From Longitalea arenae (GTDB taxonomy: Bacteria; Bacteroidota; Bacteroidia; Chitinophagales; Chitinophagaceae), in the NCBI RefSeq assembly GCF_016924755.1, contig NZ_JAFFJX010000006.1:1-64000 (forward strand): 64,000 nucleotides of DNA, given 5' to 3'. The number at the start of each line of letters is the position of its first letter. Within the stretch, counting starts at the first letter, position 1. The notes beneath the pieces are model-generated. The model saw only the letters and a list, made by a program, of their open reading frames with translations, did not search any database and was not told where the DNA came from. Of this stretch, positions 1-64,000 are shown in pieces. The translations under genes were made by a program, and so were the position numbers.

Positions 1-3000
1 TACAGAGATACGCTGGTAAGCAGAGCAGGTTGTGACTCGATCATTAACCTCATTCTATCTGTGAACTCTGTGCTCAGAGATACCACCAGAGCTACCATTT
101 GTACCAACCAGCTCCCATATCGTTGGAACGGCACTAACATTACCGCCGCTGGCACGTACAGAGATACGCTGGTAAGCAGAGCAGGTTGTGACTCGATCAT
201 TAACCTCATTCTATCTGTGAACTCTGTGCTCAGAGATACCACCAGAGCAACTATCTGTACGAACCAGTTACCATACCGCTGGAACGGCATCAATATCACA
301 GCCGCGGGCACTTATAGAGACACGCTGACAAGCAGAGCTGGTTGTGATTCCATAATTAATTTAATTCTTACCGTCAATAGCGTTCTCAGAGACACCACTA
401 GGGCTACCGTCTGTACGAACCAGTTACCATACCGTTGGAATGGCATTAACATCACCGCCGCTGGCACTTATAGAGATACGCTGATAAGCAGGGCAGGTTG
501 TGACTCGATCACCAACCTGATCCTGACCGTAAACACCGTGCTCAGAGACACAACAAGAGCAACCATCTGTACCAACCAGTTACCATACCGCTGGAATGGC
601 ATTAATATCACCGCAACTGGCACTTACAGAGATACGCTGACAAGCAGAGCAGGTTGTGACTCCATCATCAACTTAATATTAACTGTCAATTCTATTCTCA
701 GAGACACCACCACAGCCACCATCTGCACCAACCAATTACCATACCGCTGGAATGGCATCAACATTACCGCCGCGGGCACTTACAGAGACACGCTCACAAG
801 CAGAGCAGGTTGTGACTCCATCATCAACCTCATCCTGACTGTCAACAGCGTTCTCAGAGACACCATCACAGCCACCATCTGCACCAACCAATTACCATTT
901 AATTGGAACGGTCTCAACATCACCGCAGCAGGCTCCTATAGCGACACACTCACCAGCATAGCCGGTTGTGATTCCATCACCAACCTCATCCTGACCGTAA
1001 ACAACGTGCTAAGAGACACCATCACAGCCACTATCTGCACCAACCAATTACCATTTAATTGGAACGGTCTCAACATCACCGCAGCAGGCTCCTATAGCGA
1101 CACACTCATAAACACTGCCGGTTGCGACTCGATCATCAACCTCATCCTGACCGTCAACACGGTTCTCAGAGACACCACCACAGCCACCATCTGTACCAAC
1201 CAATTGCCATATCGTTGGAATGGCATCAACATTACCGCCGCCGGCACTTACAGAGATACGCTGATAAGCAGGGCAGGTTGTGACTCCATCACCAACCTGA
1301 TCCTGACCGTAAACACCGTGCTCAGAGACACCACCACAGCCACCATCTGCACCAACCAATTGCCATATCGTTGGAATGGCATCAACATTACCGCCGCTGG
1401 CACTTACAGAGATACGCTGATAAGCAGGGCAGGTTGTGACTCCATCACCAACCTCATCCTGACTGTAAACACAGTTCTCAGAGACACCATCACAGCCACC
1501 ATCTGCACAAACCAATTACCATACCGCTGGAATGGCATCAACATTACCGCCGCGGGCACTTACAGAGACACGCTCACAAGCAGAGCAGGTTGTGACTCCA
1601 TCATCAACCTCATCCTGACTGTCAACAGCGTTCTCAGAGACACCATCACAGCCACCATCTGCACCAACCAATTGCCATATCGCTGGAATGGCCTCAACAT
1701 TACTGCTGCCGGCACTTATAGCGACACACTCACCAGCATAGCCGGTTGTGATTCCATCACCAACCTCATCCTGACCGTAAACAACGTGCTAAGAGACACC
1801 ATCACAGCCACTATCTGCACCAACCAATTACCATACAATTGGAACGGTCTCAACATCACCGCAGCAGGCTCCTATAGCGACACACTCATAAACACTGCCG
1901 GTTGCGACTCCATCACCAACCTGATCCTGACCGTAAACACCGTGCTCAGAGACACCACCACAGCCACCATCTGCACCAACCAATTACCATATCGCTGGAA
2001 TGGCATTAACATTACTGCCGCTGGCACTTACAGAGATACGCTGATAAGCAGGGCAGGTTGTGACTCGATCACCAACTTAATATTAACTGTAAATTCGATT
2101 CTCAGAGATACCACTAGGGCTACAGTCTGCACCAACCAATTACCATATCGCTGGAATGGTATCAATGTCACTGCCGCTGGCACTTACAGAGACACGCTCA
2201 TTACCAGGGCAGGGTGCGACTCGATCATCAATTTAATATTAACTGTAAATTCCGTTCTCAGAGACACCACCAGAGAGACCATCTGTGCCAACCAGCTACC
2301 ATATCGTTGGAACGGCACTAACATTACCGCCGCTGGCACTTACAGAGACACACTCACCAGCAGAGCTGGTTGTGACTCCATAATTAATTTAATTCTTACT
2401 GTCAATAGCGTTCTCAGAGACACCACCACAGCCACCATCTGCACCAACCAATTACCATATCGTTGGAACGGCATTAACATTACTGCCGCTGGCATTTACA
2501 GAGATACGCTGACCAGTAGGGCAGGTTGCGACTCGATCACCAACCTCATCCTGACCGTAAACACCGTGCTCAGAGACACCACCACAGCCACTATCTGCAC
2601 CAACCAACTACCATATAGTTGGAACGGCATCAATATCACCGCCGCTGGCACCTATCAGGTCACACACACCAGCTCTGCTGGCTGTGACTCCATTGCCACC
2701 TTCATTTTAACCGTAAACCCAACACTCAGCACTGAACAAACAATAACCATCTGTCCAAGCCAGCTACCTTATACCTGGAACGGAAACCAATATACCGCCG
2801 CCGGCACATATAAAGACACGCTTAGCAGCGTTGCCGGTTGCGATTCTATTATCTCATTAATATTGAATGTAAGTCCATCAATCTCGAGAACTGAAAATAT
2901 CTCCACTTGCCAACCTTCTTACCAATTACCCAATGGCACTATAGCTACCGCAAGTGGCGTTTACACAGCTACCTATAAGAACCAGGCAGGATGTGATAGC

Positions 3001-4068
3001 ACCATAATAACAAACCTTACCCTGCTGCCTTCACCCAATTTGAAAGTAAATAATCCAGCCGCCGAATGTAAACAAAGTATCGACCTTACGGCTGCAGCTA
3101 TTACCGCCGGTAGCGATCCTGGTCTCAGCTTCTCCTATTTTACAGATCCCGCCGCTACCAGACCGCTGTCTGCACCGAATGCAGTAAGTAATAATGGTAT
3201 CTACTATATCAAAGCCACCAATGCTGCAGGCTGCTCAAGCATTCAATCGATCGCTGTTCAATTGAACCGGGCGCCAACGGCCTCCATAAGAACCAGTGAT
3301 ATTTGTCCGGGCATTAAAGGAAAATTAACCATTACATTATCCGGCCAGGCACCATTTGGTGTAACATATACGGATGGCACTTCGACCTATACCTTACATA
3401 ATATAATGACATCGGTTTATGAGATCGAAATATCACCAACAAGTAACACCACCTACACCGTAACCAGCGTTTCGGATGCTGTTTGTACAAATACTGCAGT
3501 AAATGCATCTGCTACTGTCAACATGATCCCGGCGCCGGCTGGTATCCGGTATAATGAAGTATTAACCGGTGTTAACCAGCCGACACCATTAAGAGCCCGT
3601 GATCTGGGAAGCCATTACGCTTACAAATGGACCCCCTCCATTGGCCTGAGCAAGAGTGATGTAATAAGCCCTGTGTTTAATTATTCGCAGCGGATGGATT
3701 ACCTCATCTATATGACATCCGACGGTGGTTGTATAGTCGTAGACACCCAAACCGTAAAAGTTACTGCCCGCACCCAGGCCAATGAACCGCCTAACCTCTG
3801 GGTGCCCACAGCCTGGTCGCCACATAATAAAGACGGTCACAATGATCTCCTGTTCCCATTCACGGTGAACATCGTTGAACTGCGGTATTTCCGGGTCTTC
3901 AACAGATGGGGTGAGCTCGTATTCGAAACAAAAGAATTAGGCAAAGGCTGGGATGGCATTTACAAAGGGGTGCAGCAGGTTATGGACACCTATACATGGA
4001 CGGTGGAAGCGGTAGGAAACGATGGTACCGTATTCAAAAAAGCAGGTAATGCAATGTTGTTACGATAA
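1..4068 (+). CDS. giant tandem-repeat surface adhesin with T9SS type B sorting domain (5' end outside window)
   Basis: The reading frame is open from base 1, so the N-terminus lies upstream of the window. From position 61 the protein is 17 nearly identical 52-residue repeats (156 bp period, to about 2712), then two diverging copies to about 3010. Each unit carries CTNQLPYRWNG, NITAAGTY and AGCDSI, giving two conserved cysteines that may pair. The part after the repeats is Ig-like/low similarity. The last ~90 residues (WVPTAWSPHNKDGHND, FRVFNRWGELVFET, GWDGIYKG) are the gliding motility-associated C-terminal domain, the type B sorting signal of the type IX secretion system. It is therefore probably a secreted, cell-surface-anchored adhesin. 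The PorP/SprF gene follows after 12 bases, a pairing typical of Bacteroidota. The ligand is unknown. Confidence 0.9.
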   Translation, partial: YRDTLVSRAGCDSIINLILSVNSVLRDTTRATICTNQLPYRWNGTNITAAGTYRDTLVSRAGCDSIINLILSVNSVLRDTTRATICTNQLPYRWNGINITAAGTYRDTLTSRAGCDSIINLILTVNSVLRDTTRATVCTNQLPYRWNGINITAAGTYRDTLISRAGCDSITNLILTVNTVLRDTTRATICTNQLPYRWNGINITATGTYRDTLTSRAGCDSIINLILTVNSILRDTTTATICTNQLPYRWNGINITAAGTYRDTLTSRAGCDSIINLILTVNSVLRDTITATICTNQLPFNWNGLNITAAGSYSDTLTSIAGCDSITNLILTVNNVLRDTITATICTNQLPFNWNGLNITAAGSYSDTLINTAGCDSIINLILTVNTVLRDTTTATICTNQLPYRWNGINITAAGTYRDTLISRAGCDSITNLILTVNTVLRDTTTATICTNQLPYRWNGINITAAGTYRDTLISRAGCDSITNLILTVNTVLRDTITATICTNQLPYRWNGINITAAGTYRDTLTSRAGCDSIINLILTVNSVLRDTITATICTNQLPYRWNGLNITAAGTYSDTLTSIAGCDSITNLILTVNNVLRDTITATICTNQLPYNWNGLNITAAGSYSDTLINTAGCDSITNLILTVNTVLRDTTTATICTNQLPYRWNGINITAAGTYRDTLISRAGCDSITNLILTVNSILRDTTRATVCTNQLPYRWNGINVTAAGTYRDTLITRAGCDSIINLILTVNSVLRDTTRETICANQLPYRWNGTNITAAGTYRDTLTSRAGCDSIINLILTVNSVLRDTTTATICTNQLPYRWNGINITAAGIYRDTLTSRAGCDSITNLILTVNTVLRDTTTATICTNQLPYSWNGINITAAGTYQVTHTSSAGCDSIATFILTVNPTLSTEQTITICPSQLPYTWNGNQYTAAGTYKDTLSSVAGCDSIISLILNVSPSISRTENISTCQPSYQLPNGTIATASGVYTATYKNQAGCDSTIITNLTLLPSPNLKVNNPAAECKQSIDLTAAAITAGSDPGLSFSYFTDPAATRPLSAPNAVSNNGIYYIKATNAAGCSSIQSIAVQLNRAPTASIRTSDICPGIKGKLTITLSGQAPFGVTYTDGTSTYTLHNIMTSVYEIEISPTSNTTYTVTSVSDAVCTNTAVNASATVNMIPAPAGIRYNEVLTGVNQPTPLRARDLGSHYAYKWTPSIGLSKSDVISPVFNYSQRMDYLIYMTSDGGCIVVDTQTVKVTARTQANEPPNLWVPTAWSPHNKDGHNDLLFPFTVNIVELRYFRVFNRWGELVFETKELGKGWDGIYKGVQQVMDTYTWTVEAVGNDGTVFKKAGNAMLLR
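61..2869 (+). repeat. 156-bp (52-residue) tandem repeats inside the adhesin gene
   Basis: Seventeen highly similar copies run from 61 to 2712, followed by a diverged copy to about 2868 and a degenerate one after it; a partial copy fills bases 1-60. Identity is high at the DNA level, not only in protein. Copies 5-8 and 10-13 match in order, pointing to duplication of a five-copy (780 bp) block. Such an array is prone to copy-number change and assembly collapse. Confidence 0.95.
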
Positions 4069-4080
4069 AAAATTTGCGTT

Positions 4081-5091
4081 ATGAAACCAAGAAATTGCAA
4101 ACTGATCATTTTGTGGATGTTGATCCCTGGTTTCACATGGGCCCAGGATCCAAGCTTTTCTCAGTTCTTTGCTTCGCCTTTAAATATCAATCCGGGACTA
4201 ACGGCCAATATTAACAGCAAATGGCGGATGGTCACCAACTTCAGGGATCAGTGGATCGGTCCGGCCAGCCCTTACACTACCGGAACCGTTTCATTTGATA
4301 GCAAGATCATGAAATACAAACTGCCTGAAACCAGTGTACTTGGGCTGGGTGGCATGCTCATGTACGACTATGCTATGTCGGGCATTCATAAAAGCGTATA
4401 TGGCTCATTGAATGTTTCATACAATATTACTTTATCAGATAATCTGGGCGATCATCGGTTGGGAATAGGAGTGGGGGGCATTGTTGCCAGCAAGCGCATT
4501 GAATTTCACCGCCTCGTTTATCCCGAACAATTCACCGGCAACGGGTTCAATACCAATTTGCCTTCCGGCGAAGCCGCCCTTACCAATATGAAACCCTATA
4601 TTTCTTCCAGCGCCGGCCTTACCTACAGTTACACCAATGATAGAAGCAACTTCGACGCAGGCATTGCGGTGTTCCATTTGAACAGGCCCCGGCAAACAGT
4701 GCTCGACGATCCCAATAAATACCTGGCTATGCGCAAGGTGGCCCACGCCAATTTCGAAACCTACCTCAATGATTATATGCTGCTCAATACCAATGGCATT
4801 TACCAGGAACAATCAAAAGCGAGTTATTTCTCCGTAGGTGGCGCTCTTGGCTTTTTCATAAATGAAACGGGCGAAGATCAGATCTTATACCTCGGCCTGT
4901 GGTACTGGTCGAAAAACGCGGTCATCCCATACGTTGGTTTACGCTATAAAAGCATGCAATTTGGATTATCCTATGATATTACTGTTTCCAAACTCAGCGA
5001 GGCGGAGCAAAAACCCAAGACATTTGAACTTTCTTTTATATTAAGAGGAGATGACAATAAAGACGGTGTTATCTGGTGCCCCTGGAAATAA
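4081..5091 (+). CDS. PorP/SprF family type IX secretion membrane protein
   Basis: The protein has 336 residues. An N-terminal signal peptide ends near TWAQ; the mature part begins DPSFSQFFASPLNINPGL, the hallmark opening of the PorP/SprF family (outer-membrane beta-barrel proteins of the T9SS). The rest alternates aromatic and polar residues as expected for a barrel. It starts 12 bases after the stop of the adhesin with the type B sorting domain, so the two are probably co-transcribed. By family knowledge, SprF-like partners help export or anchor their neighbouring type B substrate; that role is inferred here from position. Confidence 0.9.
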   Translation: MKPRNCKLIILWMLIPGFTWAQDPSFSQFFASPLNINPGLTANINSKWRMVTNFRDQWIGPASPYTTGTVSFDSKIMKYKLPETSVLGLGGMLMYDYAMSGIHKSVYGSLNVSYNITLSDNLGDHRLGIGVGGIVASKRIEFHRLVYPEQFTGNGFNTNLPSGEAALTNMKPYISSSAGLTYSYTNDRSNFDAGIAVFHLNRPRQTVLDDPNKYLAMRKVAHANFETYLNDYMLLNTNGIYQEQSKASYFSVGGALGFFINETGEDQILYLGLWYWSKNAVIPYVGLRYKSMQFGLSYDITVSKLSEAEQKPKTFELSFILRGDDNKDGVIWCPWK

Positions 5092-5278
5092 TCCGTCGCC
5101 GATCGGTTTAATTCAAACAAGTGGCTGATAACTGACCTTGCATCGCCATTCCCTGCATATTTCATGACGAACAGCCTCAAATAATCTACCAGGCAACCAG
5201 CGTCATCACATACTTTATTACCCAATAATTCGTTAAGAACAGAGCTTTATGCTGAAACGGGCCGTTCAGTGTAAAGCT

Positions 5279-5312
5279 TTGTATTTTTTTAAGTATTCAG
5301 CAGTTATTTTTG
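5279..5312 (+). promoter_or_regulatory. candidate Bacteroidota-type promoter for the AsmA-like gene
   Basis: TATTTTTG at 5305-5312 matches the -7 consensus TAnnTTTG. A TTG at 5279-5281 could be the -33 element, with a slightly long 23-base spacer. It lies 48 bases before the chosen ATG and makes an upstream TTG start at 5310 unlikely. Confidence 0.45.
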
Positions 5313-5360
5313 CACCGGCATTGCCTTTATGGCCTGAAGAACCCCCAAACCAATTTGTCC

Positions 5361-8300
5361 ATGAAAAGCAAGACGCGAAAAAGGCTTATTCGCTTTCTCT
5401 TGATCCCGGTTATCATCCTGGTGTTGTTAGTAGCAACGGCATTTACCATCCTCGTTACCCAGCAATCAAGACTGGTGAAACTGGCCGTCAAAGAATTCAA
5501 TAAAAAACTGTCTGGCACCATCTCCGTCGAGAGCAGCAAAATTTCTTTATTTGAGAATTTCCCATATATCTCCGTCCGGCTGAACAATGTGCGCCTTTAT
5601 GCCGGCAAAAGCACCACAGAAAAACCCCTCATTCAGGCAGAAAGGATGTTCGCAGGGTTTAGTCTGAAAGACATACTCAATCAAAATTACAAAGTAAAGG
5701 TGATCGGCATGAAGAACGGACACCTTGACGCAGTTACAGAGAAGAACGGCCAGGTGAACATAGTAGAGGCCAGCCGCATTACCAGCGACACCACCACTGC
5801 CATTGACACTTCAGAGTCGACCCTGAAACTGGATATCAAAAAGATCGTGCTGCGTAACATGGCGATCTCATACCTCGACAAGCCAAGCGGCCGCCATTTC
5901 GTTACGCAAATAGAACGCATCCAATCTTCCCTGCAGAATGACAGCCTCAAGATAAATGCCAGCCTCAGCGGTAAATTCACCGTTGATTATACGAGCCCAG
6001 GCAATACAACCCTGTTCCGCCAAAAACACCTGCAAACAGATCTTGCGGTCATATATGAAAAAAACACTGAATTACTTACGATCAATACCGGGAAACTGAA
6101 AGTAGAGGATGCCGTTTTCAATATCACTGGTTCCGCCAGCCTGCAGCCTAATAACAATGCTGTTGATATCAAATTTGCCGGCGACAAACCCGACCTGCAG
6201 CAATTGTTTGCCTTCGTGCCCGAATCGGTTGCCAAACAATTGAAGCATTTCCGCTATGATGGGCATGTGAACTTTGAAGGAACTGTGAAGGGCAGCCTGG
6301 CGAACGGACAAATGCCCCGTATAGACCTTTCTTTTGGCTGTTCGAAAGCATGGCTGCATAACACCGAATCTGATAAAAAACTCGATTCCCTGGCCTTTAA
6401 AGGCTATTACACCAATGGGGAAGGGAAGAGTTCCAAAACATCCGAATTACGCCTGCTCGGTCTCCATGCAAAACCCGGTACGGGTATTTTTGACGGAAAT
6501 TTCATCATGCGCGATTTCGACAATCCGAAAATACTTATGCAGATCAATTCCAATCTTGAACTGGAATTCATCGGCGCCTTCCTCGGCATTAAAGACCTGC
6601 AGCGGATCACCGGCCAGATCAGCCTTAGAATGAATTTTAAAGAACTGGTAGACATGAGTTTGCCCGAACAATCCATGGGTAAGCTCACCGAAGGGGCGCA
6701 AAGCGAGCTTACGGTAAAGAACCTCACTTTTCGCATTCCCAATTATCCATATAATATAGAAAAGCTGAACCTCCATGCAAATATGAAGAACGGCTTTGTG
6801 CGCCTCGATTCACTGGCATGTAAGATCGGGCAGTCAGACTTCTACCTGAATGGCTCCCTGAGCGATCTGCCTGCGATCTTCCACCACCAGACCAAACCGG
6901 TGATCGCCACCCTGAACGCCCGTAGCAGGAAGATGGTCCTGCGCGAACTGTTTAATATCGACACCACTAAGAACCGTAAGGGAAAAGAAGAGATCTATGG
7001 CTTTAATGTAGGGCTGTCAATGGAAACATCCGTCAGCGAACTGCTGAATCCGAATCCGCTGCCGAAAGGCATTGTGAAGATCGAACATCTGAACGCAGGC
7101 TTTAAACGATACCCGCATACCTTTCATGACTTTGGCGCAGAACTAACGATCGCCGACACTACCCTGCGGTTGAAGAATTTTGCCGGCCTTATCGATAGTA
7201 CCGATATCGCGTTCAGTGGCCGCGTGAACAACTATGCGCTCTGGTTCAACGACATAAAAAAAGGCAGAACCGAGATCGCCTTTGACCTTAAATCAAAACG
7301 GTTGGCGCTGAGGGACCTGCTGGGCCGCCGCAGCAGAAGATCAGTACCGAAAGCATTCCACGATGAAGTGGCTACCAATGTATGGCTGCGTTCAAAGACC
7401 ATGCTGCGGTACGATTCTGTATTCAAATTTGCCAACGTTAAAATAGCGAATGTTTCCTGCCACCTTACCAAACATGCTTTTCAGCTCGACAGTATCAAGG
7501 GCAATGTGAAGTTCAACACCGAAAACTTCATCAAGATCGATACCCTTACAGGCAAGATTGGCCGCAGTGATTTTGATATCAACATGCGCCTGTACACCGG
7601 TAAAGACAGCACCCGCAGAATGAAGGAAAATTACCTCCGGTTCAATGCGCGTTTCCTCGATGTTGACCAGCTCACCAATTACAAATTCGACATGACCATG
7701 GAAGAACGGAAACCCAGACGCCGCCGGGGAGCAGATACAATGGCCGAACCAGCGCCTGTGCCCGTTCATACGGTTTCCTCACCATCGGTACATGCCAAAG
7801 CCTTCAATATCTTTGAAGTGCCATTCCTCGATTTCAATGCATCGGTAAACATCGGTAAAGTCAAGTATCGCCGTTTATGGATAAAAAACATCAACAGCAA
7901 TGTGCGCATGCTGGAGAACCATCACCTTTACCTAGACACACTGCACCTTGAAATGGCTGGCGGAAAAATAGATGCCCGCGCGCACTTCAACGGCAATAAC
8001 CCGGAAAAGATCTATTTGAGAAGCCGCATCAAGGTGGACAATATAGACCTTGAAAAAATGATGCTGAAGCTCGATTACCTGGGCCAGGATTATGTGATCA
8101 ATAAAAATATCAGGGGTCATATAACCGGACAGGTAAAAGGGTATATGCGGGTGCATCCCGACTTAACCCCCATGCTCGATCAATCGCAGGCGCAGCTCGA
8201 TATAAACATCTATAATGGGGAACTCATCAATTTTGCACCCATGACAGCCATGTCGGCCTATTTCAAAGACAAGAACATGATGAAAGTGCGCTTTGATACC

Positions 8301-8621
8301 TTGCGCAATGTGCTTACTTTCAAAGAGAATACCCTGAACATTCCCACCATGAACATCAACTCTTCCCTGGGCTTCCTGGAATTCTCGGGCTCTCAGTCGC
8401 TCGATATGAAAATGCAGTATTATGTGCGCATTCCGCTCAAAATGGTAACCCAGGTAGGCTTCCGCATGCTGTTCAATAAAAAGCAGGAAGAAGTAGATCC
8501 CGACCAGGTAGACGCCATCGAATACCGCGATAAGGACAAACGCATTCGCTTCATGAACCTGACCATCACGGGCACCCCTGACAATTATAAGGTCAATTTG
8601 GGTAAACCGAAAAAAGCGTAA
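5361..8621 (+). CDS. AsmA-like protein, envelope biogenesis or lipid transport
   Basis: The protein has 1086 residues. The ATG at 5361 is chosen because it is followed directly by a basic stretch (KSKTRKRLIRF) and one membrane segment (FLLIPVIILVLLVATAF), the usual AsmA-type N-terminal anchor; an upstream TTG frame would overlap the likely promoter. The long remainder is beta-rich and repeats patterns such as 'LxxLxxxxxNGxL' and 'FDGNFIMRD' typical of AsmA/TamB-related proteins with a beta-groove fold. The C-terminal part (FLEFSGSQSLDMKMQYYVRIPL) resembles the AsmA C-terminal domain. Family members sit in the inner membrane, span the periplasm and are linked to phospholipid transport or outer-membrane assembly; the exact role here is unknown. 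It is monocistronic and convergent with the sigma factor gene. Confidence 0.8.
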   Translation: MKSKTRKRLIRFLLIPVIILVLLVATAFTILVTQQSRLVKLAVKEFNKKLSGTISVESSKISLFENFPYISVRLNNVRLYAGKSTTEKPLIQAERMFAGFSLKDILNQNYKVKVIGMKNGHLDAVTEKNGQVNIVEASRITSDTTTAIDTSESTLKLDIKKIVLRNMAISYLDKPSGRHFVTQIERIQSSLQNDSLKINASLSGKFTVDYTSPGNTTLFRQKHLQTDLAVIYEKNTELLTINTGKLKVEDAVFNITGSASLQPNNNAVDIKFAGDKPDLQQLFAFVPESVAKQLKHFRYDGHVNFEGTVKGSLANGQMPRIDLSFGCSKAWLHNTESDKKLDSLAFKGYYTNGEGKSSKTSELRLLGLHAKPGTGIFDGNFIMRDFDNPKILMQINSNLELEFIGAFLGIKDLQRITGQISLRMNFKELVDMSLPEQSMGKLTEGAQSELTVKNLTFRIPNYPYNIEKLNLHANMKNGFVRLDSLACKIGQSDFYLNGSLSDLPAIFHHQTKPVIATLNARSRKMVLRELFNIDTTKNRKGKEEIYGFNVGLSMETSVSELLNPNPLPKGIVKIEHLNAGFKRYPHTFHDFGAELTIADTTLRLKNFAGLIDSTDIAFSGRVNNYALWFNDIKKGRTEIAFDLKSKRLALRDLLGRRSRRSVPKAFHDEVATNVWLRSKTMLRYDSVFKFANVKIANVSCHLTKHAFQLDSIKGNVKFNTENFIKIDTLTGKIGRSDFDINMRLYTGKDSTRRMKENYLRFNARFLDVDQLTNYKFDMTMEERKPRRRRGADTMAEPAPVPVHTVSSPSVHAKAFNIFEVPFLDFNASVNIGKVKYRRLWIKNINSNVRMLENHHLYLDTLHLEMAGGKIDARAHFNGNNPEKIYLRSRIKVDNIDLEKMMLKLDYLGQDYVINKNIRGHITGQVKGYMRVHPDLTPMLDQSQAQLDINIYNGELINFAPMTAMSAYFKDKNMMKVRFDTLRNVLTFKENTLNIPTMNINSSLGFLEFSGSQSLDMKMQYYVRIPLKMVTQVGFRMLFNKKQEEVDPDQVDAIEYRDKDKRIRFMNLTITGTPDNYKVNLGKPKKA

Positions 8622-8627
8622 GCTCCA

Positions 8628-8665
8628 AGAACACCCAACGCAACATCAGCCCGGGCGTTCTGTTT
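8628..8665 (+). terminator. candidate terminator of the AsmA-like gene
   Basis: Arms AGAACACCC (8628-8636) and GGGCGTTCT (8653-8661) pair over 9 bp with one G-U. GTTTT follows. The site overlaps the 3' end of the convergent sigma factor gene. The weak T tract keeps confidence moderate. Confidence 0.4.
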
Positions 8666-9914
8666 TAAGGGCTTCCAATACTTTCATCAGTGTATTCTTT
8701 TCCGAAACAGAGGTAGTAAGGTCGATCGCTTTCTCATAATGCATTTTCGCTTTATCAATGGCTGTTGCTGCATACAAATACCCCAGCAGCGCATGATAAT
8801 AGTTGCAATCATCCAGCTTTAATTGCCGCACTTCCTCTATGGCCTGCTCATGGCCATACACCTTCGCAATGGCAAAGGCCCTGTTCAGCGCCGTGAGCGG
8901 CGAATATTCCATAATGATCAGCTGATTGTATAACTGTAAAATATGCTCCCATTTCTTATCACCTGTAGGCGTCGTATGCCAGTATGCAATACCGGCCTCG
9001 AGGTGATATTTAGAGACGGCATTGCCCGAACAGGCATTTACCAGGTAATAGTTTCCTTTCTCAATCAGTTCCCTGCTCCACAAACTTTTATCCTGCTGCT
9101 CAAATAAGATCGCTTCTCCCGCTGCATCGGCCCTGGCATCGAGCCGGGAGCTCTGGTAACACATCAGGGCAAGCAGGGCATTTGTTTCCGTGGTATTCGT
9201 CGCCGTATGTTCCGTTAAAACCAGGGTTAACCGGATAGCCTCAGAACAAAGATCTTTCCTGATAAAATGATCATCTGTTTTTGAAAAATAACCTTCATTG
9301 AACAACAGGTATAAAACCCGCAAAACGGCTTCCAGTCGCGCAGCTGAAGCATCTACAGGGTGAGTGAGGGCATATTTGAATTCCTCGGTACGCAGGTTGG
9401 CCCTGGCCCTCAACAAGCGCTTTTTAATGGTTTCCGGTTTTGCCAGGAACGCATTGGCAATTTCCTCAATACTGAACCCGCAAAGGATCTGCAGGGCTAA
9501 ACATATCTGCGATTCGGTGCCATTTACCGGATGGCAAACAGCAAAGATCATTGCCAGCTGGCTATCTGAAATGGCCTGCTGCGTAAAATCAAACTCCTGT
9601 TCTATCTGGAATTCATTGTTACCGATGAATATGGGAATTGTTTCTTTGACCTTTGTTTCAAACAGGTTCACCCGCCTGAGATGATCTTTTGTTTTATTCT
9701 TGGCAACCGTATACAACCAGGCAGTAGGATTATCGGGTTTGCCATTCACACTCCATACTTCCGTTGCTTTTAAAAAAGTATCACTCACAATGTCCTCGGC
9801 TATTTCAATAGCGTTCAAGCCAAAAAGACGGCATAAAACAGCCGTCATTTTGGAATACTCCATCCTGAAAAGTTGCGGTAAAAGCGCAATAGGCGAATTC
9901 GCAATGGGCTCCAT
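8646..9914 (-). CDS. ECF42-type RNA polymerase sigma factor with C-terminal DUF6596/TPR-like extension
   Basis: The protein has 422 residues, about twice a normal ECF sigma factor. Region 2 (DIVSDTFLKATEVW, AWLYTVAKNKTKDHLRR) and region 4 (LCGFSIEEIANAFLAKPETI) occupy the first ~180 residues. The rest contains the DUF6596 signature (RVLYLLFNEGYFS) and helical TPR-like repeats (LNRAFAIAKVYG). This architecture defines the ECF42 group, which usually lacks a dedicated anti-sigma factor and is encoded with a YCII/DGPF protein, exactly as here: the partner ends 5 bases before this start. The C-terminal extension is thought to regulate the factor; the signal is unknown. Confidence 0.9.
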   Translation of the reverse strand: MEPIANSPIALLPQLFRMEYSKMTAVLCRLFGLNAIEIAEDIVSDTFLKATEVWSVNGKPDNPTAWLYTVAKNKTKDHLRRVNLFETKVKETIPIFIGNNEFQIEQEFDFTQQAISDSQLAMIFAVCHPVNGTESQICLALQILCGFSIEEIANAFLAKPETIKKRLLRARANLRTEEFKYALTHPVDASAARLEAVLRVLYLLFNEGYFSKTDDHFIRKDLCSEAIRLTLVLTEHTATNTTETNALLALMCYQSSRLDARADAAGEAILFEQQDKSLWSRELIEKGNYYLVNACSGNAVSKYHLEAGIAYWHTTPTGDKKWEHILQLYNQLIIMEYSPLTALNRAFAIAKVYGHEQAIEEVRQLKLDDCNYYHALLGYLYAATAIDKAKMHYEKAIDLTTSVSEKNTLMKVLEALKTERPG

Positions 9915-9919
9915 GTTTA

Positions 9920-10264
9920 CTAATTGTTTTCTCCAGGTGTCAAAAGGGCCCTCACTTCTACACTGCCACCCATTTTAAGAATCGGGTTCCCCTTTGCAAG
10001 CTCAATGGCTTCATCAATAGTTGTCGTTTTTACAACAATATACCCCCTGATAAATTCCTTGATCTCCGTGAACGGCCCATCTGTAACAATATTGTCTGGC
10101 AACACCGTTTTGGCCTGTCCCATCGACAAGCGGTTCCCTTTGTCAACCAGCTTGTTTTGGGCTGCAATACCAGCCAGCCAGTTCATTCTTTCCTGCATCT
10201 GCTCTTGTGTGGGCGTGTCGGGAGCGGGATTACTGTTCCTGAAGATCAGCATAAACTCTTTCAT
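9920..10264 (-). CDS. YCII/DGPF-domain protein, partner of the ECF42 sigma factor
   Basis: The protein has 114 residues. The ATG at 10264 gives the family's usual opening MKEFMLIFRN; a longer frame to 10378 starts with a rare codon and adds non-family sequence. The motif DGPFTEIKEFIRGYIVV is the DGPF signature, followed by EAIELAKGNP and VEVRALL. DGPF proteins have a dimeric ferredoxin-like YCII fold. They almost always neighbour ECF41/ECF42 sigma genes and are probably their targets or co-regulators. It lies 5 bases upstream of the sigma gene, so the two form one transcript. Confidence 0.9.
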   Translation of the reverse strand: MKEFMLIFRNSNPAPDTPTQEQMQERMNWLAGIAAQNKLVDKGNRLSMGQAKTVLPDNIVTDGPFTEIKEFIRGYIVVKTTTIDEAIELAKGNPILKMGGSVEVRALLTPGENN

Positions 10265-10326
10265 GATCGTATAATTTGATGTTTCCAATATAACGATTGA
10301 AAGGCCAGCGTGGGGACAGAATAGCG

Positions 10327-10378
10327 GAAAAAAATAAAAATGCCCGGAACCGGTATCTATGCTACCAGTGCCGGGCAT
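10327..10378 (-). terminator. rho-independent terminator of the TlpA-like gene
   Basis: On the minus strand, ATGCCCGG/CCGGGCAT arms (10371-10378 and 10340-10347) with an inner GGTA/TACC pair form a long hairpin, followed by TTTTTATTTTTTT. It is placed 20 bases after the stop of the thioredoxin-like gene. Confidence 0.85.
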
Positions 10379-10397
10379 GCCTGTTTACTTATTAGTT

Positions 10398-11759
10398 CTA
10401 TTTATTGAGCGTGCTCAGTAATAGTTCCTTTAATTCGGGCATGGAAGGCCGCGGTGAATCAACCGTAACAATTTTCCCTTCTTGGTCGAAGACCAAGAAA
10501 CGCGGTATGCCGTGGATGTCGTAATACCTGGTAAACTCGCTCCAACCTTTGGCATATAACTGGATGCCTCCCAATTGTTCTTTCGCTACAAAATCTTTCC
10601 ATTTCTCCTTGTCCTTTTCTTCATCAACCGAAATAGATACAAAGGCGATATTCCTGTCCCGTAACTCTTGCTCCAGCTTTTTCAGATGCGGGATCTCCTT
10701 TTTACAGGGACCACACCAGGTAGCCCACACATCAACCAATACTACTTTGCCTTTCAAACTGGCCATACTCACCGGATTCCCATTCACATCGGGGTAAGAA
10801 AAATTAAATGCTTTATCACCTTTTTTATAGGTGCTCAGCTTTTTTAACGCCCGCGCATACCTTGCCTGCATGGTATCGGTTACCAGGTATTTTTTTACCG
10901 GGTCAATTTCCTCATTAAATTTCTCCAACGAGCGGTAAGCAGCCAGTTGATTTTCCACCATCACGCCCCTGATAGTATCATTGCCAAAATAACCCAGTAT
11001 CTCCTGCAGTGACATCCTCGTAGTTGCTCCGGGATCTTTTACCCTCGTATAAAGAAAGGTAGCATATAACCTGATGAGATCAACGCCATAACCGGAGTAC
11101 AATACGGCATTATTCGCATACTTATTGGGCTGGTAGATACCGGCATAATATGGTATGATATCCTTCTTATCGGGATGCACACTGTTCGGCGTATACAGAA
11201 ACTTCAATGCGGCATGTTCAATATCAATATCGATCGATCTTTTTAACAGCTCGTTGAAAGCCGGATTCGGTGTATTGATCTTTTTCTTGAATGCTTCCGC
11301 CTTGGGTAAGAAATCGTTCAGTGCAGGAAAAAAGCTGGCATAGGTAGCTGTATCTTTCCGGGGAAACACGCTCATGCGCGTAACCGGGTAAGAATAGCTG
11401 ATCCATTCTTTAAGTATTTTGTTCTCCGGTGTAGGCTGCGTCAACTCATAGCCATCTTCATTAATAATGATCTGAAATTTGTCGCCGGCTTTTAAATAGA
11501 ACCGGATAAAATTTCTTCTATGCTGGTCGCTGATGAAATAAAATCCGCTTTTAAGATCCGGTAAGGCAAAAGCGAATCGATGATCTTGTACCCGGCTGCT
11601 GGCCAGTTCCAGCTTTTCCCCTTGCTGTACATCAAACAGTACGATCGATTGAACCTGCTCTTTGTTGACGGCGCCCTGCACAATGGTCAATTTACCCTGT
11701 GCAGTGGCCACCACGGTGGCCAGGCAAAACAAAACGCTAAATAATACCCTGATTCTCAT
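10398..11759 (-). CDS. TlpA-like periplasmic thioredoxin-fold protein
   Basis: The protein has 453 residues. A signal peptide (LFSVLFCLATVVATAQG) precedes an N-terminal beta-rich domain of about 100 residues similar to the DUF4369-type module found in Bacteroidota TlpA proteins. A helical middle follows, and then a C-terminal thioredoxin fold. The redox motif WATWCGPCKK (C349, C352) and cis-Pro segment GIPRFLVF are intact. TlpA/ResA-like proteins reduce disulfides of envelope proteins. The gene is divergent (about 190 bases) from the FecI-like sigma gene of the neighbouring SusCD operon, so it may serve the same uptake system; that link is positional inference. Confidence 0.88.
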   Translation of the reverse strand: MRIRVLFSVLFCLATVVATAQGKLTIVQGAVNKEQVQSIVLFDVQQGEKLELASSRVQDHRFAFALPDLKSGFYFISDQHRRNFIRFYLKAGDKFQIIINEDGYELTQPTPENKILKEWISYSYPVTRMSVFPRKDTATYASFFPALNDFLPKAEAFKKKINTPNPAFNELLKRSIDIDIEHAALKFLYTPNSVHPDKKDIIPYYAGIYQPNKYANNAVLYSGYGVDLIRLYATFLYTRVKDPGATTRMSLQEILGYFGNDTIRGVMVENQLAAYRSLEKFNEEIDPVKKYLVTDTMQARYARALKKLSTYKKGDKAFNFSYPDVNGNPVSMASLKGKVVLVDVWATWCGPCKKEIPHLKKLEQELRDRNIAFVSISVDEEKDKEKWKDFVAKEQLGGIQLYAKGWSEFTRYYDIHGIPRFLVFDQEGKIVTVDSPRPSMPELKELLLSTLNK

Positions 11760-11951
11760 GTAATAGTTATTTTAAAAATGCCTGGTTGCATACAGATACT
11801 ATAATTTGCAGCCCCATAAGAATAAACGATGCAGTTATGATTTTTACCCCAGATCAACGCAGCAATTTTTACGTTGAGCAAAGGGTCCTGCTTAACAAAT
11901 AATTATGCAAACTGTATTTTTATTTTAATATTGGGCCAGTTTTACCGTTTC

Positions 11952-12587
11952 ATGCACAACAACCAAAACGAACATATAGAGGAACAAAAACTGTGGGATG
12001 CCTTTCGGAAAGGAGATGATAAAAGCCTGGAGATCATTTACCGGCACTATTTTGATGAGCTGTACAACTATGGAAATAAATGGCTTAATGACATTTCTTT
12101 AACGGAAGATTCGATCCAGGATCTTTTTATAAAACTGCTTCGCACCAGGCAAAACCTTTCCGCCACCACCTCGGTAAAATATTATCTGTTCAGAGCATTC
12201 AGATCAATTGTTTTGGATAAGCTTAAAAGCAAAAATAAAACCGGTTATATAGATGAAGCCGGTAAGACCTTATTTGTATTCGACCTGTCGCCGGAAAAAA
12301 ATATGATCCTGAAGGAAGAGGAGCGTTCCTTACAGCGACGCCTGACGATCGCCCTCGATGCGCTTACCCCGCGGCAGCGGGAAGCTATTTTTTTGCGATA
12401 TATAGAAGGCTTTTCCTATGACGAGGTAGCCGAAATGATGGACCTAACTACCAAAGGAACCTATAAGCTGATGGCCAGGGCCATAGACGCGCTCAAAGAG
12501 CAATTGAAGGGAACAGCATGGCATTTGCTCATGCCATCAGGCATTATAATACCGCTGATCAAATATTTTTCAAAGTTCATGGGGTAA
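11952..12587 (+). CDS. FecI-like ECF sigma factor
   Basis: The protein has 211 residues from the ATG at 11952; the frame extends upstream to a TTG at 11874 but that stretch is unlike sigma factors. Region 2 (LYNYGNKWLND, EDSIQDLFIKLLRTR, VKYYLFRAFRSIVLDKLK) and region 4 (LDALTPRQREAIFLRYIEGF, SYDEVAEMMDLT) are clear. It belongs to the large Bacteroidota ECF family that partners FecR-type anti-sigma factors. The FecR gene follows after 57 bases and a SusC with an STN domain follows that, which is the classical three-part cell-surface signalling set. It probably directs transcription of the SusCD operon. Confidence 0.92.
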   Translation: MHNNQNEHIEEQKLWDAFRKGDDKSLEIIYRHYFDELYNYGNKWLNDISLTEDSIQDLFIKLLRTRQNLSATTSVKYYLFRAFRSIVLDKLKSKNKTGYIDEAGKTLFVFDLSPEKNMILKEEERSLQRRLTIALDALTPRQREAIFLRYIEGFSYDEVAEMMDLTTKGTYKLMARAIDALKEQLKGTAWHLLMPSGIIIPLIKYFSKFMG

Positions 12588-12644
12588 AAGATCAGGCAGC
12601 ACCGTTTTATATTTAATAACCCTAAACCTGTATCCGGCTTTACT

Positions 12645-13667
12645 ATGGTCAATTTATACGCGAAATATTATCAGTACACGATCTCCGACTTCCTTTTGGA
12701 TGAGGATTTCCTGTTGTGGATCAGGCAACCAGATGAGGCCAGGGATAATTTCTGGCATACACTGGTGACCACGTATCCGCATCTGGCGGATAATATAGCC
12801 GGTGCCCGCAAACTGGCAGCGGCCCTGCAAGTGCAAAAGACGCAGGCGCCCAACGCTACAAAGCAAAGGATCTGGAACGCGGTCACCGCTTCTGTTGCTC
12901 CTTCCGCCAAACTGAGGCGAATGAAAAGGGCTGCCTGGTGGATGGCCGCGGCCGCAGTGCTGCTCATCGCTGGCGGATTGACCGTTTTTCAATTCCTGCG
13001 TTCAAATGAAGTCTTGATAAGAACGGCTTATGGAGAGAAACGAACCCTCACATTGCCTGATGGCAGCCAGGTTGTGTTGAATGCCAATTCTCAAATAAAA
13101 TACAAACCCAGGCCTAAAAAGAATGCGCCCAGGGAAGTATGGGTCACTGGTGAAGCCTGGTTCAACGTAGTGCACAAAAATAAAACCGGTACCCCGGTGG
13201 TTGCAGCCGATCGTTTTCTTGTGCATTTACAGAACATGCAGGTAGAAGTGCTTGGTACCACCTTTACGATCAATACCAGGCGTAACCAGGAACAGGTAGT
13301 ACTGCAAACCGGTAAAGTAAAAGTGCAGCTGAAAACAAGACCTGCCCCCATTTACCTGCTACCTGGCGATCTTATCCGTTTTAATAAAGACAGCCAAACA
13401 CTTTCAAAAGCTATAACCAACCCCGCCGACTGCTCCTTATGGAAAGAGAACCGCTTGAAATTTGACAACACACCATTGAGCGAGGTCATTAAATTAATAG
13501 AAGATAATTACGGTTATTCCGTACAGGTCACAGACAGCAGCTTATTGTCCCGCACCCTTGGTGGCACCCTTTCCTCAAATGATCAGCAAATCTTATTCAA
13601 AGCCCTGGAAAACATGTTGGATGTAAGAATCACGAAAACCGACCAAACTATAACTATCAGCAAGTAA
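12645..13667 (+). CDS. FecR-family anti-sigma factor
   Basis: The protein has 340 residues. The N-terminal ~90 residues form the cytoplasmic sigma-binding part; one membrane span (WWMAAAAVLLIAGGLTVF) lies near residues 93-112. The periplasmic FecR domain shows LPDGSQVVLNANSQIKY and REVWVTGEAWFNV, and the C-terminal domain (LSEVIKLIEDNYGYSV, LGGTLSSNDQ) is the DUF4974 module. FecR proteins hold their sigma factor until the TonB-linked receptor's STN domain signals substrate. It sits between the sigma gene and the SusC gene, 23 bases before the latter. Confidence 0.93.
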   Translation: MVNLYAKYYQYTISDFLLDEDFLLWIRQPDEARDNFWHTLVTTYPHLADNIAGARKLAAALQVQKTQAPNATKQRIWNAVTASVAPSAKLRRMKRAAWWMAAAAVLLIAGGLTVFQFLRSNEVLIRTAYGEKRTLTLPDGSQVVLNANSQIKYKPRPKKNAPREVWVTGEAWFNVVHKNKTGTPVVAADRFLVHLQNMQVEVLGTTFTINTRRNQEQVVLQTGKVKVQLKTRPAPIYLLPGDLIRFNKDSQTLSKAITNPADCSLWKENRLKFDNTPLSEVIKLIEDNYGYSVQVTDSSLLSRTLGGTLSSNDQQILFKALENMLDVRITKTDQTITISK

Positions 13668-13690
13668 TAACCAGACATTAAAAAGCTCGA

Positions 13691-16600
13691 ATGAAAAAAC
13701 TGCTTATCAGAAGCAAGGTAACTGCTATTGCCTTAACCGTAGCATTAGGCTTGTGTTGGGTTCATCCCGCCAAAAGCGCCGATGCAGGCCACTACTTCAA
13801 ATGGCAACGGGCTACCCCGGTAAGATCTGTACTGGATGCGATATCAGCTCACTACAAAATTAATCTTGCTTACGAAAACCGATTGGTCCAGGGCATTTAC
13901 ACATCGTATAAATTCGTTCCTGGGCGGCACACAGCAAAAAAAGTATTACACGATCTCCTGGAGCCGTTGGGACTGAAAGCCGCCCAACTCGATGAAAAGA
14001 ATTTTACCATCATCTCGGCCAAACGCAGCGCTTTGCAGTTACCGGCGCCACCAACAGAAAATATCACCACTTCGCCGGCCAGTATAAAACCGAATGATAT
14101 CCTGTATATCGATACGGGCATCAACCGGCTTGCTTTCCAGCAAAGAGCCGGCGACACCGCCGTACCCGATAAAATCATCAGGGGCCGCGTAATTTCTGTA
14201 AACGGCGAAAGCCCCGTGCCTGGCGCCACCATCCTGGTACGCAATATGAAAATTGGCACCACTACAGATGCGGAAGGTTATTTTAGCATCCGGATTCCGG
14301 GCAAAACCAACACCATCACCGTAGGACATATCAGCTTCTCACCCGTAAATATTACACCTACCGACAGAACCCTGATGACCATTCGGTTGACGCCCAGGAA
14401 AGAGCAGCTGGAACAGGTCATTGTAAGTACCGGGATGTATAAAAGGCCGAAGGAAAACTTTACCGGAGCCGCTACCACCATCTCCGGGGAAGACCTGCGC
14501 AGCGTGAACAATGTGAACGTGCTCGATGCATTGAAAGTGTTCGACCCCTCGGTTCGTATTCCCGACAATGTACAATTCGGCAGCGACCCTAACCGGCTTC
14601 CAACCATAACATTACGCGGCACCAATAATTTCCCCCAGCAAACAACCGGCAGCGCCACGCCATCTTCCGGGGCCGACTTCATGGCCAACTACACCAGCAA
14701 TCCCAACCAACCCTTATTTATTCTCGACGGATTTGAAGTGAGCCTGCAGAAAATATACGACCTCGATGTTAACCGGATCGCCAGTTTTACCATCTTGAAA
14801 GATGCCGCTGCCACCTCTATGTATGGGTCAAAAGCGGCAAACGGCGTTATTGTGATCGATACCCGCCAGCCCATGCCGGGTAAACTGCGCGTGAACTACA
14901 GCGGTATGATGCAGGTAACGGCGCCCGACCTCACGGTATATGATCTTACCAATGCCGCAGAAAAACTGGAAGTAGAACGGCTGGCAGGTGTATACAATGA
15001 GTTTGCCACCGGAATCCGCCCCGATGCCGACGCCGTTTTACGCGAACGCTACTCAAACCGCCTGGCCGCTGTACAACGCGGCGTAAATACATACTGGCTG
15101 CATAAGCCGGTCAGAACCGGTTTGGGAACCCGCCATTCCGTATTCCTCGAAGGCGGCGATGCGATTATCCGCTATGGAATTGATATGATGTACAACAGCA
15201 ACAGCGGGGTCATGAAAAACAGCAATCGTGATAACTACAGCGGCGGCATGAATTTCAGCTACCGGCACAAAGGTTTGCTTTTTAAGAATGTATTATCCGT
15301 CAACTACAATAAATCGCGCAATTCGAATTACGGCAGCTTCGCCGATTACACCAAACAAAACCAGTACTGGAATCCATACGATTCAAATGGAAACCTGGTA
15401 CGCGTGCTTGAGGTCGTTCGTAATCCCGTTTCGCCCACCCAAACCACACCCTATTTCAATCCACTATACAATGCATCCCTGAATACCATCGATAGAAGCC
15501 AGTATACAAATATCACCAACCAAACCAACCTCGAATGGTTGCTGGGCAAAGGTTTCCGCTTAACCGGCCGCCTGCAGATAACAAAACAAAACGAAGAATC
15601 CGACAATTTCGCGCCAGGGACCCATACAAAATTCGATACGGTAAGCAGCATCACCCGCAAAGGAACTTATACAAAAACAACTGCTAACTTCTTTTCATTC
15701 GATGGATCCCTGCAAATGGATTACACCAAAAGATTGGGCAAACACCTTATATTGAATTCAACGGGTACCAGCATAGCGCAAACCAAAAGCGATTACTATG
15801 CCGTAACCGCAACCGGTTTTCCGAATGAACGCCTCGATCAGATCAATTTCGGTAACAACTACAAGGAAAACAGCAAACCCACCTATACGAATAACACCTC
15901 CCGCCTGATCTCTGTGTATTCGAATTTCAACTATAGTTACGATAGCCGCTATGCCGCAGATATCAGCATTCGTACAGACGGCTCTTCGCAATTCGGTGCG
16001 AACAGGCGTTTTGGCGCTTTCTGGAGCGCCGGCATCAGCTGGAACCTGCATAAAGAAAAATTTCTCGCCGATAGATCATATATCAACATGTTGCGCATCC
16101 GCAGCAGTATTGGTGAAACGGGCGACAGCCGGTTCCAGTCATTCATGGGTATTACCACCTATCAGTACTATACCGATCAAAATTATCGCGGCCTCGTAGG
16201 CTCCATTCTAAAAGGTTATGGAAATGAAGACCTGCAATGGCAATCGACGCGCAAGACCAATGTCGGTTTGGACCTGGGCCTGTTCAATAACCGCTTAATG
16301 GTAAACTTCGACATCTACCGCGAACTTACCAGTCAGTTGATCCTCGATATCACTACGCCGCCCTCAGTAGGATTTAACAGCTACAAGGAAAATGCCGGCC
16401 TGCTGGAGAACAAAGGCTATGAATTTAAAATGAACCTTTTCCTCATTAAAAATGAGCGCAAACAGATCTACTGGAGTGTATTCGGCAATGGCGCCCATAA
16501 CCGCGATTACATTAAATCGATCTCCAACTCCCTGAAAAGATTGAATCAGCTGAACGACGGCAACAGTACATCGCCAACCAATGAAAACTATAACAAACAG

Positions 16601-17236
16601 GTAACGCCCCAATTTAAATTCCAGGAAGGTTTGAGTGTAAATACCATCTGGGCCGTTCCTTCATTAGGCATCGATCCCGCTACCGGCCGGGAAGTGTTCG
16701 TGAAAAGAGACGGATCATTAACCTATGTATGGGATCCGGCCGACAAAATGCCTGCCGGTTATACCGTGCCCGATCTCCGCGGCAGCTTCGGAACCAATTT
16801 TACCTGGAAAGGTTTTACCGTTGGTCTGTTCTTCTCCTATGAACTGGGCGGTAAGTTGTATAACCAAACCCTGGCCAACAGGGTAGAGGTAACCGATTTT
16901 ACCTATAATGTCGACCGGCGGGTATTATACGGCCGTTGGGCAAAACCGGGGGATGTAACCTTCTTTAAAGGCCTGGTGAATGATTATGGAAACCCGGTGA
17001 CCACGGCCACGCTGGCAACAGGCCGCTTTGTGCAAAAAAACAATTTTGTGAACGCGGAAAGTATTTCCCTTTCTTATCTGCTGCCCGGGAAAATGAGCCG
17101 GAAATTAAGCCTGAGCAATACCAAATTCACTTTTGTAGCTAATGATCTTAAACGCTGGTCGGCCATTCAGGTGGAAAGAGGACTCGATTATCCCTTTGCG
17201 CGGAACCTGACCTTCAATATCAGCACCTCGTTTTGA
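13691..17236 (+). CDS. SusC/RagA-family TonB-linked outer-membrane transporter with STN signalling domain
   Basis: The protein has 1181 residues. After a signal peptide (ALTVALGLCWVHPAKSADA) come an STN domain (about 37-105: SVLDAISAHYKINLAYENRL), a carboxypeptidase-regulatory-like domain (about 160-235: VPGATILVRNMKIGTTTDAEG), the plug (VLDALKVFDPSVRI, IASFTILKDAAATSMYGSKAANGVI) and a 22-strand barrel with the SusC-type ending (RNLTFNISTSF). The STN domain is the contact point for FecR, encoded just upstream, so this receptor likely both imports its substrate and induces its own operon. The imported substrate (glycan, peptide or other polymer) cannot be read from sequence. Confidence 0.95.
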   Translation: MKKLLIRSKVTAIALTVALGLCWVHPAKSADAGHYFKWQRATPVRSVLDAISAHYKINLAYENRLVQGIYTSYKFVPGRHTAKKVLHDLLEPLGLKAAQLDEKNFTIISAKRSALQLPAPPTENITTSPASIKPNDILYIDTGINRLAFQQRAGDTAVPDKIIRGRVISVNGESPVPGATILVRNMKIGTTTDAEGYFSIRIPGKTNTITVGHISFSPVNITPTDRTLMTIRLTPRKEQLEQVIVSTGMYKRPKENFTGAATTISGEDLRSVNNVNVLDALKVFDPSVRIPDNVQFGSDPNRLPTITLRGTNNFPQQTTGSATPSSGADFMANYTSNPNQPLFILDGFEVSLQKIYDLDVNRIASFTILKDAAATSMYGSKAANGVIVIDTRQPMPGKLRVNYSGMMQVTAPDLTVYDLTNAAEKLEVERLAGVYNEFATGIRPDADAVLRERYSNRLAAVQRGVNTYWLHKPVRTGLGTRHSVFLEGGDAIIRYGIDMMYNSNSGVMKNSNRDNYSGGMNFSYRHKGLLFKNVLSVNYNKSRNSNYGSFADYTKQNQYWNPYDSNGNLVRVLEVVRNPVSPTQTTPYFNPLYNASLNTIDRSQYTNITNQTNLEWLLGKGFRLTGRLQITKQNEESDNFAPGTHTKFDTVSSITRKGTYTKTTANFFSFDGSLQMDYTKRLGKHLILNSTGTSIAQTKSDYYAVTATGFPNERLDQINFGNNYKENSKPTYTNNTSRLISVYSNFNYSYDSRYAADISIRTDGSSQFGANRRFGAFWSAGISWNLHKEKFLADRSYINMLRIRSSIGETGDSRFQSFMGITTYQYYTDQNYRGLVGSILKGYGNEDLQWQSTRKTNVGLDLGLFNNRLMVNFDIYRELTSQLILDITTPPSVGFNSYKENAGLLENKGYEFKMNLFLIKNERKQIYWSVFGNGAHNRDYIKSISNSLKRLNQLNDGNSTSPTNENYNKQVTPQFKFQEGLSVNTIWAVPSLGIDPATGREVFVKRDGSLTYVWDPADKMPAGYTVPDLRGSFGTNFTWKGFTVGLFFSYELGGKLYNQTLANRVEVTDFTYNVDRRVLYGRWAKPGDVTFFKGLVNDYGNPVTTATLATGRFVQKNNFVNAESISLSYLLPGKMSRKLSLSNTKFTFVANDLKRWSAIQVERGLDYPFARNLTFNISTSF

Positions 17237-17257
17237 TCATCTTAAACTAAAGAATCA

Positions 17258-18676
17258 ATGAAACTAAAATATATCATTTATCTGCTGTTACCCGCCTGCT
17301 TTATGGGCACGGGTTGCAAAAAATGGTTGGATGTTCAGCCTAAATCCGATATCAGGGAGCAGGAACTGTTCAATTCCGAATCGGGTTTTAAAGATGCATT
17401 GATCGGCGCCTATCAGTTGCTGGCTACCAGGCCAGCCTATGGCCAAAACCTTAGCATGGGTTTCGTAGATGCCATGGGCCAGCGTTATGCCACCAGCTCT
17501 ACCAGCCACCCGTTCTACGCAACATCCAGGTACGACTATACGAATACGGGTGTAAAGAATTATATCAATACGATCTGGAGCACCCTGTATAAAGCCATCG
17601 CCAATGTAGACAATGTGCTCATGCAGATCGATGGCAAAAAACAGCTCTTCCTGAACAATAATTACAACCTGGTAAAAGGGGAGGCCCTGGCCCTGCGTGC
17701 TTTGCTGCATTTCGACCTGCTTCGTCTCTTTGGCGCAGCGCCTGTGGTCGACGGCAACCGCAAAGCGATTCCCTATGTCACCAGCTTTGGCATTGAATCC
17801 TATCCTTTATTACCGGTGAATGAAGTAATAGACAGTTGCCTGGCCGATCTGAACCTGGCAGCGGAACTGTTAAGTGTTGACAAGACCGTTCGCAATGCAT
17901 TCAACGAAGACCCATTTCTTTCTTATACCCGCAACCATATGAATTATTGGGCGGTGAAAGGATTGCAGGCAAGGATCCATTTGTACAAAGGTGATAAAAC
18001 AGCAGCCGCTGCTGCAGCCGGGGAAGTGATCAGCAGCGCCCCCGAATACTTTCCATTCGTCAGCAGCGCTGCCGCAGCCGCTACCAATAACCGCGACAGG
18101 CCCTATACCACGGAATTACTTTTTTCGCTCTATGCTTACAAGATCAATGAATATGTAGACGACTATTTCAAAACAACCGCGGCCAACGGTACACCGGTCT
18201 TGTATACCACCAACACTAACCTGAACAATGTATACGAAACAGCCAGTGGCGGCAGTTCCGATCTCCGGTATGTGAACCTCTTCACGTCTTATCCATCCGG
18301 GTTCTCTACTACCAAATACTGGCAGGATGCAATTACCAGTGAGCCTTTAAAAGGTCATATCCCTATGATCAGGCTTAGTGAAATGTATTATATAGCGGCG
18401 GAATGCGCTCCTACACCTGCTGAAGGAATGGCTTATATCAATACCGTTCGCAGTAACCGGGGACTGGCCCAGCGGCCTGTCAATGTGAGCGCCGCTACGC
18501 TGGAAGCAGAGATCCTGAAAGAATATAAAAAGGAAATGTATGCAGAAGGCCAGCTGTTCTTCTATTTTAAAAGGAAGAATACAGCCCGGGTAGATGGCAG
18601 TACCATTAACATGAGCGACGCTACCTGGATCTTACCACTGCCTGATGATGAAATGGAGTTTGCAATAAGACCTTAA
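17258..18676 (+). CDS. SusD/RagB-family surface lipoprotein
   Basis: The protein has 472 residues. The lipobox FMGTGC is followed by KKWLDVQPKSDI, a canonical SusD mature N-terminus. Internal signatures are ESGFKDALIGAYQLL, EALALRALLHFDLLRLFGAAP and, near the C-terminus, RLSEMYYIAAECAP and KKEMYAEGQLFFYFKRKN. SusD proteins form a lid over the SusC barrel and capture substrate. It lies 21 bases after SusC and 20 bases before the next gene, so the four genes are one operon. Confidence 0.95.
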   Translation: MKLKYIIYLLLPACFMGTGCKKWLDVQPKSDIREQELFNSESGFKDALIGAYQLLATRPAYGQNLSMGFVDAMGQRYATSSTSHPFYATSRYDYTNTGVKNYINTIWSTLYKAIANVDNVLMQIDGKKQLFLNNNYNLVKGEALALRALLHFDLLRLFGAAPVVDGNRKAIPYVTSFGIESYPLLPVNEVIDSCLADLNLAAELLSVDKTVRNAFNEDPFLSYTRNHMNYWAVKGLQARIHLYKGDKTAAAAAAGEVISSAPEYFPFVSSAAAAATNNRDRPYTTELLFSLYAYKINEYVDDYFKTTAANGTPVLYTTNTNLNNVYETASGGSSDLRYVNLFTSYPSGFSTTKYWQDAITSEPLKGHIPMIRLSEMYYIAAECAPTPAEGMAYINTVRSNRGLAQRPVNVSAATLEAEILKEYKKEMYAEGQLFFYFKRKNTARVDGSTINMSDATWILPLPDDEMEFAIRP

Positions 18677-18696
18677 TCAATCCAATTAAAACAATT

Positions 18697-19452
18697 ATGG
18701 TAAAACATCTCAAACATATATACCTGCCAGTCTTTCTTATCTTACTGGTCATCGCCTGCAAAAAGAGCGAGTTAACCAGCTATACGCAGCCCGACATGAT
18801 CTATTTTTACAAGGACCATTACCTTACCAACAAGGATAGCATCGTGTATTCATTTGCGGTTAAATCCAATAGCCTGCAGGCAGATACCATCAGGATCCCG
18901 ATGCGGATCATGGGCGTGGCCGCCGGTCACGACAGAAGCGTTCATATCCAGGCCGTGGCCGACAGCTCAACAGCAAGCCCGGAACATTATACAATCTTAC
19001 CAACCACTGTTAAAGCCGGGGAGTTTACCACCAACCTGTCTTTGCTGGTGCACAGAAAAGCCGATCTGAAAACGAATGAGCTCAGGCTCTTGCTGGAAAT
19101 AGCCGCATCGGAAGACTTCCTGCCGGGTGTTTATCATTCAGCCTCCAGTCCATCCATGGGCGGCGGTTCTGTACGCTTTCCGGTCCGCATCAACGACTAT
19201 TTAACCAAACCCCTGAACTGGGATACCTTCATGACCTTTTACTTTGGCAGCTATAGCCAGGTCAAATACAAACTGGTCATCGATGTTACGGGTCGCACAG
19301 AATTCCCCAACTCAGGAGATGACAGGCTTACCCCCTCGGAAATGACCTACTTCGGCAAAGCATGCGCCTATTACCTCGAGGAGTATAACAAAACAAACGG
19401 CACCAAACTCACCGATGAAACCGGACAGGAAATAACCTTCCCGCTACTCTAA
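18697..19452 (+). CDS. DUF4843-family lipoprotein
   Basis: The protein has 251 residues. Lipobox LVIAC gives a lipidated Cys21; the mature protein begins KKSELTSYTQPDMIYF, typical of DUF4843 proteins. These are encoded downstream of SusC/SusD genes in Bacteroidota and are thought to be accessory surface lipoproteins of the uptake complex. Fixed spacing of about 20 bases on both sides supports co-transcription. No catalytic motif is visible. Confidence 0.82.
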   Translation: MVKHLKHIYLPVFLILLVIACKKSELTSYTQPDMIYFYKDHYLTNKDSIVYSFAVKSNSLQADTIRIPMRIMGVAAGHDRSVHIQAVADSSTASPEHYTILPTTVKAGEFTTNLSLLVHRKADLKTNELRLLLEIAASEDFLPGVYHSASSPSMGGGSVRFPVRINDYLTKPLNWDTFMTFYFGSYSQVKYKLVIDVTGRTEFPNSGDDRLTPSEMTYFGKACAYYLEEYNKTNGTKLTDETGQEITFPLL

Positions 19453-19472
19453 TTAACTAAAGCGATTTGTAC

Positions 19473-20915
19473 ATGACTAAGTACTCCATCAACATCATCA
19501 TATGCACCCTGGCTGCCCTTGTGCTGGCAAGTTGTTATAAAGACAAAGGCAATTATGATTACCGGCAGATCAACGAAGTGATCTTAAAGACCGACCGGGA
19601 AACAATAAATGTAATATTACCCGATTCGCTAAAAGTAAACCTTACCATTGAACAAACCCAACCGAATCCTGCAGGGTTCAGCTTCGAATGGGTATTATAC
19701 CTAAGCGGGGGAACCCCGCTGCAACGCCGCGTACTCGATACTACCCAGAACCTGAAAGCCCGCATTACCGAGCTGCCCGGCACCTATTACCTGATGGTAT
19801 ATGCCAGGGACCGCAATACAGGCGTGGAATTTCAAAAGCGGCTGAACGTTTCCGTATTAACGCCTTATAGCGAAGGCTGGATGGTGGTGGAAGAAAATAA
19901 CGGCGCCTGCGATATTTCCATGATCAGCCCGGTTGACACGATCTTCAGGAATATTTATTCTACGACGAATAGTGGTGAGAAACTGCCTGCCGGCACTTTC
20001 CGCATCCCCGAGATTAAAACGTATAACGGTGATCAAAAGATCTATATCATTTCCCCCGCCGATATGATCCAGGTCACCTATGCCGACTTCAGGAAACTAT
20101 CCACCTTTAATGAATTCTTCTGGGAGCCGCCCGTTCCAAAGCCGCAGGAATATTTTGTCAACAGCTTCGACGATATGATGCTAAACGATGGCAAGATCCA
20201 TAGCCGGTCGCTGAATGCCCCCGCTGGCCTTAACAAATTGAACCTGCCACCCTCCGGTAACCATTATATCGCGCCCTATGAGTTGTATACTTCTTCTACT
20301 GGTTATGTAGTATTTGATACCGTATCACAGAGCTTTTTAAAATTAAATACCAGCTCTTCCAGTTTAACCCCGTTTCCAACACCAGCCGGAACCCGCCTCT
20401 TCTACCTGAATAATATCGGCAAAAAATTGCTGTATGCCGAGCTCAATGCCAATCCGAAATGTTACGCCTACTTTAAGAACAACAACGACGACTCGCTGTT
20501 CGCCTATGGTTTTAACCCATCGGTCACCAATCCCGACCTCGACAAAACCGAGATCCTGAATTCACCTGGATTACTCAGCGCCAAGTTGTTTGTAGGATCC
20601 CGGTTCCTGCCGCATCTGTATTATGTAAACGGCCACCAGATCTATAAACTGGATATCCCGGCAAAAACGGCTGCCCCCATCTATACGTTCGCTGCGGGTA
20701 CCGAAATAAGAGCGATGAAAATGTACCGCAACCTCAAAACAACCACCGATCCCAATAACAATAAACTGATCGCTGTGGCTACGCATGAGAACGGGGAGGG
20801 AAAAGTATACTATTTCCCCATCAGCGCTACGGGTAATTTTACCAACAATACGTATAGTAAAGTCTTCACCGGTTTCAATAAGATCAATGAAATAACCTTC
20901 AAAAGTTTACGCTAA
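19473..20915 (+). CDS. PKD-like family lipoprotein, last gene of the SusCD operon
   Basis: The protein has 480 residues from the ATG at 19473 (a TTG 6 bases earlier is less likely). Lipobox VLASC is followed by YKDKGNYDYRQINEV, the start seen in the PKD-like lipoprotein family that accompanies DUF4843 genes. An Ig/PKD-like part (about 30-130: FSFEWVLYLSG) precedes a beta-rich region that may form a propeller. It is probably a surface component of the same uptake complex. A strong terminator follows 25 bases after the stop. Confidence 0.82.
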   Translation: MTKYSINIIICTLAALVLASCYKDKGNYDYRQINEVILKTDRETINVILPDSLKVNLTIEQTQPNPAGFSFEWVLYLSGGTPLQRRVLDTTQNLKARITELPGTYYLMVYARDRNTGVEFQKRLNVSVLTPYSEGWMVVEENNGACDISMISPVDTIFRNIYSTTNSGEKLPAGTFRIPEIKTYNGDQKIYIISPADMIQVTYADFRKLSTFNEFFWEPPVPKPQEYFVNSFDDMMLNDGKIHSRSLNAPAGLNKLNLPPSGNHYIAPYELYTSSTGYVVFDTVSQSFLKLNTSSSSLTPFPTPAGTRLFYLNNIGKKLLYAELNANPKCYAYFKNNNDDSLFAYGFNPSVTNPDLDKTEILNSPGLLSAKLFVGSRFLPHLYYVNGHQIYKLDIPAKTAAPIYTFAAGTEIRAMKMYRNLKTTTDPNNNKLIAVATHENGEGKVYYFPISATGNFTNNTYSKVFTGFNKINEITFKSLR

Positions 20916-20940
20916 ACACGCGAGAAATTACGCACAACGA

Positions 20941-20967
20941 AAAACCCCATGCGACATGGGGTTTTTG
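20941..20967. terminator. bidirectional intrinsic terminator closing the SusCD operon
   Basis: A perfect 12-bp stem, AAAAACCCCATG / CATGGGGTTTTT with a CGA loop, carries a T run on either strand. Confidence 0.92.
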
Positions 20968-21277
20968 GGTTTAATTATTTGCACTAAAGAGAGTGGTTTG
21001 TACCTCTTCACAAGTATTGGATTTCTTCAGAAGGATACCGGACAAAACGGGGCCATCTTAGGAAGCTGTCTGGTTGGGAGCAGCTTCTTCAAATATAACA
21101 AGTAATTGAAATAAAAGAAAGTACTTTATGTTACTATTTGAAAGTTTTTTTAACAGTATTCAAGCAGCCGCTTTAAGTGTTTTTGTTACAATTGATTAAA
21201 CTGCTTTTTGCAAAAAGTGATTGGGATCAATAAATTTAGAAATTCTAATTTAACCTTCTAAAACGAGCATCTCATTA
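20968..21277. other. gene-free stretch
   Basis: AT-rich spacer between the convergent SusCD operon and ABC-F gene. The only visible structure is a 7-bp inverted repeat GAAGCTG/CAGCTTC (21062-21087). No convincing gene, RNA or promoter is seen. Confidence 0.5.
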
Positions 21278-22873
21278 TCAGCTGTTAAGAAGATTAATTG
21301 TCCGCTCTACACGAACCTCGGATAAAAAGGGCTCGTCATGCGAAACAACGATCAATGTTCCTTCATAGGAATTGATCGCTGTTGTTAGAATAGCTATATT
21401 ATGAATATCCAGGTTATTGGTTGGCTCATCAAGCACAATAATATCGGGCGCCTGGTTGCCAATGGTGAGGCAACAGAGCATTAACCGCATTCGTTCGCCA
21501 CCACTCAACGCACTGCAGGGTTTGTCCCAATCTTCTTTTGTGAACAGGAACCGGTTAAGCCTGATCTTGATCTCGTGTTCCTGCAGCGCGGTGGTATTGA
21601 AAATACAGGCCTGCTCATACACACTATATTGATGATTTATCAGGGAATAATCCTGGTCTATGTACACACAATTATGAGCTGCACGGTACACCGTGCCAAC
21701 CGCCGGTTCCAGTTCTCCCAGGATCATCCTGATCAGCGTGGTTTTCCCCGAACCATTCAATCCTTTGATGACGATTCGCTCGCCGCTGGTGACCTGCAGA
21801 TCCAGCTTCTCCTTCCACAGCGGCTGGCCGCCATAACTATGATTCAGGCCGCTTGCCTTAAACAGGATCTTCCCGCGATGCAGGGCAGTGTTATCAAATC
21901 CGAACTGCATTTTATCAATATCCGGCAATTCATTCCGCAATGCCTGCAGTTCATCCGAAATGCCGCCGATCTTTTCAGCATGGGCGCTTTTCATCTTCGA
22001 GGTACTGTTCTCTGCACTGTTCCGCAAGGTGTTCATCATGATGCGGGCAACACCGGCTTTCTCCTGTTTACGTTTGCCGCGGGCATCCAGCTTTTGTTGC
22101 CGCTCTATGGTCTCCCTTTCTTTTTCTTTGGCCTTCCGTAAAGCCTTCTCCTTGCTTTGAATATCCTGGTTCAATGCATTACGCTCTATCTGCTTTTGCG
22201 CTGTATAAAAATCATAATTTCCGCCATACACAGTAATGCCCCGCGCACTCAATTCGCAAACGGTATTCAGGAGGTTCAACAGTTTTCTGTCGTGGCTCAC
22301 CACCAGCAGGGTGCAGTTGGTGGTTTCAATAAAATCATAGAGGAGGGCCCTGCCTGCTGCATCGAGGTGATTGCTGGGCTCGTCGAGCAAAACAAATGAG
22401 GGCTGGTGAATATGAATGCCGGCAAGAAACACTTTTGTTTTTTGTCCACCGCTCAGGGTGTCCATGCGCTGATTGAGGTCCAGCTCCTGTAAGTGCCAGT
22501 ATTGAAGCGCCTCCTGGCATCGTTCCTCGATCGTCCAGTCATCATTCAGCAATTGAAGATAATGTTCCGTTACCTCACCGGCCAGGATCGCTTTTAACGC
22601 CCTCAGCTTCTCATCAATGCGCAGGGCCTGCGCAACCGTAAGCCCGTTATATTGCCCGAATAATTGCGGAATATAATAGGGTATGGCATCAAGCTGCAGC
22701 TGCCCTTCATGGGCAGATAACTCCCCGGCAATGATGCGTAATAAGGTAGACTTGCCGGTTCCATTATTTCCGATCAGGGCTATTTTCTCACGACTGGTTA
22801 CAGTGAGATTGATATGTTCAAATAATACGTCTTTATTGGGATGCAGGTAAGAGAGGTTCTGCAGAATAAGCAT
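21278..22873 (-). CDS. ABC-F family ATPase, ribosome-associated
   Basis: The protein has 531 residues from the ATG at 22873, which has an AAGAAAG-rich leader; an in-frame TTG lies at 22897. It has two nucleotide-binding domains and no membrane segments: Walker A GNNGTGKST and GLNGSGKTT, signatures LSGGQ and LSGGE, Walker B LLDEPSNHLD and VLDEPTNNLD. A charged, helical linker (KEKALRKAKEKERETIERQQ) lies between them. ABC-F proteins act on the ribosome, either as housekeeping translation factors or as antibiotic ribosome-protection proteins. The linker is the arm that would decide which; its sequence does not settle it. The gene stands alone. Confidence 0.9.
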   Translation of the reverse strand: MLILQNLSYLHPNKDVLFEHINLTVTSREKIALIGNNGTGKSTLLRIIAGELSAHEGQLQLDAIPYYIPQLFGQYNGLTVAQALRIDEKLRALKAILAGEVTEHYLQLLNDDWTIEERCQEALQYWHLQELDLNQRMDTLSGGQKTKVFLAGIHIHQPSFVLLDEPSNHLDAAGRALLYDFIETTNCTLLVVSHDRKLLNLLNTVCELSARGITVYGGNYDFYTAQKQIERNALNQDIQSKEKALRKAKEKERETIERQQKLDARGKRKQEKAGVARIMMNTLRNSAENSTSKMKSAHAEKIGGISDELQALRNELPDIDKMQFGFDNTALHRGKILFKASGLNHSYGGQPLWKEKLDLQVTSGERIVIKGLNGSGKTTLIRMILGELEPAVGTVYRAAHNCVYIDQDYSLINHQYSVYEQACIFNTTALQEHEIKIRLNRFLFTKEDWDKPCSALSGGERMRLMLCCLTIGNQAPDIIVLDEPTNNLDIHNIAILTTAINSYEGTLIVVSHDEPFLSEVRVERTINLLNS

Positions 22874-23004
22874 AATTTCTTTCTTAAAGATCAACAAATA
22901 AAAGCAACCGCATTGCGGTGCACCATCTATGTTATTTCGAAAGAAATTATCTACTACATTATATAAGTCTTATAACCGAAAGGAGTGCAAATATACAAAT
23001 TTTT

Positions 23005-24321
23005 TTATTTCCGCGCAGCCGCCAGCAGCGCATCTACTTCATCGTAGCCGCAGGGATAAGCTATTGACCGCGCAGAAGCGCCCGCTGCTAACAAGGCTTT
23101 AACAGAACCGGCTGAGCGCCGCTCCGTCCAGTAAGAGTCTACGCAGGCCTTTATCGCGAGCGCCAGGGGCCTTTGTCCGTTCTTATCCGGCGCATCAACC
23201 GGTGAGCCGGCATTTAACAATACCTGCACAACAGCAGGGAAGCCGCGCCAGGCTGCCACGTGTATGGGCAGGCTGCCGATAGGAATGCCATAGTACCCAT
23301 CGCCGGCGCGGTAAGGCGCATCTGCCGGTATGCCCAAATGCAGCAATTGCTGCACGCCGGCCGCATTGCCGCAAAGACTGAACCGGGCCAGCAGTTCGCC
23401 GCCCATAGCCAGCAGTTGCGTAACCAATGCAGGCGATTCATTGGCTATTTGCTGCACGGCATCTCCGTCACCTTTGGCGCAGGCGGCTATCAGCCGGTAT
23501 ACACCGTCTAATTGAATGGGTATTCCTTTTTCTGCAAACAGGTCCAGCACATCATTACGGCCCTCGCAGGCAGCCATCATCACCGGCGTAAAGCCGTTGC
23601 TCGCCAGCAGGGGATCGGCCCCACGTTCAAGCAGCAGCGCTATAAAAGGCAGGGCATTGGCCCTTTTTAAGGCATGATGCAATGCATGCCAGCCGCGTTT
23701 TCTCTCACCGTTCGGATCGGCGCCGTGATCCAACAGGTATTGCAGGCCTTTGTAATCATGCCAGTCCAGTTTTCTGATCAGCATCATCGACAGGTTTTCC
23801 GTCGTGAGCTTTCCCGTGTCTACCAGCAACTGCATAGCTGCATTATCGTAAGTTTCCGGCGAATGGTATACGGCTTCTTCATCATTCGGTTCAGCGCCAA
23901 AATCGAGCAGCAGTTTGGTAAGCCCTGCATGGTGCGCCACCCCTGCGGCCCCATACAATGGGGTTTCGTAGCCCGGATAAGGGCCCTCTGCCATAAAACC
24001 GGCATTAGGATCAGCACCTGCTTCCAGCAGGGCCTGTGCTGTTTTAACAAAATCATCGCTTCTGCCTGCGTCCTGCTGCAGGTATTTCGATAAACATAAA
24101 TACACCAGCGCATTGCCGCCATAAGGCGCCGACAAAGCCCTGGCATTCGCCGGGTCATCCGCCAGGAATCCGCGAACAGCATCCAGCTGTCCGGTAATCG
24201 CTGCCGTATGAATATCACTGGTAGCCAGTTCCGGATGAGATGCCAGTAACTGCTCCGCTTCCTCGAGCGAACCGTGCCAGGTGGCCGCTTTTATAAAGGC
24301 CGTGCGCCGTTCTTCGTTCAT
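23005..24321 (-). CDS. ankyrin-repeat protein
   Basis: The protein has 438 residues with no signal peptide or membrane span, so it is probably cytoplasmic. Many ankyrin-like units of ~33 residues are visible, for example AQALLEAGADPNAGF, LTKLLLDFGAEPNDEE, LQYLLDHGADPNGER, IALLLERGADPLLAS and VQVLLNAGSPVDAPDKNGQRPL. Ankyrin arrays bind other proteins; no enzymatic domain is attached, so partner and role are unknown. The gene is monocistronic between the ABC-F gene and the divergent copper regulator. Confidence 0.88.
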   Translation of the reverse strand: MNEERRTAFIKAATWHGSLEEAEQLLASHPELATSDIHTAAITGQLDAVRGFLADDPANARALSAPYGGNALVYLCLSKYLQQDAGRSDDFVKTAQALLEAGADPNAGFMAEGPYPGYETPLYGAAGVAHHAGLTKLLLDFGAEPNDEEAVYHSPETYDNAAMQLLVDTGKLTTENLSMMLIRKLDWHDYKGLQYLLDHGADPNGERKRGWHALHHALKRANALPFIALLLERGADPLLASNGFTPVMMAACEGRNDVLDLFAEKGIPIQLDGVYRLIAACAKGDGDAVQQIANESPALVTQLLAMGGELLARFSLCGNAAGVQQLLHLGIPADAPYRAGDGYYGIPIGSLPIHVAAWRGFPAVVQVLLNAGSPVDAPDKNGQRPLALAIKACVDSYWTERRSAGSVKALLAAGASARSIAYPCGYDEVDALLAAARK

Positions 24322-24406
24322 GTTATTTGTTTCACTACGACTAATTTATTGAAAAAACAGCATTTTCTTAACAGCCTCAACGGTATCAACTTTTCAGCCT
24401 TTTAAC

Positions 24407-24431
24407 TTGTTAACATATCAACTTATCTTTG
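24407..24431 (+). promoter_or_regulatory. candidate promoter of the HMA-AraC regulator, near-leaderless
   Basis: TATCTTTG at 24424-24431 is an exact TAnnTTTG -7 element only 4 bases before the ATG, so the transcript would have almost no leader. TTG at 24407-24409 is a possible -33 element, though the spacer (14 bases) is short. Confidence 0.5.
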
Positions 24432-24435
24432 CTGC

Positions 24436-24996
24436 ATGCAACTTCATATAAAAAATATGGTGTGCGACCGCTGCATACTGGCCATCAAACAACAACTGGA
24501 CAGTACTGGCATACCCTACAACAAGGTGAACCTGGGCGAAGTAGAGCTTGCTCAGGAACCCAGCCCCGAACAGCTCGACACCCTGAACAAGAACCTAACG
24601 GCCATTGGCTTTGAGCTGCTCGACGACAGGAAAGAAAAACTGACAGAAAAAATAAAGAACATCATTATCTCGCTGATCCACAGAAACGAGGATAATAACA
24701 ATAAAAAGCTCTCGGCCATCCTGGAGGAAAAGCTTCAGATGGACTATCATTATCTCTCCAACCTCTTCTCTTCCCTCGAGGGCATTACCATTGAAAAATA
24801 TAGCATCCGGCAACGCATTGAGCGCGTGAAAGAACTGCTTACATATAACGAATTAAGCCTGAGCGAGATCGCCGATCAGATGGAGTACAGCAGTGTGCAA
24901 CATCTTTCCCAGCAGTTTAAGAAGGAAACCGGTTTAACCCCTTCCAGGTTCCGCGAATTAAAAGAGAACATCCGCAAACCGCTGGATAAGGTCTGA
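24436..24996 (+). CDS. AraC-type regulator with N-terminal heavy-metal-associated-like domain
   Basis: The protein has 186 residues. Residues 1-65 resemble a small HMA/ferredoxin-like fold with a metal-binding pair C10-x-x-C13 (MVCDRCI). Residues ~95-182 are an AraC-type double helix-turn-helix (ERVKELLTYNELSLSEIADQ, SSVQHLSQQFKKETGLTPS, RFRELKENIR). It lies about 100 bases upstream of a copper P-type ATPase gene in the same direction, so it very likely senses copper or a similar ion and controls copA. The metal-sensing role is inferred from the CxxC and context. Confidence 0.88.
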   Translation: MQLHIKNMVCDRCILAIKQQLDSTGIPYNKVNLGEVELAQEPSPEQLDTLNKNLTAIGFELLDDRKEKLTEKIKNIIISLIHRNEDNNNKKLSAILEEKLQMDYHYLSNLFSSLEGITIEKYSIRQRIERVKELLTYNELSLSEIADQMEYSSVQHLSQQFKKETGLTPSRFRELKENIRKPLDKV

Positions 24997-25096
24997 TTAT
25001 ATTTTCCTTAACGTTCTTAAAATTATATACATCCCCGCATTAATCTTATAACAATCAGGAGCTGGCAACATCTGACCTTTGTACAAAGGTTTTTAT

Positions 25097-27358
25097 ATGT
25101 CAGCTACAACTATTGATAAAGAGAAAAGGAATATGGTCCGCCAGACCACGGTAAAGAAAACATTTCCCGTGCTGGAAATGACCTGTGCCGCCTGTGCCAT
25201 CAGTGTAGAGTCGATGCTGAAGTCGGCAGCAGGCGTAAAAGATGCAGGCGTTAATTTCGCCAATCAAAGCGCCTGGGTAGAATATGATCCCTCCATGGCA
25301 ACCACCGCCGATCTGCAGAAGACGGTCCGCTCCATTGGCTACGACCTGGTCATCGATGAAGCGAACAGCACTGAAATAAAAGAAGCAGCCCAAAAGGAAC
25401 ATTACAGATCCTTACAACAACGAACGGTCTGGGCCTCCATTTTGTCTCTGCCCGTAGTGATCATCGGCATGTTCTTTATGGATCTGCCTTATGGTAATTA
25501 TATTTCCATGCTGCTTACATTGCCGGTAGTAGGCTGGTTTGGCCGCACATTCTTTATCAACGCCTGGAAACAGGCCCGCCATGGTAAAGCGAATATGGAT
25601 ACGCTCGTGGCATTGAGCACGGGCATCGCCTTTTTATTGAGCGCATTCAATACCATTAACCCCGGCTTCTGGCATGCGCGTGGTATTCACCCGCATGTGT
25701 ATTACGAAGCAGCCGCGGTGATCATTGCCTTTATCTCACTGGGTAAACTACTCGAAGAAAGGGCTAAATACAATACTTCTTCCGCTATTAAAAAATTAAT
25801 GGGACTGCAACCAAAAACGGTTCGGGTTCTCATGAATGGCCAGGAGCAGGAATTGCCGGTCTCTGCGGTATTGCCCGGTTATACCATCCTGGTAAGGCCC
25901 GGCGAAAAAATAGCCGTTGATGGTATTGTTGTATCAGGGTCCTCTTTTGTTGATGAAAGTATGATCACCGGCGAACCGGTACCGGTTCAAAAGCAAAAAG
26001 ACAGCAAGGTCTTTGCCGGTACGGTTAACCAGAAGGGCAGCTTTCAGTTCATAGCCGAAAAAGTAGGCAATGACACCATGCTGGCCCATATTATACAAAT
26101 GGTACAGGAAGCGCAGGGCAGTAAAGCGCCGGTACAGAAACTGGTCGACAAGATCGCCGGCATCTTCGTACCGGTAGTGATCGGCATTTCCATACTCACC
26201 TTCGCCGTATGGATGCTGGCAGGGGGCGACCATGCATTTACCAATGCGCTGTTGACCGCCGTAACGGTACTGGTCATTGCTTGTCCATGTGCGTTAGGAC
26301 TGGCAACACCTACCGCCATTATGGTCGGCATCGGTAAAGGCGCCGAACACAATATCCTCATCAAAGACGCGGAAAGCCTGGAGCTCGCTTATAAAGTGAA
26401 TGCGGTTATATTAGATAAAACCGGCACTATTACGGAAGGCAAACCAGTCGTAGCGCAAATGAACTGGTTAGCCAGCGAAAAAGAGAATATCGTTTTAAAA
26501 CAGGTGCTGTACAGCCTGGAAGTAAGATCAGAGCACCCACTGGCCGAAGCTGTCGTTAATGAGCTGAAAAAAGAATCTGTCAGCGGTGTGCCTCTAAGCG
26601 GTTTTGAAAGTATCACTGCCAGGGGGGTAACCGGCCTCTTTAATAGTGTTCGCTATTACGTGGGCAACCGGCAGCTGATCGATGAGAAACACATTTCCAT
26701 CCACCAGCACCTGCAGTCCGCCGCCTCCCTGTTGCAACAGCAGGCCCATACCGTGATCTATTTTGCAGATCAGCAACAGGTGCTGGCCATTATAGCCATT
26801 GCCGATAAAATAAAATCCAGCTCTGTAAAAGCCGTAGAGCAATTACAAAATATGGGCATCGAGGTATATATGCTCACCGGCGATAACCAGCAAACGGCTG
26901 AAGCGGTAGCCCGGGAAGCAGGCATTACGCAGTTTACAGCCGGTATGCTGCCCCATGAAAAAGCTGAATTTGTCAAAAAACTGCAAGAGCAAAATAAAGT
27001 AGTGGCCATGGTGGGCGACGGCATCAATGATTCGCAGGCCCTGGCGCAGGCCGATGTAAGCATAGCCATGGGTAAGGGGTCGGATATTGCGATGGACGTA
27101 GCCAAAATGACGCTTATCACCTCCGACCTGCAATCGATTCCCCGCGCCCTGGTGCTTTCCCGCAAAACAGTGCGCACCATCAGGCAGAACCTGTTCTGGG
27201 CGTTTATTTACAATTTATCCGGTATACCGCTTGCAGCAGGTGTATTGTATGCGTTCAACGGATTTTTATTAAACCCGATGATCGCCGGCGCCGCCATGGC
27301 CCTGAGCTCTGTGTCAGTAGTGACCAATAGTTTACGATTAAAAACAACCAAATTATAA
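25097..27358 (+). CDS. copA: copper-translocating P1B-type ATPase
   Basis: The protein has 753 residues from the ATG at 25097. One N-terminal HMA domain carries MTCAACAIS (C30, C33). Membrane helices follow, then the actuator TGEPVP, the intramembrane CPC motif ([13 protein letters not shown]), the phosphorylation site [10 protein letters not shown], the ATP-binding HP motif (SEHPLAEA), and the hinge MLTGDNQQT and [12 protein letters not shown]. This motif set is that of Cu(I)-exporting CopA. It is encoded between an HMA-AraC regulator and a CopZ-like protein 10 bases downstream, so the three form a copper detoxification unit. Confidence 0.95.
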
Positions 27359-27368
27359 AATCGACAAT

Positions 27369-27584
27369 ATGGAAAGTATAAAATTCCGGACGAACATTAA
27401 ATGCGGTGGCTGTATTGCCACAGTGACCCCTTTTTTAAATGAGGCAGTAGGAGAGAATAACTGGCAGGTGGATCTTCAATCACCCGAAAAAGTATTGACC
27501 ATTCATACAGGTGATAAAACAAAAGAAGCGACCGTGATCCAGAAACTGCAGGAAGCAGGCTATAGAGCGGAAGCAGTCAGTTAA
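27369..27584 (+). CDS. CopZ-like copper chaperone (HMA domain)
   Basis: The protein has 71 residues forming a single heavy-metal-associated domain: NIKCGGCIATVTPFLNE (C12-x-x-C15) near the N-terminus, and the usual closing KLQEAGYRAE. The Met before the CxxC of classical CopZ is replaced by Ile-Lys, as in many Bacteroidota copies. It sits 10 bases after copA and ends at a strong terminator, so it likely delivers Cu(I) to the ATPase. Confidence 0.9.
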   Translation: MESIKFRTNIKCGGCIATVTPFLNEAVGENNWQVDLQSPEKVLTIHTGDKTKEATVIQKLQEAGYRAEAVS

Positions 27585-27603
27585 CAACTCCTTTGGCACG
27601 ACC

Positions 27604-27640
27604 AACCATCCGGCCGCTAAGGCCGGATGGTTGTTTTTTT
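27604..27640 (+). terminator. intrinsic terminator of the copper operon
   Basis: A perfect 12-bp stem AACCATCCGGCC / GGCCGGATGGTT with loop GCTAA is followed by GTTTTTTT. The convergent MFS gene stops at its edge. Confidence 0.95.
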
Positions 27641-29144
27641 AAGAAATGCTGTTGACATCTTCCGCCACTTCCTTTTGTTTTCTGCCCGGCACCCGTTTGC
27701 GGATGAGCTGGCGGAATGCATCGTGCAGATCGATGATCTGGCCGATCAGGAAGTACTCGCGCAAATTACTTTTTATATTACTGCGGATCATTCGCCGCAC
27801 CACATTCTTGGCCACCTCACCGGTCTCTTTCACATTCACCAGCAGCTCAACCGCAACAAAGGCAAGACCGGCCGCGATCAGGAACAGGAAGGTGAATTCA
27901 TGCAGGCTCAATAAATGGATCACTTTCTGCCAGTGTGGGCCTTTCCATTGGGCATCTACCGACAGGGTCCTGGTACTGAAATAATCGGCCAGGTAACCAC
28001 CGATCAGCGGTGCAATAAATGAGAAAAGAGCGGTAATGATATTTTTCGTGGAGAGATATACCACCGATTCTTCCGCCGGCGACAGCTTCAGGCTGATATT
28101 TGTCAGCGACAGGTTGATGCCCGCATTGCTGATGCCCGTACCGGCATGGATCACCAGCAGCAGCAGCAGGTTCAGATATTCCCGCGTATAAATGCCAACA
28201 TAACACCAACCCAATAACACCAGGATATACAGGGGCGCACAAATGGCTATAATGGTTTTATTACTGAACCGGTCGGCAAACCGCCCCCACATTCGAACGG
28301 TTAAAATACTGCAGAGCTGGCTGATGATCGTGAACCCAATGATATAGGAAATAGACAGTCCCAGCCGCTTCATCATGAACACCACAAAAAAGGGAGTGGC
28401 AATATTCAGGGCAAATACCCAGGCCGAATTAAATACCAGTAAACGCCGGAAATTATGATCCCGCAGCGGCCGCTGCAGAATGGTAAGGATATTACCGGTT
28501 GTTACTTTGCCGAGCGGTTCAGGCGTTGCCGACAGAAAGAGGGCGCTGCTGATGCCGGCAATGCCCCCCGCAATGAACAGGCACGCATAGACATTCAACT
28601 CGGCAGTGATGCGGTGGTTCCTGGTATAGTCAACGATAAAGGCGGTAGCCAGGCCCAGTACAATGTTCAGCAATTGGGTATAACTGGTGCGGCGGGAAAA
28701 ATAAACTCCCAGTTGTTTCTCCGGAACGAGGTCTTTCATCCAGGCATTCCAGCATGGCCCGGCCACCGATCCGAAGAAATAATGAAAGAACAATATGAAG
28801 ATGATCGTTTCAACCGGGATGTTCTTGAAGAACAGGATCAGCAAACCAATGATCAGTAAAGGCGTTCTTGCCAGCAGGGAACAAACCACGGTTACTGCCC
28901 GCCGGTTATTGAAACGGCGTACCAGCCAGATCGATAATAATTGAAAAACATTGGTGATGGTAGGTAATCCCGCCAGTAAGCCGATCTGAAAATTATTGGC
29001 ATTCAGCAATAACACCATGGCAACAAGGAATGTACCACTCGTAAATGTGATCATTGCTTCGGAAGCCAGTCCATCGCCTATCACCAGCCTCATGCCCCTT
29101 TGTACTTGCTTGTCCGTTAATATCGGTTCAGGCCGCCATGACAT
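27639..29144 (-). CDS. major facilitator superfamily transporter
   Basis: The protein has 501 residues with about 12 hydrophobic segments and the central cytoplasmic loop expected of MFS carriers (segments such as SGTFLVAMVLLL, LLIIGLLILFF, FIFILFFHYFF-like stretches, and LFLIAAGLAFVAVELL near the C-terminus). Substrate is not predictable. It is the last gene of the leftward glycan operon, 27 bases after the GT9 gene, so it could export or import a glycan precursor; that is inference from position. Confidence 0.82.
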   Translation of the reverse strand: MSWRPEPILTDKQVQRGMRLVIGDGLASEAMITFTSGTFLVAMVLLLNANNFQIGLLAGLPTITNVFQLLSIWLVRRFNNRRAVTVVCSLLARTPLLIIGLLILFFKNIPVETIIFILFFHYFFGSVAGPCWNAWMKDLVPEKQLGVYFSRRTSYTQLLNIVLGLATAFIVDYTRNHRITAELNVYACLFIAGGIAGISSALFLSATPEPLGKVTTGNILTILQRPLRDHNFRRLLVFNSAWVFALNIATPFFVVFMMKRLGLSISYIIGFTIISQLCSILTVRMWGRFADRFSNKTIIAICAPLYILVLLGWCYVGIYTREYLNLLLLLVIHAGTGISNAGINLSLTNISLKLSPAEESVVYLSTKNIITALFSFIAPLIGGYLADYFSTRTLSVDAQWKGPHWQKVIHLLSLHEFTFLFLIAAGLAFVAVELLVNVKETGEVAKNVVRRMIRSNIKSNLREYFLIGQIIDLHDAFRQLIRKRVPGRKQKEVAEDVNSIS

Positions 29145-29171
29145 AATAATCCATTTTCAAACTGTTATAAA

Positions 29172-30296
29172 TTACAGTATAAGGGTATCAGGTGCTATAT
29201 ATTGCATTCCTGTTTTTTGCTGCAATAATGATTCCAACGTGCGGGCGATCACAGCAGGCTGGGGCAGTTCAGGTTCCTGTATCATGCGGTTATTGCGCAC
29301 ATAACTGATCACTTCATTTTTACTCTGCAACCCGGCTGGTACATTCCAGGCAAAAATCCGACCCCATACCTTCCAGGGCGTATGCTGGGGATTCGTTAAC
29401 GCATACAATACGATCACCGGCGTTTGCCGGGCAGCTGCTATATGAATAGTGGATGTATTTACCGATACAATTACGGCAGCCCCATCGGCCAGGGCAATAA
29501 ACTCACCAATGCTCAGCTTTCCGGCCAGGTCGATGGCCACATCGCCGATGCCGGCGGCAATAGCGCCTGTAAGCCCGCTTTCTTTCGCTGTTCCTGTAAG
29601 CAAGATGGGTAAACCGGTATGTGCCACCAGCTTCCCCAATTTGATCCATTCCTCTACGGGATACATTCTTTTTTCTTCGCTTACCCCCGGATGAAATACC
29701 AGATACCCTTTGGTCAGATCTGCCGGCAGTGTATGCAGTTTCACCAGCATGTTCTGGTGATCCGCCTTACTCACTGTCAACAACAACCGGTCGTCGGATG
29801 TTGTAGCGCCGGTCACCGCTACCAATGCCAGGTCGCGTTTTACCTGGTGCTGAATAAAGCTGTAAGGTTCCTTATCTGGCAACCAGTGGGTGAGCAGGTC
29901 GTATGGATTTTCCCTGCTGTACGCCAGGCGCAGGGGAATACCCGCCATCATAGTTAATAATGCGGCAGGCAGCGCGCTCTGGCTGTAAACGGTGAAGATG
30001 ATGGCTGCATCAAACCGGTAGTCGCGTAAGAGCGCTACCAGTTCAAGCATCTCGGTGCCCGCAGTAGCTGCATTCGATCTTATCCAGGGCAGATCACGGA
30101 CGATCACATCATCTATGACCGGGATAAAACCCGTTATGCTTTGCGCCATGGTAGAGGTAAGCACTGTTATATGACAAAGAAAGCTTTCCTTCAATGCTCT
30201 TAAAGCAGGTGTTGTCATGATCAGGTCACCCATATTGTCGGCCCTTATGCACAGGATCTTTTTACACGTGTTCCACACTGGCTCTTGCTTTAGCAT
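29172..30296 (-). CDS. glycosyltransferase family 9 (heptosyltransferase-like)
   Basis: The protein has 374 residues from the ATG at 30296; the longer frame to 30341 runs deeper into the upstream gene. Features of GT9: ILCIRADNMGDLIMTTPALRAL at the N-terminus, VFHPGVSEEKRMYPVEEW in the middle, LAGKLSIGEFIALADGAAV and VSVNTSTIHIAAA in the C-terminal nucleotide-sugar site. GT9 enzymes transfer heptose from ADP-heptose to lipopolysaccharide core or related sugars. It overlaps the 3' end of the GmhB-like phosphatase gene by 35 bases, so translation is probably coupled. Confidence 0.87.
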   Translation of the reverse strand: MLKQEPVWNTCKKILCIRADNMGDLIMTTPALRALKESFLCHITVLTSTMAQSITGFIPVIDDVIVRDLPWIRSNAATAGTEMLELVALLRDYRFDAAIIFTVYSQSALPAALLTMMAGIPLRLAYSRENPYDLLTHWLPDKEPYSFIQHQVKRDLALVAVTGATTSDDRLLLTVSKADHQNMLVKLHTLPADLTKGYLVFHPGVSEEKRMYPVEEWIKLGKLVAHTGLPILLTGTAKESGLTGAIAAGIGDVAIDLAGKLSIGEFIALADGAAVIVSVNTSTIHIAAARQTPVIVLYALTNPQHTPWKVWGRIFAWNVPAGLQSKNEVISYVRNNRMIQEPELPQPAVIARTLESLLQQKTGMQYIAPDTLIL

Positions 30297-30846
30297 GTTC
30301 AATAATAATGGCAGCCGCATCCTTCCAGTTTTCACATACAAAGGCAGGCCGCCGGCTATCGGTCAGTACCCATTCGGTTTCATTGCCATTATTTAATAAT
30401 ATCGAAGTGCAACCAGCCCGGTTACCGGCTTCGGCATCATGTAAGATATCGCCGATCATCCACGAGCTTTCGAGATCTATATCCATTTCCATCGCCGCCT
30501 GCAATAACATGCCGGGCAATGGTTTCCGGCAATAACAGGCTTTTGCGAAGGGCGCGCGGTCACCTTCCGCATGATGCGGGCAATAATAATAACCATTTAA
30601 CCGTACGCCGTTTTCCAGTAATTTATTTTCAATGAACCGGAAAACCTGGTGTATATCTTCTTCTGTAAAATAAGAAAATGCAATACCGGGCTGGTTGGAT
30701 ATGATGATCAACTGAAAGCCAAACGCCTGCAGCAACTGCAACGCTTCAATGGCATGTTCTTCAAATTCGATCAGGCTGGTATTCACGTTATAGGGCACAT
30801 CTTTGATCAGGGTGCCGTCTTTATCAATAAACACCGCCCTGTTCAT
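30262..30846 (-). CDS. HAD-IIIA phosphatase, GmhB-like (heptose bisphosphate phosphatase family)
   Basis: The protein has 194 residues. The HAD nucleophile motif FIDKDGT (D8, D10), IIISNQPGIA, the zinc-binding set C89-P-H91 ... C104-Y-C106 followed by RKP, and WMIGDILHDAEAGNRAG are those of GmhB. GmhB removes the 7-phosphate of glycero-manno-heptose 1,7-bisphosphate on the ADP-heptose route. Histidinol-phosphate phosphatases share the fold and cannot be excluded, but the neighbouring GT9 genes favour heptose. Its start overlaps the GT4 stop by 4 bases (ATGA) on the minus strand. Confidence 0.87.
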   Translation of the reverse strand: MNRAVFIDKDGTLIKDVPYNVNTSLIEFEEHAIEALQLLQAFGFQLIIISNQPGIAFSYFTEEDIHQVFRFIENKLLENGVRLNGYYYCPHHAEGDRAPFAKACYCRKPLPGMLLQAAMEMDIDLESSWMIGDILHDAEAGNRAGCTSILLNNGNETEWVLTDSRRPAFVCENWKDAAAIIIEHAKARASVEHV

Positions 30847-32174
30847 ACTACAGAACTTTTAAAGCCAGGCAACAGGTTCAGCAGGTTCAGCAAGGTGGTG
30901 TGATCTGCTGCCCTTTGCATAACAGGCACTTTGGCCGGTTTCTGCACATCGGTCAATACCTGGTGATACACCTGGTGCATGGAAGCAGCGATCTTGTTCC
31001 AGGTAAAATAATGTCGTACGTGCTTGATGGCATTCTTACACATCGTACGATGCAGTTCCGCGTCGGTGAGCAAAAGATTGATCTTATCTGCGAGGGCGGG
31101 AGGATCATTGGGCGGCACCAGGAAACCGGTATACTCATCCACCACACTGTATTTAATGCCGCCTACATTACTTCCGATCACCGGTGTGCCGCAGGCCATC
31201 GCTTCCAGCGGTGTAATGCCAAAAGGCTCATACCACGGCGTGGAAATAAATACATCGGCAGCAGCATAATAATATTTCAACAGCGCACGGCCTTTACGTC
31301 CGGTAAATATCACCTGGTCATACACGCCGCTTTCCCTGGCCACCTGTTGCAGGCGCCCTATTTCAGGGGTTGATGCCGGATCGGGAGAATCGGCTTCACC
31401 ACCCACTACAAGTAATTTGATCCTGCTCTTTTGTTTATTCACCTCACCCAATGCCCTGATCACATTGTCCACGCCTTTTCGGGGCACCATTCTGCCCAAT
31501 TGCAGAATGATCTTTTCCTTGCGGGACAACTTCAAATGATCCCGCGCCTCTTCTTTTTCTATTGGATAGAATTCTTTCGGGTTGAAACCACAGGGCACGA
31601 TCACGATCTTATCGGGATCTGCATAATAATGATCCAGCAGATCTTCTTTATCCTGCGGGCATTCTGCCACGATCAGGTTGGCGTCGTCTATAATATGTTT
31701 TTCGATGATCGTTCTTTCCGGCGGAAATCCATCCTGTTGCTTCTGATGCAGCTGGCGCACCAGCCCCAGGGCATGAAAAGTAACAACATAGGGTATACCC
31801 GTGGTCTTTTTTATATTCGATGCTACCAGGGCCGACATAAAGAAATGAGCGTGTATCAACTCATAATACAATTCATGCCGGCTCATAAAGAACAACATCT
31901 GGAAAGTGAATTCCTGCATGTATTGTAATAACTGCTCCTTGGGAATATATTCTGCGGGGCCTGCTGTAACATGAATGATCCGTACACCGGGCTTCCATTC
32001 AACCACTTCAGGAGCAGAAGCGCTGTCCCTCCGTGTGTATATATCAATATGATATCCTTTTCGAACCAGCTGCATGCTAAGTTCAGCGACATATACATTT
32101 TGTCCGCCATTGTCAATGCCACCCAATAAAGCCAGGGGGGAAGCATGCTCGCTGATAAAGGCAATCCTTGTCAT
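30843..32174 (-). CDS. glycosyltransferase family 4 (GT-B retaining)
   Basis: The protein has 443 residues. GGIDNGGQNVYVAELSMQL at the N-terminus is the glycine-rich loop of sucrose-synthase-like GT4 enzymes; the C-terminal half has LQLGRMVPRKGVDNVIRAL and the E-x7-E motif EPFGITPLEAMACGTPVIGS. The donor and acceptor cannot be predicted. It overlaps both neighbours by 4 bases (ATGA junctions) within the leftward five-gene operon. Confidence 0.88.
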   Translation of the reverse strand: MTRIAFISEHASPLALLGGIDNGGQNVYVAELSMQLVRKGYHIDIYTRRDSASAPEVVEWKPGVRIIHVTAGPAEYIPKEQLLQYMQEFTFQMLFFMSRHELYYELIHAHFFMSALVASNIKKTTGIPYVVTFHALGLVRQLHQKQQDGFPPERTIIEKHIIDDANLIVAECPQDKEDLLDHYYADPDKIVIVPCGFNPKEFYPIEKEEARDHLKLSRKEKIILQLGRMVPRKGVDNVIRALGEVNKQKSRIKLLVVGGEADSPDPASTPEIGRLQQVARESGVYDQVIFTGRKGRALLKYYYAAADVFISTPWYEPFGITPLEAMACGTPVIGSNVGGIKYSVVDEYTGFLVPPNDPPALADKINLLLTDAELHRTMCKNAIKHVRHYFTWNKIAASMHQVYHQVLTDVQKPAKVPVMQRAADHTTLLNLLNLLPGFKSSVV

Positions 32175-33151
32175 ACCGTCACATTTTTATTGTTGATCGC
32201 AAATTGAAATACCTCGTTCCATTCCCGGGCAAAGCGCTCTATATTGAAATGTTCCAGGGCAACTTGCCGGGCACGCGCTCCCATAGTGATTGCCAGTGAC
32301 CGATCATGTAACAGTCGTTTCATGTCAGTTATCAGCGCATCAACATTGGTGTTGATGAATGCCGATTCACCATTTCTAAGCAGATTGGCATATTCAGTAG
32401 TAGCCAGCGACACAACAGGTAATCCTGCCATCATCGCTTCACATACCGAAAGCCCAAAACTGGTATGCCGTATCGGATTGAATAGAAACCGGTAACGGGT
32501 AGTGAAGGCGGTCAATTGAGGAAACAATACTTCACCCAGACCACCATATTTCTCTGTGCCCATACCTGCCAGGTCAACAGGCACTTCTGCACGTACCTGT
32601 TCATAAACATCCCAGCCGGTAATGCGGCCGCGTTCTTTAATATGATTTATGACTACGATCCCTTTTTCGAGTTCCCCATTATAATGATGTGTGGGCTCTG
32701 TTATGCCATGCTCGATCACCCTCACCTGTGGAACGTTGTTCTTCCACATTAATTTATTATAGTGGGTCACATGAACCAGCACCACCTCCTCATCTGTCAG
32801 GGGATGCGGTGAATTCACCGGATGTGGTTCCGGTGCATTGTGCTCGAGATAAACAGCCGGCAATTGACGTTGCTCCGCTGATAATACCTCGTACTGATCG
32901 ATGCGGTAATTTTTCTCCGACTGGAACAGGATGCAATCGAATTGATGTTCCTTCACTGCATCAACAGGAACTTCGATCACATTGTCGCCAAACAAAAAAG
33001 TGTTGCCCCTTCCGTAATAACCTTCATCTTTTTTGTCGTTGACGGGAATATAAATGTCAAATCCACATTGAGAAAGATAATACAAATAGCTTCCGTGAAT
33101 ATGCCAGGTGAACAGTTTAAGCCTGTCTGTTTGTCGTACAAATGAAGTCAT
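32171..33151 (-). CDS. glycosyltransferase family 4, first gene of the leftward glycan operon
   Basis: The protein has 326 residues from the ATG at 33151, chosen because RLKLFTWHIHGSYLYYLS right after it is the usual beginning of such enzymes. In-frame alternatives are ATG 33214 and TTG 33286; the extra residues look unlike the family. The C-terminal part carries HTSFGLSVCEAMMAGLPVVSL, the donor-binding GT4 motif, and NGESAFINTNVDALITDM. It is divergent from the carbamoyltransferase gene, so the ~210 bases between them probably hold promoters for both operons. Confidence 0.82.
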   Translation of the reverse strand: MTSFVRQTDRLKLFTWHIHGSYLYYLSQCGFDIYIPVNDKKDEGYYGRGNTFLFGDNVIEVPVDAVKEHQFDCILFQSEKNYRIDQYEVLSAEQRQLPAVYLEHNAPEPHPVNSPHPLTDEEVVLVHVTHYNKLMWKNNVPQVRVIEHGITEPTHHYNGELEKGIVVINHIKERGRITGWDVYEQVRAEVPVDLAGMGTEKYGGLGEVLFPQLTAFTTRYRFLFNPIRHTSFGLSVCEAMMAGLPVVSLATTEYANLLRNGESAFINTNVDALITDMKRLLHDRSLAITMGARARQVALEHFNIERFAREWNEVFQFAINNKNVTV

Positions 33152-33363
33152 AACGGTAATCTCATTTAATGTTGAACTTCTCATTATTGCATAAAAGTGA
33201 TGCCGCATGAACATGTGGAAATAGGGAAACGCTTCTCTGGTTTTCAATTTTTTATATAGCGTTATGTCCACAACTTGGCTAGACAATATGTAAAATCACA
33301 CCGGGTAAGGTATTTGATGCGTTCGCCAGATATTAACCATCATCACAAAAAATTATCGCCCAC

Positions 33364-35067
33364 ATGTATACACTTGGCATAAATGCAGCATTTCACGACT
33401 CAGCAGCTGCACTGATCAAAGACGGTGTTTTGATTGCAGCCGCAGAAGACGAACGGTTCACACATATTAAACATGGTAAGCGACCCATTCCATTTTCAGC
33501 GTACGAACTTCCATTCCACGCCATTGATTATTGCTTGCAGGAAGCCGGCATCACGATGAATGAAGTTGATCATATTGCGTATTCCTTCGATCCTGCTTTG
33601 CTAAAGAACCATCAGCAAAACGGCAACGGCAACAACAATGTTGGCGCCAGCATATTTGCTGAACAATGGAACGATCTCTTCCTTTCTTATATGCAGCAGG
33701 CGCCCCAGCATTTGCGCGATGGATATCCCCATCACCTGCAAAAGCGGTTTGCCGGCCTGGTTATTCAACCGGAGAAATGGCATTTCGTGGAACATCATAT
33801 TGCCCATGCAGCCAGCGCCTTCTTTCCCTCGCCTTTTAAAGAAGCAGCTATATTAACACTCGATGGGCGGGGCGAGCTGGCCAGCACCAGTTATTTTCTG
33901 GGAAAAGACAACACCATGCAGAAGATCGGTGAAGTATGTATGCCGCATTCACTGGGCATGTTATATGAAAAGATGACCACCTACCTGGGTTTTCTGCATT
34001 CCTCCGATGAATATAAAGTGATGGCCCTGGCTTCTTATGGCAAGCCGGTTTATCTTGATAAATTCAGATCCTTCATTCATATGGATGGCAAAGGCTGTTA
34101 TACCATCGATGATTTTTCACCGGAAGAAGCATTTGGTCCGGCCCGCAAGAAAGGAGCCACCTTCGAACAACGGTATTTCGATATTGCCCATTCCTTGCAG
34201 AAAGTGCTTGAAGAAACGGTATTACAACTGGCGCACTGGTTATATAAAGAAACCAAACAGGAGAACCTGTGTATTGCAGGTGGGGTAGCATTGAATTGTG
34301 TGCTGAATGCCATTATAAGAGATAAAGGACCTTTCAAAAATGTATGGGTGCAACCGGCAGCCGGTGATGCAGGTACGGCCCTGGGCGCTGCCATCTGGAT
34401 CGACCGGAAATTCAATGCCGGCACCCCGGCGCAGCCGATGGAACATGCTTATTGGGGCCCTTCATATTCAGATGCCGATGTAGAAGGTTTATTGCAATGG
34501 ATGAAGATCCCGTACCGGCGATTGAACAATGTAGCTGCAGAAACAGCCAGCCTGCTGGCGCAGAACAAGGTCATTGGCTGGTTCCAGGGCAGAATGGAAT
34601 TCGGGCCCCGTGCATTGGGCAGCCGCTCCATACTGGCTTCACCAGCCGAAGCTTCGATGCAGCAAAAGCTGAATGAGATCAAAGACCGCGAAGACTTCAG
34701 GCCCGTGGCGCCGGTGGTTATGGAAGAAGTGGCAGGGGAGTGGTTTGAGAATGCTACGGTTTCCCCATTCATGTTGTTCGTGTATAATATTAAACCCGAC
34801 AAGGCCGATAAAATACCAGCGGTACGGCATGTGGATGGCACCGCCCGCATTCAAACCATCAATAAAAAGCAGCATAAACTGTATTACGATCTGTTGCACG
34901 AGTTCAATAAACTTACCGGGGTACCGGTGCTCATCAATACCTCCTTCAATACCAGGGGCGAGCCTATTGTATGTTCACCCAAGGATGCTATTGCCTGTTT
35001 CTGGACTTCCCCCTTTGATGCGTTGGTGATCAATTCATTTTTACTGGAAAAAAATGCCGTTGCATGA
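33364..35067 (+). CDS. NodU/CmcH-family O-carbamoyltransferase
   Basis: The protein has 567 residues, a normal length for the family. The N-terminal ASKHA/Kae1-like domain has GINAAFHDSAAALIKDG, AAAEDERFTHIKHGKR, HHIAHAASAFFPSPF and TLDGRGE. The C-terminal domain has GWFQGRMEFGPRALGSRSIL and REDFRPVAPVVMEE, both family hallmarks. These enzymes transfer a carbamoyl group from carbamoyl phosphate via carbamoyl-AMP to a hydroxyl of a sugar or antibiotic. Here it starts an operon with GT2 and GT9 genes (4-base overlaps), so the acceptor is probably a surface-glycan sugar. Confidence 0.92.
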   Translation: MYTLGINAAFHDSAAALIKDGVLIAAAEDERFTHIKHGKRPIPFSAYELPFHAIDYCLQEAGITMNEVDHIAYSFDPALLKNHQQNGNGNNNVGASIFAEQWNDLFLSYMQQAPQHLRDGYPHHLQKRFAGLVIQPEKWHFVEHHIAHAASAFFPSPFKEAAILTLDGRGELASTSYFLGKDNTMQKIGEVCMPHSLGMLYEKMTTYLGFLHSSDEYKVMALASYGKPVYLDKFRSFIHMDGKGCYTIDDFSPEEAFGPARKKGATFEQRYFDIAHSLQKVLEETVLQLAHWLYKETKQENLCIAGGVALNCVLNAIIRDKGPFKNVWVQPAAGDAGTALGAAIWIDRKFNAGTPAQPMEHAYWGPSYSDADVEGLLQWMKIPYRRLNNVAAETASLLAQNKVIGWFQGRMEFGPRALGSRSILASPAEASMQQKLNEIKDREDFRPVAPVVMEEVAGEWFENATVSPFMLFVYNIKPDKADKIPAVRHVDGTARIQTINKKQHKLYYDLLHEFNKLTGVPVLINTSFNTRGEPIVCSPKDAIACFWTSPFDALVINSFLLEKNAVA

Positions 35068-36044
35068 AACCCTGGATCTCTGTTGTGATCGCCACCTGGC
35101 AGCGTACCCATTTGATACAACGCTGCCTGGAGGCCCTGGTAAAGCAAACAATGCCCGGGAACAGTTACGAGGTGATCATTGTTACCGACGGACCCGACCC
35201 CGCCACCGTTAAATTCATGAAGCAATGGCTTAGGAACTATCAGGGTAAGGTAGCCGTAACCTGTATTTCCCTGCCCGTTAAAAAAGGCCCTGCCGCAGCC
35301 CGCAATGCCGGCTGGCGCAAGGCCCTAGGCGAACTCATTGTTTTCACCGATGATGACTGTGTTCCACAACCGGAATGCCTGCACAAGTACTGGGTAGCGT
35401 ATACCCCGTACCGCGACACGGCCATTGCTTTTTCCGGCCGTATTAAAGTGCCTCTCTCGGGTTTGCCTACCGACTATGAAAAAAATACGGCGCAGCTGGA
35501 ACAGGCCCGCTTTGTAACCGCCAATTGCGCCTGCAGCCGCAAAGCCCTGGAGCTCACCGGCGGGCTCGATGAAGAATTCACCATGGCCTGGCGCGAAGAC
35601 ACGGCCCTGGAATTTGACCTCAGCGAAAAGGAGATCCCGATCATCAAAGTACCCGAAGCGGTGATCGTTCATCCGGTACGGGCAGCTTCCTGGGGCATAA
35701 GCATTAAGGAACAAAAGAAAAGTATGTTCAATGCCCTGCTGTATAAGAAACATGCATGGCTATATGAAAAAAGCAATATGGAACGGCCGCCCCGGTACTA
35801 TTATTTAATCACCTGCCTCTTACTGCTGGCATTGATCTTCGCTTTTCATAACAGCACAGGGACCATTTTTTGCATGGCAGTTTGGGTAATACTTACCGGC
35901 TGGTTTGCCTGGAAAAGACTGAAAGATACGTCCCGCAGCCTGCCGCATGTAGCCGAAATGATCTTTACCTCAGCCATTATACCGGTAGTTTCCGTTTACT
36001 GGAACCTGTATGGCGCTGTAAAATTTAAGACCTTTTTTGTATGA
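35064..36044 (+). CDS. glycosyltransferase family 2 with C-terminal membrane segments
   Basis: The protein has 326 residues. The GT-A domain shows WISVVIATWQRTHLIQRCLEAL, KKGPAAARNAGWRKA, the DxD-type metal site FTDDDCVP, and the acceptor region WREDTALEFDL. Two hydrophobic helices near the C-terminus (ITCLLLLALIFAF and IFCMAVWVILTGWFAW) would hold it in the inner membrane. It overlaps the carbamoyltransferase by 4 bases and the next gene by 4 bases, so it is translationally coupled to both. Confidence 0.88.
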   Translation: MKPWISVVIATWQRTHLIQRCLEALVKQTMPGNSYEVIIVTDGPDPATVKFMKQWLRNYQGKVAVTCISLPVKKGPAAARNAGWRKALGELIVFTDDDCVPQPECLHKYWVAYTPYRDTAIAFSGRIKVPLSGLPTDYEKNTAQLEQARFVTANCACSRKALELTGGLDEEFTMAWREDTALEFDLSEKEIPIIKVPEAVIVHPVRAASWGISIKEQKKSMFNALLYKKHAWLYEKSNMERPPRYYYLITCLLLLALIFAFHNSTGTIFCMAVWVILTGWFAWKRLKDTSRSLPHVAEMIFTSAIIPVVSVYWNLYGAVKFKTFFV

Positions 36045-37096
36045 TGACATTTACCACTGAAAAACCGAAGATCGCCCTGCTCAGGGCCCTGCAATTAGGC
36101 GATATGCTTTGCGCTGTTCCCGCATTCCGGGCTTTGCGCCAGGCTTTTCCACCGGCAGAGATCAGCCTGATTGGTCTGCCCTGGGCGGGCTCTTTTGTTC
36201 AACGGTATAACCAGTATATCGACCGGTTGATCGTATTCCCCGGTTATCCGGGCCTGCCGGAACAACCGTTCTCCCAAACAGCCTGGGATAAGTTTGTGGA
36301 ACAGATGCGGCAGGAACAATTTGATTGCATTATCCAGATGCAGGGGAATGGCACTATTGTTAACGAAATGCTGCAACAGCTGGGCGCCAGGCAGCTCGCC
36401 GGCTTTCACCGCCACGATTGCCGTATGGACCCCGAATGGTTTACAGAGTATCCCGAAACGGAACACGAGATCAACCGCCACCTGTTATTGATGCAACACC
36501 TCGGCATCCGGGATACCAATCCACAGCTGGAATTTCCCATTACTGATGAGGAAGAAGAGAGCATGCAGGAGCTGGTCCCTTTTGTACATTATGAAAAATA
36601 TGTAGTGGTGCATCCCGGTTCGCGGAGCGCTGCCCGGCAATGGCCGCCCTGCTATTTTGCAGCCATGGCCGATCACTGCGCCCAGAACGGTTACCGCGTG
36701 GTGCTCACCGGTACGGCCGATGAGAAGTATCTTACAGACTATGTGGCTGCGTTAATGCAGCATAAAGCCGTTAACCTGGCAGGAAAAACAAATCTGGGTG
36801 TCGTAGCCGCACTCATTAAAAATGCCAGCCTGCTCATCGCCAATTGCACGGGCGTTTCCCATATTGCAGCCGGCACCCGAACACCCAGTATCATTATCAG
36901 TATGGATGGCGAACCGCATCGCTGGGGACCATTGAACCGCGAACTGCATCATGTATTTGACTGGACAAGCAAAAAATCATTTACGGAAGTATATCACCAG
37001 TTGTGCCACCTGATCACTACAGAACAGAAAAAAGAGATTGGATTAACGAAACCGGTAGCCATACAATTAGGAGCAATGGGATTTGTTGCTCAGTAG
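36041..37096 (+). CDS. glycosyltransferase family 9 (heptosyltransferase-like)
   Basis: The protein has 351 residues. GT9 features are IALLRALQLGDMLCAVPAFRAL, VVHPGSRSAARQWPP, VVLTGTADEKYL, NLAGKTNLGVVAALIKNASL and NCTGVSHIAAGTRTPSI. It is the second GT9 in this region, which strengthens the case for a heptose-type glycan. The last 30 bases overlap the 3' end of the convergent response-regulator gene. Confidence 0.87.
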   Translation: MMTFTTEKPKIALLRALQLGDMLCAVPAFRALRQAFPPAEISLIGLPWAGSFVQRYNQYIDRLIVFPGYPGLPEQPFSQTAWDKFVEQMRQEQFDCIIQMQGNGTIVNEMLQQLGARQLAGFHRHDCRMDPEWFTEYPETEHEINRHLLLMQHLGIRDTNPQLEFPITDEEEESMQELVPFVHYEKYVVVHPGSRSAARQWPPCYFAAMADHCAQNGYRVVLTGTADEKYLTDYVAALMQHKAVNLAGKTNLGVVAALIKNASLLIANCTGVSHIAAGTRTPSIIISMDGEPHRWGPLNRELHHVFDWTSKKSFTEVYHQLCHLITTEQKKEIGLTKPVAIQLGAMGFVAQ

Positions 37097-37456
37097 GACC
37101 GACAGCTCATCGAGCAGCATATGAATATTTTCAGGTTTGTGAATACAATAAGATGCACCTGATTGCAAAGCCTTTTTGCGATCAGCTTCACTAATATGAG
37201 TGGAATATATCACAAACACCGCACGATGCAACTTTTCTACCTGCTTCAACTGCTTCAAACAACAAAAACCATCGTGTTTGGGCATATTGATATCTATAAA
37301 TACAAAATCGGGCTGTAGTTCATTCAATAATTCAGTCGCCTCTTCCAGATTGCTGGCCCAAATACAACGGCTGTCATTTTTGGCCATTTCCAACGCCAGT
37401 TTGATAATATAATACTCCTCTTCATCATCATCTACCAGTAAAATTGTTTTTTGCAT
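37067..37456 (-). CDS. stand-alone CheY-like response regulator
   Basis: The protein has 129 residues from the ATG at 37456 (a TTG at 37474 is less likely). It is a single receiver domain with LLVDDDEEE acidic pocket, phosphorylatable D55 (FVFIDINMPKHDG), YSTHIS and the conserved Lys in CIHKPEN. There is no output domain, so it acts by protein contact, as in Rcp1/CheY-type shuttles. No kinase gene is adjacent; the closest is the His-less kinase 3.3 kb away. Its 3' end overlaps that of the GT9 gene. Confidence 0.9.
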   Translation of the reverse strand: MQKTILLVDDDEEEYYIIKLALEMAKNDSRCIWASNLEEATELLNELQPDFVFIDINMPKHDGFCCLKQLKQVEKLHRAVFVIYSTHISEADRKKALQSGASYCIHKPENIHMLLDELSVLLSNKSHCS

Positions 37457-37721
37457 ACTACTATCATTTGACAAGGTTAAGGTTACATCCGGGTTGCAGG
37501 ATGTACCAGCAGGACAATAGATCTCAGTTCCCTGGTAAGGACAGAGGCGTCAGATCAATGCTGCTGTTATGGCAAGCCTCACGTATAAAACCATTAAGGG
37601 TTGATAAAAAAAAGAGTTGATGGGAATATACAATAAGAGAAATGATGTATGTACAAACGGAGTGCTGTTGTTGTACCGTAGGTGGTATAAAGATACCTAC
37701 TTCACCATGACTAAAAAAAAA

Positions 37722-38084
37722 TTATTTTAGGCCATCGATGAGTTTCTCAGCTGTCTGCAAGAGCTGTTGATTGGAAAAGGGTTTTTCCAAATAGGCGTCG
37801 GCCCTGGCTTCTTTTGTCAGTGCATGCAAATGCGGCGTGGCCGATAAAATGATGACAGGAATTTGTTTTGTTGATTCAGTGTCTTTCAGATGCCGGCAAA
37901 TATCCAGACCGTCTACGCCCGACAATTGTTTGTCAACAATAAACAGGTCCGGAATGTCGAACTTTTCAGTAAAAATAAAATTGCCATTTAAATAAGTAGC
38001 CGTATTGAAACCTGCACGGGTCAATAATATGCTTATGGCATCTGATATGGCAGGATCGTCTTCAATGATAATTACTTTCTTCAT
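37722..38084 (-). CDS. stand-alone CheY-like response regulator downstream of a TPP riboswitch
   Basis: The protein has 120 residues from the ATG at 38084 (MKKVIIIEDD). The frame stays open upstream to 38387, but that part runs through the TPP aptamer and is unlike protein. Receiver features: IIEDDPAIS acidic pair, D51 (LFIVDKQLSGVDG), VIILSAT and the Lys in YLEKPFS. No output domain is present. A TPP riboswitch and terminator lie 200-365 bases upstream on the same strand, the only regulatory structure visible before this gene. Confidence 0.9.
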   Translation of the reverse strand: MKKVIIIEDDPAISDAISILLTRAGFNTATYLNGNFIFTEKFDIPDLFIVDKQLSGVDGLDICRHLKDTESTKQIPVIILSATPHLHALTKEARADAYLEKPFSNQQLLQTAEKLIDGLK

Positions 38085-38288
38085 GAGTATGTACAGTATG
38101 CTGATGCTGGTGAGCGTGCGCGTTCTGCTTTTTGTTATATCAGCTGCAATAAACAAGCCCCGGACCATACCGGTTTGCTGCACCAGCATGGCTTGCAGGA
38201 GCACCCGACGTAAATCAGCGAATTGATGAAGGTTTTGCAGAAGATTATTGCAAAAAGAAAGATTTAACGACCTGTGGCTGTTGAACAC

Positions 38289-38317
38289 AAAAAAAAGACT
38301 CCGGATGTACCGGAGTC
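38289..38317 (-). terminator. intrinsic terminator directly after the TPP aptamer
   Basis: On the minus strand the 8-bp stem GACTCCGG / CCGGAGTC is followed by eight Ts (the A run 38289-38296 on plus). It begins 6 bases after the last pair of aptamer helix P1, the usual place for an expression platform. Confidence 0.9.
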
Positions 38318-38323
38318 CCCATG

Positions 38324-38449
38324 TATTCTTCAGTCCCTTCGCTGGCATTATCCAGATCAGGTCGTCGGGGTATACTCTCAGGTTCAATTTTCATGAGTAG
38401 GTTCCTCACGGATTCTTCTCATCTTATTTAACCACCCCCTTGAAGAATA
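38324..38449 (-). ncRNA. TPP (thiamine pyrophosphate) riboswitch aptamer
   Basis: Read on the minus strand, the region has the THI-box core: CTGAGAG, then ACCTGATCTGGATAA, TGCCAGCGAAGGGA. Helix P1 closes it with 9 complementary bases at each end (plus 38441-38449 and 38324-38332). A P3 arm insertion with ATGAG/CTCAT pairing is present. The only gene downstream on this strand is a response regulator, not a thiamine gene. Confidence 0.93.
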
Positions 38450-38857
38450 TCTGACTTATAGCTAAAAAATACGTGCCACCAGTTGCACGTTTAGGCGGCA
38501 ACAGGCCCACACACATATTGAGGAATATTGTCGGCACCGTTCACCACAATAAAAAAAATGGGGTTTATTTTTTTAAATCAGTGCATAATAAATAGCTTTA
38601 TTGCAGAACGGTACCCTGTCTCCAGCTCACCGCTTATTTATACACTTCTGCAACAGGTGTGTTCTGTTAATTAATTACAGTTTAAATATCGATGTCAGGC
38701 ACCGATAATTTTCATGTATAACGTGAAGTAATAAGCGTTTTTGTTCCCGCACCGCATAAACCGTCGATCAGTGTTTACAACAATAAAGCAATCAATACAG
38801 TGAGCATTAAAATTGCAGTATATGGTTCACATTTTCTAACGATTAAACACTTTAATT
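38450..38857. other. AT-rich spacer before the KGG protein
   Basis: No gene or clear RNA is seen. TAAAATTG at 38808-38815 is a 7/8 match to the TAnnTTTG promoter word, 42 bases before the KGG protein start; no good -33 element is visible. Confidence 0.4.
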
Positions 38858-40006
38858 ATGACTAGAAGAGATCGCCAGGGCAGCCAGGGTTCCGGCCGCC
38901 AAAACGAAAGAAACCGTGGCCGTTACGGTTCACAGGGGCGTAATGAAGGCTATGGACAGCAAGGTGGTTATGGGGGAATGCAGGGTGGTTATGGACAGGA
39001 GGAGTATGGACAACAGAGAGGCTATGGTGGCATGCAGGGTGGCTATGGTCAGCAGGGTGGTAACAGAGGACAACAGGGAGGTTTCGGTGGATCAGGTGGA
39101 TATGGACGGGGTGGATATAGAGAACAGCAAGGTGGTTCCGGTGGATACGGACAACAAGGATATGGCAATCAGGGCGGCTATGGCCAGCAAGGCGGCTGGG
39201 GCGGACATCAGGGTGGTTATGGACAGCAAGGCGGCTATGGCCAGCAAGGCGGCTGGGGTGGTCAGCAGGGTGGCTGGGGAGAACAGCAAGGTGGTTATGG
39301 CAGCATGCAGGGCGGCTTCGGCGGGTATGGCCAGCAAAGTGGCTATGGCCGGCAGGGCGGCATGGGCATGGGCCAGGGATATGAAGGCGGATACGATGAG
39401 GATTATGATGAAGATGAAAACCAGTCACGTATGCAGGGCCGCTACAGGGGTCAGGAAGAAGAATATGATGAAGATTATGACGATGATGACGATTATGGCA
39501 TGCAGGGCCAGTATGGTGGCGGAGAAGAGGAAGATGATGAATGGTATATCGAAGAAGATGAAGAAGACGAAGATGAATACGGCGGTGGCCAGCAGCACCA
39601 GATGCAGGGCCGTTCGCGCCAGGGATTCGGCAGCCAGCAGGGCCGTATGGGCGGCATGCGTGGCCAGCAGGGAGAAGAGTATGATTATGATGAGGAAGAA
39701 GGTGGCAGATCTTCCTTCGGCGGCCGCTCATCACAGCAGGGTCAGCAGGGACGTGGTAACCGTTCTTCATCATCATCCGGCCGTTCCGGCAGCAGTGGCA
39801 CTTCCCGCCGTGGATTTGCCAGCATGCCAAAAGACGAAGTACGCCGCATAGCCCGTATGGGCGGAGAAGCCCGCAATCAGGGCAGTTCTTCCGGCAACAG
39901 AAGCCGCTCCGGCTCCAGCAGCAACCGCTCAAAACAAAGCGGATCCAGCGGCCGTAAAAGCCGCTCAGGTTCCAGCAGCAACCGCAGCAGAAGCAGTTCC
40001 AGGTAA
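38858..40006 (+). CDS. long prion-like Gly/Gln-rich protein with a KGG stress motif (YciG-related)
   Basis: The protein has 382 residues of low complexity in four zones. Residues ~30-175 are repeats of GYGQQGG, MQGGYG and GGWGGQQ. Residues ~178-241 are highly acidic (DEDYDEDE, EEEDDEWYIEEDEEDEDE). Residues 319-338 hold a single KGG-type motif (GFASMPKDEVRRIARMGGEA), related to YciG/GsiB stress repeats. The tail 341-382 is Arg/Ser-rich (SRSGSSSNRS). Classical YciG is about 60 residues, so this is a greatly extended form. The DUF892 gene ~100 bases downstream repeats the E. coli yciG-yciF arrangement. Composition resembles eukaryotic phase-separating proteins; that behaviour is inference. Confidence 0.85.
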   Translation: MTRRDRQGSQGSGRQNERNRGRYGSQGRNEGYGQQGGYGGMQGGYGQEEYGQQRGYGGMQGGYGQQGGNRGQQGGFGGSGGYGRGGYREQQGGSGGYGQQGYGNQGGYGQQGGWGGHQGGYGQQGGYGQQGGWGGQQGGWGEQQGGYGSMQGGFGGYGQQSGYGRQGGMGMGQGYEGGYDEDYDEDENQSRMQGRYRGQEEEYDEDYDDDDDYGMQGQYGGGEEEDDEWYIEEDEEDEDEYGGGQQHQMQGRSRQGFGSQQGRMGGMRGQQGEEYDYDEEEGGRSSFGGRSSQQGQQGRGNRSSSSSGRSGSSGTSRRGFASMPKDEVRRIARMGGEARNQGSSSGNRSRSGSSSNRSKQSGSSGRKSRSGSSSNRSRSSSR

Positions 40007-40040
40007 TACCTGGTGTGTATAAGAACCGGTTTATAATTCA

Positions 40041-40066
40041 GGATAGAGCGAAACGCTCTATCCTTT
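40041..40066 (+). terminator. hairpin after the KGG gene, possible weak terminator
   Basis: A perfect 10-bp stem GGATAGAGCG / CGCTCTATCC with loop AAA is followed only by TTTCC. It may attenuate transcription into the DUF892 gene or protect the upstream mRNA end. Confidence 0.5.
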
Positions 40067-40104
40067 CCATTCACTAATTTATAAACACGATAAAACTTTT
40101 TAAT

Positions 40105-40734
40105 ATGGCCACGGCTACAGAAACAGGCAAACATAAAAACGGGCACTTGCCCGAAACAACTGAAAGCAAGAAAAAAGGCGGGATGCAGCAAGGGGCCGAT
40201 GAATCACCATCTTACCTGCAAAGATTTTTTATCGACCAGGTAAAAGATATGTATTATGCCGAGCAGGAACTATTGAAGGCAATGCCTGAAATAAAAAATG
40301 CCGCCACTACCGAAGAACTGGAAGATGCCATAGAAGATCATATGCGACAAACACAAAGGCATGTGAAACGGCTTGAAAAGATCTTCCACATGATCGGACA
40401 AAAACCGGAGGGGAAAAGATGTGAAGCCATGGATGGCCTCATCAAAGAGTGTAAAACCATTATCCGCGAAACCGAAGAAAATACCATGACCCGCGATGCC
40501 GCATTGATCATCGCCGCCCAGAAAATAGAGCACTATGAGATCGCTTCCTATGGCGGACTGGTAGCGCTGGCATTGACCATGGGAATGGAAAGAGCTGCAG
40601 ACATTCTGGATAAAACACTCGCAGAAGAAGAAATGAACGATCAGTTGTTAACAGATATAGCCGAAACCTATATCAATGTAGAAGCAGAGCACGAAGGTGC
40701 TTACAACTGGGATAAAAAAATATGGGTAGTTTAG
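40105..40734 (+). CDS. DUF892 ferritin-like protein (YciF/YciE family)
   Basis: The protein has 209 residues. A ~35-residue polar N-terminus precedes a four-helix bundle with FIDQVKDMYYAEQELLKAMP, HMRQTQRHVKRLEKIFHMIG, AQKIEHYEIASYGGL and LAEEEMNDQLLTDIAE. The Glu/His residues in these helices match the di-iron site of the family. YciF-type proteins are stress-induced and co-encoded with KGG proteins in enterobacteria, the same arrangement seen here. The biochemical activity is not established. Confidence 0.9.
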   Translation: MATATETGKHKNGHLPETTESKKKGGMQQGADESPSYLQRFFIDQVKDMYYAEQELLKAMPEIKNAATTEELEDAIEDHMRQTQRHVKRLEKIFHMIGQKPEGKRCEAMDGLIKECKTIIRETEENTMTRDAALIIAAQKIEHYEIASYGGLVALALTMGMERAADILDKTLAEEEMNDQLLTDIAETYINVEAEHEGAYNWDKKIWVV

Positions 40735-40754
40735 TATAGCCCTGAAATTGCAGT

Positions 40755-40800
40755 AAAGATCAACCCTTCCACCCAACAGTGGAAGGGCTGATCTTTTTTA
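40755..40800 (+). terminator. intrinsic terminator of the DUF892 gene
   Basis: Outer arm AAAGATCA/TGATCTTT and inner arm CCCTTCCAC/GTGGAAGGG with loop CCAACA are followed by TTTTTTA. It touches the stop codon of the convergent kinase gene. Confidence 0.9.
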
Positions 40801-41955
40801 TTCAGTGGGTAAATAACACTCGAAGGTAGCGCCGCCATCGGCATGCGGTATTGCCTGGATAAATCCATCGTGGGCTTCAACGATCTTCTTGGCAATTGCC
40901 AGGCCCATGCCCGAACCATGGTACAGCGTTTTCGGATGCAGCTTTTCAAACATGATGAAAATGCGGCTGGCATATTGCGGCTCGAAGCCAATACCGTTAT
41001 CGGTGAATGTCAGCAACAGCATTTTTTTATCGGCTCTTTTAAAGCCGGCGGGTAATTCATCGTCCTGCACCAGGCGGCAGCTGATGTTCACCTGCGGCAG
41101 GTTACCGGGCGCCTGAAACTTCAGGCTGTTATCGATCAGGTTATAAAAAAGCGTTTGCAGCATGTCTCTGTAGCCCCGGATCACCGGCAGTTCACCTGCA
41201 GTGACCACTGCCTGCTTTTCCGTTATTTTGTTTTGCAGTTTGAGCTGCACATGCCTGAACACCTCATTAAGATCAATGGTAGTACGCTCCTGGTTAAAGC
41301 TATTGATCTGGCTGAGGGCGCTGATATCATCCAACAGCAAATTCATGCGGTTCAGCGAAGCCTGGATCCGGCGGATATTCGCCTTTCCGCCATTCGACAG
41401 CGAATTGCCTTCCGATTTCATCAGCAATTCAAAAGCGGTATATACATGCCGCAACGGTTCTTTTATTTCATTAGACGTTATATACGTAAAGGTCGCCATC
41501 TCGGTAGAAGCGGTTTCCAACTGCCGGTATTTGTGTTCAAGCGCATCATTCAATTCCTGCAATTTCTTCTCAGCCTTTTCGCGGTGCGCCACATCGTGCA
41601 TAATATTCATCACCCCTTTAACATGACCCTCGTCATCTTTTAAGGGAATGAAATGATTCTCATAATTCTGCCGGTTTAATAACCCTTGCCGGGCAGGTAG
41701 AAATGTTTTCTTGCCACGCATGGCAAATTCAATGGCATCCATTAAATCCCTGTCTTCCTGCAATTGCGGGAACACTTCCAGAAAACGTTTGCCAACAATT
41801 TCGTTTTTCTCAAGACCGGTTACCTGCGCGGCCGTTTTGTTCCAGGCGATAATACGCCATTCATCATCAATAGCCATCACCCGGTCAATGCTGGAGTCAT
41901 TGAGCATTTCATATAGGTTGGCAAGAGCATGTGGTTTTTGTGCATCTCTTTGCAT
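40798..41955 (-). CDS. PAS-domain histidine-kinase-like protein lacking the phosphoacceptor histidine
   Basis: The protein has 385 residues from the ATG at 41955; no membrane span, so cytoplasmic. A PAS domain (about 16-125: MAIDDEWRIIAWNKTAAQVTG) is followed by a coiled linker, a HisKA-like helix (FTYITSNEIKEPLRH, ~155-170) and an intact ATPase domain: N box NLIDNSLKF, G1 DNGIGFEP, G2 GSGMGLAIAKKIVEA. In related kinases the HisKA motif reads SHDLKEPLR; here the His is Asn162 (codon AAT, plus 41470-41472). His170 follows EPLR and might substitute. It is either a signalling pseudokinase or phosphorylates in another way. Confidence 0.9.
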   Translation of the reverse strand: MQRDAQKPHALANLYEMLNDSSIDRVMAIDDEWRIIAWNKTAAQVTGLEKNEIVGKRFLEVFPQLQEDRDLMDAIEFAMRGKKTFLPARQGLLNRQNYENHFIPLKDDEGHVKGVMNIMHDVAHREKAEKKLQELNDALEHKYRQLETASTEMATFTYITSNEIKEPLRHVYTAFELLMKSEGNSLSNGGKANIRRIQASLNRMNLLLDDISALSQINSFNQERTTIDLNEVFRHVQLKLQNKITEKQAVVTAGELPVIRGYRDMLQTLFYNLIDNSLKFQAPGNLPQVNISCRLVQDDELPAGFKRADKKMLLLTFTDNGIGFEPQYASRIFIMFEKLHPKTLYHGSGMGLAIAKKIVEAHDGFIQAIPHADGGATFECYLPTE

Positions 41956-42056
41956 GGAAAGGTATTTAGGTAATGTATGTATCGAGAACCTGTAAAAAAC
42001 ACTGTATAGAAGCACTGTTATGATACAGTATATAAGAGCTAAGGGAGTACAGGCAA

Positions 42057-42064
42057 CAAATATA
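42057..42064 (-). promoter_or_regulatory. candidate -7 element for the PAS kinase gene
   Basis: TATATTTG on the minus strand matches TAnnTTTG exactly, about 100 bases before the ATG. No good -33 element is seen. An ACTGTAT/ATACAGT inverted repeat (42001-42029) lies in the leader and could be an operator. Confidence 0.35.
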
Positions 42065-42127
42065 GATTATTCAAATCATTTTCAGCATGATGAAAATGAT
42101 ATAATCAAATTAAAATGAGGTATGTCA

Positions 42128-42164
42128 TTTGTTGACTATAGGGTTTATGTACTCATCAAATTTG
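42128..42164 (+). promoter_or_regulatory. candidate promoter deciding the pyrophosphatase start
   Basis: CAAATTTG (42157-42164) is a 7/8 match to TAnnTTTG, with TTTGTTG (42128-42134) as -33 element about 22 bases upstream. It lies 5 bases before ATG 42170 and inside the longer reading frame, favouring the downstream start. Confidence 0.5.
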
Positions 42165-42169
42165 CTGCC

Positions 42170-42637
42170 ATGGATATCATCGTTGAAACACCTAAAGGAA
42201 GCGCTCAAAAATACTCTTATGACAAAGACCTGAAATTATTCCGCTTTCAAAAAGTGCTTGCCGCCGGATTGGTATTCCCTTTCGATTTTGGTTTTATTCC
42301 CGGCACCAGGGGAGAAGATGGCGATCCCCTGGATGTGATGGTGATCTCGGAATACCAGGGCTGGCCGGGTTGTGTAATGGATGTACGCATTATTGGTTGC
42401 CTGCCCGCCACCGAGACATATGCCCGGAAAACGATCCGTAATGACCGCTATATTGCGATTCTCGAACAAAGTGCTGCGTACGACCGCGTAGTGACCTTGG
42501 AAGACCTGCCTTCGACATTGATCGACAGCATCAGGCTGTTCTTTTCTACCTATCTGCAGGCAGAAGGAAAAACCATTCGCTGGGAAACTGAGTTGAATGC
42601 ATTGAAGGCGATGGAGCAGATAAAAACCAGTTTATAG
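42170..42637 (+). CDS. ppa: inorganic pyrophosphatase (family I)
   Basis: The protein has 155 residues from ATG 42170, whose opening (MDIIVETPKGSAQKYSYD) matches the compact family start; an in-frame ATG at 42122 would add 16 unrelated, AT-rich-coded residues. Family motifs: VFPFDFGFIPGT, the metal-binding GEDGDPLDVMV, PGCVMDVRIIGCL and RNDRYIAI. The enzyme hydrolyses pyrophosphate in the cytoplasm to drive biosynthesis. It is convergent with the flavin monooxygenase gene; the short-period repeat region begins inside its stop codon. Confidence 0.88.
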   Translation: MDIIVETPKGSAQKYSYDKDLKLFRFQKVLAAGLVFPFDFGFIPGTRGEDGDPLDVMVISEYQGWPGCVMDVRIIGCLPATETYARKTIRNDRYIAILEQSAAYDRVVTLEDLPSTLIDSIRLFFSTYLQAEGKTIRWETELNALKAMEQIKTSL

Positions 42638-42792
42638 TTCACAGTTCAAAGTTCTATAGTTCATCACAGTTATTGAGTTATTCAGTTATTGAGTTATTCA
42701 TTGTTCAGTTGTCGAGGCAGCTATTGATCGCGAGGTTAAAACGATAAACCATAAACTACAAACCATAAACCATAAACCACAAACTACAAACT
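42636..42792. repeat. intergenic short-period arrays (7- and 8-bp words)
   Basis: Starting within the TAG stop of the pyrophosphatase gene: AGTTC-led words of 7-8 bp (42636-42665), four copies of AGTTATTS (42668-42699), a spacer with a few further words, then seven perfect-length heptamers AYAAACY (42744-42792) ending in the stop codon of the convergent monooxygenase gene. Nothing else occupies this intergenic region. Confidence 0.9.
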
Positions 42793-43825
42793 AAGATGCT
42801 AATGCTTTCCTAACCGCCGGCGCTACCTTCGTTCCGAATAGTTCTATCGCTTTCATCACGTTCGCGTGCGGCATGGTGCCAACGCTGATGTGTAACAGAA
42901 AACGGGTTAAGCCCAGTATTTCCTGTTCATACAATATTTTCTCGGTCACTTCCTGGGCGCTGCCTACCAGCAGGGCGCCCCTTTTGCTGCGCATGGCCTC
43001 AAACTGCTGCCGCGTCATGGGCTGCCAGCCGCGTTCTTTGCCCAGCTGGGTCATTACGTGATTATACGAAGGATAAAATTCGTCGGCCGCCTGCTGTGAA
43101 GTTTCGGCTATATAACCATGTGAATGTACCGCCAGCTGCAGTTTTTGCTCATCATGCCCCGCTTTTTTATACGTATTGCGGTACAATTGCGCCAGGGGCA
43201 CAAAATTTTCGGGACTGCCGCCAATGATGGCCATCGCCAGGGGCAGGCCATAGGATGCAGCCCGCACAACCGATTGCGGCGTTCCACCAACGGCAACCCA
43301 TATGGGCAGTTCGGGATGATAGGGCCTTGGGTAAATGCCCAGGTTATCGATAGCCGGCCGGTGTTTGCCGGTCCAGGTTATTTTTTCGCTTTTATTCAGT
43401 TTTACCAGCAGGTCGAGCTTTTCGGCAAAGAGCTCGTCATAATCATTCAGATCATAGCCGAACAGGGGAAATGATTCAATAAAAGAACCACGGCCGGCCA
43501 TCACCTCGGCCCGCCCATCGCTCAACAGGTCAACAGTGGCAAAGTCCTGGAACACCCGTACGGGGTCATCGGAACTCAATACTGTTACCGCGCTGGAGAG
43601 TTTGATGTTCTTTGTTCTGGCAGCTGCAGCGGCGAGAATAACAGCCGGGGAGGAAGCGATAAAATCGGGCCGGTGATGTTCACCAACCGCAAAAACATCC
43701 AGCCCTACCTGGTCCATTAATTCAACTTCTTCCATCAGATCACGCATGCGCTGATGCTGCGAGATGGTGGCCCCCGTTGCCGGATCGGGCGTTAATTCAA
43801 CGAATGTGCTTATTCCTATTTCCAT
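42791..43825 (-). CDS. LLM-class (luciferase-like) flavin-dependent oxidoreductase
   Basis: The protein has 344 residues. It has the TIM-barrel monooxygenase features: [15 protein letters not shown] start, [60 protein letters not shown], and [20 protein letters not shown]. This subgroup uses reduced flavin and oxygen; substrate cannot be predicted. The gene is monocistronic and its stop codon lies inside a heptamer array. Confidence 0.9.
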
Positions 43826-43980
43826 AAATTGTCAATGTGCTGATCCCGCAAAGCGGGACAAGTTGTGCTGATTTGCTAATGTGCTAATTAATACAGTTGT
43901 AATTAATTGCATTGAATAGTCGTGAATGGTCAATGGTGAATGGTCAATACTGAACAACGATTCCATCATTGCACCTCTAA
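43826..43980. repeat. octamer words and small palindrome upstream of the monooxygenase gene
   Basis: Contains TGTGCTGA, TTTGCTAA and TGTGCTAA words (about 43836-43893) around a perfect hairpin TCCCGC-AAA-GCGGGA (43844-43858), then loosely repeated GAATGGTCAAT words (43921-43950). The same octamers recur at 63204-63340. Confidence 0.7.
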
Positions 43981-44106
43981 CCGGCAACCGGTAACCGGCA
44001 ACTGGTAACCGGCAACCGGCAACTGGTAACCGGTAACCGGCAACTGGTAACTGGCAACCGGCAACTGGTAACCGGTAACCGGCAACTGGTAACTGGCAAC
44101 CGGCAA
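43981..44106 (+). repeat. 18 copies of heptamer CYGGYAA
   Basis: Eighteen uninterrupted 7-bp units, each CCGGCAA, CCGGTAA, CTGGTAA or CTGGCAA, with variation confined to two C/T positions. It sits between the divergent monooxygenase and fucosidase genes, 90 bases before the fucosidase ATG. A degenerate array of the same heptamer is at 60064-60208. Confidence 0.95.
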
Positions 44107-44196
44107 CTCCTGAATAACCAAATGTATGTCAAAAAAGTTCATATCAGGTTTACTATACTGTAGGGAAGTGACAGTAAAACAACTTATTTTCACCGC

Positions 44197-45549
44197 ATGA
44201 AACACATTGCTTTTGTCATCATCAACCTCTTCATTACCATCAACTGCCTGTGGGCGCAATCCGCCGTCACCGATACGGGCCACTACACACCAACCGCACA
44301 AAATCTACAGGCCCGGCAACAGTTCCAGTCCGATAAATACGGCATGTTCATCCATTGGGGCTTGTCGAGTTTGCTGGCCGATGGAGAATGGGTCATGAAT
44401 AACCGGAACATTAAAGTAGTAGACTACAGCCGTCTGCTGAAGGCATTCAGCCCCGTTGAATTCGATGCGGCGCAATGGGTGGCCACCGCCAAAAACGCCG
44501 GGATGAAATACATTGTTTTCATTACCCGCCACCACGATGGCTTTTCCAACTGGGATACCAGGTATTCAGACTGGAAAATAACCAATACACCCTACGGAAA
44601 AGACGTGCTCAAAATGCTGTCGGAAGAATGCCGTAAACAGGGTATGAAGCTGGGTTTGTATTATTCCCTGCTCGACTGGTACCGCGATGATTATCCCTGG
44701 GAAACCGGCCGTACGGGAAAAGGCACAGGCAGAACCGCCAAAAGCAATTATGCTTCTTACCTGCAGTTCATGAAAGACCAGCTTACCGAATTGCTTACCA
44801 ATTACGGCGATATCATGTGCATCTGGTTCGACGGGCATTGGGATCAAACCAATCCCGAAGGCAATACGGACCGCTCTTCGCGAATCGACTGGAAATACGA
44901 CGAGATCTATTCACTCATCCATAAATTACAACCACAGTGTATGATCGGCAATAACCACCATTTATCGCCGATCAGCGGGGAAGACTTCCAGATGTTTGAG
45001 CGCGACCTGCCCGGTGAGAACAAATCCGGACTAAGTTTTCAAAAACCTTCCGATGCCATGCCACTGGAGACCTGCGAAACCATCAACGGGGCCTGGGGCT
45101 ATAATATTACCGACCGGAATTACAAATCAGTGAAGCAGGTAGTGCAGTTGCTGGTGGGCGCCGCTGGCCGAGATGCCAATCTCCTGCTGAACGTAGGGCC
45201 CATGCCAACGGGATTGATCCAATCAGAGTTTGTTGATACGCTGGCCGGGGCAGGGAAGTGGCTGCAACAATATGGCGAGAGTATTTATGGTACCCGTGGC
45301 GGGCCACTGGCGCCCCAAGCCTGGGGCGTAAGTACCCGGAAAGGAAGACAGCTCTTTTTGCATGTATTCAAAGCGCCGGAAGGCAATACCATCTTACTGC
45401 CGGATGCAAAATTGAAAATAAAGCAGGTGAAAGTGCTGGGCACAAATACCCCGGTAAAATTCACCAAACAAAAGAACGGTATTACCATCTCAACGGAAGG
45501 TATTACGCTTAATGACATTGACACCATTATTGTGATTGAGCAGGGTTAG
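44197..45549 (+). CDS. alpha-L-fucosidase, GH29
   Basis: The protein has 450 residues with a signal peptide ending near LWAQ, so it is periplasmic or secreted. GH29 features: FGMF-like segment KYGMFIHWGLSSL, VFITRHHDGFSNWDTRYSDW, LGLYYSLLDWYR, the catalytic-nucleophile segment IMCIWFDGHW (D212), and ETCETINGAWGYN and LLLNVGPMPTG near the C-terminal end of the barrel. A small beta-sandwich follows. It removes terminal alpha-L-fucose from glycans. It is monocistronic, with a terminator 100 bases downstream. Confidence 0.93.
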   Translation: MKHIAFVIINLFITINCLWAQSAVTDTGHYTPTAQNLQARQQFQSDKYGMFIHWGLSSLLADGEWVMNNRNIKVVDYSRLLKAFSPVEFDAAQWVATAKNAGMKYIVFITRHHDGFSNWDTRYSDWKITNTPYGKDVLKMLSEECRKQGMKLGLYYSLLDWYRDDYPWETGRTGKGTGRTAKSNYASYLQFMKDQLTELLTNYGDIMCIWFDGHWDQTNPEGNTDRSSRIDWKYDEIYSLIHKLQPQCMIGNNHHLSPISGEDFQMFERDLPGENKSGLSFQKPSDAMPLETCETINGAWGYNITDRNYKSVKQVVQLLVGAAGRDANLLLNVGPMPTGLIQSEFVDTLAGAGKWLQQYGESIYGTRGGPLAPQAWGVSTRKGRQLFLHVFKAPEGNTILLPDAKLKIKQVKVLGTNTPVKFTKQKNGITISTEGITLNDIDTIIVIEQG

Positions 45550-45650
45550 GAAAGCAGTAGCGTAGCAGCCACTCGTGAGCTTATTATAATCTTTGATCTG
45601 GGCAAGGGCATGACAGTAGAAGAGTGAGGCACGTCATCATTTGATTGAAG

Positions 45651-45675
45651 GACCACCGCAAGGTGGTCTTTTTTG
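45651..45675 (+). terminator. intrinsic terminator of the fucosidase gene
   Basis: Stem GACCACC / GGTGGTC with loop GCAA is followed by TTTTTTTG. Confidence 0.92.
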
Positions 45676-45727
45676 TTTGGCGCTTGAAAGGGTGTCTGCT
45701 CAAAATTTTGCGAGGTGAGTATTGTAA

Positions 45728-46135
45728 ATGCCGGCCTTAGCTATTGAGCGTTCAGCGTTTGCAGGGAGCATTGAGCGTTTTGCGTTCCGCGGTGTACGTT
45801 CACGGTGCGCGTCTCCGTTAAGCGTTTCGTTTTTGCCATTTGTTAAGCGTAGCCCGTTCTGCCTTAAGCGTTTTGTTCTTGCCTTTTGCATATTGCCTTT
45901 TGCCTATTGCCTGTTTGCCTATTGCCTTTTTGCCTATTGCCTATTGCCTTTTGCCTTTTGCTTTTTGCCTGTTTGCCTTTTTGCCCATTGCCCATTGCCT
46001 ATTGCCATTGCCTGTTGCCTATTGCCTATTGCCTGTTTGCCTTTTTGCCCATTGCCCATTGCCCATTGCCTATTGCCATTGCCTGTTGCCTATTGCTTAT
46101 TGCCTGTTTGCCTTTTTGCCTATTGCCTTTTGCCT
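45728..46135 (-). repeat. long degenerate heptamer array abutting the 3' end of the unknown gene
   Basis: From 45728 to about 45880, words of the type TTNNGCG/AAGCGTT recur. From about 45886 to 46135, 7-8-bp words read on the minus strand as NRGGCAA (AAGGCAA, TAGGCAA, CAGGCAA, TGGGCAA). Longer units are repeated in tandem: blocks starting at 45967, 46031 and 46102 are 64 and 71 bp apart, differing by one 7-bp word. The array ends 3 bases from the stop codon at 46139. Confidence 0.92.
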
Positions 46136-46138
46136 TCG

Positions 46139-46960
46139 TTATGCCATTGCCAGGATCTTGGCTCCGCCCACGTATTTCACCATTTCAATCTGGCCTTTAG
46201 GCATATGGCCAAAAGCGATGCCAACGGCCAGCAACATGCTATGTCGATTGAATTCTTTACGATCTTCAACCCTTTCATAATACGCGCCCAGTTTATTCAG
46301 TTCCATTTTAAAGGGTTCCGTGCGGGGAGCAATAGCCATCCACTCAGTTTCTTCGGTCGTAAACATGTTCATTTCTTTATTTGTTCCATGCTCAGGCTGA
46401 TAACCTCTTTCTGAATAATACATGTCCTCCACATTAGCTAATATGGCAATGAATTTGTACCATGAATATTTACCAGGAATGAAAAAGTTAATGTCTGGTA
46501 CCAGCGCAGGAAAAGTAATGGAAGCCTTCAGGGTCTCTTTTGACAGTGAATAGTCGAGCTGGTTGGCAACGATCGTTTCAAAAGGCGTGCGACGGTTGAG
46601 ATTCAGGCCCTGCAGCAAGCCGGGATTTTTAGTCAGCTCAACATTGCGCTGGCCATGTGGACTTTCAGTGTCCAACACCTGTATAGGTACGAACAGGGAA
46701 TTCAATGGACCAGCCAGGTTAAAATCACTCAGGTATTTGAGTGGGCGCAGGGCGTCGAGTACCTGTCCGGCAATGCGCGCCCTTCCGCCAAATTCCGAAT
46801 TATTCCGGCGGGTGGCGGCAAAACTGTCTTTGGTTTTGATCTGCTTTTTGGTAGGACCACCTTTTTTTCGCACGATGGGTTTATCAGATCCGCGGACCTT
46901 ATAGACCGAAATATTACTTATTGAGCCCGTATATGAAAACGGAGGTTCAAACTTTGCCAT
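46139..46960 (-). CDS. conserved-looking protein of unknown function
   Basis: The protein has 273 residues from the ATG at 46960; a longer frame to 47038 adds unrelated residues. No signal peptide or membrane span. The N-terminus is rich in glycine and basic residues (SVYKVRGSDKPIVRKKGGPT, KKQIKTKDSF), followed by FGGRARIAGQVLDALRPL and a beta-rich remainder (ITFPALVPDINFFIPGKYSW, MLLAVGIAFG). I do not recognise the family. The codon use and composition are like those of neighbours, so it is likely a real gene. It stands alone between a long repeat array and ~900 bases without a clear gene. Confidence 0.7.
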   Translation of the reverse strand: MAKFEPPFSYTGSISNISVYKVRGSDKPIVRKKGGPTKKQIKTKDSFAATRRNNSEFGGRARIAGQVLDALRPLKYLSDFNLAGPLNSLFVPIQVLDTESPHGQRNVELTKNPGLLQGLNLNRRTPFETIVANQLDYSLSKETLKASITFPALVPDINFFIPGKYSWYKFIAILANVEDMYYSERGYQPEHGTNKEMNMFTTEETEWMAIAPRTEPFKMELNKLGAYYERVEDRKEFNRHSMLLAVGIAFGHMPKGQIEMVKYVGGAKILAMA

Positions 46961-47856
46961 CTTTGTTGGTTTAATAGTTAACAGTAATCGGTTTACAGGT
47001 TGGCCTGATTCTTGGGCCTTGTCTGCAAACCAACACATGTAAATTACTGAAAATATATCATCTTCGGTCTATCATGCAGGTTATCTATCTTTTACACATT
47101 AATCCTGCGTAAATGCCACACAAACCCCGGTTTATTTACTTCTTCGCAACCGGTTTCCCTCTTTTACCTTTAATTTACCTGCTACCAGTTTAGCTGCGCT
47201 TTTGCTTCGTACCGGATCCGTCCATGTCTCCTGCATTACCAGCAGCATGCTCATAGGTATGCCGTAGATGTCCCGTATCTTTAAAGGAACGGCTTATATA
47301 CGGGATATCTACGAGACATATACGGAATAAGTACGGGACATTACCGAAGCAGGTACGCAGTAAAACCGGTCCAGGTATAGTCCCGGGTTACTACAGAGAC
47401 GATGTCAGGGAAGTAAAAAGAAAATGCTTTGGTTCAGCAAGAAGAGCGAAATTTTTCAGCCTTTATTGAGTTCAGAATTGGCTTTTAATAAGCCAGGCTG
47501 CCTGGCTGTGGGTACTGTAAAGATAGTTTTTTCAGGAGAATCATAACGCCGATTGCTTAAGGCCAAACAAAATAATTTATCAGTTTTACTCATCTGCCTG
47601 TAACAAAATCATGGAAGCTGACACATATATCCTGTGTAAGAAAAGAGGCGCTGGCGAGGGCCGGCAGCGTAGCATTATAGGGCATGTCGGGTAAGGCGTT
47701 TAGGGCAGGACCGGTTGCTTAAAAAATGCCGATTCGAAAAGGTCATGACAATGTCTGTGGTAAGTAGGTATTCTTGAACAGTTAATATTGGCATCTTCTT
47801 AAATACTTTTTATTTGCATGCTTTTTCAATTGGAAACTAAAACCTAATCATTAATT
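46961..47856. other. ~900-base stretch without a clear gene
   Basis: Contains the inverted-repeat cluster at 47264-47341 and a 40-codon minus-strand frame at 47132-47254 (MSMLLVMQETWTDPVRSK start) that looks protein-like but has no clear promoter or homologue known to me. The rest, 47342-47856, is AT-rich with no sizeable reading frame or RNA I recognise. Confidence 0.5.
47264..47341. repeat. cluster of inverted repeats around CCCGTAT words
   Basis: 15-bp arms at 47264-47278 and 47298-47312 are complementary with one mismatch (core CCCGTAT/ATACGGG). A further TACGGGACAT (47332-47341) is the exact complement of ATGTCCCGTA at 47268-47277, so two alternative hairpins are possible. Confidence 0.75.
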
Positions 47857-48411
47857 ATGAAAAAAGTCATTTTCCTGGGTTCTATGGCCGCTGTTCTTGC
47901 TTTCACCGCCTGTAAAAATGATAGCAAAAAAGAAGTAACCGATGAAGCCACTGGTTCTACCCAAACGGCAGGCGCCAGTGAAGAACAAAAACCGGCTGCC
48001 GCCAATCAGCCCAAGGAATACAAAGTAGGCACTACGCCTGATACGGCTATTTTAGGCAAGAAGAGAGAAGCCCTGGTAAAAATAACCGGCGCTACTGCCA
48101 TGGCACTAACAGATCCCGATGGCAAAGACAATGGCATTGAACTGGTACTTAAGCTTACCCTTACCAACAAAAACCAGATCGGCCAGGGTTATGGTATACA
48201 TATGGATTATACTAAATCCCGTTTGCAATTAGACAATGGCACCAATATCACCTGCGACCATGGATCAGATTTTTTAAGAGCAGAACCGGAAGCTACTTCG
48301 AAAGAAGAAGAATGGACCTATAAAATTCCAGCGGGCGCCAAACCTACTGCGCTGAACCTCTTTATGGACGATACGCGGGTATCGGTAGGCGTATCATTAA
48401 GTGAAAAATAA
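47857..48411 (+). CDS. hypothetical lipoprotein
   Basis: The protein has 184 residues. Lipobox AFTAC gives a lipidated Cys19; KNDSKKE follows, then a ~40-residue Ala/Glu/Thr-rich linker and a beta-rich domain (GIELVLKLTLTNKNQIGQGY, WTYKIPAGAKPTALNLFMDD) of immunoglobulin-like look. No catalytic residues or known family recognised. Monocistronic, with a strong terminator 70 bases downstream. Confidence 0.8.
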   Translation: MKKVIFLGSMAAVLAFTACKNDSKKEVTDEATGSTQTAGASEEQKPAAANQPKEYKVGTTPDTAILGKKREALVKITGATAMALTDPDGKDNGIELVLKLTLTNKNQIGQGYGIHMDYTKSRLQLDNGTNITCDHGSDFLRAEPEATSKEEEWTYKIPAGAKPTALNLFMDDTRVSVGVSLSEK

Positions 48412-48478
48412 ACGGAACGCAAAAAGCGGACCCAGGTACGCGTAACGCAAATACCGCAACAAGCGAAATATTGTACAG

Positions 48479-48516
48479 GTGAGCCATCCGCCAGCTGGGG
48501 GATGGCTCACTTTTTT
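48479..48516 (+). terminator. intrinsic terminator of the lipoprotein gene
   Basis: Perfect 11-bp stem GTGAGCCATCC / GGATGGCTCAC, then TTTTTT. Confidence 0.95.
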
Positions 48517-48601
48517 AGACCCATTTCTTTCCCGCCTTTTTCAACCTGTCACCTTATCAACTTGTTCACTGGTCAACTAATCCCTATATTAGCCCCCCAT
48601 T

Positions 48602-49396
48602 ATGCCGCATCAATCAGAAATAAGAACTGTGAACGTAACGCGTTATGTTACGCCCCTGCGCGAAGGCGGTTCACTGCCTGCCATTGCAGAAGCAGACGAT
48701 GGTTTTATGTATGTGCTGAAATTCCGCGGAGCGGGGCAGGGGATCAAAGCGCTGATCGCCGAACTGATCGGCGGGGAAATAGCGCGTGCCCTGGGAATAA
48801 AAGTGCCCGAGCTCGTATTCGCCGTATTAGATACCGCTTTTGGCCGTACAGAACCGGATGAAGAGATCCAGGACCTGCTGAAAGCAAGTGTTGGGCTGAA
48901 CCTGGCGCTGCATTATTTATCGGGCGCCATTACCTACGATCCGGCGGTGACCACGCCCGATGCCCGGCTGGCCTCGCAAATTGTGTGGCTCGACGGTCTT
49001 TTGATGAATGTAGACCGCACGCCCCGCAATACCAATATGCTCATCTGGCATAAAGAACTCTGGCTGATCGATCATGGAGCTACTTTATATTTTCATCACA
49101 ATTGGCAAAACTGGAAAGAGCAGGCGCAAAAACCTTTTGCACAAATAAAGGATCATGTGCTGTTGCCGCAGGCTTCCCAATTGGAAGAAGTAGACGCCCA
49201 ATTCCACCAGTTACTTACTGCAGACCGTATCCGCGCTATTGTTGATCTGCTGCCGGAAGAATGGTTGTCGACAGACCTGGAAGAAGCATCTGCGGCCGAA
49301 CGCCGCCAGGTGTACGCCGATTTTTTAATAACCCGTTTTGCATCGTCTCAGATTTTTGTAAAAGAAGCCCAACATGCACGAAAAATACTTATTTGA
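48602..49396 (+). CDS. HipA-like kinase-fold protein
   Basis: The protein has 264 residues. It resembles the HipA_2-type kinase domain: the ATP-loop Lys in MYVLKFRGAGQGIKALIAEL (K40), EIARALGIKVPELVF, the catalytic loop LLMNVDRTPRNTN (D138, N143) and the metal-binding Asp in LWLIDHGATLYF (D157). HipA toxins phosphorylate tRNA synthetases; this shorter family has no HipB partner and instead pairs with a DUF3037 gene, which overlaps its 3' end by 23 bases here. The function of the pair is not known. Confidence 0.85.
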   Translation: MPHQSEIRTVNVTRYVTPLREGGSLPAIAEADDGFMYVLKFRGAGQGIKALIAELIGGEIARALGIKVPELVFAVLDTAFGRTEPDEEIQDLLKASVGLNLALHYLSGAITYDPAVTTPDARLASQIVWLDGLLMNVDRTPRNTNMLIWHKELWLIDHGATLYFHHNWQNWKEQAQKPFAQIKDHVLLPQASQLEEVDAQFHQLLTADRIRAIVDLLPEEWLSTDLEEASAAERRQVYADFLITRFASSQIFVKEAQHARKILI

Positions 49397-49757
49397 GTAC
49401 GCTGTCATTCGTATGGTGCCACGGGTGGAACGCGAAGAATTTTGCAATGTGGGCATTATCCTCTATTGTAAAGAGCTCAGGTTTTTACAAACTATATACA
49501 CCATCAACGAAAACCGCGTGCTGGCGCTCAATGAAAAAGCGGATATCCCTGAAATTGAGGCTTACCTGCAGGCTTTTGACCGCATTTCCAAAGGCGACAA
49601 AAGCGCCGGACCCATCGCCCGGCTCGACATGCCCTCGCGGTTCAGATGGTTAACCGCGCAACGCAGCACGATCTTACAAACTTCACGCGTGCATCCTGGT
49701 TTTTGCAGCGATCCACAGGCCGCATTAAGCAGGTTGCACGAACAATTAGTACTATAA
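49374..49757 (+). CDS. DUF3037-family protein
   Basis: The protein has 127 residues, cytoplasmic. The opening YLFEYAVIRMVPRVEREEFCNVGIIL is characteristic of DUF3037. RLDMPSRFRWLTAQRSTIL and the VHPGFCSDP segment close the domain. It begins 23 bases before the end of the HipA-like gene, so the two are translationally coupled; the family is regularly paired with this kinase type. Activity unknown. Confidence 0.87.
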   Translation: MHEKYLFEYAVIRMVPRVEREEFCNVGIILYCKELRFLQTIYTINENRVLALNEKADIPEIEAYLQAFDRISKGDKSAGPIARLDMPSRFRWLTAQRSTILQTSRVHPGFCSDPQAALSRLHEQLVL

Positions 49758-50209
49758 AGCAAACCGGGGAACCAGACCTGTTTTTTTGATCAACGGTTTT
49801 GCCACACAATCCTGCTGCTATAAATTCGTTGATTATAATGCCATTTTTTCAACAAGATCCACTATCCTTCATGGCATAGAGTTTGTACTTTTTGACAAGT
49901 ATTAAATCTGTGCTGTTAAAACCAAGTTCGAGCATGAATGTTTTGTCTCCGTATTATGAACGCAACACCACAAAAAGTGTAATTCTTCCAGTTTGTTACT
50001 CCTGGTTTGCCTGGCGACGTTCGCCAACAATAACGTGATAATTATCAATTTGAAATCATTTATGAAATGGGGCTTCTTTAACAATTCTTTCGTTACCTTT
50101 GCGACTCTTAAATAAGTCGTATTTAGCCCACCAACAATAAAGGCTCTACTGGTAGCAGCATTTTATTTAGTAGTTAAAGTCGATACAAAAATTAATTTCT
50201 GGCATTGTT
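49758..50209. other. AT-rich leader region before the desaturase
   Basis: No gene seen. An exact -7 word TACCTTTG is at 50094-50101, 108 bases before the desaturase ATG, so a long leader is expected. Confidence 0.5.
50094..50101 (+). promoter_or_regulatory. candidate -7 promoter element of the desaturase gene
   Basis: TACCTTTG matches TAnnTTTG exactly; no clear -33 TTG at the usual distance. Confidence 0.45.
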
Positions 50210-51298
50210 ATGCATAAAGTAACCTTTAATAATAAAAGCAAGACCTTCTTCAATACGTTAAAATCATCGGTTGATCAGTATTTCGCTTCACAACAGATAA
50301 AAAAAACAGGTAACTGGAAATTATATTCCAAAACGGTCATTCTGGCGCCTTCAGCGATCCTCATTTATTCGATCCTGCTCTTTTTGCCGATGCCCGCCGC
50401 ATTAGCCATCCTGCTTTGCTGTTTGTTGGGTTTTGTGCTGGCCAGTATTGGATTTAATGTAATGCACGATGCCTGTCATGGCAGTTATTCAAGCAAAAGC
50501 TGGGTAAATAACCTGATGGCTCTTAGCTCCAATTTACTGGGCGGCAATACCTATATCTGGAAATTCAAACATAATATCGTTCACCATACCTATACCAATA
50601 TCGATGGGGTTGATGACGATATTGCCCTCAGTCCCCTGATGCGGCAATGTTCTACCCAAAAATGGTTTCCGCCCCACCGGTACCAGCACATATATGGTTT
50701 TTTATTATATGCATTTACCTCTCTGGCGTGGTTCTTTGTGATGGACTTCACCAAATATTTCAACCAGAAAGTGCATAATACGCCCATGACAAAGATGGAT
50801 GTGAAAGAACATGTGATCTTTTGGGTAAGTAAAGCTTTATATGCAGTGTTTTTTGTGGTGTTTCCTATCCTGTGGCTGGGTTGGATGCCCTGGTTATTCG
50901 GTTTTATTGCCCTGAACCTGACGCTGGGTATAACCCTTGCCGTGGTATTTCAGCTGGCGCATGTGGTAGAACATACCGAATTTGTGCATTATGATCATCA
51001 GGAAGATATGACCATTGAAAATGAGTGGGCCATTCACCAGATAAAGACCACCGCTAATTTTGCCCCTCGCAATAAATTTATTTCCTGGTTTGTTGGCGGA
51101 CTGAATTACCAGGTAGAGCATCACCTCTTCCCCCGGATCAGTCACGTGCATTATCCTGCCATCAACAGGATCGTGAAACAAACCTGCAGACAGTTCAACA
51201 TCACCTATAACGAATTTCCAACCATGCAGCAGGCAATTGCCTCGCATTACAGAATGATCCGTGAATTGGGCAAAAAGCCGTCACCATCACTGGCATAA
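50210..51298 (+). CDS. membrane fatty acid desaturase
   Basis: The protein has 362 residues with four likely membrane helices. The three His boxes of acyl-lipid/acyl-CoA desaturases are present: HDACH (86-90), HNIVHH (121-126) and, near the C-terminus, NYQVEHHLFPRISH. These bind two irons and introduce a double bond using oxygen. Sequence around the boxes resembles front-end (linoleoyl-CoA type) desaturases, but no cytochrome b5 domain is fused. It stands alone with its own promoter and terminator and probably adjusts membrane fluidity. Confidence 0.9.
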   Translation: MHKVTFNNKSKTFFNTLKSSVDQYFASQQIKKTGNWKLYSKTVILAPSAILIYSILLFLPMPAALAILLCCLLGFVLASIGFNVMHDACHGSYSSKSWVNNLMALSSNLLGGNTYIWKFKHNIVHHTYTNIDGVDDDIALSPLMRQCSTQKWFPPHRYQHIYGFLLYAFTSLAWFFVMDFTKYFNQKVHNTPMTKMDVKEHVIFWVSKALYAVFFVVFPILWLGWMPWLFGFIALNLTLGITLAVVFQLAHVVEHTEFVHYDHQEDMTIENEWAIHQIKTTANFAPRNKFISWFVGGLNYQVEHHLFPRISHVHYPAINRIVKQTCRQFNITYNEFPTMQQAIASHYRMIRELGKKPSPSLA

Positions 51299-51337
51299 TG
51301 CACTGGTTCCGGTAAACCGCTGTAACAACATATTACA

Positions 51338-51363
51338 CCCGGCTAAAAGCCGGGATTTTTTTT
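51338..51363 (+). terminator. intrinsic terminator of the desaturase gene
   Basis: Stem CCCGGCT / AGCCGGG with loop AAA, then ATTTTTTTT. Confidence 0.93.
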
Positions 51364-51706
51364 AGCACCCCATTCCCCGGTTGGGGAAATGCAGCAGCCT
51401 TACATATTAAGATTTGACCTTATTGTACTTTTATTGATATGTATCAGTAAAAATCTTTTCATGCCTCCTTTGAAGATATTTCCTAATCACCGTTCTTTGT
51501 ATTGTTTTTTGCACTATTAAAGATCTCTTACCAAAATTCCCCATAGAGTAGCATTAAGCCTGATTGCTCCAATACTCCTGACTTTCTGCGGTAAAGTTCC
51601 CGCTACCCAACAAGTCTGTTTCCCGTTCTGCAAAATTTACTCATTGGAAAAAGAATAGCCAGCTCTATGAAAATGCATTCTATTGATCAATTAAAACAAT
51701 CTGTTT
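51364..51706. other. gene-free AT-rich spacer
   Basis: No reading frame, repeat or RNA recognised between the desaturase terminator and the SBBP remnant. Confidence 0.5.
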
Positions 51707-51904
51707 ATGAGAGGAATGCTACACACCAAGAAGTCCTGGCTTCTTTCAACACTCATTTTACTTACCCATACTGCATTTGCCCGGTTCGCTGAGGGAGGGG
51801 CGGCCCGTTCCAACGGTTCAACCAACGGCATAAACGCAGCAAGATCGCAACTTGTTGACAAGGATAGCAATATGTATGTAACGGGGTCAGCTACCGCTAT
51901 ATAA
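51707..51904 (+). pseudogene. truncated N-terminal fragment of an SBBP propeller protein
   Basis: The frame has 65 codons: a signal peptide (KKSWLLSTLILLTHTAFA), a short linker and LVDKDSNMYVTGSATAI, which is half of the SBBP repeat found in the next two genes (VDKxGNVYVTGSS). It then meets a TAA, and the next SBBP gene starts 44 bases later. It looks like the remains of a third copy. A genuine small secreted protein is the alternative. Confidence 0.6.
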
Positions 51905-51948
51905 CTACTTCACTACTCTTTACCATTATTACATCTAAAACTCAAGTT

Positions 51949-54867
51949 ATGAGGAACAAGTTACTCTTCAGGCAGTCATTATTGCTTGCCAGCCTGCTTA
52001 TTACTTCCGCTATTGGTTTTGCCCAGGTTACCGAAAAATGGGTGAAACGGCAAAACGGGGATGCCAATGCGAACGACCTAGCAAGGGACCTGGTTGTAGA
52101 CTGTAAAGGCAATGTAATTGTCACGGGTCTGGCCGATGGTGATATTAATCTCTCCGGCACTAACTGGGCCACCATTAAGTACAATGATGATGGCGAGGTA
52201 AAATGGCTGAAAAGGTATAACGGTCCCGGCAATGGCAGCGATGAAGCAACTGCCATAGCTACCGACAGCAAGGCCAATATATTTGTAACAGGATCCAGTA
52301 CAGGCATTGGAACGGGCATGGACATTACTACCATCAAGTATGATGATGATGGCAATACCAAATGGGTCAAAAGATATAATGGCCCCGGGAATGATGTCGA
52401 TCAGGCAAGTGCCATTAACGTTGATGATGTTGGCAATGTATACGTAACAGGCTTCTCCCGTACCGGCATCGGAACTGCCAGCACTATTATCACCATAAAA
52501 TACGATGATGATGGACATACCAAATGGGTTAGAAGTTTTGGTACCGGTGCAGGCAATGCCATTGCCGTGGATAAAGAGGGAAATGTTTATGTAACGGGCG
52601 GTTCTGCCAGCGGGCAGGGGCTCAACAGTGATATTACCACTATTAAGTATAACAAGAACGGTGATCTGCAATGGGCAAGAACCTATAATGGTCCGGTCAG
52701 TCTTTTTGATACGGGAAATGATCTGGCCCTGGATCCCAATGGTAATGTGTATGTAACAGGTTTCATATCCACTGCCGATATGGAGACAGATGAAACCGAT
52801 ATCATCACGATCAAATACAGTACCGCGGGTGTGCAGTTATGGGCTGCTATTTATAACAACGGCACACGCGACGAAGCAAATGCCATAAGGGTAGATGCTG
52901 CAGGCAACGCATATATAACGGGCTTCGTTGGGTCTGCTGAAGAAGACCCTGACAATGACCTTGTGACCATTAAGTACAATACAGCAGGTGTGCAGCAGTG
53001 GGCATCCATATTTGTTACGCCCGGCAGCGAGCAGAACAGCACAGCCACCGACCTGGTGATTGACAAAGCCGGCAATGTATATATTACGGGCGCCGCTGCC
53101 ATTCAGGCTGATGTGGATTACATTACCATCAAATACAATACAAACGGCGTACAGCAATGGATAGCCACTTATAACGGTCCCGGCAATGACGATGACCAGG
53201 CAAATGCCATAGGCATTGATGAGGATGGAAACGTTTATGTCACCGGAAGGAGCAGGATCGACAATTTTGACTATGCTACCATAAAGTATAATAATAATGG
53301 CCAGCAAAAATGGGTAGAAAGATTTAACGGCAGGAACAATACGATAAAAGGAGGTCCTGATCTCGCTAACGCACTTGCGCTTGACAAACATGGCAATGTG
53401 CATGTAACAGGCGGTGTCACCCGGTTGAATACCGGAATGGACTATACCACCTATAAGTACACACCGGATGCAGACAGGATCTGGAAAAAAACATACAACG
53501 GCACAGGCATTGGCCCCGACCAGGCAAGTGCTATTTCGGTGGATGCAAATGCTAATGTTTATGTAACGGGAACCAGCTGGGGAGGTAGTAGCTGGGACGA
53601 CTACGCCACTGTTAAGTATGGTGAAGATGGAGATACGAAATGGGTAAAAAGGTATAATGGACCAGGGAATTCAGTCGATCAGGCAACCGCCATCACAACA
53701 GACGAACAGGGCAATGTTTACGTAACAGGCGCGAGCATAGGCGCTAACCAGTTCAGCGATTATGCCACCATTAAGTACGATAAAGACGGAAATACAAAGT
53801 GGGTGAAACGTTATAATGGTCCGGGTAATTCTACAGACAGGGCAGTGGCCATTGCCGTAGACAAAGCGGGCAATGTGTATGTAACCGGCAGTAGTTGGGG
53901 CAGTACCAGTTTTGAAGACTATACTACCATCAAGTACGATGCCAACGGCAATGAGCTTTGGGTGGCCAGGTACAATGGCCCCGCCAATTCTGTTGATCAG
54001 GCAAACGCCCTGTCAGTGGATGCTTCAGGCAATGTTTATATAACAGGGAGAAGCATAGGGGGTGTAAGTTCCTATGACTTTGCCACCATTAAGTACAATA
54101 CAGCAGGCGTACAGCAATGGGTGGCCAGGTACGAGGGGCCGGTTTTTGATGATGCCAGGGACATAGCGGTAGATGCTGCTGGCACTGTGTATATCACAGG
54201 CGAGAGCGCAGGTGATTATCTTACCATTAAGTACTCTACGGGGGGCCTTCAAATATGGCTGGCATTTTATGATGGTGGTGCAAGCGATGTAGCCACAGCG
54301 CTTGCATTGGATGCCGTGGGTAATGTGTATGTAACAGGGAGCAGCAGTACCAGCAGGCTCCTGTTTGGCGACTACGCCACCGTTAAGTACAATTTTAATG
54401 GCCAACAGCAATGGGTGGCCAGGTACGACGGGCCTGCCGCCAGAAGTGATGCTGCAAGCGACATTGCTGTAGACGATGACGGCAACGTGTATGTAACAGG
54501 ATCGAGCGAAGGTATTGGAACCTCTGTGGATTATGCCACCATTAAATATGAGCAAACGCCTTTGTTAACCAGGTTGGCCACCAGTCCTGATGAGGAAAAC
54601 CCTGTTATTGCCGGTCAGGGGCCTGGTAAACTAAGTGCAAAAGCTTTCCCCAACGCATTTACTGAATACATTAATCTGCAATGGAGCGGTAGCAACAAGC
54701 CGGTAACTATAACCATTACGGATATGCTGGGCAGACTGGTAGAAAGAAGAACCGGTCTTGCTTCCAGCGGCAACATAAGGACGGGTTATCAATTTACGGC
54801 GGGGGTTTATTTTGCAGAAATCGTGCAGGGAAGAGAAAAAGTGATGTTGAAACTGATCAAAAATTAA
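51949..54867 (+). CDS. secreted SBBP-repeat propeller protein with T9SS type A sorting domain
   Basis: The protein has 972 residues with a signal peptide ending near GFAQ. The mature part begins VTEKWVKRQNGDAN and carries 16 copies of a ~50-residue repeat whose core reads DYATIKYDxDGNxKWV ... AIAVDxxGNVYVTGSS, the SBBP beta-propeller motif; the ninth has TTYKY instead of TIKY. The last ~75 residues (KAFPNAFTEYINLQW, TITITDMLGRLV, GVYFAEIVQG) are a type A T9SS sorting domain, so it is exported to the cell surface. 16 repeats suggest two propellers. Ligand unknown. Its paralogue follows after 294 bases. Confidence 0.92.
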   Translation: MRNKLLFRQSLLLASLLITSAIGFAQVTEKWVKRQNGDANANDLARDLVVDCKGNVIVTGLADGDINLSGTNWATIKYNDDGEVKWLKRYNGPGNGSDEATAIATDSKANIFVTGSSTGIGTGMDITTIKYDDDGNTKWVKRYNGPGNDVDQASAINVDDVGNVYVTGFSRTGIGTASTIITIKYDDDGHTKWVRSFGTGAGNAIAVDKEGNVYVTGGSASGQGLNSDITTIKYNKNGDLQWARTYNGPVSLFDTGNDLALDPNGNVYVTGFISTADMETDETDIITIKYSTAGVQLWAAIYNNGTRDEANAIRVDAAGNAYITGFVGSAEEDPDNDLVTIKYNTAGVQQWASIFVTPGSEQNSTATDLVIDKAGNVYITGAAAIQADVDYITIKYNTNGVQQWIATYNGPGNDDDQANAIGIDEDGNVYVTGRSRIDNFDYATIKYNNNGQQKWVERFNGRNNTIKGGPDLANALALDKHGNVHVTGGVTRLNTGMDYTTYKYTPDADRIWKKTYNGTGIGPDQASAISVDANANVYVTGTSWGGSSWDDYATVKYGEDGDTKWVKRYNGPGNSVDQATAITTDEQGNVYVTGASIGANQFSDYATIKYDKDGNTKWVKRYNGPGNSTDRAVAIAVDKAGNVYVTGSSWGSTSFEDYTTIKYDANGNELWVARYNGPANSVDQANALSVDASGNVYITGRSIGGVSSYDFATIKYNTAGVQQWVARYEGPVFDDARDIAVDAAGTVYITGESAGDYLTIKYSTGGLQIWLAFYDGGASDVATALALDAVGNVYVTGSSSTSRLLFGDYATVKYNFNGQQQWVARYDGPAARSDAASDIAVDDDGNVYVTGSSEGIGTSVDYATIKYEQTPLLTRLATSPDEENPVIAGQGPGKLSAKAFPNAFTEYINLQWSGSNKPVTITITDMLGRLVERRTGLASSGNIRTGYQFTAGVYFAEIVQGREKVMLKLIKN

Positions 54868-54912
54868 ACTTTAAACAGTTTAAGGTTATTCCGTCTAAGA
54901 TTCACCAAAAGC

Positions 54913-54954
54913 AGCATTACGGATTACGGTTACCCGCAATCCGTAATGCTTTTT
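54913..54954 (+). terminator. intrinsic terminator between the two SBBP genes
   Basis: Perfect 13-bp stem AGCATTACGGATT / AATCCGTAATGCT with a 12-base loop, then TTTTT. The two paralogues are therefore separate transcription units. Confidence 0.92.
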
Positions 54955-55161
54955 ACCATGTTTCCCATTTCCGGCCGGGCATATACTTTGCAGCAATATG
55001 CAAGGCTCCGAAAAGTCATGTTGATACCCGTCAGGCAAAAGACAGCTCCGCCTGCTTTTCAAATTCAATTTTCCTACAATACGGTTGTAAGTCTCGACTC
55101 CCAATGAAGATGCCATTAGCCGGTAGACAGATATCCCTGCCATTTATTATTAAATCTTAAT

Positions 55162-58125
55162 ATGAAAAAAATGAAAAGAATCCTACTTTTCGGGAAGTCG
55201 ATACTTCCTGCCTGCCTTCTTTTTACCTGCACTCTTGGCTTTGCCCAGGTTACCCAAAAATGGGTGAAGCGCGAAAACGGCGTTGGTAATGTCCGCGACC
55301 AGCCAACCGGGATGGTAGTGGATCATAAAGGAAATGTGATTGTAACCGGGTATGGTGATGGCAGTGGCGCCAATGCTAATTTTACCACTATTAAATATGA
55401 CGATGACGGAGACTTAAAATGGATCAGGAGATATAATGGTCCCGGCAACGGCAGCGATATTGCGACTGCCATAGCAACGGACTGCAGCGGCAATGTGTAT
55501 GTAACAGGATCGAGTTGGGGGAACGGAACATCCAGTGATTATACAACTATCAAATACGCCGGGAATGGAGATACCTTGTGGGTAAGACGGTTTAATACTC
55601 AGGGAAACGGAGAAGATCAGGCATTTGCCATGGCGGTAGACGATGATGAACATGTGTATGTTACCGGCATAACGGGCGCCGATCACTGGTCAATCGGGGA
55701 TATTACCACCGTTAAGTATGACAATGACGGAGATACCCTGTGGGTACGAAGTTATAATGGTGCAGTGAACGGGCGCGATGAGCCTGCCGCCATTGCCGTG
55801 GACAAACAGGGCAATGTGTATGTAGCAGGATACACTTATGGCAGTGGAACCTACGCCGACTATATCACCATTAAATATAACGCCAATGGCGATCAGCAAT
55901 GGATAAACACCTATGATGGGCCTGTAAATCATCACGACAGGGCAAAAGCCCTGGCCGTTGACGACAACGGCAATGTGTATGTAACGGGTTTCATCACCAC
56001 CGTTGTAAATGAGTGGGCAAATTACAGCAACGTTGCAACCATCAAATACAATGCAGCGGGCCACCAGCAATGGGTTACCTTTTATGACAACAAGGATCAC
56101 GACGAGCCCAATGCCATGGCTGTAGATGGTTCAGGCAACGTGTACATAACCGGGTTGACCGGCACTGTTGACGAAGATGACGACAATGACTACCTCACCA
56201 TTAAATACAATACAGCAGGCGTGCAGTTGTGGGCGTCTATTTATAAAAGTCCCGGCCGTGATTACAGCGCCTGGGCCACAGACCTGATGCTCGACGCAGC
56301 CGGAAACGTATATATAACAGGCGGCCTTTCCATATGGGAAGCAATAGACTATGTTACCGTTAAATACAACACCAATGGCGAGCAGCAATGGGCAGCCATT
56401 TTTGACGGTTTAAATAACCGTGACAGAGCAATGGCCATTGGTATGGACGCAGCCGGTAACATATATGTCACCGGACAAAGCACGGAGGACTATACCACTG
56501 TTAAATACAATGCCAATGGCGTGCAGCAATGGGTAACAAGGCATAATGGCCAGAACGATGTTGAAAAAGGAGGCAACGACGGGGCAGCTGCCCTTGCCCT
56601 GGATGAGGATGGCAACGTGCATGTTACCGGACATATCACCCTGCATGAGACCGGAACAGACTACGGCACCTATAAGTATGATCCGGATGGAAATGTACGC
56701 TGGGAAAAAACATATAACGGCACAGCCTTTAATTATGATTTTGCCCAGGCCATAGCAACGGATGGCGACGGAAACGTGTATGTAACGGGGATCAGTGTTG
56801 CGCCCGGAACAGGAGAAGACTATGCTACTGTTAAGTACGGTAAAAATGGCAATACAAAGTGGATAAAAAGATATAATGGCCCTGGAAATTATCTGGATCA
56901 TGGATACGCCCTGGCTGTAGATCCACATGGAAATGTTTATGTAACAGGCAGGAGCTGCAGTGGAACTACCGTGAACGCTACCGAGGACTATGCCACGATC
57001 AAGTACGATAAAAATGGCAATGAATTATGGGTGCGGCGGTATAATGGCCCTGCTAACAACAGGGATTGGGCAAGCGCCATTGCGGTGGACCATGTTGGTA
57101 ATGTGTATGTAACCGGGCTGAGCACGGGCATTGGCAGCGGCCTCGACTATACCACCATTAAATATGACGCCAATGGAAATCAGTTATGGGTGGCCAGGTA
57201 CAATGGCCCGGCTGATGCGGATGACAGCCCGGTAGCCCTGGTGCTGGATGCTGCCGGTAATGTATATATTACCGGCACCAGTTATGGCGACGGCGCCGAC
57301 TATGCCACTATTAAATACAATGCGGCGGGCGTGCAGCAGTGGGTGGCCAGGTATGCCGCTGCGGCCGGAAGTACCGACAGAGCCACCGACATAGCCGTAG
57401 ATGCTTCTGGTAATGTGTATGTGACAGGCGACAGTAATGGCAATACAGACCCCTCGGACTTTGGCACGGGAGATTATACTACTATAAAGTATGATGCCAA
57501 TGGTATTGAGCTGTGGGTGGCCAGGTACGACGGGTTTCATAATATTGATTATGCCAATGCACTCGCGTTGGATGCCCAGGGTAATGTATATGTAACAGGA
57601 GCCAGCCGGGGTAACCTACAATATGAGGACTATGCCACCGTTAAATACAATGCAGCCGGCGTGCAGCAATGGGTAGCCAGGTATAATGGGCCATATACAG
57701 GTGGTAATTATCATTCGAACTTCACTGATGTTGCCAACGACATTGCCGTAGACGGTAACGGCCATGTATACGTAACAGGATATACAGTAGGCGAAGGAAC
57801 CTTACTCGATTATACCACCATCAAATACGAACAAACGCCGGTATTAACGAGATCCGCTTTGCAACCTGCAGAGCAGGTATCTGCCAAACTGAATGTAAAA
57901 GCTTTTCCCAATGCATTTACAGAATACATCAATCTGCAATGGAGCGGCAGTGATAAGCCGGTAACAATTACGATCACGGATATGCTGGGCAAACTGGTTG
58001 AAAAAAGGACCGGTCTTGCTTCCGGTGGCAATTTGAGAACGGGTTATCATTTTTCGCCGGGGATTTACTTTGCCGAAATAGTGCAGGGGGCTGAAAAGCT
58101 GGTGATAAAGCTGATCAAGAAGTAA
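55162..58125 (+). CDS. secreted SBBP-repeat propeller protein with T9SS type A sorting domain, tandem paralogue
   Basis: The protein has 987 residues. Signal peptide (ILPACLLFTCTLGFAQ), mature start VTQKWVKRENG, 16 SBBP repeats with the same order as the preceding gene including a TYKY variant in the ninth, and a nearly identical C-terminal sorting domain (KAFPNAFTEYINLQW, DMLGKLVEKRTGLAS). It arose from tandem duplication of the upstream gene and then diverged, chiefly in the loops between repeat cores. An octamer array begins directly after its stop codon. Confidence 0.92.
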   Translation: MKKMKRILLFGKSILPACLLFTCTLGFAQVTQKWVKRENGVGNVRDQPTGMVVDHKGNVIVTGYGDGSGANANFTTIKYDDDGDLKWIRRYNGPGNGSDIATAIATDCSGNVYVTGSSWGNGTSSDYTTIKYAGNGDTLWVRRFNTQGNGEDQAFAMAVDDDEHVYVTGITGADHWSIGDITTVKYDNDGDTLWVRSYNGAVNGRDEPAAIAVDKQGNVYVAGYTYGSGTYADYITIKYNANGDQQWINTYDGPVNHHDRAKALAVDDNGNVYVTGFITTVVNEWANYSNVATIKYNAAGHQQWVTFYDNKDHDEPNAMAVDGSGNVYITGLTGTVDEDDDNDYLTIKYNTAGVQLWASIYKSPGRDYSAWATDLMLDAAGNVYITGGLSIWEAIDYVTVKYNTNGEQQWAAIFDGLNNRDRAMAIGMDAAGNIYVTGQSTEDYTTVKYNANGVQQWVTRHNGQNDVEKGGNDGAAALALDEDGNVHVTGHITLHETGTDYGTYKYDPDGNVRWEKTYNGTAFNYDFAQAIATDGDGNVYVTGISVAPGTGEDYATVKYGKNGNTKWIKRYNGPGNYLDHGYALAVDPHGNVYVTGRSCSGTTVNATEDYATIKYDKNGNELWVRRYNGPANNRDWASAIAVDHVGNVYVTGLSTGIGSGLDYTTIKYDANGNQLWVARYNGPADADDSPVALVLDAAGNVYITGTSYGDGADYATIKYNAAGVQQWVARYAAAAGSTDRATDIAVDASGNVYVTGDSNGNTDPSDFGTGDYTTIKYDANGIELWVARYDGFHNIDYANALALDAQGNVYVTGASRGNLQYEDYATVKYNAAGVQQWVARYNGPYTGGNYHSNFTDVANDIAVDGNGHVYVTGYTVGEGTLLDYTTIKYEQTPVLTRSALQPAEQVSAKLNVKAFPNAFTEYINLQWSGSDKPVTITITDMLGKLVEKRTGLASGGNLRTGYHFSPGIYFAEIVQGAEKLVIKLIKK

Positions 58126-58311
58126 TTTGGCAATGTGATAATTTGACAATGTGATAATTTGATAATGTGATAATTTGATAATTGGGTTCCCTGATTTCGG
58201 AACAGCTGGCAGAATGCCAAGCTCGCTGCTGCACCTCAGGTATGTTAAAAACGATCGGACGGCAGCCCAGGCATTATCACATTATCAAATTATCGAATTA
58301 TCACATTAGCT
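58126..58311. repeat. inverted octamer arrays flanking a 90-bp core
   Basis: Seven exact-length octamers TKTGRYAA (58126-58181) start at the base after the SBBP stop codon. A unique core follows, then five reverse-complement octamers (CATTATCA, AATTATCG, CATTAGCT type, 58272-58311). The left and right arms could fold into a long imperfect hairpin. The Crp gene promoter overlaps the right edge. Confidence 0.93.
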
Positions 58312-58318
58312 ATTTAGC

Positions 58319-58326
58319 TAATTTTG
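58319..58326 (+). promoter_or_regulatory. -7 promoter element deciding the Crp/Fnr start
   Basis: TAATTTTG is an exact TAnnTTTG, 5 bases before ATG 58332, implying an almost leaderless transcript and excluding the frame's earlier start at 58182. Confidence 0.6.
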
Positions 58327-58331
58327 CATTC

Positions 58332-59030
58332 ATGTCAGCAGATCAAAAATGGCTGTTAATACGCAATTACGATCTATGGTCGCATTTGACGGATGAAGAA
58401 TATCTCGAGCTTCATGTAGTGAACCATTTTATTGAAGTGCCTAAAGGCGATTATATTTACTTTGAGGCTTTTCATCACAACAAGATCTATTTTGTAAAAG
58501 AAGGCTATATCCGCATTGGATACATTGATGAAAGCGGCCGCGAAGTGATCAGGGAGATCGTTCAGCAAGGGGAATTCTTTGGCCAGGTGACCCTGGAAAA
58601 AAATAACCTGAACGGCGAATTTGCCCAGGCCTATAAAAGCGCCGTATGTCTTTGCGCTTTTTCGATCGACGATTTTCAGCAATTACTGCGGAAAAAACCT
58701 TCCCTGGCTTTACAATACAGTAAACAGGTAGGGACTAAGCTAAGAACCATCGAGAACCGGCTGCTCAACCTGCTGAACAAAGATGTGAAAACACGCCTGG
58801 TCCATTTCTTGTGGCAGCTGCTGCAAAAGAACAGCGATACCATCACCAATTCGGTTTGTATACCCAATTATCTTACCCACGAAGACATTGCCAACCTGAT
58901 AGGATCGAGCCGGCAAACCGTTACCACCCTTATCAATGAATTGACAGCAGAAGGGCTTCTTCAATTCAACCGTTCGGAGATCTGTTTTCCGGATGTTAAA
59001 AAACTTCAAAACCAGGGAACTGTCGTGTAG
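58332..59030 (+). CDS. Crp/Fnr-family transcriptional regulator
   Basis: The protein has 232 residues from ATG 58332. The cyclic-nucleotide-binding-like beta-roll (about 20-130: EVPKGDYIYFEAFHHNKIYF, GYIRIGYIDESGREVIREI, GEFFGQVTLE) is followed by the dimer helix and a winged helix (YLTHEDIANLIGSSRQTVT, TLINELTAEGLLQF). It lacks the Cys cluster of FNR and the exact cAMP-binding residues of CRP, so its effector is unknown. It lies 71 bases upstream of the YHS gene in the same direction and may control the YHS-DoxX-YceI group. Confidence 0.9.
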   Translation: MSADQKWLLIRNYDLWSHLTDEEYLELHVVNHFIEVPKGDYIYFEAFHHNKIYFVKEGYIRIGYIDESGREVIREIVQQGEFFGQVTLEKNNLNGEFAQAYKSAVCLCAFSIDDFQQLLRKKPSLALQYSKQVGTKLRTIENRLLNLLNKDVKTRLVHFLWQLLQKNSDTITNSVCIPNYLTHEDIANLIGSSRQTVTTLINELTAEGLLQFNRSEICFPDVKKLQNQGTVV

Positions 59031-59101
59031 CCGACCAAACCCGCGTAGCCGCCCATTTAGTTTTGTGCAGTCATTAATTGTCTCACTTTAATCAAAAAGT
59101 C

Positions 59102-59575
59102 ATGAAGCATTTGATCACTGCCATCTTCTTTTTAGCGCTGAAAGCCGGTATCAGTTATTCCCATGCCCAGGATAAAGACCCGCTTACAAAACATTATAAC
59201 CTCGAAAACAAGCTGGCCATACAGGGGTATGATCCGGTCGCCTATTTCAACCAGAATAAGCCGGTTAAGGGCAGTAAAGAGCTGGCTGTATTTCACCAGG
59301 GCGCGGTTTATTATTTCTCCTCTGATGCCAATAAAGCCGCCTTTAAAAAAGACCCGCTGAAATATGAACCGCAATACGGCGGCTGGTGTGCATATGCCAT
59401 GGGCAATAAAGGCGAAAAGGTTCCCATCGATCCGGAAACTTTCAAGATCGTCAATGGCAAGCTATACCTGTTCTATAACAAACTCCTGAATAATACGCTT
59501 CCCAAATGGAATAAAGACGAGGCAGGCTTGAAAAAGAATGCGGATCTCAACTGGACAAAGATCATTAAAAGCTAG
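59102..59575 (+). CDS. secreted YHS-domain protein
   Basis: The protein has 157 residues from ATG 59102 (an upstream in-frame start at 59078 would precede the signal peptide). Signal peptide LITAIFFLALKAGISYSHAQ. The YHS-like domain: LAIQGYDPVAYFNQNKPVKG, VYYFSSDANKAAFKKDPLKY, PQYGGWCAYAM. Such domains may bind metal or act in detoxification; the family's function is not established. Followed after 77 bases by a DoxX gene. Confidence 0.88.
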   Translation: MKHLITAIFFLALKAGISYSHAQDKDPLTKHYNLENKLAIQGYDPVAYFNQNKPVKGSKELAVFHQGAVYYFSSDANKAAFKKDPLKYEPQYGGWCAYAMGNKGEKVPIDPETFKIVNGKLYLFYNKLLNNTLPKWNKDEAGLKKNADLNWTKIIKS

Positions 59576-59592
59576 CTGAATAGTCTCCAGGA

Positions 59593-59624
59593 AACCGTGA
59601 CACGGTTTGAACCGTGCCACGGTT
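59593..59624. promoter_or_regulatory. two tandem 15-bp palindromes upstream of doxX, possible operator
   Basis: AACCGTG-A-CACGGTT (59593-59607) and AACCGTG-C-CACGGTT (59610-59624) are both perfect 7+1+7 palindromes separated by TG, 28 bases before the DoxX start. No T tract follows, so a terminator is less likely than a protein-binding site. Confidence 0.5.
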
Positions 59625-59652
59625 ACACACTTCAATTTAAAACAACCAGACC

Positions 59653-60039
59653 ATGAAAGGTACTACTATCTTCTACTGGGCACTTCGTGTAGTGGCAGCA
59701 CTAATAATGCTGCAGACCCTGTATTTCAAATTCACCGCACATGAACAGTCGGTGGCTTTATTTACGCAGCTGGGCATGGAACCCTGGGGCCGCATCGGTA
59801 TCGGCATCCTGGAATTGATCGCCGCTGTATTGATATTGTATCCGCGAACAACAGGGTGGGGAGCTGCGTTGGGATTGGGGCTGATGAGCGGTGCTTTATT
59901 TTTCCATTTAACCATCTTAGGTATTATAGTCGATGGAGATGCAGTATTGTTCATCTATGCACTTATCACTTTCGTATGCTGTGTGATTCTGTTCATCAGG
60001 TACCGTAATCAGCTGTTACGGGTGGTAGGGAAACAGTAG
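59653..60039 (+). CDS. DoxX-family membrane protein
   Basis: The protein has 128 residues with four membrane helices (WALRVVAALIMLQTLYFKF, IGIGILELIAAVLILYP, GAALGLGLMSGALFFHL, FIYALITFVCCVILFI). The FKFT near helix 1 and the helix spacing are those of DoxX-like proteins. Members are linked to thiol or quinone stress, but the activity here is unknown. A short-word array begins right after the stop. Confidence 0.85.
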   Translation: MKGTTIFYWALRVVAALIMLQTLYFKFTAHEQSVALFTQLGMEPWGRIGIGILELIAAVLILYPRTTGWGAALGLGLMSGALFFHLTILGIIVDGDAVLFIYALITFVCCVILFIRYRNQLLRVVGKQ

Positions 60040-60208
60040 CAGTTCAAAGTTCGCAGTTGGCAGTTGGTAACCGGCAACTGGTAACCGGCAACCGTCAACT
60101 GGCAACCGGTAACTGGTAACCGGCAACCGTCAACTGGTAACCGGCAACTGGTAACTGTTAACTGGTAACCGGCACCTCCTGGTAACCGGCACCTGGTAAC
60201 CCGGCACC
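60040..60208 (+). repeat. heptamer array (AGTTNNN then CYGGYAA) after the DoxX stop codon
   Basis: Directly after the TAG stop come AGTTCAA, AGTTCGC, AGTTGGC words, then from 60064 about fifteen heptamers mostly CYGGYAA (some CCGTCAA, CTGTTAA), decaying to about 60208. The same heptamer forms the pure array at 43981-44106. Confidence 0.93.
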
Positions 60209-60298
60209 TTTTTAGGGAATTTTTTCCCCACCTTGTGTTAAAAAAATTAACAAACGAATTGAATAACAAGGGGTATTTTACATTAAAAGGATTTTTAT

Positions 60299-60856
60299 AT
60301 GAAGTGCTTCACAGGTCTTATGATCACATTATTGGCATGCTGTGATTTGTATTCTCAACACTATGTACCTGTCGATAGTTCTTCTGAAGTTTCTTTCAAA
60401 ATAAAGAACCTTGGATTCAATACAACCGGCTCTTTTAGCGGCCTGGCGGGCACTATAACCTTTCTGCCCGATAGTATGGCTGGCTGTAATTTTGATGTAC
60501 ATATAGATGCCAGTTCAGTAAACACCGGGGTTGACAAACGCGATGAGCACCTTCGCCGAGCCGATTTCTTTGATGTCAAAAATCACCCGCAGATCAGGTT
60601 CGTATCTGAAAAAATAAATACTACCAAAAAGAACGGAACATTATTTGTTTCCGGTAAGCTGACCATAAAAGGAATAACAAAGGATATAGCATTTCCTTTT
60701 ACGGCGCAGCCTATTGAGAACGGATACTTATTTACAGGGGAATTCACGATGAACCGGCGGGATTTTAACATAGGCGCAGGAAGTACAATAAGTGATCGTC
60801 TAACGGTTATGTTAAAGGTGGTCGCCAGAGCGGAAGCAACGACAGTTAAACAGTAA
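60299..60856 (+). CDS. secreted YceI-family protein
   Basis: The protein has 185 residues, signal peptide ending near DLYSQ. The YceI lipocalin-like barrel is shown by SSEVSFKIKNLGFNTTGSFS, VDKRDEHLRRADFFDVKNHP, GTLFVSGKLTIKGITKDIAF and FTMNRRDFNIGAG. The family binds isoprenoid-type lipids in the periplasm. It is probably in its own unit or the beginning of the DinB operon 61 bases downstream. Confidence 0.9.
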   Translation: MKCFTGLMITLLACCDLYSQHYVPVDSSSEVSFKIKNLGFNTTGSFSGLAGTITFLPDSMAGCNFDVHIDASSVNTGVDKRDEHLRRADFFDVKNHPQIRFVSEKINTTKKNGTLFVSGKLTIKGITKDIAFPFTAQPIENGYLFTGEFTMNRRDFNIGAGSTISDRLTVMLKVVARAEATTVKQ

Positions 60857-60917
60857 AAATCAGGAACGGAAATTCTTAATTGAAAAATAATATTATTTTT
60901 AGGAACAAAACCGACCA

Positions 60918-61418
60918 ATGCAATTACAACAAGCTGTAAATACAATTTTTGTACAATTATCTGACTCGCTCAGCCAGTTGTCGCAAGCGCAGTACAGCCA
61001 ATCGTGTAAAACACTTTTCAATAATACGATTGGTCAGCATGTGCGGCATATTATTGAGCTGTTTCAATGCCTTGAGAACGGATATGAGACAGGTATCGTT
61101 AATTATGAAAAACGTAAGCGCGACACATTGATTGAATCGGACAAGGAGCTGGCGGGTCGCTTGTTGCTGGAAATTCACCGGGGTTTGGGCAAACCGAACA
61201 AAACCCTTACCCTGGAAGCCTGTTATGATGATCATGTAACCGACTCCATTGCCATTGAAACAAATTATTTCCGCGAGGTGGCCTATAACCTCGAACATAC
61301 GATCCATCACATGGCCCTGATACGGGTAGGCATTACTGAAATTTCGAACATTCAATTACCAGATGATTTCGGGGTAGCTTCTTCTACCGTTAAGTATCGT
61401 AAACAATGTGCACAGTAA
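60918..61418 (+). CDS. DinB-family protein
   Basis: The protein has 166 residues, mostly helical. The DinB/YfiT-like four-helix bundle is indicated by NTIGQHVRHIIELFQCLENG, ETNYFREVAYNLEHTIHHMALIR; the His residues are those that bind a metal in the family. Many members are thiol transferases; the role here is unknown. Its end overlaps the NRDE gene by 13 bases. Confidence 0.85.
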   Translation: MQLQQAVNTIFVQLSDSLSQLSQAQYSQSCKTLFNNTIGQHVRHIIELFQCLENGYETGIVNYEKRKRDTLIESDKELAGRLLLEIHRGLGKPNKTLTLEACYDDHVTDSIAIETNYFREVAYNLEHTIHHMALIRVGITEISNIQLPDDFGVASSTVKYRKQCAQ

Positions 61419-62134
61419 CCTTTATTCCGGTAAGGGATAATATATATATTACATCCAACCGCGATGAAAAGCATTGGCGTTCCAATGCATTACCGCCAGG
61501 CATACATGCCGGTCAGTCAGGCAACCTCTTATTCCCGAAAGACGGAGATGCCGGAGGTACCTGGATCGCCGCCCATGAGAACGGTCATGCGATCGTATTT
61601 CTGAACGGGGCATTCGTTCGTCATACGCCGCAACCACCGTATCGCAAAAGCCGGGGGCTTATCCTGCTCGACCTGCTGGATGATGCCACCGATCCGGTGC
61701 AGCGTTTCAAAGAGATATCGCTGGACGGGATAGAACCGTTCACCGCCGTTGTGTGGATGGGCCGGTTGTTTGAATGCCGTTGGGATGGTGAAAAAAAACA
61801 TATGACCCCTTTGGCGGCCACTGCGCCGCATATCTGGTCATCGGCAACCCTCTACGATGAGAAAGTGGTCAAAAAAAGAAAAAGCTGGTTCAATAAATGG
61901 CTGCAAAAACATCCGGCGCCCACGCCTGACGATATTCTGCATTTTCACCAGTTCACCGGTGATGGCGACGCCCACAACGACCTGCGCATGAACCGGAACG
62001 GACAGGTATTTACTGTTAGCGTTACGCAACTGGCGCTGACCGATGAAATAACCCGGATGCATTACCTTGATCTCAAAAACAACAACGCTTTCACCGAACA
62101 ATTAATAGTTGAAAAAACAATGGCAGGCCGATAA
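61406..62134 (+). CDS. NRDE-family (TANGO2-like) protein
   Basis: The protein has 242 residues. It starts MCTVTFIPVRDNIYITSNRDEK, containing the family-defining NRDE motif and the N-terminal Cys2 shared with Ntn-type hydrolases. GGTWIAAHENGHAIVFLNGAF and RKSRGLILLDLL continue the pattern. The family is linked to secretion and membrane lipids in eukaryotes; bacterial function is unsettled. It overlaps DinB by 13 bases and the next gene by 1 base (TAATG). Confidence 0.88.
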   Translation: MCTVTFIPVRDNIYITSNRDEKHWRSNALPPGIHAGQSGNLLFPKDGDAGGTWIAAHENGHAIVFLNGAFVRHTPQPPYRKSRGLILLDLLDDATDPVQRFKEISLDGIEPFTAVVWMGRLFECRWDGEKKHMTPLAATAPHIWSSATLYDEKVVKKRKSWFNKWLQKHPAPTPDDILHFHQFTGDGDAHNDLRMNRNGQVFTVSVTQLALTDEITRMHYLDLKNNNAFTEQLIVEKTMAGR

Positions 62135-63198
62135 TGAACAGTTTACAACGCATCCTGCACCGACCGTTTTTTATTAAGTTACTGAACTGGGAATACTGGA
62201 GTTTTAATAGTGTATATCTGCTGATCTACCCGGTATGGATATTACTGTGCCTCCGTGCCCGGTCCTTCTTTTTCTTTGCCGCTTCCAATCCCTCCATTAA
62301 AAATGGCGGCTTTTTATGCGAAAGCAAAAAAGACATTATTGCCATCATTCCACCGCAATACCATCCACCCACCGCTTTCTTTTCCATACCGGCCAATGGC
62401 GATATGGTAGTACGCGACCTGAAAAGGGCAGGCCTGCAGTTTCCCCTTATTGGCAAGCCCAATATCGGCGGCCGCGGCCGCGGGGTAAAAGTATTACGTG
62501 ATGAAGCCGATGTAAGAAACTATGCGCGTACGGCCTATCTCGACTTTCACATCCAGGAGTTCGTTCCGTGGAAGAATGAAGCCGGCATTTTTTACGTGCG
62601 TTATCCCGGTGAAGAAAAAGGCAGGATCACCGGCATTGTAGGTAAACAATTTTTATCGGTGACCGGCGATGGAAAACATACGCTGCTGCAGTTACTGCAA
62701 AAAGACAAACGGGCGCTTATGTACCTGCCGAGCCTGCAAAAGATCCACGGTGAACGGATGAACCTGGTATTACCGCCCGGCGAAAAAATGATCGTTTCTC
62801 CCTTTGGTAATCATGCCCGGGGTTCTAAATTCCTCGATGAAAGCCACCTGGCCGATGAAGCCCTGACCAATGTCATGGATTCCATTTGTAAGATGATCCC
62901 TGAATTTTATTTTGGCCGGCTCGATATCCGCTACGATACCTGGGAAGCCATGAAGCAGGGCAAAAACTTTTCGATCATAGAAGTGAATGGGGCAGGGGCA
63001 GAACCAACCCATATTTATGACCCGGCACACTCCATATTCTTTGCCTGGAAAGAGATCGTACGGCACTGGATCATACTCTACCGCATCAGTCGCATGAACC
63101 ATAAGAAAGGACATCGTTACCTTAGCTGGCGCGAAGGCATCGCTATGTTCCGCGAAGACCGGGAATGGTCGAGGAAACTGGCGGCGATGACGGAGTAA
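62134..63198 (+). CDS. ATP-grasp-type ligase-like protein
   Basis: The protein has 354 residues. A short N-terminal region with one hydrophobic helix (VYLLIYPVWILLCL) precedes an ATP-grasp-like domain: FPLIGKPNIGGRGRGVKVL (ATP loop with Lys), FHIQEFVPWKNEAGIFYVRY, GRLDIRYDTWEAM and the metal-binding FSIIEVNGAGAEPTHIYDP. Close matches are often named D-Ala-D-Ala-ligase-like, but the substrate is not known. Its ATG overlaps the NRDE stop, so it is the third gene of a tightly coupled operon. Confidence 0.82.
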   Translation: MNSLQRILHRPFFIKLLNWEYWSFNSVYLLIYPVWILLCLRARSFFFFAASNPSIKNGGFLCESKKDIIAIIPPQYHPPTAFFSIPANGDMVVRDLKRAGLQFPLIGKPNIGGRGRGVKVLRDEADVRNYARTAYLDFHIQEFVPWKNEAGIFYVRYPGEEKGRITGIVGKQFLSVTGDGKHTLLQLLQKDKRALMYLPSLQKIHGERMNLVLPPGEKMIVSPFGNHARGSKFLDESHLADEALTNVMDSICKMIPEFYFGRLDIRYDTWEAMKQGKNFSIIEVNGAGAEPTHIYDPAHSIFFAWKEIVRHWIILYRISRMNHKKGHRYLSWREGIAMFREDREWSRKLAAMTE

Positions 63199-63340
63199 AC
63201 AAATTAGCTAATCTGCTAATGTGCTAATTTGCTAATGCTTCAAGGCCGTGCGGTCGTAAAAATCGAAGGTCATGGGTACAACAGGATTCAGTCCTGTATT
63301 CATTAGCACATCAGCACATTAGCAAATCAGCACATTGGCT
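63199..63340. repeat. inverted octamer arrays after the ATP-grasp stop codon
   Basis: Four octamers of TNTGCTAA type (63204-63235) begin 5 bases after the stop; a ~63-bp unique core follows; five reverse-complement octamers (CATTAGCA, CATCAGCA, AATCAGCA, CATTGGCT) fill 63301-63340. The architecture equals that at 58126-58311 with a one-base change in the word (GATAA versus GCTAA). Confidence 0.93.
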
Positions 63341-63391
63341 ATTACCATTCACAACGTTGGAAATTTGTATATAAGAATCTTTATAACCGGC

Positions 63392-63997
63392 ATGTTCATA
63401 AGTTTCCTGGGTACCCTGCCACTGGGAACGCTGAATATTGCGGCCATGCAGATCTCCGTTAGTGACGGCATTCGTCCGGCCCTCTACTTTTCACTGGGCG
63501 CACTGCTGGTGGAGATCTTCTATGTGCGCATTTCCCTGGTGGCCATGGACTGGGTGACGCAACATAAGAAATTATTCCGCTGGCTCGAATGGGTTACCAT
63601 CCTGATCATAACCGCCCTGGCCATAACGAACTTTATTGCCGCCGCCAGTCCGGAGACGCAAAAGAATGTCATTCTTTCCCATACCATCCCGAAGTTTTAT
63701 TTAGGCCTGGCCATGAGTGCCGTGAACCCGGCCCAGATCCCTTTCTGGTTTGGCTGGAGCACCGCATTATTCACTAAAAAAGTGTTGCAGCCACGCAACG
63801 ATCACTATAACGTTTATATCGCCGGTATTGGCCTGGGCACTTTCCTGGGCAATGCAGTGTTCATTTTTGGCGGACAACTCATCGTTACGCGTTTAAATGC
63901 GAACCAGGGCCTCATCAGCTGGATCATTGGAGGCGTTTTTGCGATCACGGCCATTATCATGGCATGGCGCCTGCTTAGGAAGAAGAACATAGTTTGA
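63392..63997 (+). CDS. LysE-family exporter
   Basis: The protein has 201 residues from ATG 63392; in-frame TTG starts at 63365 and 63335 would lengthen the first helix, and 63365 cannot be excluded. About six helices are visible, with the conserved GTLPLGTLNIAAMQ at the start, LYFSLGALLVEIFYV, a middle AMSAVNPAQIPFW and LGTFLGNAVFIFGG. LysE/RhtB-type carriers export amino acids or related small molecules. The gene ends 3 bases before the window edge. GAAATTTG at 63360-63367 with TTG at 63335-63337 may be its promoter. Confidence 0.82.
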   Translation: MFISFLGTLPLGTLNIAAMQISVSDGIRPALYFSLGALLVEIFYVRISLVAMDWVTQHKKLFRWLEWVTILIITALAITNFIAAASPETQKNVILSHTIPKFYLGLAMSAVNPAQIPFWFGWSTALFTKKVLQPRNDHYNVYIAGIGLGTFLGNAVFIFGGQLIVTRLNANQGLISWIIGGVFAITAIIMAWRLLRKKNIV

Positions 63998-64000
63998 TTT

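Follow-up and report, generated by a model that had tools for sequence, protein, structure and literature searches.

An RNA element of Longitalea arenae in which a TPP aptamer is fused to an intrinsic terminator is probably (at a rough probability of 0.7) a stand-alone small RNA that would be made from its own stress-type promoter and act away from its locus. Sequence comparison shows the arrangement, its conservation, the covariation of its helices and its association with an upstream box, and also that the Chitinophagaceae, a family of soil bacteria, have no common gene conserved behind it.

Aptamer and terminator in the window

The window is the whole stretch of 64,000 nucleotides that was analysed. 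The element lies on its minus strand, with the following features in and around it:

38317 to 38449, minus strand: complete TPP (THI-box) aptamer with a lengthened P3 (RF00059, 57.3 bits)
38289 to 38320, minus strand: intrinsic terminator and its T tract, immediately behind P1 (folding and GGACTCCGGTANANCCGGAGTCTTTTT)
38463 to 38478, minus strand: promoter-like box TGGCACGTATTTTTTA, 29 nt upstream of the aptamer (found at 57 of 67 terminator-bearing loci against 0 of 42 others, see below)
38514 to 38529, minus strand: imperfect palindrome AATATTCCTCAATATG (sequence, and alignment by eye)
37722 to 38084, minus strand: single-domain response regulator (PF00072, 9.5e-17), a neighbour but no conserved partner
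38858 to 40006, plus strand: divergent KGG-motif gene (PF10685, 3e-7), the conserved neighbour in the genus
40105 to 40734, plus strand: DUF892 (YciF-like) gene of the same neighbourhood (PF05974, 4e-50)

The sequence-only reading had proposed a complete THI-box aptamer with a terminator immediately behind it, and both were confirmed. The RF00059 search that it suggested aligned the locus to model positions 1-105 with a modest score that is above the gathering score of 54.3 bits (E 1.4e-8), and this was the only Rfam match over threshold in the window. The core with CUGAGA, the 3' half with P4/P5 and the helices P2-P5 are present; P3 carries a 40-nt stretch that is additional to the consensus in the RF00059 alignment, and a 9-bp P1 closes the aptamer in the predicted fold. 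A few bases past P1 follows the terminator stem (38320-38294) with eight T, the tract reaching 38289. The 46 nt around the terminator fold at -18.4 kcal/mol (z -3.99) and the aptamer with the terminator at -55.9 kcal/mol (z -3.30), and in both cases none of 200 shuffles was equally good. A coding reading of short ORFs across the aptamer and the terminator (e.g. window 37725-38348) was rejected, the frame being seemingly unconserved by eye. About 35 nt upstream of the box, the palindrome is kept in a similar form in the genus, with a degenerate left arm in three genomes (G005, G008, G009), and is a possible candidate for a regulator or activator site.

The next gene on the minus strand is a single-domain response regulator, as had been read, and its start lies 210 nt beyond the terminator stem. 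Of the 47 window ORFs that are 110 aa or longer and do not overlap, 44 (all except 30265-30846, 32174-33271 and 36041-37093) were scanned with Pfam, mostly at an E cut-off of 1e-5. No thiamine family was found among the 44, some of which had no match at all, in agreement with the claim that the window holds no thi gene. At window positions 43979-44108 and 45879-46135, tandem arrays whose basic unit is 7 bases long (AACCGGC and TTGCCTA, respectively) were read as repetitive ORFs.

The genome (7.28 Mb in 40 contigs) has three TPP aptamers. The two stronger ones lie elsewhere and precede thiS and a TonB-dependent receptor, and terminator scans at these two loci found none; the third, odd one is the element in the window.

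Conservation within the genus

Ten genomes of Niastella and Longitalea, both placed in the Chitinophagaceae by the NCBI taxonomy, were compared, including the genome of the window. Each has three TPP matches and in all ten the third is this element, with 54.3 bits reached in six and scores of 44.8-53.1 in the remaining four. All ten genomes retain the core, the terminator and the upstream box, and GGACTCCGGTANANCCGGAGTCTTTTT in the terminator occurs once per genome without a mismatch. The mean pairwise identity was 0.935 for the P4-P5 region and 0.934 for the terminator hairpin, whereas other parts have drifted (P1 5' arm 0.58, P1 3' arm with linker 0.44, distal P3 0.48). Folding alone would suffice for termination; that the hairpin is as well conserved in sequence as the binding core suggests a sequence-specific role for it.

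The receiver gene is found directly downstream in the window genome and in G007 only, which argues against the earlier suggestion that the riboswitch controls it. In the other eight genomes the position is taken by a CheB/CheR/histidine-kinase hybrid (G002, G003), by other genes (G001, G006, G009) or by a glycosyltransferase gene in convergent orientation that extends to the T tract (G004, G005, G008). The search for a thi gene between terminator and regulator, proposed with the sequence-only reading, found none in the ten genomes. On the other side of the element, an ORF recognisably related to the divergent KGG gene was seen in nine of the ten genomes; in the tenth, G006, an overlapping ORF was retained by the ORF selection in place of the KGG-type ORF. 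The KGG domain itself was tested in the window and in G009.

Spread in the family Chitinophagaceae

A covariance model of aptamer and terminator, R1, was searched over 394 genomes of the family. The position of the box is outside this model. The 71 best matches outside the genus comprise G011, 61 classed loci and nine lower-ranked matches that were examined separately. Altogether 109 TPP loci were classed, taken from the genus, the additional TPP matches of the genus, the family R1 matches and 31 loci of the best RF00059 matches. With a folding energy of -12 kcal/mol or below as the definition of a terminator, and two loci assigned by hand, 67 loci have a terminator and 42 do not. The box [CT]GGCA[CT] was found 20-42 nt upstream in 57 of the 67 terminator-bearing loci and in none of the 42 others (Fisher 5.6e-21, a nominal value because the members are related). 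Neither terminator nor box was present in the nine lower-ranked matches (0/9), and 30 of the 31 best RF00059 loci had no terminator and no strict box, the 31st, L044, having a terminator.

The strict members amount to 57 elements in at least 54 genomes and 28 genera. Six further genomes that were outside model building were recovered with a second model, R2; by eye both features are present in all six, and their genera were already represented. In G647 the box lies 46 nt upstream. Among the family matches below the best 71 outside the genus, G156, G356 and G090 were examined, and G356 also has terminator and box. The Rfam gathering score was passed by 14 of the 20 tested loci outside the genus. 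Beyond the family, a thiS-like gene follows the order-level match in G439, as judged by eye, and the box was found in 0 of the 19 examined among 41 phylum matches, which include the window's own and that of G061 from the family; weak or divergent members outside the family may have escaped these searches.

Ten of the 67 terminator-bearing loci have no strict box (G137, G330, G400, G362, G135, G160, G255, G292, G083 and L044). Near-boxes were seen by eye in G135, G160, G255 and G292 and none in G083. The copy in G362 (L141) is decayed, with the 5' half of the aptamer gone and the 3' half and the terminator remaining. L044 is a different locus, preceded by the housekeeping-type TAAATTTG and followed by a methyltransferase-like gene. 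In G137, G330 and G400, which belong to one genus (L117, L144, L146), aptamer and terminator start 6-25 nt past the stop codon of a same-strand gene, and by sequence a second copy in G645 (L269), also without a strict box, is placed likewise. In these four genomes of one genus the aptamer apparently sits in the 3' UTR of a same-strand gene. The upstream gene in G400 encodes a DUF4142 protein and has a box 38 nt before its start, so the aptamer may there form the 3' terminus of an mRNA driven by that box.

Some genomes have more than one copy. In G242 (L104) two copies are found 5 kb apart, at 4810-4935 and 9965-10089. G070 has copies in L129, L139 and L140; the L139 copy, with a weak terminator (-5.8 kcal/mol) and a near-box, is perhaps decaying.

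The promoter-like box

The logo of the 57 boxes reads mostly T (or C), then GGCA, C or T, two free positions and a T/A-rich stretch, with TT at +11/+12 (96% and 93%) and A at +15 (65%). When the pattern [CT]GGCA[CT]NN[AT]3TT was searched outside the elements, 16 matches were found upstream of genes and 23 in coding DNA (0.161 vs 0.015 per kb), three of the 16 belonging to orthologous glycosyltransferase genes. Three control patterns gave 2, 0 and 1 upstream matches (at most 0.02 per kb) and 0.004-0.005 per kb in coding DNA; within genes, too, the box exceeds the controls about threefold. The genes behind the box that were confirmed by Pfam encode DUF892 (L057, L114), MscS (L122, L126), pyrophosphatase (L134), Ku (L138), a short-chain dehydrogenase (L123) and DUF4142 (L146). 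A related pattern occurs 30 times in the window's own genome, its reversal 14 times; 27 of the 30 sites lie outside ORFs of at least 120 aa, and among the genes behind the sites are those for a receiver, a PAS kinase, TerB, DUF3606, DUF3175 and a TPP-enzyme. The site before the TPP-enzyme-domain gene (L191) sits 200 nt from the start codon and is a lead only.

In sequence the box is similar to the -24 half of sigma-54 promoters but has no GC at -12. The sigma-54 consensus is TGGCAC-N5-7-TTGCT with GG at -24 and GC at -12 (PMC12316311). A classical sigma-54 promoter is not supported, as GG and TT fit but the logo has no conserved GC, and TGGCAYN5TTGCW is not enriched in the own genome (4 sites vs 14 for the control). 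The genome has two rpoN (sigma-54) genes (L209 and L210, on contigs C6 and C38 of G000), and one of their products might read the GC-less TGGCAY-N5-TT box. Many canonical TPP loci have TAnnTTTG upstream in place of the box, which we take to be the housekeeping promoter type of the Bacteroidetes.

Genes downstream across the family

The orientation of the next gene was counted for 65 elements, the decayed copy of G362 being left out. Within 300 nt it lies on the same strand in 34 and on the opposite strand in 24, and in 7 it is farther away; outside the genus the numbers are 28, 21 and 6 of 55. The same-strand excess of 34 vs 24 is mild and not significant (binomial p about 0.24). Pfam detected no thiamine family among the 34 same-strand genes, 6 of which had no Pfam match at all. 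By these scans of the 34 genes and of 44 of the 47 window ORFs, the element does not lie in the leader of a gene for thiamine synthesis, transport or salvage.

Some same-strand genes recur within genera, namely DUF892 (G011, G133, G255, G328), DUF6766 (G383, G403), DUF763 (G070, G160) and DUF72 (G292, G324). Some of the recurring genes start within 30 nt of the terminator, and cis control is possible there. The downstream genes of G011 (DUF892) and G083 (MscS) each have a separate box immediately past the terminator. Among the other neighbours are genes for a universal stress protein, for Ku and topoisomerase IB, and for erythromycin esterase, pyrophosphatase and PEP-utilising enzymes. A Pfam tally of the flanks covered 108 of 129 proteins and listed 25 of 100 families. 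We take these neighbours to be stress-type genes, in part by their Pfam names (KGG, Usp).

Structure of the RNA and antiterminator potential

In an RNAalifold consensus of 49 diverse members, 25 pairs are predicted, of which 21 show changes on both sides that preserve the pairing, the terminator stem included. Two rows of alignment A2 (L132 and L140) are cut short in the terminator because of T runs inside the hairpins. The sequences of P1 vary widely, and at least seven uninterrupted pairs are formed in 56 of 65 elements, a helix count that supports P1 only moderately because 42% of shuffled 3' sides also reach seven. Measured from the first base of the aptamer through the T tract, the elements are 115-166 nt long with a median of 129, the window element having about 160 nt. 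With a strict finder, CTCCGGT was detected in 17 of 40 element terminators, up to 10 of the 17 coming from the one genus; the 72 other terminators at these loci all lack it. No conserved unpaired seed for pairing was recognised.

The potential for an antiterminator was estimated from upstream pairing of the 5' arm of the terminator at the point where the 3' arm is not yet made. The median gain was 1.8 kcal/mol (n = 63), and 2.3 kcal/mol in the window with the aptamer left intact. For cis-type controls of the Flavobacteria type (n = 11, drawn from 19 phylum loci and including two with weak hairpins) the median gain was 5.0 kcal/mol vs 1.8 kcal/mol (p 6e-4), and the two classes overlap. In loci of this type (L241, L244, L245, L248, L251-L253 and L256) a terminator of the GCCG type is followed, after about 10-25 nt, by a long ORF resembling a TonB receptor. 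They are probably true transcription-attenuating TPP switches of the phylum.

Proposed function and alternatives

For the stand-alone small RNA we propose that the (C)TGGCAY-N5-TT box, common to stress-type genes (DUF892/YciF, MscS, pyrophosphatase, Ku), would act as a stress-induced promoter and drive a short RNA of about 115-166 nt, which would start near P1 and end by default at the terminator. The neighbouring gene would as a rule be outside its control, and the finished RNA, free or with TPP bound, would act in trans, away from its own locus. As for the marks of a small RNA, a terminator is present and a promoter-like box is associated with the element, the promoter itself being putative. 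Because the binding core has been conserved, binding of TPP is presumably important to the free RNA. We give roughly even odds to the finished RNA being a TPP-gated trans-acting regulator, by pairing to mRNAs or by binding a protein, and this is the most likely role, a TPP sink being less likely. For the broader proposal the odds are slightly better than even: the Chitinophagaceae would have made the TPP aptamer an independent small RNA of a stress regulon, a TPP-gated trans regulator or a TPP buffer that links the coenzyme status to the general stress response, with no conserved cis gene in 28 genera. Among the possibilities raised by the sequence-only reading, a role of the terminated RNA itself is thus the one favoured by the comparison, with the transcript still a prediction from the DNA.

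A sink would consist of abundant terminated RNA that binds free TPP under stress and thereby derepresses the canonical TPP riboswitches (thiS, TonB receptor), or that stores TPP. It would require nothing beyond aptamer and terminator, which are the only conserved parts; the two canonical loci are kept in the genome, and some genomes have two or more copies. The RNA would, however, have to reach copy numbers near those of free TPP, and the near-invariant terminator sequence in the genus would be left unexplained, and we regard a sink as unlikely. The other suggestion of the sequence-only reading, a chance survival from a thi operon that was lost, agrees with the absence of a thiamine gene nearby and with the one decayed copy in G362. 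It is largely contradicted by conservation and we consider it barely tenable: all ten genus genomes keep the element, its box included, with core and terminator 93-94% identical and with the thiS and TonB-receptor riboswitches in place elsewhere, compensated changes are seen in the 49 diverse members, and the upstream box is unlike that of canonical loci.

In an ordinary cis riboswitch, TPP would favour the terminator and silence the downstream gene, here the receiver. The changing identity of this gene within the genus, where it is convergent in 3 of 10 genomes, speaks against it, as do the opposite orientation of 24 of the 58 genes within 300 nt, the count of 0 thiamine families in the 34 same-strand genes, the weak antiterminator potential and the bare state of the best RF00059 loci (L044 apart). 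These points outweigh for us that aptamer, terminator and same-strand gene form the classical layout, that the Flavobacteria-type loci retrieved with the same model have their terminator close before a TonB-receptor-like gene, and that 34 of 65 elements have a same-strand gene within 300 nt which is conserved within a few genera; cis control as the general explanation is quite improbable.

A real stand-alone small RNA of this kind would show that metabolite aptamers can work as free small RNAs. Genomes with single and multiple copies would offer a simple system to ask whether aptamer RNAs are coenzyme-gated regulators or coenzyme sinks. The element also exposes a promoter-like motif of the Chitinophagaceae that is common to stress-type genes, and in annotation such loci should not automatically be read as the leader of the next gene.

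Comparison with known systems

Riboswitches are understood through the gene that they control in cis. In the literature searched by title and abstract opening, with subscription papers mostly outside the search, no description of a stand-alone TPP aptamer RNA was found. The element has the aptamer structure and the conserved core of the TPP riboswitch (RF00059) but differs from it in having no thiamine gene or conserved controlled gene, a terminator directly after P1 and another upstream box. A riboswitch-containing sRNA named EutX was reportedly described in DebRoy 2014, and one survey of riboswitches is presumably by Barrick and Breaker. The survey sorts mechanisms by the terminator and the downstream start codon (PMC2258182). 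The thiS motif or HMP-PP riboswitch is, by the titles and excerpts of its reports, associated with thiS and has a terminator-embedded aptamer (PMC6478431, PMC6429828); it too is an RNA of the thiamine pathway, but a different one, as the element matches RF00059.

Judging from the excerpted text of the source, the SAM riboswitches SreA and SreB of Listeria act in trans on prfA, and SreA controls its own downstream operon in cis as well (PMC8079631). They resemble the element as terminated riboswitch RNAs that act as trans-acting small RNAs, whereas SreA has a cis operon and the element no conserved cis gene or known target. Rli55, according to the same excerpt, carries ANTAR elements to which EutV binds, and its aptamer determines how long the RNA becomes (PMC8079631). 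As far as these accounts go, Rli55 and the sRNA of DebRoy carry a second module (ANTAR elements, EutV), whereas in the element only a terminator follows the aptamer and the adjoining receiver is no conserved partner; what they share with it is an aptamer that resides in a small RNA and not in an mRNA leader. Within the sources as excerpted, SreA and Rli55 are the nearest precedents of the element.
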